Made by a program: the position numbers and the translations under genes | Notes under the pieces: generated by a model | The model's database searches: none | Told to the model about the DNA's origin: nothing | Seen by the model: only the letters and a program-made list of their open reading frames with translations | Shown: piece by piece, positions 1 through 42,826 of the stretch | How positions within the stretch are numbered: position 1 is the stretch's first letter | Layout of the letters: each line of letters begins with the position of its first letter | Virus record (IMG/VR): IMGVR_UViG_3300030090_001373 | Span: 1,157 to 43,982 of that record | Reading direction: 5' to 3' (one strand) | DNA from: a virus | Length of the DNA: 42,826 nt

Positions 1-1473
1 TACTGGTTGATTACCAGAACATAATGCTAAAAATCCTGAAGGCACAGAATATTTAAAGTTACCATAACCTGTTCCATCACTATTTCCACCTGCTGTAACC
101 TCACCTGCAAAAGTTCCATCTTGTCCAAAATTAAGAATTGTACGACATGGACCACTTCCTCCTGTATAACCCATATAACCAAAGAACTCTTCATCAAGAC
201 TAGATATATCTATAGTTCCTTGTCCAGAACCATTTTTATAAAACTGTAAAGTATCAGCATCTCTATCAACAGCAATACTTATAATATCACCTGTAGTATA
301 AGTATCACCATAAGACGACCTAGTGCCTTTTAATATACTATTTCCATTAATAGAATAATAAACAAGTCCTAAATCATTTTGTTCTTGATTAATAGTAAGA
401 TCAGTATTTGCAGGCATAACTCCTATATACACTCCATGATCTGTAGCTATATTGTCAACATCAACTTCCCAATACCATTTACCAGTTACTGGAACTTGCC
501 AATTAGTCATAATTCCATTATCGTCTGAAGTTAGCGTAGCTTTTAAATTACCTTCTGAAAGAGCTAAACCACTAGGTGGTTTTAATAAAGCATTGTATGT
601 AGGAAAATTACCACCATTAGAACCTCCAAAGGTAGGAGTATCTAGCATTTGATCGTGTGCTGATAGACCTGCTACTGTAAAATCATTATTATTACCTGAT
701 GAATCATTACCTAAATCAGAACTTGATTCAAATTTTAAATAAAATCCTTCAGAACCAAAAGTCAAACCACTTGGATCTTTTGGAATAATTACACCATTTT
801 TAGTTTCTACTAAATTATCCATAGGATCAAGACTTGTTCCATCAATAGCTACTACCTCAGCTATATAACCATCAAAACCTTGATAAGGATTGTTTCCATT
901 AGTACCTGTTCCATTAGTTCCTATAAATTGATAACCACCACCATTCCAGCTATGATCTGCGTTTTGTGCTGGATATGTTGTTGATTGTAAATTTGTAATT
1001 AACTCTCCATTAACATACATTCTTGCTCTACTACTATCTGTACCTTGTGTAGAATCATACCTCCAACAAACATGTGTCCATGCTGATAAATCTCTATACA
1101 TAGCATTTGTTCTTGTCGTTAAATGCCAAGAACTACCATTATTATTTTCAAAAGACATTCCATTTATAGTTCCAGTATAATCATTAACCATACCATAACC
1201 TCTAGCAGAACCACTTCCAGAATGACCTCCCCAAGCAGCCATAGAAGTATGAGAATCAGATGTAGCTATTCTTGCTCTTTTTATCCACATACCTATTGTC
1301 CAAGTATCTCTGTTTCCAGCACCACCATCACGATACAAATAATTTGTAGCTGAAGAATTTGCAGAACTATTAGACACTCTAATACTATTAGCTATTTGAT
1401 GCGTATAAAAATTACCACCACCTGCTGTAGCAGCTACTGCTCCTCCCATTAAATTATTTTGAAATACACCCAT
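1..1473 (-). CDS. LamG/SPRY-domain virion protein, 3' end cut by window edge
   Basis: The frame is open from the ATG at 1473 to base 1 (491 codons, no stop), so the C-terminus is missing. Residues about 40-230 look like a concanavalin/LamG jelly-roll (DTWTIGMWIKR, WTHVCWRYD, RARMYVNGELI). Residues about 320-480 look like a SPRY domain (GKWYWEVDV, GVYIGVM, YKNGSGQGTID, ending SVPSGFLALCSGN). LamG plus SPRY proteins are common among tail or fibre proteins of marine phages, where they probably bind glycans. The ATG shares its A with the TAA of the upstream fibre gene (TAATG), which implies translational coupling. The domain call is from motifs only; receptor binding is inferred. Confidence 0.75.
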   Translation of the reverse strand, partial: MGVFQNNLMGGAVAATAGGGNFYTHQIANSIRVSNSSANSSATNYLYRDGGAGNRDTWTIGMWIKRARIATSDSHTSMAAWGGHSGSGSARGYGMVNDYTGTINGMSFENNNGSSWHLTTRTNAMYRDLSAWTHVCWRYDSTQGTDSSRARMYVNGELITNLQSTTYPAQNADHSWNGGGYQFIGTNGTGTNGNNPYQGFDGYIAEVVAIDGTSLDPMDNLVETKNGVIIPKDPSGLTFGSEGFYLKFESSSDLGNDSSGNNNDFTVAGLSAHDQMLDTPTFGGSNGGNFPTYNALLKPPSGLALSEGNLKATLTSDDNGIMTNWQVPVTGKWYWEVDVDNIATDHGVYIGVMPANTDLTINQEQNDLGLVYYSINGNSILKGTRSSYGDTYTTGDIISIAVDRDADTLQFYKNGSGQGTIDISSLDEEFFGYMGYTGGSGPCRTILNFGQDGTFAGEVTAGGNSDGTGYGNFKYSVPSGFLALCSGNQPV

Positions 1474-3839
1474 TATGCATACGCCTGTGAAATTACCATT
1501 TGAATATCTCCACCTACTCCATCACTTGAAGCAGAAACTACTATATAATCTAATCTGTCTACTGCATTATCTGCTGTTGACATGGTTGGATCTGTACCAC
1601 CTATAAATTTAAAGTCTGCATGATAAGCCATTGTACCACTACCTCCATCTTGCATTAAAAAAATACTTCCTGTTTGCCCTGTTCTACAACCAATAGGTTG
1701 AGCTAAAGTATGAGCTGCAGTAACTGATGTAAAGAAATTTTGACATGCACCAAAGTTTAATGATACAGATGTTACACCATTAATAGCTGTTGCACATACA
1801 ACTGCTGCTGCACTTTTAGTTAATTGTAATTGTCCTTCTAAACTTGTATTACCTGATACTCTTACAGTACCTAAGAAACCTGAATTACCTGTTATTGTTG
1901 TAGCACCTGTTATTTTAGCAGTTCCTACTAATTGTGTATTACCTGATACACATACATCTCCATCAAATTCTGCTTTACCACCAACAACTAATATTCCTTC
2001 TAATGAAGTATTTGTTGATACTCTGAATGTACCACCTACTCCTAGATTACCAGTTATAGTTGTATTACCTGTTATAGTTGCAGTACCACCTACAGTTAAA
2101 TTACCTACAAGAGTTGTATTTCCTGATACACATACGTCATCATCAAACTCTGCTTTTCCAGCAACTGTTAATGTAGATGCTAAGTTTACTGCACCTCCAA
2201 CAGATAAAGCTCCACCTATTGAAGCAGCTCCAGCAACTGTTGCAGTTCCTCCTATATTTATATTACCTGATACAGATGCATTACCTGCTACATCTAAAGT
2301 ACTTCCTAAACTTACAGCACCTGTTATAGTTGTTGTACCTCCTACAGCAAGATTACCTACTAATATAGTATTACCACTTACACAAACATCACTATCAAAT
2401 TCTGCTTTACCTCCTACAACAAGTGTAGTTCCTATACTTACAGCATCTTTTAAATGAGCTTCTCCTGCAACACTTAATGTTGAACCTAGTTGTACAGCAC
2501 CTGCTATTGTAGTATGACCTCCAATATTCATATCACCAGAAACAGATACATCACCATCAAAAGTTCCATTACCTATAACTGTAACTGTACCACCTACATA
2601 AAGATTACCACCGACAGTTGCATTATTAACTGATATATTTCCTTCTATTGAAGCAGTTATACCTGTTAAATTAGAACCATCTCCATAAAAAGCACTAGCA
2701 CATACCTTAGCATTAGCAGCTTGTACATTTGCTCCTGCTATTGTAACAGTTCCACCAACTACTAATCCACCTGATACCGATACATCATCTTCAAATTCTG
2801 CTTTGCCTGTTGTATTAGATGTTCCACCTATAGATGTATTTCCTGCAACATCTAATGTGCTTCCTAATGATACAGCACCTGCTATAGTTACATGACCACC
2901 AACATTTATATCTCCAGATACTGAAACATCTCCTGCTACATCTAATGTACTTCCAAGAGATACAGCTCCTGTTATAGTAGTAGTACCACCAATATTTACA
3001 TTACCACTTACAGATACATCATCTTTAAAATGTGCAAAACCTACTACTGTAGTAATACCTCCAACATGTAATGTTCCACCTACTGTAGCATTATTAACTG
3101 ATATATCACCACCAACTGACATTGTAACACCAGTTAAATTTGAACCATCTCCAAAGAATGCTGATGCACATACTTTAGAACTAACATGCACATCACCTTT
3201 TACAGTTACATTACCTCCAAGACTTACATTACCTGCAACATCTAATGTGCCACCTACAGAAGCATTACCTGAAACTCTAACAGCTCCTAAAAATCCTGCT
3301 GTGCCTGATACTGTAGCAGTACTTAATAAATTAACTGCACCACCAATAGATGTTGCACCTGCTATCGAAGCTGTTGATTGTAAATGTGTAGCTCCAACAA
3401 CTGTAACAGTACTTGCAAAACTGCCAGCACCTGCTGCATGGAAAGCTCCACTTACAGTTGCAGTAGATTTAAATAAAGCTGCTCCACCAACTGTTAATGT
3501 GCCACCAATTGTTGCTGTATTAGCTACAACTAAACTTGATACAGATATATCACCACCAATAGACATGGTAACACCTGTTAAGTTAGAACCATCCCCAAAA
3601 TATGAAGAGGCACAAACTTTATCAGTAACTTGTAAATCACCTGACACAGATGCATTACCATCTACACCAAAAGTACCTGTAATTTTTATAGCACTTGTAG
3701 CAACTTTAATTGCTGTATTAGTACCATCTCCTGTTTGTATATTTGTTAAAGATGCATCAACACCTGTATTACCAGATGTATCTACTTGTAATAATTTTTT
3801 ATATGTAGCATTAATTAAGCTGTTTGATAAATCACTCAT
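1473..3839 (-). CDS. Long repetitive tail-fibre-like protein (788 aa)
   Basis: The first residues (MSDLSNSLINATYKKLLQVD) match a common opening of phage fibre proteins. The body, roughly residues 60-690, is about 25-30 copies of a short Gly/Val/Thr/Ser module of the type VSVSGxxxVGGTxTIxGA. This is the pattern expected of a trimeric beta-helical shaft. A non-repetitive domain of about 100 residues follows (TGSIFLMQDGGSGT), perhaps a C-terminal head. I chose the start at 3839 rather than the in-frame ATG at 3851 because it overlaps the preceding gene's TGA (ATGA) and fits the conserved opening. It lies directly upstream of the LamG/SPRY gene, which supports a fibre role. Confidence 0.75.
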   Translation of the reverse strand: MSDLSNSLINATYKKLLQVDTSGNTGVDASLTNIQTGDGTNTAIKVATSAIKITGTFGVDGNASVSGDLQVTDKVCASSYFGDGSNLTGVTMSIGGDISVSSLVVANTATIGGTLTVGGAALFKSTATVSGAFHAAGAGSFASTVTVVGATHLQSTASIAGATSIGGAVNLLSTATVSGTAGFLGAVRVSGNASVGGTLDVAGNVSLGGNVTVKGDVHVSSKVCASAFFGDGSNLTGVTMSVGGDISVNNATVGGTLHVGGITTVVGFAHFKDDVSVSGNVNIGGTTTITGAVSLGSTLDVAGDVSVSGDINVGGHVTIAGAVSLGSTLDVAGNTSIGGTSNTTGKAEFEDDVSVSGGLVVGGTVTIAGANVQAANAKVCASAFYGDGSNLTGITASIEGNISVNNATVGGNLYVGGTVTVIGNGTFDGDVSVSGDMNIGGHTTIAGAVQLGSTLSVAGEAHLKDAVSIGTTLVVGGKAEFDSDVCVSGNTILVGNLAVGGTTTITGAVSLGSTLDVAGNASVSGNINIGGTATVAGAASIGGALSVGGAVNLASTLTVAGKAEFDDDVCVSGNTTLVGNLTVGGTATITGNTTITGNLGVGGTFRVSTNTSLEGILVVGGKAEFDGDVCVSGNTQLVGTAKITGATTITGNSGFLGTVRVSGNTSLEGQLQLTKSAAAVVCATAINGVTSVSLNFGACQNFFTSVTAAHTLAQPIGCRTGQTGSIFLMQDGGSGTMAYHADFKFIGGTDPTMSTADNAVDRLDYIVVSASSDGVGGDIQMVISQAYA
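1840..3660 (-). repeat. Imperfect tandem repeats coding for the fibre shaft
   Basis: Within the fibre gene, blocks encoding GSTLDVAGxxSVSG, VGGTxTITGA, KAEFDDDVCVSG and KVCASAFFGDGSNLTG recur at both DNA and protein level. The last of these appears at least three times, near 2680, 3155 and 3600. The blocks are scrambled rather than strictly periodic, which suggests expansion by recombination among repeats. Boundaries are approximate. Confidence 0.7.
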
Positions 3840-4123
3840 ACTGTATCCCATTTTCTATTATCTGGTGTTGGTACATCATTCCATGTAATATTTGCTAATT
3901 TCCATTCTAAATTTCTACCACCTGTATCAGGTCTTGGATTTTGAATTGCTGGATTATCTCTTACATTTGGAACTTTATTTTGTGGATGATTCTTTAAATC
4001 ATATGCACCATCCCAACATCCTGGACAAATTAACATTCCATAACTATTTAATTTCATTATTCTATGTGCATATACAAAACCACAGCAATCACACATAGCT
4101 CTAGCATTTTTATTACTTGCCAC
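3836..4123 (-). CDS. Small zinc-ribbon-like protein (95 aa)
   Basis: Two Cys pairs, CDCC near residue 11 and CPGC near residue 33, are spaced like a single zinc ribbon. The C-terminal half is Pro/Asn rich (NPAIQNPRPDTGGRN) and probably extended. The gene starts inside the stop of the gp4-like gene (position 4123) and ends by ATGA overlap with the fibre gene, so it belongs to the late operon. This location suggests a virion or tail-assembly role, but I do not recognise a characterised family. Confidence 0.65.
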   Translation of the reverse strand: MASNKNARAMCDCCGFVYAHRIMKLNSYGMLICPGCWDGAYDLKNHPQNKVPNVRDNPAIQNPRPDTGGRNLEWKLANITWNDVPTPDNRKWDTV

Positions 4124-4797
4124 TATACATACCTATATCTTGGTTTAATAAGTAAACTTGCTCGTTCTCTATCTTCATCTAAAGCACGAGCTAATTTTTC
4201 TTCATAATTTGATTTTAACATAGCTATACGATCCATTGGTATACCAGTTCTTTTCATAGATAAATAATAAGATAATCCACATGTTAATGCTGGTAAAAAT
4301 CTTACAGGTGAATCTGCATTTTGATCAGCAGATTTATTTACATCTTCTACTTGACGTATAGCTTCTATTTGTAATGTATCTGTTGTATTATCAGGAAGGG
4401 GCCACACATAAATTTTTGGATTAGCTAAATCTCTTTTAACAGTAAATTGTGTTGGTCTACCTGTTTGTGTTTTATTTGGTATATTTAAATATTCTTCAAA
4501 AGATATTCTTTGTAATTCAATATCTGTTGAATCTCTTCTTAAATTAATTTGTAAAGCATCTGTTGTAGAACTTGAAAGATCATATGTTCCTAAACTTGTT
4601 GATACAGTTACAGCAGTTGTATATGTTGTCCATAATAAAATACCTCTATTTTGCCAATCATTTAACATTAAGTTAATTGATCTTCTAGCAGATTGAGGTG
4701 TATGTCCAAGAGTTTGTTCACCACCAATCATCTCAGTAGCTTCTTGAATTACTTCATCTATATCTAAATTAAAATTATATGTACCTGATGTTGCCAT
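4123..4797 (-). CDS. P22 gp4-like head-completion / tail accessory protein (224 aa)
   Basis: The protein opens with a helical region (IDEVIQEATEMIGGEQTLGHTPQSARRSINLMLNDWQNRGILLW), followed by beta-rich sequence (YDLSSSTTDALQI, PQFTVKRD, KIYVWPLPD) and C-terminal helices (MLKSNYEEKLARALDEDRERA). This order resembles the P22 gp4 tail accessory family, which lies below the portal and joins head to tail. The length fits that family (about 160-230 aa). It is followed with overlap by the 95-aa zinc-ribbon gene and then the fibre. The family call rests on pattern memory, not a search. Confidence 0.65.
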   Translation of the reverse strand: MATSGTYNFNLDIDEVIQEATEMIGGEQTLGHTPQSARRSINLMLNDWQNRGILLWTTYTTAVTVSTSLGTYDLSSSTTDALQINLRRDSTDIELQRISFEEYLNIPNKTQTGRPTQFTVKRDLANPKIYVWPLPDNTTDTLQIEAIRQVEDVNKSADQNADSPVRFLPALTCGLSYYLSMKRTGIPMDRIAMLKSNYEEKLARALDEDRERASLLIKPRYRYV

Positions 4798-4808
4798 TAT
4801 ATTACCTT

Positions 4809-5222
4809 TTAATCATACATAGATGCTACTAAACAAGCACCTATACTTCCACCATGTTTAGCAAATGTTTTAACATTAGTAGGCTTACCACCTACACCCT
4901 GTTTCTTTGCTCGTTTTCTTTGTACTGCTGATTTTCTTTGTGATGCTGTCATACGTTGAGCTTTTGATTTAGGTACACATTTTGGATATTTACGTTTAGA
5001 ACCTTTAGCTTTTTTTCTACCACAAGGTTGAAACTTACCATCTTTTTTAGGAGCTCCTATATCTACCCATTCTTCATTAACCCATTTCTTTAATGCACCA
5101 CCTTTTTTTGCTTTTACTTTTCCTTTACAAACTTTTGATGCATACATATTAGCATATGCTGATGGATATACATCAAACTTTCTTTTAGCTGCAGCTTTAC
5201 CTTTTGCACATAATTTAGCCAT
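4809..5222 (-). CDS. Lys/Arg-rich conserved phage protein, DUF5872-like (137 aa)
   Basis: A strongly basic protein carrying KAAAKRKFDVYPSAYANMYA near the N-terminus, WVNEEWVDIGAPKKDGKFQPCGRK in the middle and KYPKCVPKSKAQRMTASQRKSAVQRKRA towards the C-terminus. These strings match a conserved family of basic proteins in marine phages that I recall as DUF5872. Function is unknown; DNA or RNA binding, or packing in the virion, would fit the charge. It directly follows the other basic gene at 5223-5543. Confidence 0.65.
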   Translation of the reverse strand: MAKLCAKGKAAAKRKFDVYPSAYANMYASKVCKGKVKAKKGGALKKWVNEEWVDIGAPKKDGKFQPCGRKKAKGSKRKYPKCVPKSKAQRMTASQRKSAVQRKRAKKQGVGGKPTNVKTFAKHGGSIGACLVASMYD

Positions 5223-5543
5223 TTAACATTTCCACCTTCTACGTGCTTGTCGTAATCTTGAGTTAGGATTCTTAGCTGCTTTAGGAAACTTCTTCATTTG
5301 TCCTGCAGATCTTGCACAGTAACTCTTTCTTCTTTTAGCAGCTTTACTACCTTTTTTTACTTTACCTGTTACAGCAGTTTTTAATTTACTTCCTGGATTA
5401 TTTCTTCTATACTTTGCTACACCTTTAGCTGTTAGTCCTGCTCCTGACTTGGTAGGTCTTTTATCACCTTTACCAATAGTCATGCCCTTCATGCCTGACC
5501 CTGTAATTTTTTTCTTTTTCTTTTTCTTTTTTTCTTTAGCCAT
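5223..5543 (-). CDS. Poly-lysine basic protein, DUF6321-like (106 aa)
   Basis: The protein starts MAKEKKKKKKKK and contains GMKGMTIGKGDKRPTKSGAGLTAKGVAKYRR, then TGKVKKGSKAAKRRKSYCARSAGQMKKFPKAAKNPNSRLRQARRRWKC. The last segment matches a conserved phage and marine-virus module I recall as DUF6321. It is highly basic with only two Cys residues. Its ATG shares a base with the stop of the holin-like gene (position 5543). Nucleic-acid binding is inferred from charge only. Confidence 0.65.
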   Translation of the reverse strand: MAKEKKKKKKKKITGSGMKGMTIGKGDKRPTKSGAGLTAKGVAKYRRNNPGSKLKTAVTGKVKKGSKAAKRRKSYCARSAGQMKKFPKAAKNPNSRLRQARRRWKC

Positions 5544-5980
5544 TACTTTTTAACTAAACTTCCACCAAAGTATAATCCAATTATTGCTGACATTAAGTGT
5601 GTATCAAGAGGTGTAATAACTACACCATTAAATAATCTATCCATATAGACTTCTTGTTTATCTATTAAGAACCAGAAGCCACCTTTAAATTCTGTCCATG
5701 TAAGAACAACACCAACATCTGTAAAGACAGGAACAAGTTTAGGATATGCAATAATAAAGAATACTGCAGTTAATGCAATTATTCTTCTTGTCCATTGAAA
5801 TCCTTTATTGTCAAATTCTCTAGCTTTACCAACTTCTGCCATTTGAAACTTATCTCTAGCTAATAGCATTTTTTGTTGGTCTTGTTTATTTTTTGTTGCC
5901 TGACTCCACATTGACATCACTCCACCTAAAAGGCTAGAGCCAAGCATTGTAATCATTTCAACTGGTAAACCACCTAACAT
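5543..5980 (-). CDS. 3-TM holin-like membrane protein (145 aa)
   Basis: There is a short hydrophobic N-terminus (MITMLGSSLLGGVMSMW), then a charged amphipathic stretch (residues 25-65), a strong membrane segment (RIIALTAVFFIIAYPKLVPV, about 66-85) and a C-terminal membrane segment (MSAIIGLYFGGSLVKK). The pattern and the WTRRIIALTAVFFIIAYPKL string resemble the 'holin of 3TMs, for gene-transfer release' family. Such proteins would permit host lysis by opening the inner membrane. No endolysin gene was recognised nearby. It sits among small late genes with no better lysis candidate. Confidence 0.6.
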   Translation of the reverse strand: MLGGLPVEMITMLGSSLLGGVMSMWSQATKNKQDQQKMLLARDKFQMAEVGKAREFDNKGFQWTRRIIALTAVFFIIAYPKLVPVFTDVGVVLTWTEFKGGFWFLIDKQEVYMDRLFNGVVITPLDTHLMSAIIGLYFGGSLVKK

Positions 5981-5983
5981 ATC

Positions 5984-6043
5984 TTACTCTTTTCTCAAAC
6001 TTTTAAAAAAATTTATAATCTTATCTAGGATCTTATTTCTCAT
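5984..6043 (-). CDS. 19-residue basic amphipathic peptide with a strong RBS
   Basis: The ATG at 6043 overlaps the TGA of the 52-aa gene (ATGA) and is preceded by AAAGGAGG at good spacing (AAAGGAGGAAAGATAAAATG). The peptide is MRNKILDKIINFLKSLRKE, a Lys/Arg-rich helix with a hydrophobic face. It ends 3 bases before the holin-like ATG, so it could be a coupling leader or a membrane-active peptide. The near-perfect SD is the only evidence of expression. Confidence 0.4.
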   Translation of the reverse strand: MRNKILDKIINFFKSLRKE

Positions 6044-6198
6044 TTTATCTTTCCTCCTTTATAAAGTTTCTGAACAAACTTCTGTCCAGAATTGTCAATT
6101 AGTTTACCACCTGATTTCATATCCTTTTTAAACTTTTTATATACATCAGGTTTATTAATAGCTAAATAAGCTTTTTGTTTTTCAGATGCAAAAGGCAT
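6040..6198 (-). CDS. Small conserved basic phage protein (52 aa)
   Basis: An ATG-initiated frame encodes MPFASEKQKAYLAINKPDVY followed by a Lys-rich C-terminus (VQKLYKGGKIK). The opening 'MPF.SE.Q..YL...P..Y' is a widespread motif in tiny phage proteins of unknown function. It starts just after the stop of the 76-aa gene and ends in ATGA overlap with the 19-residue peptide, the coupled spacing seen throughout this operon. Confidence 0.6.
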   Translation of the reverse strand: MPFASEKQKAYLAINKPDVYKKFKKDMKSGGKLIDNSGQKFVQKLYKGGKIK

Positions 6199-6200
6199 TC

Positions 6201-6431
6201 TTAATTCTTTGTATCATAAAACTGTGAAATCTCTTTATTACCATTATGGATATTTTTAGAACTACCACCATAGAGTTGATATGTCATACCACCACCAGCT
6301 CGTTTCATCATTTTACCACCATACATTTTAGAAACTACTTTATCACCATCACCTAATTTTTTAAAATCAGATCCAGTAATTTTACCAAAGGGAGCAGCTA
6401 CATCTATATTTTTTTGTTTACCTTTTAACAT
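6201..6431 (-). CDS. Hypothetical late protein (76 aa)
   Basis: Gly/Lys-rich, with recurring KMYGGKMMKRAGGGM and YQLYGGSSKN strings and no membrane segment. It begins one base after the 72-aa gene's stop. Short Gly-Lys 'GGKMMKRAGGG' proteins are typical of late regions of marine phages. I do not recognise a function. Confidence 0.55.
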   Translation of the reverse strand: MLKGKQKNIDVAAPFGKITGSDFKKLGDGDKVVSKMYGGKMMKRAGGGMTYQLYGGSSKNIHNGNKEISQFYDTKN

Positions 6432-6432
6432 A

Positions 6433-6651
6433 TTATTTTACTCCAATATTTTTAACATCTTTAGTATTTGTAGCAAATGTAGTTCCTTTAGGATAATCTT
6501 CATCTACCACAGATTCTATAGTTCCATGTACTTGAGGACCTTTACGAGCAGCACCAAAGCCTTGTCCTGTAGGTTTACCTGTTACCTCTTCTAAATTAGC
6601 AGGGTATCTTAGTAAAGTATGTGGTCCTGAAAGATTACTTTCTTTTTCCAT
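6433..6651 (-). CDS. Hypothetical late protein (72 aa)
   Basis: A soluble, Gly/Pro-containing protein (LRYPANLEEVTGKPTGQGFGAARKGPQVHGTIESVVDEDYPKG). Its start lies in a purine-rich stretch (AGAGGAAAAAGAAAA) that can act as ribosome binding site. No domain recognised. Its position between the connector-like and holin-like genes suggests a minor virion or assembly role. Confidence 0.55.
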   Translation of the reverse strand: MEKESNLSGPHTLLRYPANLEEVTGKPTGQGFGAARKGPQVHGTIESVVDEDYPKGTTFATNTKDVKNIGVK

Positions 6652-6721
6652 TTTTCTTTTTCCTCTTGTTTTTATTAGGTTTTATTATTTGTTGTTTTAT
6701 ATTACTTCTTCCTATAGTCAC
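6635..6721 (-). CDS. Possible 28-residue basic peptide, GTG start
   Basis: The GTG at 6721 overlaps the TAG of the 226-aa gene (TAGTG), an arrangement seen elsewhere here (30954, 23284). It encodes MTIGRSNIKQQIIKPNKNKR and a Lys/Arg-rich tail, ending inside the next gene. Short 'IGRSxIxxQIxKP' basic peptides after the connector gene are something I recall from related phages, but cannot verify. Without it the 69-bp gap has no assigned content. Confidence 0.4.
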   Translation of the reverse strand: MTIGRSNIKQQIIKPNKNKRKKKNGKRK

Positions 6722-7401
6722 TAATTAGCTCCTTGAATAACTGTATTAGGTCCACCACTAGGACTTGCTGGACTTTGCATATCATCTTGTCTGGTACGTC
6801 TTGCTTGATTACGTAATGCATCTATTGAATTTTTATATTGTGCTTCCATAATTGGAACATTATTCCAACTCTTCATATATATTGTTGCTTCTATCATACA
6901 TGCATTAAACAATGCATTATAACAAAACTCACTAAAATAATTTGATGTGGTTGCACTTGTGCCTGTAGCACTTGATAAGGCTAAAGGACTTTTTGTATAA
7001 TGTATTTCACTTACTACAGCAGATGCTGGAGTAGGTACTATATAAATCTCTGTATTATTTTTTCTTGAATAATATCTTGGTGTGCCTGTTGAAGCACTTG
7101 CATAGGGCCAGTAGTCTATTGCATATTCGTAAGGTCTTTGTAATAATGTTGTAATATTAGAAGATACACTTGTTCTAAATGCTACGTTACGAACTACTAA
7201 AGCTCCACTTGGTAGAGTTACATTAGGATTATTTGCTGTTAATGTAACAGATGTATAATAATCTAATCCTGAATCATCTAATTCTTTTATTAAACGATCT
7301 TCAGCTCTATTAACAAAAGCAGGAATTTGATCTGCAAACTCTGTAGAATCATTTTCTGCTGTATTTATGATATCTGTTTTAAGATAAGAATAGGTTGCCA
7401 T
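6721..7401 (-). CDS. Connector / adaptor-like structural protein (226 aa)
   Basis: The N-terminus (YLKTDIINTAENDSTEFADQIPAFVNRAEDRLIKELD) is a helical opening typical of phage head-tail adaptor proteins. A beta-rich middle follows (TLPSGALVVRNVAF, EYAIDYWPYASASTGTPRYYS, EIYIVPTP), then C-terminal helices (YFSEFCYNALFNACMIEATIYMKSW, YKNSIDALRNQARRTRQ). It lies two genes after the major capsid gene, where adaptors usually sit. The family is not certain; it could be a second gp4-like fold. Confidence 0.6.
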   Translation of the reverse strand: MATYSYLKTDIINTAENDSTEFADQIPAFVNRAEDRLIKELDDSGLDYYTSVTLTANNPNVTLPSGALVVRNVAFRTSVSSNITTLLQRPYEYAIDYWPYASASTGTPRYYSRKNNTEIYIVPTPASAVVSEIHYTKSPLALSSATGTSATTSNYFSEFCYNALFNACMIEATIYMKSWNNVPIMEAQYKNSIDALRNQARRTRQDDMQSPASPSGGPNTVIQGAN

Positions 7402-7404
7402 TTG

Positions 7405-7668
7405 TTATCCTAATATTAAAGTTACGCCACCATTTGCTCCAGGAGTTGATACACATACTGTTGCATCACATTTAATACCAAGCTCTCCTATAAAAATATC
7501 TGCTTGCCCACTTGCAGCAACTTGAAATTTAATTTTACTTCCATTTTTATCTTCTACATCAAATGTACCAGTTACAGTAGAATACGCATGTAAAGCTAAA
7601 ATACGTGAACTACCTTCTGTAGTTACGATAACGCCTGTTCCCTGTAAAAATTTTGATTTACTTGCCAT
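7405..7668 (-). CDS. Small beta-rich virion protein (87 aa)
   Basis: Almost entirely beta-prone (GTGVIVTTEGSSRILALHAYSTVTGTFDVED), with no charged tail or membrane segment. It is the first gene after the terminator that follows the major capsid gene. A small beta-barrel head protein, either decoration or completion, is plausible. I do not recognise a named family. Confidence 0.6.
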   Translation of the reverse strand: MASKSKFLQGTGVIVTTEGSSRILALHAYSTVTGTFDVEDKNGSKIKFQVAASGQADIFIGELGIKCDATVCVSTPGANGGVTLILG

Positions 7669-7685
7669 GTTTTTTCTTTCTATTT

Positions 7686-7722
7686 AAAAACTGGAGAGAT
7701 GGAATAACTCTCACCTCTCCAG
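7686..7722 (-). terminator. Intrinsic terminator after the major capsid gene
   Basis: On the minus strand CTGGAGAG (7722-7715) pairs perfectly with CTCTCCAG (7698-7691) around a 16-nt loop, and a run of five T follows (7690-7686). It lies directly after the capsid stop codon at 7735. It probably reduces transcription of the downstream tail genes relative to capsid. Confidence 0.75.
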
Positions 7723-7734
7723 AATTATTAAGTA

Positions 7735-8652
7735 TTAGACTCCAGGATTTCCATACCATCCTCTCCAATCTGAAACACCGAAAGAATATCTTTCACGTGC
7801 TTTAAATCGAAGATTTCCAGTATCAAAATCTGGTTCCATTTTAGTTTGTAGAGGTGTTCTAATAAACATCTTCGTGCTATTTGGAACATCTGTTTTTACC
7901 CACCAAGCATCTCCATCATTGAATCTTCTATTTACATAGAATCCTTGAGGAACCATACCCATATGTCTTGTAGGATTGATATCGTTATCTGAACTGCTAG
8001 GTTTTCCCGGTGTGTTCAATATAACGTCAGCAATATTCCAAGAATCTACAGGAATGTGCAATGACATGGCACTTGCTCCTACTAAAATACCTCGATCATC
8101 TTTAGTCTTTTGAATTTGAGTTAAAGTTGTTTCAAGGGTACTTTGAGAAAGATCTGCATTTGTACCATTATTTGCATAGTTACTTTGTAGTCCAGCTACA
8201 ACAGTTGGGTGTGATGCTGAAATAAATGCAACACCATCTCCTATTGCAGAATTACCAGCAGTAAAAGCATTGTTATATAACTCAGCAGCTTTAGCTTGCT
8301 TAGTATTTGCCATTGCTCTTGCTAATCCTTTTGCACGTAACTTAGCGAAAGTATCATATAGATTATCTTCCATTGCTTCTTCAGTTACTGCAAAAGCTAA
8401 TGCAATAGTTTCGTTAGTATAACGAGCAGTATAAGACTCTGATGCATCATCATAACTAACTGCAGCACCTTCATTTTTAGTTGGTGCTGTTCCAAAACCT
8501 GTGAAGAGTACTTCTTCTTCAAAGGCACGATCTGAGTTCTCTATATCATATAGAGGCTCATGTTCATTGTTTACTTCTCCGTACTCCAATCCGAAAACTG
8601 CATTCAGTCCAGGAAGGAGCTCTTTACTAATACTAGCTCTATTTATAGCCAT
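7735..8652 (-). CDS. Major capsid protein, probable HK97 fold (305 aa)
   Basis: Length and position (after scaffold, before connector genes) fit a major capsid protein. Features include an extended acidic N-arm (EYGEVNNEHEPLYDIENSDRAFEEEVLF), a long spine-like helix (EEAMEDNLYDTFAKLRAKGLARAMANTKQAKAAELYNNAF), and a beta-rich C-terminal half (WWVKTDVPNSTKMFIRTPLQTKMEPDFDTGNLRFKARERYSFGVSDWRGWYG). The final segment is typical of HK97-type A-domain and P-loop endings in marine phage capsids. A terminator follows, consistent with very high expression. Subfamily not assigned. Confidence 0.8.
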   Translation of the reverse strand: MAINRASISKELLPGLNAVFGLEYGEVNNEHEPLYDIENSDRAFEEEVLFTGFGTAPTKNEGAAVSYDDASESYTARYTNETIALAFAVTEEAMEDNLYDTFAKLRAKGLARAMANTKQAKAAELYNNAFTAGNSAIGDGVAFISASHPTVVAGLQSNYANNGTNADLSQSTLETTLTQIQKTKDDRGILVGASAMSLHIPVDSWNIADVILNTPGKPSSSDNDINPTRHMGMVPQGFYVNRRFNDGDAWWVKTDVPNSTKMFIRTPLQTKMEPDFDTGNLRFKARERYSFGVSDWRGWYGNPGV

Positions 8653-8671
8653 TTAACTATTCCTTTCTAAA

Positions 8672-9316
8672 CTATACAGATGTTGAAACTTGAGCTTTAA
8701 CAAAATTACTTCTGTGTCCACTAAGCCAAACTTCAACAATAGGATATTGGTCAGTTGAATTTACATTGCCTCCTACGGAAGCTCCATCAATCATTTTACG
8801 TCCAACAATACGTGCATGAGCACCTATTTCAGTACCTTGTCCAACTGCTGCTGAATGTAGGTGATACCTAGATTGACCAGTAATAGTTGATCCAACAGAG
8901 GTATTAGTAACAGAACAAGTATAATTCTTGACTATTCCTATTTCTCCATCAGATAAGGTTCCATTCGCTTGAATGTAATATGTTTGTGTAGGATCAGTAA
9001 TGACATGTAATTTAACATCAGACGCAGAGGTTGCACCTGTCCAATGACGAGAGAACTTTGGTTCTCCATTTTCTACATAAGTACATCCTTGAAAAACACC
9101 TGAAGGTTTTAATGATATTCCAGCAGAACTTTTTATTGTACCTGCTGTTTTAATAACAATCATATCACCTGTATAAATATCTTCAGGAAGTAATGAAACT
9201 ATACCTATTGCAGAATTGGAAACAGGTTGAACAATTTGTCCAAATGCTTCTGTATTCGCTTGACCATCTCTTTTTCGAACTGGAAGGAAACCAAACGGAT
9301 TATAACTTGTAGCCAT
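8672..9316 (-). CDS. Probable head decoration / capsid-associated protein (214 aa)
   Basis: Begins MATSYNPFGFLPVRKRDGQ, an opening I associate with head proteins encoded next to marine phage capsid genes, and is beta-rich throughout (GIVSLLPEDIYTGDMIVIKTAG, QTYYIQANGTLSDGEIGIVKNYTC). No enzyme motif is visible. The gene lies immediately upstream of the major capsid gene, the usual place for a decoration or stabilising protein. The role is inferred from position and composition. Confidence 0.6.
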   Translation of the reverse strand: MATSYNPFGFLPVRKRDGQANTEAFGQIVQPVSNSAIGIVSLLPEDIYTGDMIVIKTAGTIKSSAGISLKPSGVFQGCTYVENGEPKFSRHWTGATSASDVKLHVITDPTQTYYIQANGTLSDGEIGIVKNYTCSVTNTSVGSTITGQSRYHLHSAAVGQGTEIGAHARIVGRKMIDGASVGGNVNSTDQYPIVEVWLSGHRSNFVKAQVSTSV

Positions 9317-9357
9317 TTCAATTTCTCCTATTTGAAAATTTTAAAAAAATAAAAGGC

Positions 9358-9849
9358 TTATCCCTGAAATTGAGGGGTTCTACCTTTTGTTACTGTTGAT
9401 TTAGAATTATTGCTAATCGGCATACGTGAGTTAGAAGCTTTCATCAATTGTGAATTTACTGCCTCCATCTGTTCTGCTGATTTAGCTTTATAAAATTCTT
9501 TTTTAGCCTCTAGCTTTTTCGTAGGTATTTTACCTAACGCAACATCTCCACGACTGATGACTCCAGCATAGCGACCTTCCTTCCTCACGAATGAAGTTGC
9601 ACTCATTTCAGGTACTTCGGTAGGTGTAACAAATTCCCATCCTTGATTTAATTTCTTACCAACATTCATGTAATCATCATTACCTCGTAAGTCGATACGT
9701 AACCAACCAAGTGTTAAACCATCATTTGCAAATCTCTGTTTTACATTTTCAGGGATTGAAGTTGCATTAGGTTCTTCATATGTGTAATCTGTTTCTTCTC
9801 TAGTTTCGGTTTCTCTGTTCTGAGTACTACGTGTATTTAATCGTGTCAT
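9358..9849 (-). CDS. Hypothetical capsid-region protein (163 aa)
   Basis: It has a charged disordered N-terminus (STQNRETETREETDYTYEEP), a compact central region (TLGWLRIDLRGNDDYMNVGKKLNQGWEFVTPTEVPE) and a helical Lys-rich stretch (KIPTKKLEAKKEFYKAKSAEQMEAVNSQLMKA). It is placed between scaffold and capsid-associated genes with a 2-base gap to the scaffold stop. It is likely a head-assembly or minor head protein; no characterised family recognised. Confidence 0.55.
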   Translation of the reverse strand: MTRLNTRSTQNRETETREETDYTYEEPNATSIPENVKQRFANDGLTLGWLRIDLRGNDDYMNVGKKLNQGWEFVTPTEVPEMSATSFVRKEGRYAGVISRGDVALGKIPTKKLEAKKEFYKAKSAEQMEAVNSQLMKASNSRMPISNNSKSTVTKGRTPQFQG

Positions 9850-9851
9850 TT

Positions 9852-10844
9852 TTACCCTCCACGTTTCATATTAACTGTTGTATACTCGCCTTCGGCTTTC
9901 TCTGTTTTAAGCTTTTCAGCTGCATACTGTTCAAGTGGTATACTCCATTTATTAGCTAATCTTATATCTCCTTGAGATAGTTTAACTTTTTTAGAGTTAG
10001 GAGAGGAACGTGAACTCCCTGCTACAACTTGAGATGGTGTTGACGGACCATCTGTACGAATTTCTTTTTCAGCAACAGGTTCTTCTGTTTTAAATTTATG
10101 AGGAAATGCTGCTGTAATTCTTTTATCAATCTCTGTATAAAAATCAGGATCTTCTGGTGTATATCCTTCATTTTTTAATTCAGCATCAATAGCTAATGCA
10201 GATGCTGTCATAATATTATCTTTTCCAAACCATTCATTATTTGCAGCCCAATCTTGTGCTCTTGGATCTGGAGCAGGTTGCATTGGTTGTTGTGGTGCAA
10301 CTTGTGGTTGTTCTGGTTGTGGTTGCTCGTCTGGAAATTGACCTCGTGTTATTGTTAAATTCTTTAAATCTACTTGAGCTTCATTTAAAGCTTCTTGAGC
10401 CTTTAAAAGTTTTTCTTTATCTTGACTTTCAAAAGCTTCTAAATAAGAATTTCTTGCTAACTCAACTTTATCATTTAATTGTTTTTCAGTTGCATCTAAA
10501 TTTAGTTTACTAACTTTATGAAACTCTTCTTTTTGTTTTGTAGTTGATTTTTGTAAATTTTCATTTTGTTGAATTAATTTTTGAATTTGCTCATCTCGTT
10601 CTTTTCTTTGACGAATAAGTTGCCTTATTCTTTTTTGAGCACCTTCAGTTTCAATTCCTTTTAATTCTTCAGGAGTTTCTTCTTGTTTAACTTCTGGTTG
10701 TTTTGTTTTCTCTTCTGCTTTAGTAGGCGAAGAAGCTTCAACTTTTTCATTCTCTTCACCTTCTACTTCATACTGCACTTTATCTTCTTGTTTATTTTCT
10801 GTTTCAGGAACTTCTATTTCATTCCATTCTTCTTTGTCTGCCAT
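9852..10844 (-). CDS. Capsid scaffolding protein (330 aa)
   Basis: A very acidic, Gln/Glu/Lys-rich and largely helical protein. The long coiled-coil-like middle (KRIRQLIRQRKERDEQIQKLIQQNENLQKS through ITRGQFP) is followed by a Pro/Gln linker (QPQPEQPQVAPQQPMQPAPD) and a C-terminal region ending KRGG. Composition and its position two genes before the capsid gene are standard for scaffolds. I chose the ATG at 10844 because GGAGG lies 7 nt upstream; an in-frame ATG at 10868 lacks an SD. It has its own promoter at 10900-10928, separating capsid expression from the terminase-portal segment. Confidence 0.8.
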   Translation of the reverse strand: MADKEEWNEIEVPETENKQEDKVQYEVEGEENEKVEASSPTKAEEKTKQPEVKQEETPEELKGIETEGAQKRIRQLIRQRKERDEQIQKLIQQNENLQKSTTKQKEEFHKVSKLNLDATEKQLNDKVELARNSYLEAFESQDKEKLLKAQEALNEAQVDLKNLTITRGQFPDEQPQPEQPQVAPQQPMQPAPDPRAQDWAANNEWFGKDNIMTASALAIDAELKNEGYTPEDPDFYTEIDKRITAAFPHKFKTEEPVAEKEIRTDGPSTPSQVVAGSSRSSPNSKKVKLSQGDIRLANKWSIPLEQYAAEKLKTEKAEGEYTTVNMKRGG

Positions 10845-10899
10845 GTTATCCTCCGTTGTATACGACACAAACGCATTACGTATTATTGTTATTACTTAT

Positions 10900-10928
10900 A
10901 TTATACCATACTTTTTCCTATAATGCAA
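10900..10928 (-). promoter_or_regulatory. Sigma70-like promoter of the scaffold-capsid segment
   Basis: Minus-strand -35 TTGCAT (10928-10923), exact 17-bp spacer, extended TG, and -10 TATAAT (10905-10900). Its spacer begins TATAGGAAAAA, the left part of the inverted repeat that fills the control regions near 17.2-17.5 and 19.2-19.4 kb. It lies in the only real gap between the GroES-like and scaffold genes. Confidence 0.8.
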
Positions 10929-10930
10929 GT

Positions 10931-11356
10931 TTAAAATGAACCTTTTGTTAAATTAAATGTAGGATCTAAATCTGTAGGATCTTCAACTTTCATAATTACT
11001 TGATCATCAAATAATAATAATAGTCTAACTCCTTTATAAAATAATTTTTGTCCTACATGTTTACCATAGGCAATGTAATCATTCTTCTTACACCATGCAC
11101 CATTTGGAAATTTATCTGGATCTTGATAAGCTAACTCACCAAGTTTTAATACTCTTCCAACTGTAGTTAAATATGATATATCTTCTCTTGTTGAATCAGG
11201 TAAGAGAATACCACCTTTTGTTGTTTCTTTTATACTAATAGGTCTTACAAGAATATGATAACCAGGAAGGTCTGGTAAAACTCCTGGATCTTTCTGATCA
11301 TCATCTGTAATCCACAGATCATTCTTTATACCTTTTTCTAAAGCTACTTGTTGCAT
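10931..11356 (-). CDS. GroES-like co-chaperonin (141 aa)
   Basis: The core, about residues 31-125, has the Cpn10 order: HILVRPISIKETTKGGILLPDSTRE (N-terminal strand and mobile-loop region), TTVGRVLKLGELAYQ, then DYIAYGKHVGQKLFYKGVRLLLLFDDQVIMKVEDP. It carries extra N- and C-terminal tails relative to a typical 95-100 aa GroES. Phage co-chaperonins such as T4 gp31 replace GroES on host GroEL to fold the capsid protein. The gene sits directly before the scaffold promoter, which fits that role. Function is inferred from homology by eye. Confidence 0.75.
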   Translation of the reverse strand: MQQVALEKGIKNDLWITDDDQKDPGVLPDLPGYHILVRPISIKETTKGGILLPDSTREDISYLTTVGRVLKLGELAYQDPDKFPNGAWCKKNDYIAYGKHVGQKLFYKGVRLLLLFDDQVIMKVEDPTDLDPTFNLTKGSF

Positions 11357-11553
11357 TAGTCATCATCCTCTTCAGCATAAGTTCGTTTTTTAATTATATC
11401 TTTTAAATTTTGTTTAGCCCATTCTATACCATAGATAGAGCCAACCATTTGCCTATAGTGAGAATGATCTTCTGCAGATCCTGAACCTAATTGATTTTTT
11501 AAATTCATAATTTCCTCACTATAAGCTTCGACTACTTCATCCCATATATCCAT
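11356..11553 (-). CDS. Small acidic helical protein (65 aa)
   Basis: MDIWDEVVEAYSEEIMNLKNQL, then a Gly/Ser turn, then HYRQMVGSIYGIEWAKQNLKDIIKKR and an acidic end (EEDDD). It is predicted helical hairpin-like with no catalytic motif. It overlaps the GroES-like start by one base and follows the PqqA-like gene by 3 bases. Small proteins like this between portal and scaffold are common in podovirus-like phages; function unknown. Confidence 0.6.
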   Translation of the reverse strand: MDIWDEVVEAYSEEIMNLKNQLGSGSAEDHSHYRQMVGSIYGIEWAKQNLKDIIKKRTYAEEDDD

Positions 11554-11556
11554 TGA

Positions 11557-11631
11557 TTAAATTTCTGCACATGCGTAACAGTTAATCTCAAGACCTACAG
11601 ATATTTCTTTTATATTAGGTGATTTCCACAT
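11557..11631 (-). CDS. pqqA: PqqA-like PQQ precursor peptide (24 aa)
   Basis: An ATG frame too short for ordinary gene calling, with SD AAAGGA upstream (GAAAGGATATATTATG), begins MWKSPNIKEISVGLEINCYA. Cellular PqqA peptides are 22-29 aa with W near the start, Pro near position 5, a Gly before the conserved Glu, and Glu-x3-Tyr. Here W2, P5, G13, E15 and Y19 fall at the positions I recall for Klebsiella PqqA, and the GLEINxYACA ending resembles alphaproteobacterial PqqA. In bacteria PqqD presents PqqA to the radical-SAM enzyme PqqE, which crosslinks that Glu and Tyr to begin PQQ synthesis. No pqqB-E is seen here, so the host would supply those enzymes. The gene lies in the late operon, tightly linked to its neighbours. 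Confidence 0.75.
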   Translation of the reverse strand: MWKSPNIKEISVGLEINCYACAEI

Positions 11632-11659
11632 AATATATCCTTTCTATATTATATTAATA

Positions 11660-12262
11660 TTAAGCAAATGGTGTTGCTAATGAACCATCACCATAAACTA
11701 TTCCGTCTACATGCCATACAGCAGTAGCACTTCCTTGTCCACCAGTAGCAATACCTACACAGTTAATTTTGCCACCAACAAAACGACCTTTAGTATCGGC
11801 ATCCATTACAATTTTATCATCATCTGAACCATCAGCATAAAATTGTTTAGCACTTACAGTTCCTGGTGCATCTTTATCCCAAATAAGTAAATTTGAAGAT
11901 GATGAATAAATATCATTAGCAGATGCTCCGTCAAGACTAAAAGTACCAGTAAATGTTGTACCAACAATAAATGTATAATTTAATCCTGCTGCTGCAGTTG
12001 GTAAAGTTACAACAATACCTGCTGCTCTATTTAAAAGATAAGTTGTACCTGAGTCTGAAGTTTCTACAGACTTTGTTGCAGCAGTAATACTTTCAATAAC
12101 TCCAACAGAATTAGTAGCACCTGTCATTTTCATAGTACCAGTACCAGATACATTACCACTTGAATCAATAGTAAAGTTATCGGTTGCTACTCCGTTTGAT
12201 AAGGATATCTGTTTGAATCCTCCTTCAGACCTAATAGGTCCATTAAATGTTGAGTTTGCCAT
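11660..12262 (-). CDS. Beta-rich virion surface / fibre-like protein (200 aa)
   Basis: The opening MANSTFNGPIRSEGGFKQIS and the Ser/Gly/Thr-rich body (NFTIDSSGNVSGTGTMKMTGA, GIVVTLPTAAAGLNYTFIVGTTFTGTFSLDG) are typical of phage decoration or short fibre proteins. No enzyme motif. It has a strong SD (AAGGAGG) and an 84-base leader with a stem-loop, so it may be separately controlled. The PqqA-like gene starts 28 bases after its stop. Confidence 0.6.
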   Translation of the reverse strand: MANSTFNGPIRSEGGFKQISLSNGVATDNFTIDSSGNVSGTGTMKMTGATNSVGVIESITAATKSVETSDSGTTYLLNRAAGIVVTLPTAAAGLNYTFIVGTTFTGTFSLDGASANDIYSSSSNLLIWDKDAPGTVSAKQFYADGSDDDKIVMDADTKGRFVGGKINCVGIATGGQGSATAVWHVDGIVYGDGSLATPFA

Positions 12263-12283
12263 TTTTTCCTCCTTAGAAAATTA

Positions 12284-12325
12284 AACTTATCGTCTTGGCT
12301 TGTCTGCTAGGGCAGTCGATAAGTT
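12284..12325 (-). other. Long-range stem-loop in the leader of the 200-aa gene
   Basis: AACTTATCG (12284-12292) is a perfect complement of CGATAAGTT (12317-12325). The 24-base interior holds a second hairpin, CTGC/GCAG around TAGG. It lies in the 84-base gap before a strong SD. There is no T-run, so an mRNA processing or stability element is at least as likely as a terminator. Confidence 0.5.
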
Positions 12326-12346
12326 GTATATAAATCCCTAGTAAAA

Positions 12347-12574
12347 TTAATAATTTGTTTGAGATTCAGGATCACCTCGTAGACAATCTCTTTTATCAAA
12401 ACCTGTAGCATTCTTTGCTATAGGATCTCCAAAAGTATCTCGTCCATTGGGAACATGATCATTTATACCAAATTTATTTTTTGCATTATTATCTTTAACT
12501 TCTACAGAACCTTTTTGTAATCTAGGTGAACCTGCTCCGTCATTAGGATAATGTACTGCTCCATATTGTGGCAT
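12347..12574 (-). CDS. Small hypothetical virion-region protein (75 aa)
   Basis: A polar, Asn/Gly/Asp-rich protein (QYGAVHYPNDGAGSPRLQKGSVEVKDNNAKNKF) with no membrane segment or motif. It starts one base after the portal stop with an SD (GGAGAA) inside the portal 3' end. It is likely translated with the portal; function unknown. Confidence 0.55.
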   Translation of the reverse strand: MPQYGAVHYPNDGAGSPRLQKGSVEVKDNNAKNKFGINDHVPNGRDTFGDPIAKNATGFDKRDCLRGDPESQTNY

Positions 12575-12575
12575 A

Positions 12576-15167
12576 TTATTTCTCCTTCTCTAGTTGTTGC
12601 ATTAGTTGTAATGTTAATTGTTCTTCATTTTTTTCTTCTTCTTGTTGTAATTTTGCTGCATTTTCTAAAGCTTTTAAATTTGCTTGCTGACCTTTTAATT
12701 CAATATCAGCTTGTTTTCCTGCAGATTGATTTAAAAGCTTTTGTTGTTCTAATTGTATTTTTTCTTCTTCAATAGCCATCTTAGCCATAACATCCATTTG
12801 TTTTAAAGCTTCTCTACTTGATCTATCTGCATCAGCTTTTTGAGATCTAGTTGCTAAAGTTACTCCAGCTTGTTGAGCATCAATTATTTGTTGTTGACGT
12901 TTAAACTCAAGTTCTTGCATATCTAATGCCATTTCAGCATTTTCTTTTACAGCATCAAGTTTTAATTTTTCTTTTTCTAATTCTACTCTTGCTTGTTCTA
13001 ATGAAACCATTTGTTGTTCAGGTGATTGAGCTTGACCCATTGCCATATTTGCATTAAGAACATCTTTAGCTGCCGCTGCCATAACAGTTTCAATAGTTGA
13101 TGGAGTACGTTGTTCTGGTGGTAACTGTTCTACCATAACTCCAGTAACTCCACTCATTTGTTCTTGATATTTCATTATAGAATGTTCTTGTACATTCGCT
13201 TCAAGAACTGGACGCAATCTTTGCATAATAGGATTCTTACCATTTATAGGATCTTGTAAGTATGCCATCTTCACTTGTATATGTGCATCATGGTTTTGTC
13301 CTGGAAATGCAGCAATTGGTAAACCTTTTGTTGCAGCCATAATATCTGATACAGGGTCCATAGGTTGTGGTTTAGGTTCTGGTGGCAATATCTCTTCCAT
13401 ATTAGGCATATTAGCAGCATTAAGTATTGTTCTATTTAATGCTTCAAGATTAAACATTCCTGGTGGAGATTGTTGTGCCATTTGTAATGCCATATTTGCT
13501 AACATCATTCTATGAGCATTACTTGGTATATTTGGATCACTTACTGGAACTACATCTACAGCTCCATCAAAATCTTTTTTGAAAATACTTCGACTTTCAT
13601 TTGGAACATCATATGGATATTCTGTTGGTAAGTAATCATAATCTATTTGTGCAATAATTTTAAATTCATTACGTTGAGCTTTGTGTAGTCTTTTGTGAAT
13701 TGCTGAAAAGAACTTACTTGATGCTTCTATTAAAGCCATAGTAGTTCCAACAGGTCCATAGGAGGCAGCATCAGAAACTATTTGTTCTGTGCTGTCTGCA
13801 AACTTCTGACCAGCAGTAGTTACAAATTGTAGCATTTGATATAGTGTTGAGGAAGGCTCTTTATAAGGGAGAGGTATAATAGCCTTTGAGAGATCTATAC
13901 CAGTTGCTTCAACCTCCTTGAACTCACCTGGAGCAATAGGTTCGTTATCACCAACCATTCTTACTCCTTTAGCCTTAAAGCCTCCTGGTAAATTTGAGAA
14001 CTGTCCAGCATCTACGAGATTACGCATTGCTGCTGTAGCTGTCATAGTTAAATTACCTAAGAAGTGTATAAGACCAAGACCATAGAACCCAAATCCTGGA
14101 ACAAATCTATAATGTACAAAATGGATTCGTTTTTCTTTGTTAGGATCATCAGGTTCATAATTTCTACGAATACTTAATATTTGTCTTGATTGTTCTTCAA
14201 TCGTTACAATGTAAGGAGCAAATTCTCCTTCTTCTGTTTCATCATCAGGAATATCAAGATGAACATGTTGTTCTAATAAAACATATTGTGGATCTGAATT
14301 ACCTGTTGAAGATAAACCAAGTATTGTATCCATCTTAGATGCAAAAGAACTCGCTGTTGGATTAGTTGCCTCTGGTAATTCTACATCAGAATAAATTCCA
14401 GAATCTAAATCTCTTTGCATATCTATTGGATTTTTGTAAATAACATGAGTATATCTATCAGCTTTACGTAAATCAGAGGCATAGTATGATACATAGAACT
14501 GATCTATTGGAATAAATTCTGCAACAGGTCTTTTTAAATGTTCATCATAATAAACTTTTTTAAATGCAGAACCTATTAATGGTAAATGAAAAAGCATTCT
14601 TTCCATTTCATCAAAGTATTCTGGCATCTGTTCAGTTAACTGATAGTTCATAAAGTTTTGAACACGATTAGCTTGTTCTTGTTTTTGAACAGATTGTGTA
14701 CCAAGTATCTGTGATTTAACAGGACCACCAGATGGGAATAATTCTTGTGAAGCTTTTGCTTGGAACTTGACTGCAGATTCTATCAGTAGGGGGTGAACTG
14801 CTGTACACGCACCTTCAAAAGGTTCACTAGCATCTTCAAGTTTTAATCCTAATAAATCAAAACCTCTTTCAAACATAGATTCCCAATCGCCTCTGGAATC
14901 TTTATCAGCTTGAAAGTTATCTAATACTTCATTAGAAATAAATGTTAGAGAATCATTATCTAAGTTATCTGCAATATTACTATACCATTGTGTTGCAGAT
15001 CGTTCTGTTTCAATTTCTGTAGACTGATCAAAATTAACAATGACTCCCCCATCATCTGATAATTCAAAAGTCGTTTCAGTATTTTCTGTTTCTTTGACAG
15101 CTTCCATAGGCACAACATTTGGTGCATCCTGTGGCATCTGTTCAAATGGATTTTTTTCTGTCGCCAT
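12576..15167 (-). CDS. Portal protein with long helical C-terminus (863 aa)
   Basis: Size and place directly after TerL mark this as the portal, the dodecameric ring through which DNA enters the head. The first about 600 residues show portal-like strings (WESMFERGFDLLGLKLEDASEPFEGACTAVHPLLIES, LPLIGSAFKKVYYDEHLKRPVAEFIP, VHYRFVPGFGFYGLGLIHFLGNL). Residues about 690-863 are Gln/Glu/Lys-rich coiled-coil sequence, as expected for a P22-type helical barrel extending into the capsid. Its ATG overlaps the stop of the 51-aa gene (TAATG). P22-like grouping is inference. Confidence 0.85.
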   Translation of the reverse strand: MATEKNPFEQMPQDAPNVVPMEAVKETENTETTFELSDDGGVIVNFDQSTEIETERSATQWYSNIADNLDNDSLTFISNEVLDNFQADKDSRGDWESMFERGFDLLGLKLEDASEPFEGACTAVHPLLIESAVKFQAKASQELFPSGGPVKSQILGTQSVQKQEQANRVQNFMNYQLTEQMPEYFDEMERMLFHLPLIGSAFKKVYYDEHLKRPVAEFIPIDQFYVSYYASDLRKADRYTHVIYKNPIDMQRDLDSGIYSDVELPEATNPTASSFASKMDTILGLSSTGNSDPQYVLLEQHVHLDIPDDETEEGEFAPYIVTIEEQSRQILSIRRNYEPDDPNKEKRIHFVHYRFVPGFGFYGLGLIHFLGNLTMTATAAMRNLVDAGQFSNLPGGFKAKGVRMVGDNEPIAPGEFKEVEATGIDLSKAIIPLPYKEPSSTLYQMLQFVTTAGQKFADSTEQIVSDAASYGPVGTTMALIEASSKFFSAIHKRLHKAQRNEFKIIAQIDYDYLPTEYPYDVPNESRSIFKKDFDGAVDVVPVSDPNIPSNAHRMMLANMALQMAQQSPPGMFNLEALNRTILNAANMPNMEEILPPEPKPQPMDPVSDIMAATKGLPIAAFPGQNHDAHIQVKMAYLQDPINGKNPIMQRLRPVLEANVQEHSIMKYQEQMSGVTGVMVEQLPPEQRTPSTIETVMAAAAKDVLNANMAMGQAQSPEQQMVSLEQARVELEKEKLKLDAVKENAEMALDMQELEFKRQQQIIDAQQAGVTLATRSQKADADRSSREALKQMDVMAKMAIEEEKIQLEQQKLLNQSAGKQADIELKGQQANLKALENAAKLQQEEEKNEEQLTLQLMQQLEKEK

Positions 15168-15322
15168 TATATAAACCTCTCTTCTCTCTGATTATGTTGG
15201 CTTTCTTTGTCTTTTTCAAGTTTTAAATAAATTGCAATGTTTGGATCGTATAATTCAATTTGATTTTCTGGAGGGTATTCTGTAAAGATTTTCGATTTGT
15301 CAAATGTAGACAATTCATTCAT
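15167..15322 (-). CDS. Small protein between terminase and portal (51 aa)
   Basis: An ATG at 15322 with SD GGAAGG 5 nt upstream opens a frame starting MNELSTFDKSKIFTEYPPEN and ending with an acidic/basic helix (LKLEKDKESQHNQREERF). Its TAA shares a base with the portal ATG, which is good evidence of coupled translation. Without it a 190-base gap would be unexplained. No function recognised; a packaging or connector accessory is possible from location only. Confidence 0.65.
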   Translation of the reverse strand: MNELSTFDKSKIFTEYPPENQIELYDPNIAIYLKLEKDKESQHNQREERFI

Positions 15323-15356
15323 TACACCTTCCCATGTTTATAATACTATTATACCA

Positions 15357-16895
15357 TTAAACTCGCCAGTATGCAACTCTTTTTTTATTTTTTTTATTAT
15401 CATCATCCCAATCAGGATCTTCTGGGTGTGTTAAGTGCCAAGATTCTTTCATGTAATGTATTGCCATAGTCATTGCATCAACTTGGTCATCATGTGCTGC
15501 ATTAGGAAACTGTAACATCTCTGTAAGTAAATCATCTGCCCAAGGTTTGTTTTTTGGTATCCAAACTTTTCCTGTTTCAATCATAGGAGATGCTGCATAA
15601 ACTCTACTTACTTTATCTCTATCAGGTGTATATTCTTGAACAGGCAGTCCAGATCTACGCATATCCTGGATTAATGATTGTCCTGATGCTTTCTTTTCTA
15701 TGATACATACATCTGGTTGAAACTGATCGTATAGTATCTGTGACATTCTTCGCAGTTCAGGATATTCATATCGTCCTTTCATATTTCCTAGTAGAATCAT
15801 GTGAGGTTGATAACTTTCAATACCTAATTCATCTTCATCATACATAGAAAAAATACCCCATGTTTGAATAACAGAGTAATCTGCTGTAGTTTTTGTAGAA
15901 AATGCTGTATCAAAAGTTTGTATAATAAAATCACATGCTGGTGGATCTTCAAATTCCCACCATTTAATCCAATTCTTTTTAATTAATCCACCTTCATCTG
16001 GTGTTGGATTCTGCATGTAGAGGGCATTCCAGTACCGAGAACCATTAGATGCTTTTATTTCTGATTCATCTATACGTAAATACTCATCTGATTTCCATTC
16101 AGGAAAGTATGATGTACCTTCTGGTAACTGTAACAGTTCTGCAGCATCCTCATCTAGCCATGCAGGTATGCGAATAACCTCCCAAGGTATTGTTTCATAT
16201 TCAGAATTTTCTTCTTGTTTTAATAACCAACCACAAAGATCATCATAATGATAACGAGTATTAATAATTAATATCGCACCATTGGGCATAATTCTAGTTC
16301 TTAGTCCTGCTGGGTACCATTCCTTAATATATCTTCTACCTGCATCTGAGTACGAATCTTCTTCGGACATGACATCATCAAGGATCGCAATGTGAGCACC
16401 TCTTCCTGCAATCTGGGATCGTACTCCTGCAGCATAGTATGTTCCTCCTTGATTTGTTTTCCATTTCCCTGCAGCTCTAACATCTGATCGTAAAGCCACT
16501 CCCCTGAAGATATCTTGAAACTGTTCAGTCGATACAATATCCCTGACAGAACGTCCAAAGTCGCTTGATAACTGGTCACTATGAGAAACTGTAAGTATTT
16601 CATGTTCTGGATTCCTTCCTATATACCATGCAGGAAACAACTTAGAACAGATAACGGACTTTGAAGATCTTGGTGGTAGAAATACCATAAGCCTTTTGAT
16701 CTTACCTTCTTCTAAATCTCTTAGTTTATTTGATATAACTTCAATATGTCTGCCCATTCTCCAATCAGATATTAATGTAGGTGCTACAAGACCAACAAAT
16801 GTCAAGAAATCTTGTTTGGCATGATAACCAATATACTTATCCATTATTAGTTTGGCATCTAAAACTGGTGGGAAAGGTTGTAATTCTGTTTCCAT
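15357..16895 (-). CDS. terL: Terminase large subunit (512 aa)
   Basis: The DNA packaging motor. The ATPase domain has a Walker-A-like loop VFLPPRSSKS, then SHSDQLSSDFGRSVR and Walker B IAILDDVMSEED. The nuclease domain has IIQTFDTAFSTKTTADYSVIQTWG, CIIEKKASGQSLIQDMR and the C-terminal HDDQVDAMTMAI with the metal-binding Asp. About 500 residues is normal for the family. The ATG at 16895 is 7 nt below the -10 of its promoter, so transcription probably starts at or next to it. An ATG at 16901 would lie upstream of that start. The small subunit is encoded elsewhere (40432-40839). Confidence 0.9.
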   Translation of the reverse strand: METELQPFPPVLDAKLIMDKYIGYHAKQDFLTFVGLVAPTLISDWRMGRHIEVISNKLRDLEEGKIKRLMVFLPPRSSKSVICSKLFPAWYIGRNPEHEILTVSHSDQLSSDFGRSVRDIVSTEQFQDIFRGVALRSDVRAAGKWKTNQGGTYYAAGVRSQIAGRGAHIAILDDVMSEEDSYSDAGRRYIKEWYPAGLRTRIMPNGAILIINTRYHYDDLCGWLLKQEENSEYETIPWEVIRIPAWLDEDAAELLQLPEGTSYFPEWKSDEYLRIDESEIKASNGSRYWNALYMQNPTPDEGGLIKKNWIKWWEFEDPPACDFIIQTFDTAFSTKTTADYSVIQTWGIFSMYDEDELGIESYQPHMILLGNMKGRYEYPELRRMSQILYDQFQPDVCIIEKKASGQSLIQDMRRSGLPVQEYTPDRDKVSRVYAASPMIETGKVWIPKNKPWADDLLTEMLQFPNAAHDDQVDAMTMAIHYMKESWHLTHPEDPDWDDDNKKNKKRVAYWRV

Positions 16896-16901
16896 AATCA
16901 T

Positions 16902-16930
16902 ATTATACCATATTTATTTTCTTAATGCAA
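16902..16930 (-). promoter_or_regulatory. Sigma70-like promoter of the terminase-portal segment
   Basis: Minus-strand TTGCAT (16930-16925), 17-bp spacer ending TATGG, and TATAAT (16907-16902). It is built like the scaffold promoter (same -35, same spacer length, same extended TGG before the -10), which identifies a late-class promoter. The predicted start is about 16895, the A of the TerL ATG. Confidence 0.8.
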
Positions 16931-17219
16931 GAAAAATATTTACTTACAAGACTTGAAAAGTCTTTATAGAGTTATTATATATTATATATATATATATATA
17001 TTATAATAATAATACTTATTAGACTTAATAGTCTTATAAAGGCATGGGCGATTTTGACCCATAGAATTTTGGTAAATATTTCCTAGGTGTATTATATATA
17101 TATATAAACTTTAAAATTTTTTCCCCCACCCCTATACTTTAAAAGTCTAAAAAAGATTTCCCAGAAAAAAAGATTACTTTAAAAGCTGTAAAAATTTTTA
17201 AAGTTTCCCAGTGTCATAT

Positions 17220-17522
17220 TATAGGAAAAACCTATATTGATTATAGGAAAAACCAGGACCTGGATTTTCTTATATTGATTATAGGAAAAACCTATAATAC
17301 TTTTACAGCTTACAAAGTTTTTAAATGATGATGATTATGAAGCCTTGTAAAGTAATCCTTTAAAAGATTGTAAAGTATTAAAAGCCTTGTATTAATTAGA
17401 TACTTCGCAAGTCTTATAATCATTTAAGAATATATTTAAACATGGCAAGTATATCTAAATGACTATATAAAAGATTATATTATGTATAGGAAAAACTAAT
17501 CCAGATTATAGGAAAAACCTAT
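17220..17522. repeat. TATAGGAAAAACCTATA inverted repeats, cluster A
   Basis: Perfect 17-bp copies (6-bp arms around AAAAA) at 17220-17236 and 17280-17296. Near-perfect copy at 17507-17522. Partial copies TATAGGAAAAACC at 17242-17254 and TATAGGAAAAAC at 17485-17496. All are on the plus strand. They look like binding sites for a dimeric regulator or an initiator, or hairpins in RNA. Confidence 0.8.
17253..17263. repeat. CCAGGACCTGG palindrome, copy 1
   Basis: An 11-bp dyad, 5-bp arms around A, fused to the 3' end of a partial TATAGGAAAAACC repeat. The same sequence recurs at 19263-19273 on the other side of the GP88 cassette. It is GC-rich in an AT-rich background. Confidence 0.65.
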
Positions 17523-17550
17523 TGATTGAAAGCAGCTTTTTACTCATAAA
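17522..17550 (+). promoter_or_regulatory. Possible promoter for the 17640 gene pair
   Basis: TTGATT (17522-17527), 17 bp, CATAAA (17545-17550). It is weaker than the other promoters here. It abuts the cluster-A repeat at 17507-17522, as an operator-controlled promoter would. Confidence 0.35.
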
Positions 17551-17639
17551 ATATATTTTTAAAATAGGAACATTATTTGTTGTATTATCGTTATATATCT
17601 ATATACTAAATATATTAATAATTAATGAAAGGTTATGAC

Positions 17640-17858
17640 ATGAATAAAGTAAAAGAAATTGAGTTAGTAGGTGAAAGGATATCGCCGACCGACGTAATAA
17701 TAAATGAATTACATTATTTATTATCATCAGCTGATAAAAATAATAGAACATTTATTTTAAGTAAATTATCATCAGCTTTAATTACTCGAATAAATTATTT
17801 TGGTGATATTAGAAATATGAAAAATGATTTTAACAAAAAGAAAGGTTACGAAGTATGA
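17640..17858 (+). CDS. Hypothetical early protein (72 aa)
   Basis: Starts MNKVKEIELVGERISPTDVI, mainly helical, no recognised domain. I chose the ATG at 17640 because AAAGG lies 7 nt upstream, rather than the in-frame ATG at 17625. The leader AATTAATGAAAGGTTAT is nearly identical to that of the oppositely oriented GP88-like gene, so the two probably share a history or a control. It is joined by ATGA overlap to the next gene. Confidence 0.6.
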   Translation: MNKVKEIELVGERISPTDVIINELHYLLSSADKNNRTFILSKLSSALITRINYFGDIRNMKNDFNKKKGYEV

Positions 17859-18097
17859 CGGATATAATTAAAATCTCAGGGAATTGGCACGAATCACCAA
17901 TTCCTACGGATGATTCTACTATTGATGATTCGAATGAAGCAATCAAAAAGAAAGCATTGGAAGTATGCCAATTTATCAATGATGCTAAATCTATGTGTGA
18001 TGATAATAAACATTTACATGATTTATTTGAAAATGCTTTTTTAGATTTAGATATGATTGAAAGTGATTTATATGAAAAATTAGTAAATAATAAATAA
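17855..18097 (+). CDS. Hypothetical acidic early protein (80 aa)
   Basis: The N-terminus is polar and Asp-rich (NWHESPIPTDDSTIDDSNEA). The C-terminal half is an acidic helix (FINDAKSMCDDNKHLHDLFENAFLDLDMIESDLYEKL). It overlaps the upstream gene by ATGA and ends just before a strong bidirectional terminator. Small acidic early phage proteins often bind host factors, but nothing specific is recognisable here. Confidence 0.6.
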   Translation: MTDIIKISGNWHESPIPTDDSTIDDSNEAIKKKALEVCQFINDAKSMCDDNKHLHDLFENAFLDLDMIESDLYEKLVNNK

Positions 18098-18113
18098 AAC
18101 TTTAAAAGTTTTT

Positions 18114-18149
18114 AAAAGCCTTATAATTAATTTTATAAGGCTTTTTTTT
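18114..18149. terminator. Bidirectional intrinsic terminator
   Basis: AAAAGCCTTATAA (18114-18126) pairs perfectly with TTATAAGGCTTTT (18133-18145) around a 6-base loop, with a T-run on the plus side and A/T on the other. It sits between converging genes (ends 18097 and 18148), so it can stop both. Confidence 0.85.
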
Positions 18150-19101
18150 ATGCTTGTTTTACAAACCCTTGTTTAATAGCATTATCTAAGCTTTTAATTC
18201 TCATTGCTTTATTATGACTTGCTTTATATTTAAAACGTAAACCACGTATAGAAGGCGTATTTAATTTAGTTCTATTTTCTGCAATGAAGTCATTTTTATC
18301 ACCGTCAAAAACTTGTAAAACTTTATTACCTAGTTTGTAGGTTTTTGGTAGTGGTTTATTTCTTGGTGTATCAAATACGATTGCTAAGTCTAAGCCGTTT
18401 TTAATAGCTATTAAACTTTTATTGATATCATTATCGGTTACACTATACGCCAAGTGATAGTTTTTATTCTGCTTTCTGGTATAGTGTTTAGTATAATCAT
18501 AACTTACATTGTCAATATTATCTAATTTAGTAGATTGTATAAAAGTATCAATAATATTTATCATAGTAGTAGATTTATTATTATATATTACTTGTATACT
18601 TTCCCATTTAATATCTTGTGATATGTTAGCTCGGAAAGTCATAACTAATTTATTTTTAATACTGTAATAACTTTCTAACTCTATAGAACGTATTAAACAA
18701 GCCATAAATAAACTAGTATTAGATGTAAATAATTGCTTTCTATTTAACATTGCTTTTCTTTTTGCTGGAATGTATAAAGGATTGCCTGCTTGCCATATAA
18801 CACAATTACTTCTACAAGATTTAGTCGAATTAGTACATACATCATATATTATATTACTATTCTTATTATTATTTAGAACATGTGGTGCAATGGATAATCC
18901 TATACTATATAAATTTAATTCTTTTTTATTCTTTTCTAGTTTAGGATTACTTTTTGATAATAGAGTAGTAAAATTATAATCTTTAAATACCTTTGTTAAT
19001 TGCGCTTTATTCATAGATAAAACTTCAATTCCATTATAAGATATATTATCTAAATCCCAGATATTATTAGTTAATACATTATTAAAATCAATATTAATCA
19101 T
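18148..19101 (-). CDS. GP88-like protein with conserved Cys motif (317 aa)
   Basis: The middle shows LYSIGLSIAPHVLNNNKNSNIIYDVCTNSTKSCRSNCVIWQAG, followed by KRKAMLNRKQLFTS, LVMTFRANISQDIKWE and VSYDYTKHYTRKQNKNYHLAYSVTDND. This C-x5-C-x3-C opening followed by a '.R.N...DI.WE...YDYTK...YH..FS' series matches the phage 'gene product 88' family, whose function is unknown. The Cys residues may bind metal. I chose the ATG at 19101 because AAAGG lies upstream; earlier in-frame ATGs fall in or near the promoter. It is the only minus-strand gene in the early half and has its own promoter and terminator. Confidence 0.65.
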   Translation of the reverse strand: MINIDFNNVLTNNIWDLDNISYNGIEVLSMNKAQLTKVFKDYNFTTLLSKSNPKLEKNKKELNLYSIGLSIAPHVLNNNKNSNIIYDVCTNSTKSCRSNCVIWQAGNPLYIPAKRKAMLNRKQLFTSNTSLFMACLIRSIELESYYSIKNKLVMTFRANISQDIKWESIQVIYNNKSTTMINIIDTFIQSTKLDNIDNVSYDYTKHYTRKQNKNYHLAYSVTDNDINKSLIAIKNGLDLAIVFDTPRNKPLPKTYKLGNKVLQVFDGDKNDFIAENRTKLNTPSIRGLRFKYKASHNKAMRIKSLDNAIKQGFVKQA

Positions 19102-19135
19102 TATAAATAACCTTTCATTAATTAAACATATATAT

Positions 19136-19164
19136 AAATTAATATATATATTATATAGTGTCAA
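19136..19164 (-). promoter_or_regulatory. Probable promoter of the GP88-like gene
   Basis: Minus-strand TTGACA (19164-19159) with 17 bp to TAATTT (19141-19136). The -35 is consensus and the -10 is weak. An inverted repeat (19187-19203) lies just upstream. Confidence 0.5.
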
Positions 19165-19260
19165 TAGTTTTTTTATATATTTTAATTATAGGAAAAACCT
19201 ATACAACATATAGGAAAATATTATTGGACATAAAAATTTTTATATGATATTCTAAAAGTT

Positions 19261-19275
19261 TACCAGGACCTGGTA
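19261..19275. repeat. TACCAGGACCTGGTA palindrome, copy 2
   Basis: A 15-bp dyad with 7-bp arms around A. It shares CCAGGACCTGG with the copy at 17253-17263 on the other side of the cassette. Both copies lie close to members of the other repeat family. Confidence 0.7.
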
Positions 19276-19309
19276 GAACAAAACGTGAACAAAATATTTT
19301 ATTTTTTAC

Positions 19310-19338
19310 TTGACTTTTTTATAATAGTATGTTAATGC
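19310..19338 (+). promoter_or_regulatory. Possible early promoter upstream of the 19443 gene
   Basis: TTGACT (19310-19315), 17-bp spacer ending AGTATGT as in the SSB-gene promoter, then a poor -10 TAATGC (19333-19338). The repeat at 19353-19369 would lie at about +8 to +24 of its transcript. Confidence 0.4.
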
Positions 19339-19442
19339 AAGAAAATTTTAATTATAGGAAAAACCTATAGTAAGTATAGGTTGCAATTATAATTAAATCT
19401 GCTATAAATAATTATCTTTAATTAAAAATGGAGTAAAAGAAA

Positions 19443-19703
19443 ATGAAAATAAACTTTGTAAAACTAGGTGTAAACCTTGCACTTTTTGGATTAAAAATTC
19501 AAGGTAGAATACCGACTAGATATAGAGATAATGAAAGAAAAAATAATGATTATACTATATCTTATACAGAAGGTGGAGAAAGTAGAGAAAACTTTCTTAA
19601 AATAACTAAGGGAACTAAAGTATATTATTTCCCTGAATATGAAAGAAAGAAAGAACTAAGAAAAAATACTTATACTCTTGATATTGAAAATCAAAGAATA
19701 TAA
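19443..19703 (+). CDS. Hypothetical early protein (86 aa)
   Basis: MKINFVKLGVNLALFGLKIQGR, then a charged, beta-prone body (NDYTISYTEGGESRENFLKITKGTKVYYFPEYERKKELRKNTYTLDI). The N-terminus is mildly hydrophobic but not a clear membrane segment. RBS GGAG (ATGGAGTAAAAGAAAATG). It is the first gene of the main early leftward-to-rightward cluster, followed by its own downstream promoter. Function unknown. Confidence 0.6.
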   Translation: MKINFVKLGVNLALFGLKIQGRIPTRYRDNERKNNDYTISYTEGGESRENFLKITKGTKVYYFPEYERKKELRKNTYTLDIENQRI

Positions 19704-19706
19704 TTG

Positions 19707-19735
19707 TTGACAAGTTTGTTAGTATCTTGTATAAA
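19707..19735 (+). promoter_or_regulatory. Sigma70-like early promoter
   Basis: TTGACA (19707-19712), 17 bp, TATAAA (19730-19735). It drives the 19777 gene and the chain of small genes behind it. Confidence 0.7.
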
Positions 19736-19776
19736 AAAACTAACATTAATTTTAATAATAATTTGGAGTAAAATAA

Positions 19777-19992
19777 ATGAGTAGATTATCAGACCAAGTA
19801 ATAGATGATACTACAAACTATGAAATAGAAGTTGAAAAGTTTGTAGTAAATAATGTTTGGCATAATGTAGTTGAATGTGTTAGAGAAGTATTACTAAACA
19901 TTAAACATCCTAATCCTAATATACCCTTAGAGGAAGTAGTAGAATTTATTGAGGAAACATATAGAGAAAAACAAAGTAAGTACTATGTTTAA
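19777..19992 (+). CDS. Hypothetical early protein (71 aa)
   Basis: A helical acidic protein (MSRLSDQVIDDTTNYEIEVEKFVVNNVWHNVVECVREVLLNIK). Its RBS region (TTTGGAGTAAAATAAATG) closely matches that of the 19443 gene. It overlaps the following membrane gene by 8 bases. I do not recognise the family. Confidence 0.6.
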   Translation: MSRLSDQVIDDTTNYEIEVEKFVVNNVWHNVVECVREVLLNIKHPNPNIPLEEVVEFIEETYREKQSKYYV

Positions 19993-20134
19993 TTTTCTAT
20001 TTGCAGTAGGACTAGGTGTAATGCTAGTAAATTTTGTAGGGTTAGTATTTACTACTGACCTTACATTAAGCCTATTTCATTTATTATATTTTGTAGTAGG
20101 AATATTAATCTGCCTAATAGTATGGCAAAAATAA
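19985..20134 (+). CDS. Small two-helix membrane protein (49 aa)
   Basis: Nearly all hydrophobic: MFNFLFAVGLGVMLVNFVGLVF, a short polar turn (TTDLTLS), then LFHLLYFVVGILICLIVWQK. This predicts a two-TM hairpin. I chose the ATG at 19985, which overlaps the upstream stop, over the in-frame ATG at 19949 whose extra residues are polar and lie inside the previous gene. Role unknown. Confidence 0.55.
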   Translation: MFNFLFAVGLGVMLVNFVGLVFTTDLTLSLFHLLYFVVGILICLIVWQK

Positions 20135-20164
20135 TTACCATTTTGGTAAGGAAAGAAGGTAACA

Positions 20165-20488
20165 ATGAGTAAAAACCCACACAATTATATGTTTAGTGAG
20201 ATACCAAACAATAAAGAAGGTAAAGAACTTGTTAGACTTATGAAAAAATATCTTAATAAAGATAGATATAAAATGAGAACTAGAGGACAATATCTTATTG
20301 ATAGTGAGAAAGCTAATTGGAGATATTATTCTTTTGGTCAACCTTTAAATAAAAGTAAATGTATAAGAATTTATATTGATGACCATATAATGAAAGTAAA
20401 AGAATATAATTATTACTTGACAAGGAGTTTAAATACTCATAAACTTCGTCAAATAATAAATATAAGTGAGGAGTTATTAAATGATTGA
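20165..20488 (+). CDS. Hypothetical early protein (107 aa)
   Basis: A basic, Tyr/Asn-rich protein (KEGKELVRLMKKYLNKDRYKMRTRGQYLIDSEKANWRYYS, then RIYIDDHIMKVKEYNYYLTRSLNTHKLRQIINISEELL). The mixture of helix and short strands could form a small nucleic-acid-binding fold, but no motif is diagnostic. RBS AAAGAAGG. It overlaps the 51-aa gene that follows by 8 bases. Confidence 0.6.
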   Translation: MSKNPHNYMFSEIPNNKEGKELVRLMKKYLNKDRYKMRTRGQYLIDSEKANWRYYSFGQPLNKSKCIRIYIDDHIMKVKEYNYYLTRSLNTHKLRQIINISEELLND

Positions 20489-20636
20489 ACTAACGATTGA
20501 TATTAATCAGTATGCTCAATGGGATGAGGATGGTGAGAATGTAATTTATTTTAATGTAGGAGAATTTATAAATGATGCAAAAGAATATTTACAAAACGAT
20601 AATCCAGAGTCTAAAATAGTAGAGGAGAATAGCTAA
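20481..20636 (+). CDS. Hypothetical early protein (51 aa)
   Basis: MIELTIDINQYAQWDEDGEN followed by an acidic helix (FINDAKEYLQNDNPESKIVEENS). It starts inside the previous gene's end with GAGGAG upstream, and ends TAATG into the next gene. Both junctions are typical of this cluster and support the call. Function unknown. Confidence 0.55.
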   Translation: MIELTIDINQYAQWDEDGENVIYFNVGEFINDAKEYLQNDNPESKIVEENS

Positions 20637-20827
20637 TGACTAAAGAACAAATAACTAAAGAACAAATATTAGATAAACTATATCAAGCAAAAGACTATGC
20701 ATCTAATTCTATGAATGTTGCACAACAAGTAAGTGAGTTGGCATCAGAGGTAGAAACACAAGCAATAGAAACATATGATAATTTATGTGATGCTATTAAC
20801 ATGGTAGAGGAGTTAAAAGATGAGTGA
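20636..20827 (+). CDS. Coiled-coil early protein (63 aa)
   Basis: MTKEQITKEQILDKLYQAKD, then a heptad-like acidic helix (NVAQQVSELASEVETQAIETYDNLCDAINMVEELKDE). One TAATG junction upstream and an 8-base overlap downstream. A small oligomeric helical protein; no function recognised. Confidence 0.6.
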   Translation: MTKEQITKEQILDKLYQAKDYASNSMNVAQQVSELASEVETQAIETYDNLCDAINMVEELKDE

Positions 20828-20978
20828 TAAACTAACAGAACATGAACTATTAAATAGACTTGATAATGAATTTTATGATGTTGATTTTCAAGTTGTAACA
20901 AGTGCAACAAGAGGTGTTGTAGCTACTGTTCAATTTTATGAAGATAAATTAGAGGAGAATGAAGATGAAGGTAACTGA
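20820..20978 (+). CDS. Hypothetical early protein (52 aa)
   Basis: MSDKLTEHELLNRLDNEFYD, then beta-prone FQVVTSATRGVVATVQFYE and an acidic end. The GAGGAG of the next RBS is read here as Glu-Glu near the C-terminus. Its ATG overlaps the preceding stop region with GAGGAG upstream. No family recognised. Confidence 0.5.
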   Translation: MSDKLTEHELLNRLDNEFYDVDFQVVTSATRGVVATVQFYEDKLEENEDEGN

Positions 20979-21105
20979 AAAAAATATAAATCAAGTAGTT
21001 CAAGTAGTCAAAGATAATATAAATGCAGAATTTGATGAACATACAGATTTATTACATGCTTTTCAATCAGTAATAGAATGGATAGAGGAGAATGAAGATG
21101 AATAA
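20965..21105 (+). CDS. Hypothetical early protein (46 aa)
   Basis: MKVTEKNINQVVQVVKDNIN, then EFDEHTDLLHAFQSVIEWIEENEDE, helical and acidic. RBS GAGGAG 7 nt before the ATG. It overlaps both neighbours by 8-14 bases. Function unknown. Confidence 0.5.
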   Translation: MKVTEKNINQVVQVVKDNINAEFDEHTDLLHAFQSVIEWIEENEDE

Positions 21106-21289
21106 ACTACTAGCTGAAAAACATTTTGGTTACTTACATGATGCTTGGATTGATGATGAGCAAAGCCACTATGAAGAATACTATGATGTGGAAGGTGCTG
21201 ATGAAATTCCAACATCTTTATTAGAAGAACATAATTACAAAGACTTGAGAGTAATACAAGAATTTTTTGAAAAGAATCATTATGCGTAG
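21098..21289 (+). CDS. Hypothetical acidic early protein (63 aa)
   Basis: MNKLLAEKHFGYLHDAWIDD then EEYYDVEGADEIPTSLLEEHNYKDLRVIQEFFEKNHYA. I chose the ATG at 21098 because GAGGAG is 7 nt upstream; the in-frame ATG at 21092 is too close to it. Very acidic; could mimic DNA or bind a host protein, but that is speculation. Confidence 0.55.
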   Translation: MNKLLAEKHFGYLHDAWIDDEQSHYEEYYDVEGADEIPTSLLEEHNYKDLRVIQEFFEKNHYA

Positions 21290-21572
21290 CAGAGGATATA
21301 AATTAACAGAGTTTAGAAATAAATGGAAAACTATTTATAGTAAAACATTTCTGAATAAGTATATACCTATTCATGAAGATGTATGGGTAGATGATAAAGA
21401 GTTTATAGAAACTATGAAGAAACCAGAAGGTGAAAGATATATCTGGACAGTACTAGAAGAAAATGGTACATGGATTGTAACAAGTGGATACCATTGGGTT
21501 AATAGAATAGGTTTTATAATAACTAAAAATAAATGGGAGCATGACATGAACATAGAAGTGAAAGGATATTAA
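21282..21572 (+). CDS. Conserved phage hypothetical protein (96 aa)
   Basis: MRSRGYKLTEFRNKWKTIYS, with a C-terminal segment IWTVLEENGTWIVTSGYHWVNRIGFIITKNKW. 'W.V....G.W...GYH.VNR.GY..T' strings recur in proteins of other marine phages, from memory. The start at 21282 overlaps the upstream gene by 8 bases; an in-frame ATG at 21267 lies deeper in that gene. Function unknown. Confidence 0.55.
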   Translation: MRSRGYKLTEFRNKWKTIYSKTFLNKYIPIHEDVWVDDKEFIETMKKPEGERYIWTVLEENGTWIVTSGYHWVNRIGFIITKNKWEHDMNIEVKGY

Positions 21573-21573
21573 A

Positions 21574-21711
21574 ATGATAACTATGGAATGTGATTACTGT
21601 GGGCATGTAGAACACTATGAAGATGAGTGTTCATTTTTTCAAGGTGAAATGTGGGGATTACCTGATGATTCTGTCATGTGTAATTCTTGTTTAGAAAAGG
21701 AGAATGTATAA
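21574..21711 (+). CDS. Small zinc-finger-like protein (45 aa)
   Basis: MITMECDYCGHVEHYEDECS then a 17-residue link and CNSCLEKENV. The Cys pairs CDYC and CNSC, 27 residues apart, are spaced like a single zinc ribbon. It is one base after the previous stop and ends in TAATG. It may be a small DNA- or protein-binding regulator; not identified. Confidence 0.55.
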   Translation: MITMECDYCGHVEHYEDECSFFQGEMWGLPDDSVMCNSCLEKENV

Positions 21712-22004
21712 TGAGTGCTGATATAATAGATATGAATAAGAAAACTATAAAACGTGGTAAGAAAAAACTATCTACTGAGGAGCAATGTGAATTACTTTAT
21801 GACAGACTACTAAATTTATCAGAGGAGTTACAAGATACAGTAACTATACCTAACATGGTGATAGGTTTACAACAATTTGTTTGTCAGTTAGCCTATGATA
21901 CTGCACCGAGTAATGCTACTGCATCTCATATGTTACTAGGTATTATTGCACATAGATTAGAGCATGAGGTAGAGTTAGAACAATTAGATAATGAGGAGGA
22001 ATAA
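21711..22004 (+). CDS. Conserved helical early protein (97 aa)
   Basis: MSADIIDMNKKTIKRGKKKL, then a helical core (EEQCELLYDRLLNLSEELQDTVTIPNMVIGLQQFVCQLAYDTAPSNATASHMLLGIIAHRLEHEVE). The start at 21711 is set by AAAAGGAGAA upstream and TAATG coupling, not the upstream in-frame ATG at 21687. It is immediately followed by the methyltransferase gene. Function unknown. Confidence 0.6.
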   Translation: MSADIIDMNKKTIKRGKKKLSTEEQCELLYDRLLNLSEELQDTVTIPNMVIGLQQFVCQLAYDTAPSNATASHMLLGIIAHRLEHEVELEQLDNEEE

Positions 22005-22007
22005 ATA

Positions 22008-23117
22008 ATGAATGTATTATCTTTATTTGATGGCATGTCGTGTGGTCAGCAAGCATTGGAGAGAGCAGGTATTAAGGTAGATAATTATTTTGCTAGTGAG
22101 ATAGATAAATATGCTATTCAGATAGCTGAAAAGAATTATCCTAATACAAAACATCTCGGTGATGTTACACAGATAAGTAAATTTTGGACAGAAAATAAAT
22201 TTCCTAAGATAGATTTACTAATAGGTGGTAGTCCATGTCAATCATTTTCTTATGCAGGAAATCAGCTTGCCTTTGATGATTCTAGAGGTAAACTATTTTT
22301 TGAATATGTAAAGATAAAAGATTTATTAAAACCAAAATATTTTTTACTAGAGAATGTAAGAATGAAACAAGAATATGTAGATATTATATCAGAGTATCTA
22401 GGTGTTGAACCTATTGAGATTAATAGTGCGTTAGTATCAGCACAAAATAGAAAGAGATTGTATTGGACAAACATTCCAAATGTAACACAACCTACAGATA
22501 AAAAAATATTATTAAAAGATGTATTAGAATGTGGTTGTGTTGATAGAGATAAAGCATATTGTTTAGATGCACATTACTTTAAAGGTGGTAATTTAAAAGT
22601 ATATTTTGAAAAGTATAGAAGGCAATTAGTATTTGATAGATGCTTACAAGTAGGTGAAGCAGATGTTAATGGACATGATATTATTAAAAGAGTTTACTCC
22701 AAAGAAGGCAAAGCACCATCACTAAACTCAATGAATGGTGGTAACAGAGAGCCAAAGGTTTGTTGTGGTGGTGCTATTGTAGGAAGAAGATTAGATGATA
22801 AAGGTATACGAAAAGATGAACAGCTTGACTTACCTATAGTACAATGCCTTGAGGTTAATGATAAAGAAAAGTCTAGGAGTTTATCTACTGTTACTAAGGA
22901 TACTGTAGTAACACCTTTACCTAAAGGTAGATATCCAGATGCGTATGGAAAGTATGAAGATTTATGGAGGAAACTAACACCTCTTGAATGTGAACGATTA
23001 CAAACTGTTAAAGATAATTATACAGAAGGTGTAAGTAATTCACAACGATATAAAATGTTAGGTAATGGTTGGACAGTAGATGTCATAGCCCACATATTGA
23101 AAGGTATAAATGTATGA
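22008..23117 (+). CDS. C5-cytosine DNA methyltransferase (369 aa)
   Basis: Motif I LSLFDGMSCGQQALERAG (SAM binding), motif IV GGSPCQSFS with the catalytic Cys near residue 77, motif VI LLENVRMK, motif VIII QNRKRLYWTN, and C-terminal motifs RKLTPLECERLQ and RYKMLGNGWTVDVIAHIL. The target recognition domain lies at about 185-310. The length is normal for a monospecific enzyme. No restriction gene adjoins it, so it probably modifies phage DNA to evade host restriction or regulates expression. The recognition site is not predictable here. Confidence 0.9.
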   Translation: MNVLSLFDGMSCGQQALERAGIKVDNYFASEIDKYAIQIAEKNYPNTKHLGDVTQISKFWTENKFPKIDLLIGGSPCQSFSYAGNQLAFDDSRGKLFFEYVKIKDLLKPKYFLLENVRMKQEYVDIISEYLGVEPIEINSALVSAQNRKRLYWTNIPNVTQPTDKKILLKDVLECGCVDRDKAYCLDAHYFKGGNLKVYFEKYRRQLVFDRCLQVGEADVNGHDIIKRVYSKEGKAPSLNSMNGGNREPKVCCGGAIVGRRLDDKGIRKDEQLDLPIVQCLEVNDKEKSRSLSTVTKDTVVTPLPKGRYPDAYGKYEDLWRKLTPLECERLQTVKDNYTEGVSNSQRYKMLGNGWTVDVIAHILKGINV

Positions 23118-23284
23118 TGTTAAGTGATGCAATAACAACTGTAGGTTTTGCTTTACAATCTCATGTTAATACATGTTATCATGAGGATACTGAAGAAAAC
23201 AAAGCAGAACAAGTAGAACTAGAAGTAGCATGGTCAATAATAAAAAGTCATTTGAATATGTCTTTAGATAAGGAGAATATATAG
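23114..23284 (+). CDS. Hypothetical early protein (56 aa)
   Basis: MMLSDAITTVGFALQSHVNT then acidic NTCYHEDTEENKAEQVELEVAWSIIKSHLNMSLDKENI. It begins by ATGA overlap with the methyltransferase stop (a second ATG follows at once). It ends TAGTG into the next gene. Function unknown. Confidence 0.55.
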   Translation: MMLSDAITTVGFALQSHVNTCYHEDTEENKAEQVELEVAWSIIKSHLNMSLDKENI

Positions 23285-23436
23285 TGAGTGATTGTTTATA
23301 TGTATTCGGAAGTTTATTAGCATTTGTAGGTGGATTAAATATTTATACAAATTCTTCTATACTTTCTGGTATTATTATGTTAGCATTGGGTGGATTAATT
23401 ATGTACTGTGGCTACTTAGCGAAAGGATTAGATTAA
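23284..23436 (+). CDS. Small membrane protein, GTG start (50 aa)
   Basis: A GTG overlapping the upstream TAG, with AAGGAG 8 nt upstream, opens MSDCLYVFGSLLAFVGGLNI then IYTNSSILSGIIMLALGGLIMYCGYLAKGLD. Two hydrophobic segments predict a two-TM hairpin. It ends in TAATG. An ATG-only search would miss it. Function unknown. Confidence 0.6.
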   Translation: MSDCLYVFGSLLAFVGGLNIYTNSSILSGIIMLALGGLIMYCGYLAKGLD

Positions 23437-23594
23437 TGAGTATACCATTAGAACGACTAATAGATGCAACAAAAGATATTAAATGGGGAATGTATAAAGG
23501 TATGGAAGGTAGTCATAGTGCGTCAGAGTATAAAGGTCTGTGTAAAGGACTTGATATGTTAGTAAAACACTTTCAAGAAAAGGAGAAAGTATAA
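23436..23594 (+). CDS. Hypothetical early protein (52 aa)
   Basis: MSIPLERLIDATKDIKWGMY then KGMEGSHSASEYKGLCKGLDMLVKHFQEKEKV; helical, basic C-terminus. TAATG coupling at both ends, RBS GAAAGGA. The upstream extension of this frame would run antiparallel to the reading of the 50-aa membrane gene and is rejected. Function unknown. Confidence 0.55.
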   Translation: MSIPLERLIDATKDIKWGMYKGMEGSHSASEYKGLCKGLDMLVKHFQEKEKV

Positions 23595-23749
23595 TGAAAG
23601 TAAAAGAAATAATACACAAGCTACAACAATGCAATCAAGAGTTAGAATGCTATGGTTATTTTAAAGACGATATAAGAAATGTAATAATGGTTGACAACAG
23701 TATGGAAGATAGAGTAGAATTTAATTTAGAACAATTAAAAGGAGATTAG
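23594..23749 (+). CDS. Hypothetical early protein (51 aa)
   Basis: MKVKEIIHKLQQCNQELECY then GYFKDDIRNVIMVDNSMEDRVEFNLEQLKGD. RBS AAAAGGAGAA, TAATG start. 'KVKELI..L......V' short proteins are common in phage early clusters. No function assigned. Confidence 0.55.
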   Translation: MKVKEIIHKLQQCNQELECYGYFKDDIRNVIMVDNSMEDRVEFNLEQLKGD

Positions 23750-23750
23750 T

Positions 23751-24350
23751 ATGAACATATTTGTATTAGATAAATCACCTATCATATCTGCACAGATGCA
23801 ATGTGATAAGCACATAGTTAAGATGCCATTGGAAACTGCACAGATGTTGTGTTCTGTATGGCATAGGTATGGACAAGGTATGAATGTACCATACAAAGAA
23901 GCACACAAGAACCACCCATGTACACTATGGGCAGGAGATGACGGAGCAAACTATGATTGGCTATGGCAACATGGCATGGAGTTATGCTTTGAATATACCA
24001 GAAGGTATAACAAGATACATAAATGTCAGCAAGTTATCATGGACATATCATTAAGTAATCGTGTATTAGGTTTTGATAATATGAGTAGATATATTACACC
24101 ACATCCACAATGTATGCCAGATAAATACAAGTGTATCAGAGAAGGTGGGTATCTTACAGAACAAATGTCTAGTCAGTATGGTGGTAATGATACTGTACTA
24201 GCATACAGAAAGTATTATGTAAATGATAAGAAAGATATAGCTAAATGGGAGAAGAGTAGACCTACACCAGATTGGTATGCTAGTGGTGAATATAAAACTC
24301 TTCTGTTCTCAGAAATGGGAGCTGTAGAGTTAGATGCGTATGATGGGTAA
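23751..24350 (+). CDS. Conserved phage protein of unknown function (199 aa)
   Basis: MNIFVLDKSPIISAQMQCDKHIVKMPLETAQMLCSVWHRY, then HKNHPCTLWAGDDGANYDWLWQHGMELCFEYTRRY, then PHPQCMPDKYK and AYRKYYVNDKKDIAKWEKSRPTPDWY. This His/Cys-rich, Trp-rich series recurs in many tailed phages. Some annotations call it a pyrimidine-dimer glycosylase-like protein, which I cannot confirm. The conserved CDKH..KM..E..Q and HKNHPC motifs suggest an enzyme with a metal or nucleic-acid substrate. RBS AAAAGGAG. Confidence 0.65.
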   Translation: MNIFVLDKSPIISAQMQCDKHIVKMPLETAQMLCSVWHRYGQGMNVPYKEAHKNHPCTLWAGDDGANYDWLWQHGMELCFEYTRRYNKIHKCQQVIMDISLSNRVLGFDNMSRYITPHPQCMPDKYKCIREGGYLTEQMSSQYGGNDTVLAYRKYYVNDKKDIAKWEKSRPTPDWYASGEYKTLLFSEMGAVELDAYDG

Positions 24351-24456
24351 AATAATTAATATATTATTTGATATATTAAAATACATTGTGTTGCTATGGC
24401 TTGTGTATGTAGTAGTAATGATGTTTCTAGGTACGTTTGGATTAGTAGGAGCATAA
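24340..24456 (+). CDS. Small single-TM protein (38 aa)
   Basis: ATGATG overlapping the end of the previous gene opens MMGKIINILFDILKYIVLLW then LVYVVVMMFLGTFGLVGA, a single long hydrophobic segment. The SD is weak. It could be a small membrane factor, but chance is not excluded in AT-rich sequence. Confidence 0.45.
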   Translation: MMGKIINILFDILKYIVLLWLVYVVVMMFLGTFGLVGA

Positions 24457-24464
24457 AATAAAAC

Positions 24465-24493
24465 TTGTAACAGCATAATAAATATGATATAAT
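24465..24493 (+). promoter_or_regulatory. Sigma70-like promoter
   Basis: TTGTAA (24465-24470), 17 bp ending TATGA (extended TG), TATAAT (24488-24493). It sits 23 bases before the 24516 gene with its RBS between. Confidence 0.7.
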
Positions 24494-24515
24494 AAAAATA
24501 TAAAAGGAGAATGAA

Positions 24516-24794
24516 ATGTTTAAACCATATAATACCTATGATGAAATTCCAGGAAATGTTAAAAAAGAAATCTGTTTAGGTAACAAAGTATTTAAAGTTA
24601 CTGATGTACCATTGAAAGATATTAATAGTTTTTATTCTGAACTAGATAGTTTTATTCAGACTACAGAGAAGAAAATTTTAGCACAAAGAATTTTAAAACA
24701 ATTAGATAATGTAGAAAAAATTTTAAAAGGTTTAGAAAATCAAGTAGATTATGTTGAAGATAAAGTACAGCAGGTATATGATAAGGTCGTATAA
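24516..24794 (+). CDS. Coiled-coil protein (92 aa)
   Basis: A small N-terminal segment (MFKPYNTYDEIPGNVKKEIC) is followed by a heptad-like helix (EKKILAQRILKQLDNVEKILKGLENQVDYVEDKVQQVYDKV). Good RBS AAAAGGAGAA. It is the first gene of its transcription unit, so it is probably highly expressed. Not identified. Confidence 0.6.
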   Translation: MFKPYNTYDEIPGNVKKEICLGNKVFKVTDVPLKDINSFYSELDSFIQTTEKKILAQRILKQLDNVEKILKGLENQVDYVEDKVQQVYDKVV

Positions 24795-25007
24795 ATGTTT
24801 ATGATTATTCAATACAAAACAAAACACAGACTAGATAAAAAGGCTTGGGAACAACGATATCCTATTGACCAAATCTGTGAGGAAGAACCACCATTTCATC
24901 CTATGTTTTTTATAGATAAAGAAACAGCTTGGCAACAGTTAGAAGAATGGGGTATTGAAAAAGAGATGGCAGAGTTACAGAACATAGAAATAGTTGGAGT
25001 ACATTAA
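24795..25007 (+). CDS. Hypothetical protein (70 aa)
   Basis: MFMIIQYKTKHRLDKKAWEQ then RYPIDQICEEEPPFHPMFFIDKETAWQQLEEWGIEKEMAELQNIEIV. Starts directly after the upstream TAA and ends TAATG. Mixed alpha/beta, Trp-rich, no known motif. Confidence 0.55.
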   Translation: MFMIIQYKTKHRLDKKAWEQRYPIDQICEEEPPFHPMFFIDKETAWQQLEEWGIEKEMAELQNIEIVGVH

Positions 25008-25255
25008 TGAATAAACATCTTCCTCAAAAAGATTTATCATGGTATATTAAATGGATAAGTACCATCTTGATTATTATTTCTTTGATGCTTCGGTCAGCAG
25101 AACTTTTTGCTCCATTTGATTTAGCCTTTTCCCTAGCAGGAAGTTTAGGTTGGTTAGCTGTTGGAGTATTGTGGCATGATAGGTCAATCATAATACTTAA
25201 CGCAGTCTGTGGAACGATTGTAGCCACAGGTTTACTACGACAATTAATAATATAG
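25007..25255 (+). CDS. Membrane protein with three hydrophobic segments (82 aa)
   Basis: Hydrophobic stretches WISTILIIISLMLRSAELF, DLAFSLAGSLGWLAVGVLW and IIILNAVCGTIVATGLLRQL, joined by short charged loops, predict three TM helices. TAATG coupling with the previous gene. Similar small membrane proteins occur in many marine phages with no assigned role. Confidence 0.6.
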   Translation: MNKHLPQKDLSWYIKWISTILIIISLMLRSAELFAPFDLAFSLAGSLGWLAVGVLWHDRSIIILNAVCGTIVATGLLRQLII

Positions 25256-25265
25256 GAGAAAGATA

Positions 25266-25505
25266 ATGCCATATATAACAAAGAATAAAGAGATAGAATT
25301 ACTTAGAAAGAATGTAAAAGATTTACAAGGTCAATTACAAAATGCTTATGTAAGAATAAAAAAATTAAATGAAGCCTTGCATTTTGAGAAAGCATCTAAC
25401 AATCCTAACCATCCCTTCAGTACTGCGACAGGTTGGGCAAACTTAGAACATTGGGATAGTGAGAATCCAGATGCTAGTTTTATTGAGGAGAATAAAGATG
25501 AGTGA
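25266..25505 (+). CDS. Hypothetical protein with coiled-coil start (79 aa)
   Basis: MPYITKNKEIELLRKNVKDL then QGQLQNAYVRIKKLNEALHFEKA, a short coiled coil, followed by a polar tail (NNPNHPFSTATGWANLEHWDSENPDASFIEENKDE). RBS AGGAGAAAGATA. It overlaps the next gene by 8 bases. Function unknown. Confidence 0.55.
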   Translation: MPYITKNKEIELLRKNVKDLQGQLQNAYVRIKKLNEALHFEKASNNPNHPFSTATGWANLEHWDSENPDASFIEENKDE

Positions 25506-25764
25506 AGAAATGGATGCTGAATATTGGGAAGAAGTAGAAAAATTTATGGGTAAAAGGATTCCACCTGGTGGGATAGATGACCCTTATAAAGATTGCTCAA
25601 CATTTATTCAAGCAAATTCAGATTGGATATATCATCTAGGATTTACTTGTGCTATGAATAAAGAGAAAACTTGTGTTAATATTTATGATAAGAAAGGCTA
25701 CGGAGATTTAGTAGCAACATGGTATGAATCAACTAAGGATTATAAGGAGAAGAAAAATGGCTAG
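25498..25764 (+). CDS. Hypothetical acidic protein (88 aa)
   Basis: MSEEMDAEYWEEVEKFMGKR then GGIDDPYKDCSTFIQANSDWIYHLGFTCAMNKEKTCVNIYDKKGYGDLVATWYESTKDYKE. I chose 25498 because GAGGAG lies upstream. Four Cys are present but not in zinc-ribbon spacing. Not recognised. Confidence 0.55.
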   Translation: MSEEMDAEYWEEVEKFMGKRIPPGGIDDPYKDCSTFIQANSDWIYHLGFTCAMNKEKTCVNIYDKKGYGDLVATWYESTKDYKEKKNG

Positions 25765-25945
25765 ACAAATGTGGGATAGAGAAGAACGCTCAGAGTACAG
25801 AAAATTATTTAGAGAATATAAACGAGAAGGCTTTGATGAAGATGAGGCAAAGAGATTAGCACGAGAAGATGTCAAAGAACTTATGGCAGAGAAGAGAAGT
25901 TTTGCTACTGAATTATATAATAATACTTTACGAGAATTAGATTAA
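25757..25945 (+). CDS. Charged helical protein (62 aa)
   Basis: MARQMWDREERSEYRKLFRE then YKREGFDEDEAKRLAREDVKELMAEKRSFATELYNNTLRELD. Almost entirely charged helix, perhaps a small DNA- or protein-binding factor. I chose 25757 because AAGGAGAAG lies upstream. Last of the small early genes before the replication promoter. Confidence 0.55.
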   Translation: MARQMWDREERSEYRKLFREYKREGFDEDEAKRLAREDVKELMAEKRSFATELYNNTLRELD

Positions 25946-25957
25946 TTAAAAAAGTTC

Positions 25958-25986
25958 TTGACAATATAGAAAAAGTACTGTAATAT
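25958..25986 (+). promoter_or_regulatory. Sigma70-like promoter of the primase-helicase gene
   Basis: TTGACA (25958-25963), 17-bp spacer ATATAGAAAAAGTACTG, TAATAT (25981-25986). The spacer resembles the repeat core. A TAATA-rich tract runs from the -10 to the RBS at 26041. Confidence 0.75.
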
Positions 25987-26051
25987 ATCTATTAATATAT
26001 ATATAATAATAATTATAATAATAATTATAATAATACTTAAAAGGAATTATA

Positions 26052-27680
26052 ATGGCACAATGGATAAGTAGAACTAAATGCCCATCATGTGGCTCAAGCA
26101 AGGGTTATAATATTCATGCAGATGGACATGCCTTTTGTTTTTCTTGTAACACTCGGTTTAAAGGTGAAAAGGATTTGAATATGCAATCAGAAAATGTAGT
26201 AAATATAACAGAAAAAAAAGATCTATCTTGGACAGGTGTAGTAAGTGCCATACCAGATAGAAGAATAGATGAAGATGTTGTTAAAAGATATGACAGTTTA
26301 GTAAAAAAGAATAATGGATTTATTACACATCATATTTATAAATATTATAATATTGATGGTAGCCATACTGCTAGTAAGATACGACAAGTAGAAGGTAAAA
26401 AGATTTGGAGTGAGGGTAATATGAAAGATACTTTACTCTTTGGACAAAACTTATTTAAATCTGGTGGTAAAATAATTACTGTAACAGAAGGAGAGTTAGA
26501 TGCCATGTCTGTTTATCAGATGATGGGTAAGAAATATCCTGCTGTATCTCTTAAAAATGGTGTACATAGTGCAGTACAAAATTGTAAAGATGTATTAGAA
26601 TATTTACAATCATTTGAAACTGTAGTGTTATGTTTTGATAGTGATGAACAAGGAAAGAAAGCAACACAAGAAGTTGCCCAACTGTTTGAGCCTAACAAAT
26701 GTAAGATTATGAAGATGGCTTTGAAAGATGCTAATGAATATTTAAAAATGGGAAGGGCAGTACAATTTACAAATGAGTTTTGGAATGCACAACCATATAC
26801 TCCTGCAGGTATAACTAATCTTGGAGAACTTGGTTCAGCTTTATACGAAGAAAATTATTGTGAAACTGTATTATATCCTTGGACAAATATGAATACTAAA
26901 ACATATGGTATGCGTACTGGTGAGTTGATTACATTCACATCAGGTGCAGGTATGGGTAAGAGTTCTATCATGCGTGAGTTAATGCACCACATTATGAAAA
27001 GTACAAAAGATAATATAGGTATACTAGCATTAGAAGAAAACATTAAGAACACAGCATTTAATATTATGTCAGTTGAAGCTGATGCTAGATTATATATTAA
27101 AGAAATTAGAGAAAAGTTTTCTCCTGAACAGTTAAAAGATTGGGAACAAAAAACTATTGGAACAAAAAGATTTTTTGCCTTTGACCACTTTGGATCTATT
27201 GGTAATGATGAGATACTAAGTAAGGTTAGATATATGGCTAAGTCTTTAGATTGTAAATGGATATTCCTGGACCATCTATCTATCTTAGTATCAGGACAAG
27301 AGGATAATGGGGATGAAAGAAAATCTATTGATATTCTAATGACAAAGTTAAGATCATTGGTAGAAGAAACAGGGATAGGATTATTACTCGTTTCTCACCT
27401 ACGCAGACCCACAGGGGATAGAGGACATGAAGATGGTAAAGAAGTTTCTCTATCACATCTTCGTGGGTCTGCAAGTATTGCCCATTTATCAGATGGAGTG
27501 ATAGCATTAGAAAGAAACCAACAAGCAGAGGATGAGAACATTGCTAATACAACAACTATTCGTATCTTAAAAAATAGATATACAGGAGAAACAGGAATAG
27601 CTTGTCATCTACATTACAATAAAGATACAGGTAGAATGATACAAGTAGACGATCCTGCTGCAGGTGAAGATGATTTTTAA
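26052..27680 (+). CDS. T7-type DNA primase-helicase (542 aa)
   Basis: It has a zinc ribbon C10-x2-C13 and C29-x2-C32 that recognises the primer site; a Toprim-type primase core with Glu147 (VTEGELDAMSV) and the D-x-D of CFDSDEQGKK near 195-199; and a RecA-like helicase with Walker A SGAGMGKSS near 297-305, Walker B WIFLDHLSI and LLLVSHLRRPTG. The ending HLRGSASIAHLSDGVIALERNQ is typical of phage gp4/DnaB family. The length is close to T7 gp4 (566 aa). It unwinds DNA and lays primers at the phage fork, with the polymerase encoded just downstream. Confidence 0.9.
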   Translation: MAQWISRTKCPSCGSSKGYNIHADGHAFCFSCNTRFKGEKDLNMQSENVVNITEKKDLSWTGVVSAIPDRRIDEDVVKRYDSLVKKNNGFITHHIYKYYNIDGSHTASKIRQVEGKKIWSEGNMKDTLLFGQNLFKSGGKIITVTEGELDAMSVYQMMGKKYPAVSLKNGVHSAVQNCKDVLEYLQSFETVVLCFDSDEQGKKATQEVAQLFEPNKCKIMKMALKDANEYLKMGRAVQFTNEFWNAQPYTPAGITNLGELGSALYEENYCETVLYPWTNMNTKTYGMRTGELITFTSGAGMGKSSIMRELMHHIMKSTKDNIGILALEENIKNTAFNIMSVEADARLYIKEIREKFSPEQLKDWEQKTIGTKRFFAFDHFGSIGNDEILSKVRYMAKSLDCKWIFLDHLSILVSGQEDNGDERKSIDILMTKLRSLVEETGIGLLLVSHLRRPTGDRGHEDGKEVSLSHLRGSASIAHLSDGVIALERNQQAEDENIANTTTIRILKNRYTGETGIACHLHYNKDTGRMIQVDDPAAGEDDF

Positions 27681-27681
27681 T

Positions 27682-27711
27682 TTGACATTAACTATAAAGG
27701 TATGCTATAAT
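27682..27711 (+). promoter_or_regulatory. Sigma70-like promoter of the DNA polymerase gene
   Basis: TTGACA (27682-27687), 18-bp spacer ending GGTATGC (extended TG), TATAAT (27706-27711). The predicted transcript start, about 27718, lies at the ATG of 27719, so that gene may be leaderless. Confidence 0.75.
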
Positions 27712-27718
27712 GTGTAAA

Positions 27719-27835
27719 ATGTGGAAACACTACTGCCCTATCGAAGAAACTGATATGGAGATAGGTGTAGATGAAGAATGTAATTGGTGTGGTGCAACAG
27801 AAGAAAGAGAAGAGAATGACAACAGCGATAGTTGA
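27719..27835 (+). CDS. Small Cys-containing protein upstream of polymerase (38 aa)
   Basis: An ATG at 27719 opens MWKHYCPIEETDMEIGVDEE then CNWCGATEEREENDNSDS, with a CxxC pair that may bind zinc. No SD is visible, and the ATG coincides with the predicted transcription start. The frame is also open from an ATG at 27710, but that falls in the -10 box. It overlaps the polymerase gene by 20 bases. Coding status is plausible but unproven. Confidence 0.45.
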   Translation: MWKHYCPIEETDMEIGVDEECNWCGATEEREENDNSDS

Positions 27836-29501
27836 TATAGAAACCAACGGCTTAAAAGAAGCTGTAATAAAAAATGGTAAGATAACAATACCAAAAGCAA
27901 CGAAGATACATTGTATTGTTGCCAAGTGTTATGATACAGGCAGAACAAAAACATGGGTACAAGATGAATGTAAACAGTTTGCTGAATGGTCGAAGTTAAT
28001 TGATACATTTATTATGCACAATGGTTTATCTTTTGATGCACCACTATTGAATAAGTTTACCAATTCAGATATCAAAGCATCTCAGGTAAGAGATACTCTT
28101 CTTGAATCACAACTGTTTAATCCTATAAGAGAGGATGGACATTCATTAGAAGCCTGGGGAAAGAGATTACATCAACCTAAAGGTGACGTTGATTCTTTTG
28201 AAGAGTATACTCCTGATATGTTAGACTACTGTAAACAAGATACTGAAATAACTTACATGGTAGCCAAACAATTAGAAGAAGATAAAAGAAAGTTCTCTAA
28301 AGAATCTTTACAGTTAGAACATAAAGTTAGACAGCTGTTAGATCAACAAGAAGAAAATGGTTTTGCTTTAAATTTAAAAGATGCTATGGTATTAAATGCA
28401 CAGTTAAGTGATGAACTATATGAACTAGAACAATGGTCATTACAAACATTTGAACCTACCATTATTGAATTAAAAACAAAGACCAAAGAAATACCTTTTA
28501 ATATTGCATCTCGTCAACAGATTGGACAAAGACTTATGGACAGAGGTTGGAAACCTACTGTAAGAACTGAGAAAGATCATGTTGTTGTTAATGAAGCTGT
28601 ATTAAAAACTATAACAGAACCAGAACTTATTCCATTAGCTAAAAAGTTTATCAGATATTTTCTTATACAAAAAAGATCTGTTATGATTAGCTCCTGGATT
28701 AATGCCTGTCGAGATGATGGGAGAGTGCATGGCAAGGTAATGACATTAAGAACTGTAACAGGTCGTATGGCACATCACTCTCCTAATATGGCACAGATAC
28801 CTGCAGTTTATTCTGAATATGGAAAAGAGTGTAGAAGTTTATGGACAGTTTCTAATACTGATACACATAAATTAGTTGGTACTGATGCAAGTGGATTAGA
28901 ATTAAGATGTCTTGCTCATTATTTAAGAGATGATAATTATACAGAAGAAATATTAAATGGTGACATACATACTAAGAACATGGAACTTGCAGGTATTAAA
29001 GATAGAGATCAAGCAAAGACTTTTATATATGCTTTTCTTTATGGTGCAGGTTCTGAGAAGATAGGAAGTATACTAGGATTAGATAAGAAAGCAGGAACAA
29101 AATTAATAAATAGATTCTTAGCTAACCTTCCATCACTACGAAGATTAAGATCAAGGGTTGAGAAGAGTGCTCGTTCTAAAACTCTTCGTGCTATTGATGG
29201 ACGTATACTTCATATCCGTAGTGTTCATTCTGCTTTGAATACATTATTACAAGGAGCAGGTGCAATCATTTGTAAACAATGGCTTGTACATATGATGGAC
29301 AGAGTTAAAGAAAAACAATTAGATGTTAAATTAGTAGGGAGTATACATGATGAATATCAATTCGAAGTTATAAATAAAGATGTAAAAGAGTTTTGTAAAA
29401 TAACAGATTTAGCTATTAAAGATACAGAAAAAACTCTGAAAGTTAGATGCCCATTAGATAGTGAATATAAAGTTGGAAAGACTTGGGCAGAAACTCATTA
29501 A
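27816..29501 (+). CDS. Family A DNA polymerase with proofreading exonuclease (561 aa)
   Basis: The 3'-5' exonuclease shows ExoI TTAIVDIETNG (residues 2-12), ExoII MHNGLSFDAPLL and ExoIII MLDYCKQDTEITYM. The polymerase domain shows motif A LVGTDASGLELRCLAHYL with the metal-binding Asp, motif B RDQAKTFIYAFLYGAG and motif C LVGSIHDEYQFEV. It is shorter than T7 gp5 (about 700 aa), so a thumb or thioredoxin-binding insert is probably absent or reduced. I chose the ATG at 27816 because AGAAGAGA lies upstream and the ExoI motif follows at once. Replicates the phage genome with the primase-helicase and SSB. Confidence 0.9.
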   Translation: MTTAIVDIETNGLKEAVIKNGKITIPKATKIHCIVAKCYDTGRTKTWVQDECKQFAEWSKLIDTFIMHNGLSFDAPLLNKFTNSDIKASQVRDTLLESQLFNPIREDGHSLEAWGKRLHQPKGDVDSFEEYTPDMLDYCKQDTEITYMVAKQLEEDKRKFSKESLQLEHKVRQLLDQQEENGFALNLKDAMVLNAQLSDELYELEQWSLQTFEPTIIELKTKTKEIPFNIASRQQIGQRLMDRGWKPTVRTEKDHVVVNEAVLKTITEPELIPLAKKFIRYFLIQKRSVMISSWINACRDDGRVHGKVMTLRTVTGRMAHHSPNMAQIPAVYSEYGKECRSLWTVSNTDTHKLVGTDASGLELRCLAHYLRDDNYTEEILNGDIHTKNMELAGIKDRDQAKTFIYAFLYGAGSEKIGSILGLDKKAGTKLINRFLANLPSLRRLRSRVEKSARSKTLRAIDGRILHIRSVHSALNTLLQGAGAIICKQWLVHMMDRVKEKQLDVKLVGSIHDEYQFEVINKDVKEFCKITDLAIKDTEKTLKVRCPLDSEYKVGKTWAETH

Positions 29502-29506
29502 AGTTC

Positions 29507-29535
29507 TTGACATTCTATTTAAAGTATGTCATAAT
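29507..29535 (+). promoter_or_regulatory. Sigma70-like promoter of the SSB gene
   Basis: TTGACA (29507-29512), 17-bp spacer ending AGTATGT (extended TG), CATAAT (29530-29535). Follows the polymerase stop by 5 bases. Confidence 0.75.
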
Positions 29536-29573
29536 AATGTTATTAAAATAAATAGCCAATGAAAGGATTTGAT

Positions 29574-30047
29574 ATGGCAAAAATGATAACAGGTACAGCT
29601 TACTTTGCTTCTGTTACAGAACCGAACACTAATTTTGAACCTGTATGGTCAATTAATGTTTGTGATCTTGACGAGGAAAGTATGAAAACTGTAGTAGAAG
29701 ATGGTTTAATTCTTAAACCTGCTAACGATAAACATCCAACAGATTATGTTGTGATTAAACAGAAAGTAAACAATCCAAAGGGTGGAAGATTTAATGCTCC
29801 AGTTGTAATGGATGCTGCTAAAGAGCCCTGGGACGGAAGAAAGATAGGCAATGGTTCTAAAGTTCGTGTGTTATATAACCCTAGAGCTTGGACATATGCT
29901 GGTAAAGAAGGGGTTACTGCAGACCTAAAGAAAGTAATGGTTACAGACTTAATACCATATGCAGATGCATCAGGCACAGATGAGTTTGATGTTGAAGAAG
30001 GTGGTTATACTATACCATCACAACCTAAAGATGCTTTTGCATCTTAA
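29574..30047 (+). CDS. Single-stranded DNA-binding protein, gp2.5-like (157 aa)
   Basis: The OB-fold-like body (TGTAYFASVTEPN, WSINVCDLDEESMKTVVEDGL, YVVIKQKVNNPKGG, KVRVLYNPRAWTYAGKEGVTADLKKVMVTDLIPY) ends in an acidic tail (GTDEFDVEEGG) of the kind that contacts replication partners. This is the usual form of SSB in T7-type marine phages. I chose the ATG at 29574 because AAAGGA lies upstream; the ATG at 29559 overlaps that SD. It is flanked by a strong promoter and a strong hairpin, implying independent, abundant expression. Confidence 0.8.
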   Translation: MAKMITGTAYFASVTEPNTNFEPVWSINVCDLDEESMKTVVEDGLILKPANDKHPTDYVVIKQKVNNPKGGRFNAPVVMDAAKEPWDGRKIGNGSKVRVLYNPRAWTYAGKEGVTADLKKVMVTDLIPYADASGTDEFDVEEGGYTIPSQPKDAFAS

Positions 30048-30060
30048 TTTTACAAGGAGC

Positions 30061-30092
30061 AAGGGGTATTATATTTATTTATAGTACCCCTT
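30061..30092 (+). terminator. 13-bp hairpin after SSB: terminator or RBS-bridging fold
   Basis: Bases 30061-30073 pair with 30080-30092 (13 bp, one G-U) around a 6-base loop; the base of the stem is AAGGGG/CCCCTT. The following tract TATTTATGG is a poor U-run. An AAGGAG Shine-Dalgarno (30054-30059) lies just before the hairpin and the next ATG (30103) just after it. Folding would leave about 11 unpaired bases between them. Confidence 0.65.
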
Positions 30093-30102
30093 TATTTATG
30101 GT

Positions 30103-30954
30103 ATGAAAAAAATTGAAACTTTAGTAGAAGATATTAATAAATTATTTACATCAGAAGATCCACCAATTCCTGAGAAAGAAGTGGATAATTTGATAGATAC
30201 TTTTGCTGTATCTATTAAACAACATTTAAAAACATTCCTATATGAGATGCCAAGAGCAAATAAAAATTTAAGGTTATCTGTTATTGGTAGACCAGATAGA
30301 CAACTATGGTATGATATTAATGAGCCAAATGAAAAACCATTATCTTCTAGTTTAAGAATTAAATTTTTATATGGTTATCTTTTAGAAGAGTTATTAATAT
30401 TATTATCATCTGTTGCAGGACATAAAGTTACACATGAACAAAAAGAAGTTACTGTTGCAGGTATAAAAGGACATCAAGATTGTATGATTGATGGTGTTCT
30501 TGTTGATTGTAAAAGTGCATCATGGCGAGCCTTTCAAAAGTTTAAGAACAATGCTATATCTGAGGATGACCCCTTCGGTTACATAGCACAGATCTCTGCG
30601 TATGCTGAAGCTAATGGTGTAGATAAAGCAGCTTTCTTAGCTATTGATAAACAAAGTGGAGAGATATGTTTATCTCCTGTTAATTCATTGGAAATGATTA
30701 ATGCAAAGAAAAGAATTACACATCTTAAAAAAATTATCAAACATAAAACAGCACCTAGTAAATGTTTTGATGACCTGCCTGAAGGTAAGTCTGGGAATCG
30801 TAAGCTTGATGTTCGTTGCATTTTCTGTTCTCATAAGTCTAAGTGTTGGAGTGATGCTAATGATGGTAAAGGACTGCGTATCTTTCAGTATGAAAGGGGT
30901 AAGAAATATCTTACGCAAGTTAAAAGAGAACCTAATGTAACGGAGATTACATAG
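30103..30954 (+). CDS. PD-(D/E)XK exonuclease, RecB/Cas4-like (283 aa)
   Basis: The nuclease core has an Asp-rich strand GHQDCMIDGVLVDCKSAS (Asp126, Asp130, Asp135, Lys137 region) and a QISAYAEA helix with the motif-III Gln and Tyr. C-terminal Cys residues (CFDDLP, then CIFCSHKSKCW) are arranged like those of an iron-sulfur-stabilised Cas4/AddB-type nuclease. GIVS-like divergent ends are absent. In related phages this enzyme fills the role of T7 gp6, degrading host DNA and processing replication intermediates. No SD adjoins the ATG. Confidence 0.8.
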   Translation: MKKIETLVEDINKLFTSEDPPIPEKEVDNLIDTFAVSIKQHLKTFLYEMPRANKNLRLSVIGRPDRQLWYDINEPNEKPLSSSLRIKFLYGYLLEELLILLSSVAGHKVTHEQKEVTVAGIKGHQDCMIDGVLVDCKSASWRAFQKFKNNAISEDDPFGYIAQISAYAEANGVDKAAFLAIDKQSGEICLSPVNSLEMINAKKRITHLKKIIKHKTAPSKCFDDLPEGKSGNRKLDVRCIFCSHKSKCWSDANDGKGLRIFQYERGKKYLTQVKREPNVTEIT

Positions 30955-31661
30955 TGCAGAGTCATTGGGTTAGGTATGAAACTGAAGAACCTTTCGTGCC
31001 TAACCTAGGTAAGTTTGGATTTGTTTATATTATAACCAATACCGAATTAGATAAAGCATATGTAGGATGTAAGCAATATTTTATGGGTAAAAAGAAAACA
31101 CCTTCTAAATGGGAACAGTATACAGGTTCTTCTAAATATTTAAATGAAGATATAGAAAAAATAGGTAAAGAAAAATTTAAGTTTGAAGTTATAGCAGAGT
31201 ATAAAAACAAAAGAAGCCTACGTTATTATGAAGCATATTATCAAATTAAATGGAATGTACTTACTGCTGTGATAGAAGGTACAGATGAACCTGCTTACTA
31301 TAATTCATATGTCGGTGGTAAATTTTATAGACCTGTTGAAAGTTATAAAGATCCTGAGTATAGAAAAAATCTGAGTGATGCTAGAACAGGAAAAGCTGTA
31401 GGAGATAAAGCAGGTAGATACCAAGGTAAAGCAGAATTTTATCTTGATAATAAACTAATAAAAGTTGATTGTTTAGGTGCATGGTGTAATGAAAATGGGT
31501 ATGATCGAGGAGCTGTAAATGCTATAGCACGTACTACTAGAGATGGATTTGTTGTAGATAATTATCAACCAAGTGGTAAAAAAAGAGTATTATCTTGTAA
31601 AGGACCTTTAGGAACTATAACAAAAGTTAGAAGATTAAAATGGTTAGTTGACAATGACTGA
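30954..31661 (+). CDS. GIY-YIG-like endonuclease, GTG start (235 aa)
   Basis: Near residues 20-45, FGFVYIITNTELDKAYVGCKQY matches the GIY-YIG core of paired 'G-I/F-Y' and 'Y-V/I-G' strands. The helix SSKYLNEDIEKIGKEKFKFEVI and RSLRYYEAYYQIKWNV follow. The C-terminal part (GAWCNENGYDRGAVNAIARTTRDG) resembles a DNA-binding repeat of homing-type nucleases. Start is GTG overlapping the TAG of the exonuclease, with CGGAG upstream. It may act as a Holliday-junction or homing-type endonuclease; family assignment is moderate. Confidence 0.6.
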   Translation: MQSHWVRYETEEPFVPNLGKFGFVYIITNTELDKAYVGCKQYFMGKKKTPSKWEQYTGSSKYLNEDIEKIGKEKFKFEVIAEYKNKRSLRYYEAYYQIKWNVLTAVIEGTDEPAYYNSYVGGKFYRPVESYKDPEYRKNLSDARTGKAVGDKAGRYQGKAEFYLDNKLIKVDCLGAWCNENGYDRGAVNAIARTTRDGFVVDNYQPSGKKRVLSCKGPLGTITKVRRLKWLVDND

Positions 31662-31998
31662 TGAACCTGATATAATAGAGATTGAACAATTATTTTTATC
31701 AGAACCAGAGAGTTCAGAACGTCAGTTGTTTCTTTCTGTTATACTTCAGGCTCTGTTAGATGCAACAAAAGAAAAGATACCGAATGAAAAGATACGAACT
31801 ACATATGATAGAGATAGAGCTAAAGCATGGTTGTTATCAGAGGTAGGTGTAACCTGCCAAAACTTTGAAGATGTTTGTGATATGGCAGGAGTAAGTCCTC
31901 AAGTTACAAGAACTTTTGCATACAAGGTTGTTAAATCTAATAACAAAGATTTTATACGAAGAAGAATAAAAAATATTTTAGGAGATAAAGATGAGTAA
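31654..31998 (+). CDS. Helical protein with possible HTH (114 aa)
   Basis: MTDEPDIIEIEQLFLSEPES, a helical core (ERQLFLSVILQALLDATKEK), AKAWLLSEVGVTCQNFEDVCDMAG and VSPQVTRTFAYKVV, which resembles a helix-turn-helix. I chose the ATG at 31654; an upstream TTG at 31648 is possible. It overlaps the nuclease stop by 8 bases and the DUF3310 gene by 8. It may be a DNA-binding regulator. This is inferred from HTH-like sequence only. Confidence 0.55.
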   Translation: MTDEPDIIEIEQLFLSEPESSERQLFLSVILQALLDATKEKIPNEKIRTTYDRDRAKAWLLSEVGVTCQNFEDVCDMAGVSPQVTRTFAYKVVKSNNKDFIRRRIKNILGDKDE

Positions 31999-32302
31999 AG
32001 AAGATAGAGGATGGTCAACAGAAAGCCATGAACAATACATGGCTCGTAGAAGAGCAGAAGAAGAAATAATTTCAAAACAAAAATCACCTAAAGCAACTGA
32101 CCAACAAGTAGGTGGTAATCATTACAAAGGTTATGCTATACAACCTATACATTTTATTATGGAAAATGATTTAGGTTTTTGTGAAGGTAATATACTAAAA
32201 TATATAACTCGTTGGAAAGATAAAGGTGGTGTTGAAGATCTGAGAAAAGCAAAACACTATATGAATATGTTAATTGAATCTGCATTAGAAAAGGAAAAAT
32301 AA
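31991..32302 (+). CDS. DUF3310 / T7 gp1.7-like protein (103 aa)
   Basis: The C-terminal part carries VGGNHYKGYAIQPIHFIMEN, GNILKYITRWKDKGGVEDLRKAKHYMNMLIE. That is the DUF3310 consensus (VGG.HYK...IQP..FI, GN.IKY..R...K.G..DL.KA.HY). T7 gp1.7 has this core and is a nucleotide kinase; many family members have not been tested. Overlaps the HTH gene by 8 bases and lies just before RNR, which fits nucleotide metabolism. Confidence 0.8.
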   Translation: MSKEDRGWSTESHEQYMARRRAEEEIISKQKSPKATDQQVGGNHYKGYAIQPIHFIMENDLGFCEGNILKYITRWKDKGGVEDLRKAKHYMNMLIESALEKEK

Positions 32303-34237
32303 ATGGCATCATTATTAGGAAGTAATTATTTACCTACTGAATACCAATCATTTATACATATGTCTAGGTACTCACGTTGGTTAGAAGATAAAGGTAGAAG
32401 AGAAAGTTGGAGTGAAACTGTAAGTAGATTAATATCTTATTTTAAAAATCAAATAGATACAAATTATAAAGGTGTTATTAAAAATAAAGAATGGCAAGAG
32501 ATAGAAGAAGCTGTTCTATCATTACAAGTCATGCCATCTATGAGAGCATTAATGACTGCAGGTGGAGCATTAGATAGAGAGAATGTTGCTGCTTATAATT
32601 GTTCTTATATTCCTATTGATAGTCCAAAAGCATTTGATGAAGTGTTATATATACTTATGAATGGCACAGGTGTAGGGTTCTCTGTTGAAAGACAGTATGC
32701 TGACAAGCTTCCTACTATACCTGATCAAGAGTTTGAAAATACAGATGATGTTATTTCTGTTGCCGACTCTAAAGAAGGATGGGCAAGAGCATTTAGAGAT
32801 CTTATTTCTTTTTTATATACTGCACGTATACCTAAGATAAGTGTATCAAAGGTAAGACCTGCAGGTGCAAGATTAAAAACCTTTGGTGGTAGAGCTAGTG
32901 GACCTCAACCTCTTGTAGATTTATTTGATTTTACTATCAGTAAATTTAAAGAAGCTAAAGGCAGAAAGCTTTCCTCTATGGAATGCCATGATATTGTTTG
33001 TAAGACAGGTGAGGTAGTAGTTGTAGGTGGTGTACGTAGATCAGCACTTATATCTTTATCTAATTTATCTGACCAAAGAATACGTGGAGCTAAGATGGGT
33101 GAATGGTGGAATGAAAATCCACAAAGAGCATTAGCTAATAACTCTGTAGCTTATACAGAGAAACCTGATGTAGGTATCTTTATGAAAGAATGGCTATCAT
33201 TATATGAAAGTAAATCAGGTGAGAGAGGTATCTTTAATAGACAATCTGCTCAAGCAAAAGCTGCAGAGAATGGTAGAAGAGATGCATCCTGGGATTTTGG
33301 TACTAATCCTTGTAGTGAAATTATATTAAGACCTAATCAATTCTGTAACTTAACTGAAGTTGTATGTCGTTCTACTGATACTATGACTACACTAACAAAG
33401 AAAGTTAAGATCGCTACAATACTAGGTACAATACAATCTACCTTTACAAACTTTGGTTATCTTCGTAAGAGATGGCAGAATAATACAGAAGAAGAAAGAC
33501 TACTTGGTGTATCTCTTACAGGCATTATGGATTCTGTTGAGCTCAATACTATTGATGGACTTGCACCTCGATTAGAAGTGTTAAAGAAACATGCAGTAGA
33601 TACTAATAAAGAACTGGCTAAAAAATTAGGCATACCTCAGTCAACTGCTATTACGTGTGTTAAACCTTCAGGTACTGTTAGTCAATTAGTTGATAGTGCT
33701 AGTGGTATACATGCAAGACATAATCCTTATTATATTAGAACAGTAAGGGGTGATAACAAAGATCCATTGACAGAGTTTATGAAAGCATCTGGTATACCTA
33801 ATGAACCTGATTATTTAAAACCAGAACATACAACTGTATTTTCTTTTCCTATGATGTCACCTAAAGGTTCAGTATGTAGAAAAGATATGTCAGCTATTGA
33901 GCAATTAGAGATATGGAAATGTTATGCTCAACATTGGTGTGAACATAAACCTTCTGTAACTATATCAGTTAAAGAGGATGAGTGGATTCCTGTGGGTGCA
34001 TGGTGTTGGGAAAACTTTGAACATGTAAGTGGTATATCTTTCTTACCTTTCTCTGATCACACATATCAACAAGCACCTTATCAAGATATAGATGAGAAAA
34101 CTTATAAGAAATTAGTAAAAAGCATGCCAACAAATATTGATTGGGATAAACTACAAGACTTTGAAAAAGAAGATAATACGAAAGGATCACAAGAACTTGC
34201 ATGTACTGCAGGTGTATGTGAATTGGTGGACATATAA
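32303..34237 (+). CDS. nrdJ: Class II ribonucleotide reductase, B12-dependent (644 aa)
   Basis: Monomeric RTPR-like form. Cys100 (AAYNCSY), the N335-P-C337-S-E339 catalytic loop, Cys348 (NQFCNL) and the C-terminal C634-x4-C639 pair (ACTAGVCELVDI) are all present. Spacings (11 between the two loop Cys, 5 between tail Cys) equal those I recall for the Lactobacillus leichmannii enzyme. It reduces ribonucleotides with adenosylcobalamin to supply dNTPs during phage replication. No nrdB is needed. The host must make or import B12. Confidence 0.9.
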   Translation: MASLLGSNYLPTEYQSFIHMSRYSRWLEDKGRRESWSETVSRLISYFKNQIDTNYKGVIKNKEWQEIEEAVLSLQVMPSMRALMTAGGALDRENVAAYNCSYIPIDSPKAFDEVLYILMNGTGVGFSVERQYADKLPTIPDQEFENTDDVISVADSKEGWARAFRDLISFLYTARIPKISVSKVRPAGARLKTFGGRASGPQPLVDLFDFTISKFKEAKGRKLSSMECHDIVCKTGEVVVVGGVRRSALISLSNLSDQRIRGAKMGEWWNENPQRALANNSVAYTEKPDVGIFMKEWLSLYESKSGERGIFNRQSAQAKAAENGRRDASWDFGTNPCSEIILRPNQFCNLTEVVCRSTDTMTTLTKKVKIATILGTIQSTFTNFGYLRKRWQNNTEEERLLGVSLTGIMDSVELNTIDGLAPRLEVLKKHAVDTNKELAKKLGIPQSTAITCVKPSGTVSQLVDSASGIHARHNPYYIRTVRGDNKDPLTEFMKASGIPNEPDYLKPEHTTVFSFPMMSPKGSVCRKDMSAIEQLEIWKCYAQHWCEHKPSVTISVKEDEWIPVGAWCWENFEHVSGISFLPFSDHTYQQAPYQDIDEKTYKKLVKSMPTNIDWDKLQDFEKEDNTKGSQELACTAGVCELVDI

Positions 34238-34242
34238 TAGTT

Positions 34243-34698
34243 ATGGAAGTAATTCCTATTACATTAAAAAAAGCAAATGAGTTTGTTACTGTTTATCATA
34301 CGCATAATAAAAAAGTTGTTGGTTGTAAATTTTGTATTGGAGTTAATGTAAATAATGTATTAGAAGCTGTTGCTATTGTTGGTAGACCTGTTGCAAGAAA
34401 ATTAGATGATAGTTTTACAGTAGAAATTTTAAGGCTTTGTACAAAACAAAAAGGCATTAAAAATTTATGTAGTTTATTATATTCTAGGAGTTGGAAAATA
34501 TGGAAGTTGATGGGAGGAAAAAGAATAATTACCTATACATTAGAAAGTGAAAATGGAGCTAGTTTAAAAGCAAGTGGTTTTGTTATAACAGGTGAAGTAA
34601 AATCTTTTAAAAAAAATACAGGATGGACTAGCAGAACAAATAGAAAATGGCAACAAATACAAGAACAAAAAAGAATTAGATGGGAGTATGTAATATGA
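34243..34698 (+). CDS. GNAT-like acetyltransferase, XF1762-type (151 aa)
   Basis: TLKKANEFVTVYHTHNKKVVGCKFCIGVNV, EAVAIVGRPVARKLDDSFTVEILRLCTKQKGIKNLCSLLYSRSWKI and GGKRIITYTLESENGASLKASGF match the XF1762 family consensus, a GNAT-related group frequent in phages. The substrate is unknown. It starts 5 bases after the RNR stop and joins the next gene by ATGA. RNR and this gene occur together in many phages, so the link may be functional or positional. Confidence 0.7.
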   Translation: MEVIPITLKKANEFVTVYHTHNKKVVGCKFCIGVNVNNVLEAVAIVGRPVARKLDDSFTVEILRLCTKQKGIKNLCSLLYSRSWKIWKLMGGKRIITYTLESENGASLKASGFVITGEVKSFKKNTGWTSRTNRKWQQIQEQKRIRWEYVI

Positions 34699-34856
34699 CA
34701 AAAGAAAGTAAGCCTGCAATAGCTATAGAAGATGTTGCATTAATTAGAAAAGCTATAACATATTATCTTAATACTATGTTTCCAGTTGAGCAAGAAGAAC
34801 AAGAAAAGCTTATGAATATTTTTCATAGACTTGGAAGATTACAAAAAAGTTCTTGA
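34695..34856 (+). CDS. Small helical protein (53 aa)
   Basis: An ATGA-coupled frame: MTKESKPAIAIEDVALIRKA then ITYYLNTMFPVEQEEQEKLMNIFHRLGRLQKSS. It ends with its TGA inside the -35 box of the Hsp20 promoter. Helical, no recognised motif. The overlap with the upstream gene supports real translation. Confidence 0.5.
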   Translation: MTKESKPAIAIEDVALIRKAITYYLNTMFPVEQEEQEKLMNIFHRLGRLQKSS

Positions 34857-34881
34857 CATTTAAGATAAAATAGTTTATAAT
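34853..34881 (+). promoter_or_regulatory. Consensus sigma70 promoter of the Hsp20 gene
   Basis: TTGACA (34853-34858), 17 bp, TATAAT (34876-34881): both hexamers match the E. coli consensus. Predicted start near 34888, the first base of a hairpin. No sigma32-type sequence is visible. Confidence 0.85.
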
Positions 34882-34887
34882 ATAGTT

Positions 34888-34943
34888 ATAGAATGCCTTT
34901 ATGGATTCTATTATTATTAACTCGCTTATTAAGGAGAAACATT
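34888..34943 (+). promoter_or_regulatory. ROSE-like RNA thermometer in the Hsp20 leader
   Basis: The 56-nt leader folds into two hairpins. The first pairs ATAGAAT (34888-34894) with ATTCTAT (34905-34911). The second pairs CTC-g-CTT (34921-34927) with AAGGAG (34931-34936) around ATT, which hides the whole Shine-Dalgarno. Its left arm contains UCGCU, fitting the U-Y-G-C-U signature of ROSE thermometers, including the bulged G opposite the SD. ROSE elements control small heat-shock genes such as ibpA. This predicts that translation rises with temperature. Confidence 0.65.
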
Positions 34944-35360
34944 ATGCGAAACGAAATATTATTTAATACATTACCTAAGTTTTCTATAGGTTTTGATAGT
35001 TTATTTGATCAACTACATATGTTCCAGGATAAACAGGTAGATTCATATCCACCTCATAACATTATCAAGGAAGATGAAAATAAATTCTGTATTGAAATGG
35101 CTTTAGCAGGATTTAAAAAAGATGAAATCAAAGTAACGTGGCAAGAAGATTTGCTAACTGTCGAAGGAGATAGAGGTAAAAGAAATGATAATGAAAACTA
35201 TGTATATAAAAGTATAGGGCATAGGACTTTTAAAAAAATATTTTCATTGTCTGAACTCGTAGAAGTTATGGGTGCAAATTTTGAAGATGGTATATTGCAT
35301 ATTCATTTACAAAAGAATATACCTGAATCTCAAAAACCTAAAGTAATTTCTATAGAATAA
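34944..35360 (+). CDS. Small heat-shock protein, IbpA/Hsp20-like (138 aa)
   Basis: The N-terminal arm (MRNEILFNTLPKFSIGFDSLF) leads to an alpha-crystallin domain (YPPHNIIKEDENKFCIEMALAGFKKDEIKVTWQEDLLTVEGD, then YVYKSIGHRTFKKIFSLSELVEVMGANFEDGILHIHLQKNIPESQKPKVISIE). The ending resembles bacterial IbpA. It binds unfolding proteins without ATP. I chose the ATG at 34944 because AAGGAG lies 8 nt upstream; the in-frame ATG at 34893 is inside the leader. It has its own promoter and a downstream hairpin. Confidence 0.85.
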   Translation: MRNEILFNTLPKFSIGFDSLFDQLHMFQDKQVDSYPPHNIIKEDENKFCIEMALAGFKKDEIKVTWQEDLLTVEGDRGKRNDNENYVYKSIGHRTFKKIFSLSELVEVMGANFEDGILHIHLQKNIPESQKPKVISIE

Positions 35361-35369
35361 GGGATGGTG

Positions 35370-35405
35370 GGCAGAGGATTATTAACTTAGTTCTCTGCCT
35401 TATTA
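35370..35405 (+). terminator. Probable terminator after Hsp20
   Basis: GGCAGAG (35370-35376) pairs with CTCTGCC (35393-35399) around a 16-base loop, followed by TTATTAT. A moderate T-run; it lies directly after the Hsp20 stop, closing a single-gene unit. Confidence 0.6.
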
Positions 35406-35410
35406 TATGC

Positions 35411-35548
35411 ATGAGAAAAAATAGTTTTGAATTTAAAAAGTTAAATTTTTTTAAAAAGATTACTTCTATAGGTAATTCAAATAGAAGTAGACCAACTAAC
35501 AAACATAAAAAAAGAATGTTTAAAACATATAAAGGTCAAGGTAAATGA
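35411..35548 (+). CDS. Small basic conserved phage protein (45 aa)
   Basis: MRKNSFEFKKLNFFKKITSI then GNSNRSRPTNKHKKRMFKTYKGQGK. The pattern 'TSIGNS..SRP.NKHK.R.FK.Y.GQG' matches a small basic protein I recall near sugar or structural genes in other marine phages. It ends ATGA into the glycosyltransferase gene, supporting a real gene. Function unknown. Confidence 0.6.
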   Translation: MRKNSFEFKKLNFFKKITSIGNSNRSRPTNKHKKRMFKTYKGQGK

Positions 35549-36339
35549 AGAAACAACAACAAATTAATACAGTTTATATTGGATATGATGAAAGAGAAGA
35601 TACAGCTTATGAAGTTTTAAAATTTTCTATTGAACGTACAGCTTCGAAACCAATTCAAGTTCTACCATTGAAAAAAAATATACTAGAACGTATGGGAATT
35701 TATAATAGAAAATCAGAGATGATAAATGGACAACCTTATGATACAATAGATGGTAGACCTTTCTCTACTGATTTTAGTTTTAGTAGATTTTTAGTACCTG
35801 CTTTAAATATGTATCAAGGTAAAGCTTTATATATGGATTGTGATATGTATATACGTTCAGACATCTCAGAATTATTTGAGATATGTGATATGGATTATTA
35901 TCCTTTATGGTGTGTTCATCATAAGTATGAACCAGAAAAATCTGTAAAGATGGATGGCAAAGAACAACATCCTTACCCAAGAAAAAACTGGTCAAGTCTT
36001 ATGATGTTTAATTGTGGACATTCAGAAAATGCAAAGCTTACCCCTAAAGAAGTTAATACACAAACAGGTAGATGGTTACATAATTTTAGTTGGTTGCCTG
36101 ATAAAGAAGCAGACATAGGTAGAATACCTGAAGAATGGAATTGGTTAGATGGACATTCAGATCCAGAATTAAAAGCAAAGAATGTACACTTTACTACTGG
36201 AGGTCCTTGGTTTGAGAAATGGAAACCAAGAGTATCACATAGAGCAGATGGAGATTATGCTGTTGAATGGTGCAATGAAGCTAAGTGGTTACAAATTAAT
36301 GGCTACTTAGATCAAAATAAGGATTATATGATAAGATGA
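35545..36339 (+). CDS. GT8-like glycosyltransferase (264 aa)
   Basis: GT-A fold features: VYIGYDEREDTAYEVLKFSI, a hydrophobic strand ALYMDCDMYI with a D-x-D metal site at residues 98-100, and SLMMFNCGH, EADIGRIPEEWNWLDG and NVHFTTGGPWF, resembling GT8-type galactosyl or glucosyl transferases. It would move a sugar from a nucleotide-sugar to an unknown acceptor. It is the first gene of a cluster with a second putative transferase and two methyltransferase domains (to 39535), which points to modification of a virion or host surface glycan. Confidence 0.7.
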   Translation: MKKQQQINTVYIGYDEREDTAYEVLKFSIERTASKPIQVLPLKKNILERMGIYNRKSEMINGQPYDTIDGRPFSTDFSFSRFLVPALNMYQGKALYMDCDMYIRSDISELFEICDMDYYPLWCVHHKYEPEKSVKMDGKEQHPYPRKNWSSLMMFNCGHSENAKLTPKEVNTQTGRWLHNFSWLPDKEADIGRIPEEWNWLDGHSDPELKAKNVHFTTGGPWFEKWKPRVSHRADGDYAVEWCNEAKWLQINGYLDQNKDYMIR

Positions 36340-36557
36340 ATACATTAAAACAAAATTTATATCAAGCATTATATAATCATTACCAAGCTAAAAAAGATAA
36401 AGCTATGTTTCAATTAAATTTATCTTTTCAAAACCCTGTGGCAATAGGAGAACATCCACAGCTTGTTGATGATTGTATTAAATTAGTAGATGATGTTGCG
36501 TCTGCAGATGAATCTATTCAAACATTAGAAAGTTATTTTGGAGATATGAATGAGTGA
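36336..36557 (+). CDS. Small helical protein in the glycan cluster (73 aa)
   Basis: MNTLKQNLYQALYNHYQAKK then DKAMFQLNLSFQNPVAIGEHPQLVDDCIKLVDDVASADESIQTLESYFGDMNE. The heptad-like C-terminus suggests a small protein-binding helix. ATGA coupled to the upstream transferase and overlapping the large gene by 8 bases. It is probably translated with them; function unknown. Confidence 0.55.
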   Translation: MNTLKQNLYQALYNHYQAKKDKAMFQLNLSFQNPVAIGEHPQLVDDCIKLVDDVASADESIQTLESYFGDMNE

Positions 36558-38859
36558 GGTAAGATTTGTTACGTCCTTTAATGAGGATATGTTAAAGACT
36601 ACATCTTCACATTTTTTACAATCACTTAAAGATAATGTAGAACCAAGTGTTAAACTATCTGCATATCACCATGATTGTAAATTAGATGCGTATTCATTAG
36701 CTGAATCAAATGCTTTTACATTTAAAAATTTACATGATGTTAAAGACCATGAAGATTTTATAAAAAATAATCAAGAACATAATGGTACAGAAAATAATTC
36801 TATTCCATATAATATTAAGTTAGATGGTTTACGTTGGTCGCATAAAGTATTTGCATTAACAGAAGAAGCTTTTACATTAGCCAAACAAAATGTAGAAGCA
36901 GGTTGGTTAATATGGATTGATGCTGATACATATTTTAAAAAGAGATTAACAAAAGAAGATATATTATTTATGCTACCTGAAGGAGCTGACATGGTTTATA
37001 ATTCTGCAGATCCTTACTTTGTTGCCTTTAATTTAAATAAACAACCACCTTTAGATTTACTTGGAGATCTTCGAGAAGCGTATACTTCTGGTGAATACAT
37101 TCAATATAGAGAATGGCATGATAGTTTTATCATGGAAAGATTAATAAATATTTATTCTAAACATGGTATGAAAATACATCAAACAACTTTAATGAATAAT
37201 TATTTATATCATTTCCAAGGACTATATGATCCAACTAAGAATGCAGTAAGAGATAGTAAAGGCAATAGATTATTTCCATTATCTGATGATACAACACCTG
37301 ATATAAAACCAAATAGATATTCTCAGATTGTAGATTTAATTAGACATTACAAACCTAAATCAATTATTGAAACTGGTACATGGAATGGTGGTCGTGCTAT
37401 TGAAATGGCTTTAACAGTATTTGAATACTCTGATACAATAGATTATGTTGGTTATGATTTATTTGAAGATGCTACTGTTGAAACAGATCACGAAGAGTTT
37501 AATAGTAAAGCTCATAATAAAATGTCTGCTGTTCAAAAAAGGTTAGAAGAATTTGCTGAACATGTTAAAGAAAATAAAAATAAAACTTTTACATTTAAAT
37601 TAATTAAAGGTAATACAAGAGAAACTTTAACAGATCAAAAAAGTAAATTTGATATGGCATTAATAGGTGGTGGTAATAGTATAGCTACTGCTAAACATGA
37701 TTTTGATTGTGTTAAAAAATGTGATGTTGTTATAGGAGATCATTACTTTAGAGCTGATGATGATAACCTAATTCCTAATAATGCTTATCAAGGAGTTAAT
37801 GAAGTATTTGAAAGCATTGATAAAAAGAAATTTCGTAGACATGTATTACCATCAGGCGATAGAGTAAAAGGTGGTGGCTTCACACATTTGATTGTTGCCT
37901 TGATGAATAAAAAATTAGAAGGTATACCTGCAGAATTACAACGAGTTCCTATTGTTGTTAATCCTAGAGATTGTGTACCAAAAGATTATATTAGAGATAA
38001 TATAAAAAATAATATGAAACTAATAAAAGAAGATAGATGGATTGATAAATATAGTTTACATAGAGATACAGCTTTGATTGTATCAGGAGGTCCTAATGTA
38101 GATTATGATGAAATAAAAAAAGTTATTAAAGATAATCCTGATTCTATTGTGCTCTGTGTTAAACATAGTTATCCTGCTTTACTTGAGAATGGTATTAAAC
38201 CCTGGGGATGTGTTGTATTAGATCCTCGTTCTATTGATGGTATAAGTACACATGGTATTAAAAGAAAAGATTTATTTAAAACAATAGATCCTTCAACAAA
38301 ATTTTTAGTTGCATCTATGACTGATCCATCTGTAACAAAATATTTACATGAACATACAGATAACATCTGGGGTTGGCACGCATTTACAGAATCACTAAGA
38401 GATGATGAAGATAGAAAAACTCCAACTCAACATAATCAAGTTAAGATTAGAGAAGATTTAGGTATGACACAAGGAACTACTTTAATTACAGGTGGAACAT
38501 GTGCTGCCATGAGAAGTATTGGTATTTTACATACACTTGGATTCAGACATATACATCTCTTTGGGTTTGATTGTTCTTTGAAAGATGAACCAACAGAAGA
38601 TATGAAAAAAGAAACTACTGGTGCTGAAGATGAAGAAGCAAGACCAAAGTATTTTCAAGTATCAGTAAGTAAAGAGAAACCTTTCTGGACAACAGGTGAA
38701 CTTCTAGCTATGGCACAAGATTGTGAAAGAACTTTTGCTGATACTTCTATGGGTATTAATTTTGTTTTTCATGGTGAAGATACATTAGTTTCTGAATTGT
38801 GGAAGCTTTCACAGGCTAAAGAAAACTTACGTAATTATAAGGATGTACTAAATGTATAA
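36550..38859 (+). CDS. Three-domain glycan-modification fusion (769 aa)
   Basis: Three modules are visible. Residues 1-240: a GT-A-like domain with AGWLIWIDADTYF (D-A-D at 124-126) and NSADPYFVAFN. Residues 255-470: a class I SAM methyltransferase-like domain (KPKSIIETGTWNGGRAIEMAL, TIDYVGYDLFE, FDMALIGGGNS). Residues 505-760: a segment resembling DUF115/MAF proteins (TALIVSGGPNVDYDEIKK, GIKPWGCVVLDPRS, TTLITGGTCAAMRSIGILHTLGFRHIHLFGFDC). DUF115 proteins act in flagellin glycosylation or pterin metabolism. The order suggests one polypeptide linking sugar transfer and methylation. Substrate unknown. Confidence 0.65.
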   Translation: MSEVRFVTSFNEDMLKTTSSHFLQSLKDNVEPSVKLSAYHHDCKLDAYSLAESNAFTFKNLHDVKDHEDFIKNNQEHNGTENNSIPYNIKLDGLRWSHKVFALTEEAFTLAKQNVEAGWLIWIDADTYFKKRLTKEDILFMLPEGADMVYNSADPYFVAFNLNKQPPLDLLGDLREAYTSGEYIQYREWHDSFIMERLINIYSKHGMKIHQTTLMNNYLYHFQGLYDPTKNAVRDSKGNRLFPLSDDTTPDIKPNRYSQIVDLIRHYKPKSIIETGTWNGGRAIEMALTVFEYSDTIDYVGYDLFEDATVETDHEEFNSKAHNKMSAVQKRLEEFAEHVKENKNKTFTFKLIKGNTRETLTDQKSKFDMALIGGGNSIATAKHDFDCVKKCDVVIGDHYFRADDDNLIPNNAYQGVNEVFESIDKKKFRRHVLPSGDRVKGGGFTHLIVALMNKKLEGIPAELQRVPIVVNPRDCVPKDYIRDNIKNNMKLIKEDRWIDKYSLHRDTALIVSGGPNVDYDEIKKVIKDNPDSIVLCVKHSYPALLENGIKPWGCVVLDPRSIDGISTHGIKRKDLFKTIDPSTKFLVASMTDPSVTKYLHEHTDNIWGWHAFTESLRDDEDRKTPTQHNQVKIREDLGMTQGTTLITGGTCAAMRSIGILHTLGFRHIHLFGFDCSLKDEPTEDMKKETTGAEDEEARPKYFQVSVSKEKPFWTTGELLAMAQDCERTFADTSMGINFVFHGEDTLVSELWKLSQAKENLRNYKDVLNV

Positions 38860-39535
38860 CAGAGAAAATCCTTCTGAAGAATATAAAGAGTTAGTTGGTG
38901 AGTACATTAATTTACATGAGAATGGTAATGAAACAATACCTGCTGATAAAATGTTTAATGGAATTAGTTTAATATATTATATACCACAGCTAATGGAAAT
39001 AATTTTAAATAAAGAGAAAGCAAAAAGTATATTAGATTATGGTTGTGGTAAAGGTAAACTTTATTCATCAACTGAATATAATACACTTAACTTAGATAAG
39101 AAAGGCAGACGATTAAATGATTCTCTTCCGAACCTTTGGCAATTAGATTACTATGCTTTGTATGATCCAGGATATAAAGAACATAACAAATTGCCTAAAG
39201 GAAAGTATGATGGAGTTATATGTACAGATGTTATTGAACATATAGATGAGAATGATTGTGATTGGATATTAGATGAAATTTTTTCTTATGGTAGAAAGTT
39301 TGTCTACGTAACTATAGCTTGTTACAAAGCTTTAAAAACATTTGATAATGGAAAAAATGTACATGTTAATGTTCAAACACCTGAGTACTGGAAAGAAAAA
39401 CTAAATAAACTACATAAAAAATATCCTTATTTAAATGTTTATGCAAATATGGATGTTATGATTGAGGATAAAGAAGATAAAAATTATGGGAAGTGGCTTT
39501 CACAACCTTATAATATTAAACGAGAGGACAAGTAA
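38852..39535 (+). CDS. SAM-dependent methyltransferase (227 aa)
   Basis: AKSILDYGCGKGKLYSS is the SAM-binding motif I, NTLNLDKKG is a possible motif II, and YDGVICTDVIEHI is the motif IV region typical of class I methyltransferases. No motif fixes the substrate. It overlaps the three-domain fusion by 8 bases. A second methyltransferase in a sugar cluster suggests O- or N-methylation of a sugar, but that is inference from context. Confidence 0.75.
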   Translation: MYNRENPSEEYKELVGEYINLHENGNETIPADKMFNGISLIYYIPQLMEIILNKEKAKSILDYGCGKGKLYSSTEYNTLNLDKKGRRLNDSLPNLWQLDYYALYDPGYKEHNKLPKGKYDGVICTDVIEHIDENDCDWILDEIFSYGRKFVYVTIACYKALKTFDNGKNVHVNVQTPEYWKEKLNKLHKKYPYLNVYANMDVMIEDKEDKNYGKWLSQPYNIKREDK

Positions 39536-39536
39536 T

Positions 39537-39899
39537 ATGGCTAAAAAAATTAAGACGAGTGATACCACAAAAAAAACTCAAAAGATTGCGTACATTATTG
39601 CAGCAATTTTAGTAGGTATTATTTTAATTGGATCTATATTTGGACCTGGAACTAAAGAAGCCGAAGCTAACGAAGAAGTAAGAAGTACACTTCCTGGTTG
39701 GTCTATAGGTTATAGGTACTACTATGATATGGATGAAGATGAGAAAAGTAAACTAAGATTATTTAGTAAATATAAACAAAGAAGTGGTAACACATTTAAA
39801 ATAGGTTGGGATAGACAGACTGGTAAAGATATGAATCAGTTTGAAACTAACATAGATGATGATGGAGTTATCTTCTTTGAACAGGAGTTTAAATTCTAA
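39537..39899 (+). CDS. Single-TM anchored periplasmic protein (120 aa)
   Basis: A basic start (MAKKIKTSDTTKKTQK) is followed by a TM helix (IAYIIAAILVGIILIGSIFG, about 17-36) and a polar C-terminal domain (RSTLPGWSIGYRYYYDMDEDEKSKLRLFSKYKQRSGNTFKIGWDRQTGKD) likely in the periplasm. I chose 39537 because GAGAGGA lies upstream. A role in membrane or lysis is possible, as is host-surface modification. Not recognised. Confidence 0.55.
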   Translation: MAKKIKTSDTTKKTQKIAYIIAAILVGIILIGSIFGPGTKEAEANEEVRSTLPGWSIGYRYYYDMDEDEKSKLRLFSKYKQRSGNTFKIGWDRQTGKDMNQFETNIDDDGVIFFEQEFKF

Positions 39900-40021
39900 T
39901 GAAAAAATATTTAATTGCAGGAGTAGTTATAGGAATAGTTGCCTTCGCTGGTTGGTATTATTCTCAAGAAGATACACCTAACTTACCTATGCCTACACCA
40001 CCAACATCACAGGCAGAATAA
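39899..40021 (+). CDS. Small secreted or anchored Pro-rich peptide (40 aa)
   Basis: MKKYLIAGVVIGIVAFAGWY, a signal-like or anchor helix, then a Pro-rich end (YSQEDTPNLPMPTPPTSQAE). Starts at TAATG with an SD AGGAG further upstream, ends TAATG. The architecture resembles a tiny inner-membrane or lipid-side spanin component, but no Cys is present, so it is not a lipoprotein. Confidence 0.55.
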   Translation: MKKYLIAGVVIGIVAFAGWYYSQEDTPNLPMPTPPTSQAE

Positions 40022-40362
40022 TGCCTGAGATATTTCAAGTCGCTATGCTTGTTGTTTGCTTGCATGGCGACTGCACTAAATTTGAAAGTGCACCCTACCA
40101 AAAAAATATAAGTGCAGGTTTTTGTCAACAGATGTTGGTACATACTTTTCAAACTCAGGTAGGTCCTTACTATGATAAGATACTTGACTTTGAAAAAGAT
40201 AGTCCTGAAGATATAGAAATTACTTATGCTGGGTGTGATACTACACAACGTAGACCAGATACAGATAATGATTGGAGAATACAACCAAATGTCAATCCAG
40301 AACTTTTTGCACCAGATCAAAACGATCTTCAATGGCAACAACAAAAAGGACAAGAGCTCTAG
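40021..40362 (+). CDS. Probable exported Cys-rich protein (113 aa)
   Basis: A hydrophobic N-terminus (MPEIFQVAMLVVCLHGDCTKFES) then a soluble domain (CQQMLVHTFQTQVGPYYDKILDFEKDSPEDIEITYAGCDTTQRRPDTDNDWRI). Several Cys residues (near 13, 18, 35, 74) suit disulfides outside the cytoplasm. It follows two other membrane-linked genes and may act with them. Not a recognised family. Confidence 0.55.
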   Translation: MPEIFQVAMLVVCLHGDCTKFESAPYQKNISAGFCQQMLVHTFQTQVGPYYDKILDFEKDSPEDIEITYAGCDTTQRRPDTDNDWRIQPNVNPELFAPDQNDLQWQQQKGQEL

Positions 40363-40431
40363 TGTTATTGCTTATATTATATATTATTCTTTTATAATAG
40401 CTATTATGGTTTTACTATTGAGTACATCATC

Positions 40432-40839
40432 ATGGCTCTAAACGATAAGCAAGAGAAGTTTGCACAGTCCTATATTCTACACAGAAATGCATCTGAAGCT
40501 GCACGTGCTGCAGGTTATGCAAAAAATTCTGCTACTCATCAAGGGTACAGACTTTTACAGATGCCAGAGATAGTAGAACGTATTGAAAATCTTGAACAAG
40601 AACTAACAACAGATGTTGATGTAGTTACTGAGATAGAAACTCAGTATTCATATGCAAAAACAAATGGACATACTAACTCTGCAATAAAAGCATTAGAACT
40701 TTTATCAAGAATACGAGGAGCAAAAAGTGAAAAAGAATTAACATTAACTCCTGAAAAATTAGAACAGGATCTAATTAATTCTTTTAAAGTACTTGGTAAA
40801 AAAAAGATGCAAGAGCTTATGAAAAAGTGTGGATTCTAA
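40432..40839 (+). CDS. terS: Terminase small subunit (135 aa)
   Basis: LNDKQEKFAQSYILHRNASEAARAAGYAKNSATHQGYRLLQMPEIVERIENLEQELT is the DNA-binding helix-turn-helix and pairing region of Terminase_2-type small subunits ('K.Q.F...Y....NA..AA..AGY...SA...G..LL..P.I...I'). The rest is helical (SAIKALELLSRIRGAKSEKELTLTPEKLEQDLINSF). It recognises the packaging site and feeds DNA to TerL. It lies at the end of the plus-strand module, far from TerL (15357-16895) on this linear map. Confidence 0.8.
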   Translation: MALNDKQEKFAQSYILHRNASEAARAAGYAKNSATHQGYRLLQMPEIVERIENLEQELTTDVDVVTEIETQYSYAKTNGHTNSAIKALELLSRIRGAKSEKELTLTPEKLEQDLINSFKVLGKKKMQELMKKCGF

Positions 40840-40855
40840 GAAATTTTCCTACAGC

Positions 40856-40932
40856 AAAGCCCATACAATGCGTTTGTAGATACTTCGAAGGGGATGATAC
40901 CTCAAAGGTACTACATGCTCTGTATGGGCTTT
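40856..40932. terminator. Large structured element between converging modules
   Basis: AAAGCCCATACA (40856-40867) pairs perfectly with TGTATGGGCTTT (40921-40932), a 12-bp stem. Inside, TGTAG (40874-40878) pairs with CTACA (40911-40915), and the apex holds CTTCGAAG and TACC-TCAAA-GGTA. It lies between terS (ends 40839) and the minus-strand gene ending at 40959, so it can act on both transcripts. Short T-runs flank it, so termination is likely but RNA processing is possible. It does not fold as a tRNA. Confidence 0.6.
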
Positions 40933-40958
40933 AAAACTCTATAGAAAGGATTTGATGT

Positions 40959-41537
40959 TTATTGACCAGCTAAAGGGTTATCTAAAGCTCGTTGTAGCAT
41001 CCCCCTTAACTTTGTTTCTAATTCTGATAGTTTATTATCTATTAGTTCTATTCTTCGTTGTGCATCAGACTCGATTGCAGTTCTTTTAGAATCAAATCTA
41101 TCGCTTGCATGGTCAATCATAGTTCTTAAATCTGTTTCAGTTTGTCGAAGAGACGTTCTTACTTCTTGATCCATATTACGAGAACGTCTATCAACTGCTG
41201 CTACTTGATCTTGTACTTCATTAATATCTTTTCTTAAATCTATTCTTATAGTTCGTGCATCATCTTGTGCTGCACCTACCAGTTCTTTTACAGTACGTAA
41301 TTCTGTACCCATATTATCTTCTAAAGAAATAATTCTTTCTTCTAATACATCTAGTTTTAAAGTAAAACCAGAAAGATCAGGAGCCACATACTCATTTATC
41401 TTTTTCTCCATTGATACCCACCTAGCATAACCTTCAAATCCTGCCCAAATAGCACCACCTAAAGTTCCTAGTAATGGGAAAATTAAAAATAATCTACCAC
41501 CTTTTACTTTAATACCTTGATATTCTACTTCACTCAT
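40959..41537 (-). CDS. Membrane-anchored coiled-coil protein (192 aa)
   Basis: After a short polar start, a TM helix (GRLFLIFPLLGTLGGAIWAGF, about 14-34) precedes a long coiled coil (residues about 60-185: LDVLEERIISLEDNMGTELRTVKELVGAAQDD, RRSRNMDQEVRTSLRQTETDLRTMIDHASDRFDS, RIELIDNKLSELETKLRGML). Overlaps the upstream gene by 8 bases. A phage tail or baseplate-associated spacer, or a membrane-linked lysis accessory, would fit; no specific family recognised. Confidence 0.6.
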   Translation of the reverse strand: MSEVEYQGIKVKGGRLFLIFPLLGTLGGAIWAGFEGYARWVSMEKKINEYVAPDLSGFTLKLDVLEERIISLEDNMGTELRTVKELVGAAQDDARTIRIDLRKDINEVQDQVAAVDRRSRNMDQEVRTSLRQTETDLRTMIDHASDRFDSKRTAIESDAQRRIELIDNKLSELETKLRGMLQRALDNPLAGQ

Positions 41538-42826
41538 ATTGCTGTTGTATCATCCTTTCCATTTGTAAGTTAGATCTAACAGAGATATAATCTCCTAGAG
41601 GATCAGACATTATCACATCATTATATATTTCTTCTGCTTCATACCATTGCATCTGTTGCATTATATCTTGTTGCTGATACTGTTGTATATCAGGACCAAG
41701 AGCAGAAACTAATGCTATGGTTGTTAGCTGTGCTACAGGATCATACTGTGATTGTATTGTATCCAGTACTTGATTTGCTTTATCTTGTTTCTTTTGTTGT
41801 TGTTTAGTAACTTCTAATTTTTTAGACTTTCCATGAACCACCTCTTTCTCTTCCACCTCATTATTAGCAACTTCCTTCTCTTGTGGTTCAGTCTCTTCTT
41901 TAACTTCTTCTTTAATCTCTTCCATGTTATTGTCTTCAGAAACATTAGCAACCTCCTTTGTTGATTCTTCGTTAGTTTCTTCTACAATTTCAACAGGCTC
42001 TTCAGTAACTTCTTCTATAACTTCAACAGGTTCTATAGTAGGTTCAGCTTCTACTGTTTCTACTTCTACTGGTTCTTCTATTGGTTGTTCAATAGCAACC
42101 TCTTTAACTTCTTCTAATGTAGGCATAGATACTTCAACCTCCATACCTATATCTTGAATCTCTTGTACTATTTCCTGAACCTCTACTATAACTTCTTCAT
42201 ATGATATAGTACCTTCATTATAGTCTTCCATCATAGTACCAATAGTATCAACTTCTATGGGTATCTCTATAGCTATCTCTTCCATTGGATAGTCCATGAC
42301 AGGCATATCAAGAGTCATAACCATATCAAACTCTTCCATCATCTCATCCATTTGATATTGTTCTTCTGGTGTAGCAACCTCATATTGCTCTATTAATTCT
42401 ATTGTTACCTGATCTTCCATCAATCCAGGTTGAACAATCTCTATCCATGTTTCTACTGCTGTAGTTATATGATTGTAATTAACTGTATATTCTACATTAT
42501 CAAAGAAATAATTTTTAGCTCCACCTACTCTTATAAATACTTTATCTAAATCTCCTGCAAAATCATACGTTCCTGTGTATGTTGTAGGTGTTTGATTATT
42601 CTCTAATGTAATTTGTCCTGTGTCCCATTGCAGAACATTATTATTATATCCTTTTGTTTGAAAATATCCTGTGGTGTTTGCTTGTGAATGGTGCATTTGT
42701 AATTCCCAATCTAAAGCACCACCATCTGATATATGAAATTCACTTATGTCTACATACTGATCAAAGGTTGTATGTGAGTTAGACGTACCTTTACCACACC
42801 TTCCTGTACCAAAATATGCAGTACAA
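41530..42826 (-). CDS. Acidic Glu/Val-rich late protein, 5' end cut by window edge
   Basis: The frame is open from base 42825 down to a stop at 41530, with no clear start before 42696, so the N-terminus is outside the window. The visible N-terminal part (TAYFGTGRCGKG, FHISDGGALDWELQMHHSQ, YFQTKGYNNNVLQWDTGQ, VFIRVGGAKNYFFDNVEYTVNYN) is beta-rich, like a carbohydrate-binding or adhesin-like domain. Residues after about 130 are a low-complexity acidic region of Glu/Val/Ile/Pro blocks, followed by a short helical C-terminus (QYQQQDIMQQMQWYEAEEIYND). Late operon; likely a virion or tail protein. Confidence 0.6.
   Translation of the reverse strand, partial: CTAYFGTGRCGKGTSNSHTTFDQYVDISEFHISDGGALDWELQMHHSQANTTGYFQTKGYNNNVLQWDTGQITLENNQTPTTYTGTYDFAGDLDKVFIRVGGAKNYFFDNVEYTVNYNHITTAVETWIEIVQPGLMEDQVTIELIEQYEVATPEEQYQMDEMMEEFDMVMTLDMPVMDYPMEEIAIEIPIEVDTIGTMMEDYNEGTISYEEVIVEVQEIVQEIQDIGMEVEVSMPTLEEVKEVAIEQPIEEPVEVETVEAEPTIEPVEVIEEVTEEPVEIVEETNEESTKEVANVSEDNNMEEIKEEVKEETEPQEKEVANNEVEEKEVVHGKSKKLEVTKQQQKKQDKANQVLDTIQSQYDPVAQLTTIALVSALGPDIQQYQQQDIMQQMQWYEAEEIYNDVIMSDPLGDYISVRSNLQMERMIQQQYE

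Follow-up and report, generated by a model that had tools for sequence, protein, structure and literature searches.

A lone PqqA-family gene in a phage virion operon, a candidate supplier of the precursor for host PQQ synthesis

The peptide PqqA is the stoichiometric raw material of the cofactor PQQ, one PqqA being used per PQQ formed, with PqqB–E acting as catalysts, and the crosslink chemistry in the peptide acts on a glutamate and a tyrosine. In the open-licence literature, the only virus-encoded pqq genes that we found are those of two reports. The Lake Baikal phage VP_266, described in 2020, carries PqqA and a methanol dehydrogenase in one phage (PMC7678222), and a survey of reservoir sediments, in the available part of its text, lists pqqA, pqqE and pqqD as viral phosphorus-cycle genes (PMC13188868). 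On the bacterial side, overexpression of pqqAB in Acetobacter pasteurianus raised PQQ by 29%, and that of the full pqq cluster eightfold, i.e. far above pqqAB (PMC7936290). Here we analyse a stretch of 42,826 nucleotides from the record of a marine phage (the window), for which an initial annotation had proposed that a phage provides the precursor peptide alone.

A PqqA-family gene between portal and co-chaperonin genes

The gene, its ribosome-binding site and its neighbours are arranged as follows:

7735..8652, minus strand: major head protein (PHROG 371), same direction as pqqA
10931..11356, minus strand: GroES-like co-chaperonin (PHROG 3188 and PF00166), same operon
11356..11553, minus strand: 65-aa gene without a family match in PHROGs or Pfam (ORF list), directly downstream of pqqA after a 3-nt gap
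11557..11631, minus strand: pqqA, 24-aa PQQ precursor peptide MWKSPNIKEISVGLEINCYACAEI (translation, PF08042 and TIGR02107, conservation in synteny)
11638..11644, minus strand: Shine-Dalgarno sequence GAAAGGA, 6 nt before the ATG of pqqA (read from the sequence)
11660..12262, minus strand: 200-aa gene without a family match in PHROGs or Pfam (ORF list), directly upstream of pqqA with a 28-nt gap, same operon
12576..15167, minus strand: portal protein (PHROG 1216), same direction as pqqA
15357..16901, minus strand: terminase large subunit (PHROG 38), same direction as pqqA

The reading frame runs on the minus strand from 11631 to 11557 as ATG, 23 codons and TAA. The encoded peptide has all five residues that had been named as its PqqA signature—W2, P5, G13, E15 and Y19—with the strand now added to that description, and the Shine-Dalgarno sequence is as good as had been claimed; Glu15 and Tyr19 are the predicted crosslinked residues. 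A profile search, proposed in the initial annotation as a check, places the peptide above the cut-offs of both curated PqqA family models, with 28.2 bits against a cut-off of 20 for the equivalog TIGR02107 (E 1.2e-6) and 23.0 bits against 21.1 for PF08042, and it is the only PqqA match in the 43,982-base virus record. When used as a tblastn query, it retrieved alphaproteobacterial pqqA genes from plasmids, several of them so annotated, and found no match among GenBank phages.

The absence of pqqB–E alongside the gene, also part of the original description, holds as well: host PqqB–E as tblastn queries gave no match in the window, and PqqE, PqqD and PQQ alcohol dehydrogenase had none in the entire 43,982-base record. 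Thus, this is not a PQQ biosynthesis operon, in which pqqB, C, D and E would lie beside pqqA. The gene sits in a minus-strand virion operon, with the portal gene on one side and the GroES-like gene on the other, and the plus-strand half of the window encodes a primase-helicase, a DNA polymerase, a ribonucleotide reductase and Hsp20. By terminase and head protein, the nearest cultured relatives include the Pelagibacter phages HTVC023P and HTVC027P and phage DSL-LC04, with the head protein alone also leading to the Roseobacter phages CRP-901/902; all of them show less than 60% identity in these proteins.

Several other genes of this phage deserve mention in their own right. It combines an Hsp20 (34893-35360) with the GroES-like co-chaperonin (10931-11356), and the product of 36550-38859, 769 aa long, has an MptE-like domain and weakly matches a methyltransferase; a glycosyltransferase-like gene (35545-36339) lies nearby.

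Selection on the gene and its gain or loss among relatives

Such a very short gene, which moreover has relatives without it, might be a chance open reading frame or a functionless captured fragment of host DNA. Because selection for the motif itself was to be avoided, loci were fetched via the portal and 200-aa genes, requiring just a short MW-x2-P frame, which yielded 26 loci, the window being one of them, and 14 distinct DNA sequences. W2, P5, G13, E15 and Y19 are invariant across all of them, as is the entire stretch of residues 12-19, and a purine-rich ribosome site precedes the gene in 26 of 26 copies. Both tests that the initial annotation had suggested here come out in its favour, i.e. 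Glu15 and Tyr19 are kept in every syntenic relative, and synonymous sites are favoured, with pN/pS = 0.21 for the 14 distinct DNAs. A chance origin is excluded by the conservation of pqqA in independently fetched syntenic loci and ruled out by this selection result; with the model scores, the conserved ribosome site, the recurrence in many phage groups and the precise presence or absence of the unit also speaking against it, we regard it as hardly credible. Model scores above cut-off, a Glu-x3-Tyr motif kept in relatives, purifying selection and a translation start together confirm, as far as sequence can tell, that the window gene encodes a PqqA-family peptide and is a real, selected gene.

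The comparison of closely related loci shows how cleanly this unit comes and goes. Loci L129 and L118 are near-identical on both flanks and differ by pqqA plus its ribosome site, and the difference between L088 and L089 is the pqqA coding sequence. Among 57 window-type loci spanning portal to GroES, pqqA is present in 26 and absent from 31, a count in which at least three of the 26 pqqA-bearing loci had been fetched by the pqqA pattern itself. With 31 of 57 loci lacking it in the stretch compared, pqqA is dispensable to window-type phages. Its position also shifts within the virion module of this clade, lying upstream of the portal gene in L220 and elsewhere in L116.

Two peptide types, their spread and their likely hosts

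At least 120 IMG/VR stretches match a DNA pattern shaped on the peptide and at least 119 match the exact GLEINCYACAE pattern; a degenerate DNA pattern one base short, serving as a chance control, gave two matches only. Phage PqqA comes in two types, i.e. GLEIN[CS]YACAE (alpha), to which the window peptide belongs, and GFEVTMYVMNK-like (beta/gamma). The exact alpha core occurs at 141 loci, 69 of which have structural genes in common with the window and 72 none in the stretch compared. Clustering of the pqqA loci by shared ORFs at 50% identity gave 32 groups, a rough figure since the loci are short, and weaker thresholds chained the loci together through common phage genes.

In beta-type phages, pqqA is found in unrelated positions, often alone and on the strand opposite to its neighbours. 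Of 98 leaders in this group, 37 contain TATAAT, compared with 9 when shuffled, and 50 contain a hairpin of at least 6 bp, compared with 18 when shuffled; this enrichment suggests that the beta-type gene has a transcription unit of its own. These varied settings bear on the idea that the phage peptide is an offshoot of PqqA with another job—a signal, a virion-associated peptide or a PqqE-modified product that is not made into PQQ—which would suit the place of pqqA among virion genes and its relocation within the virion module in L220 and L116. In addition, however, its sequence is constrained as in host PqqA, with no drift, and we therefore consider such a different function improbable.

pqqB–E are absent from every viral pqqA locus examined, with a mislabelled Acinetobacter contig as the positive control for this search. 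Among 50 mostly larger records, PQQ alcohol dehydrogenase occurs in one and PqqE over cut-off in none; PqqE-model matches far below cut-off in two large phages were taken for other radical-SAM proteins. In the 72-kb virus record L214, pqqA occurs together with a PQQ-dependent alcohol dehydrogenase that passes the family cut-off (positions 34049-35731 of that record).

A precursor without its enzymes at every viral locus could also be read as a decoy or inhibitor, which would occupy PqqD/PqqE and lower host PQQ or divert the pathway, and for which a binding peptide alone would be enough. An inhibitor would gain by losing reactivity, yet the reactive residues never vary: along with the remaining core, they are kept without exception in the syntenic set, and two pattern scans of IMG/VR, which covered most but not all replacements and demanded the remaining core, found no beta-type variants without Glu or without Tyr. 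Moreover, some phages encode exactly the same peptide as a host, and a PQQ dehydrogenase co-occurs with pqqA in L214 and in Baikal VP_266 (PMC7678222). Taken together, this makes a decoy an unlikely function, and a less likely one than substrate supply.

In bacteria, the exact GLEINCYACAE core was found at 26 loci, all in Alphaproteobacteria and 21 of them with pqqB adjoining; L301 is a full pqqABCDE operon with this core. Most of these bacteria have low-GC marine genomes of 1.0-1.7 Mb, labelled Pelagibacterales, Rhodospirillaceae or Alphaproteobacteria, and the low-GC marine genomes all fall within one order of the genome collection; 10 of 16 such genomes encode a PQQ alcohol dehydrogenase over cut-off. 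The likely hosts thus carry pqqABCDE and PQQ dehydrogenases, which answers a question that the initial annotation had raised. In twelve cases, a phage peptide has exactly the sequence of a host peptide, while its DNA differs from the nearest host copy at 8-9 of 72 bases, a pattern that speaks against contamination and in favour of constraint at the protein level. The window gene shares 60 of 72 bases with the host copies closest to it, and the host of the window phage likely belongs to this low-GC alphaproteobacterial order, a placement made from the peptide only. pqqA would then be a host-type gene whose remaining pathway resides in this putative host, as in an auxiliary metabolic gene.

Some low-GC marine Alphaproteobacteria also have a second or stand-alone pqqA (L279, L280, L282, L284 and L303), with no pqqB–E in the stretch examined. 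The one in L279 has a LysR regulator and EmrAB-type efflux genes as neighbours, and those in L282 and L284 are followed by a terminator-like hairpin. In lacking adjoining pqqB–E, such bacterial copies (L279, L282) resemble those of the phages.

A beta-type query of GenBank phages found pqqA in Venkman, P19250A, MEP301, MEP401, MEP402 and four Melnitz genomes, all with hosts among the Methylophilales or Methylophilaceae, and in one uncultured phage. All of the isolated Methylophilales phages checked, i.e. the P19250A phage and every complete OM43 isolate that PMC10580990 names, with the partial HIM624-A left out, carry a beta-type pqqA, and they represent several unrelated phage groups. The gene falls into an unannotated gap in Venkman (L314), P19250A (L316), MEP301 (L317) and MEP401 (L318), and in Melnitz-1 (L315) a hypothetical gene is annotated over it on the reverse strand. 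The expectation that such a gene is easily missed is thus borne out, since pqqA is mostly unannotated in phages, isolates included. The word PQQ is absent from the papers on MEP301 and MEP401, and the Melnitz paper names PQQ solely as a medium supplement (PMC9004378). The presence of pqqA in these isolates fits the idea of a link to methanol oxidation. In Venkman, pqqA is followed by a terminator-like hairpin.

Two Acinetobacter phage matches were set aside, the one inspected adjoining pqqBCDE and looking bacterial: L319 (CAKLQF020000010.1), labelled Acinetobacter phage MD-2021a, has ppk and pqqBCDE at the locus and looks like bacterial chromosome.

Substrate supply and comparison with known systems

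Overall, our data support the reading given in the initial annotation, with the window pqqA probably being a phage auxiliary metabolic gene for a working PqqA, which would provide, during infection, the peptide that PQQ synthesis in the host uses up. At the sequence level, this reading draws on membership in the PqqA family, retained reactive residues, purifying selection, operon position, the lack of maturation genes and the existence of matching bacteria. From there, we infer that the gene is expressed, and when, that host enzymes process its product, that PQQ is raised or maintained and that the phage gains in fitness. The gene would be read late, together with the virion genes, and its peptide would receive the Glu15–Tyr19 crosslink from host PqqE and PqqD, after which host PqqB and PqqC would complete PQQ. 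In a phage that shuts off host transcription, PqqA might be the first to run short: each PQQ uses one up, the enzymes are catalysts of which the cell already has a supply, and a gene of 75 nt may therefore suffice to keep PQQ synthesis going once host transcription declines. If so, PQQ-dependent methanol or alcohol dehydrogenases would stay loaded and fuel virion production.

The pqqAB result in A. pasteurianus is a partial precedent for such precursor supply. The far larger effect of the full cluster in the same organism speaks against it, as does the dispensability of pqqA in window-type phages, and the precursor as the factor limiting PQQ here is putative. We lean slightly towards the broader view that supplying the lone precursor, which would limit PQQ during infection, is a widespread and repeatedly acquired strategy of unrelated phage groups in at least two bacterial classes. 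The same leaning extends to gene callers missing lone pqqA in the phages of methylotrophs and alcohol oxidisers, marine and freshwater, that depend on PQQ. Our findings suggest that a gene of some 75 nt, passed over by standard annotation, lets phages direct how abundant ocean bacteria oxidise methanol and alcohol. With OM43 host–phage pairs in culture and their phages carrying pqqA, this idea is directly testable.

The breadth of precursor-only pqqA and its presence in isolates appear to be unreported in the open-licence literature, in which we found no account of the precursor alone, of its conservation or of its presence in all these isolates. The reservoir-sediment survey shares with our study the record of virus-encoded pqq genes and differs, in the available part of its text, in listing annotations without an analysis of the peptide (PMC13188868). 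For VP_266, viral PqqA was likewise proposed to support PQQ-dependent methanol oxidation, but this phage is a member of a methylotroph virus population and has the dehydrogenase gene as well (PMC7678222), whereas the window phage has the precursor alone, in its alphaproteobacterial type, and the present study adds conservation tests and a spread over many phage groups and isolates. Compared with bacterial PqqA (PF08042, TIGR02107), the phage peptides are alike in length, in W-x2-P and the G-x-E-x3-Y core and in scoring above cut-offs, and their alpha and beta types match host lineages; unlike it, they are encoded in a virion operon or alone, without pqqB–E. A further parallel is cyanophage psbA, with which the phage makes good a host component that infection uses up. 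In both cases the phage would replace what infection exhausts, but psbA encodes a protein subunit, whereas PqqA is a peptide consumed for a cofactor. If this holds true, pqqA would be an unusual metabolic gene, in that the phage would contribute not an enzyme but the material from which a cofactor is made.
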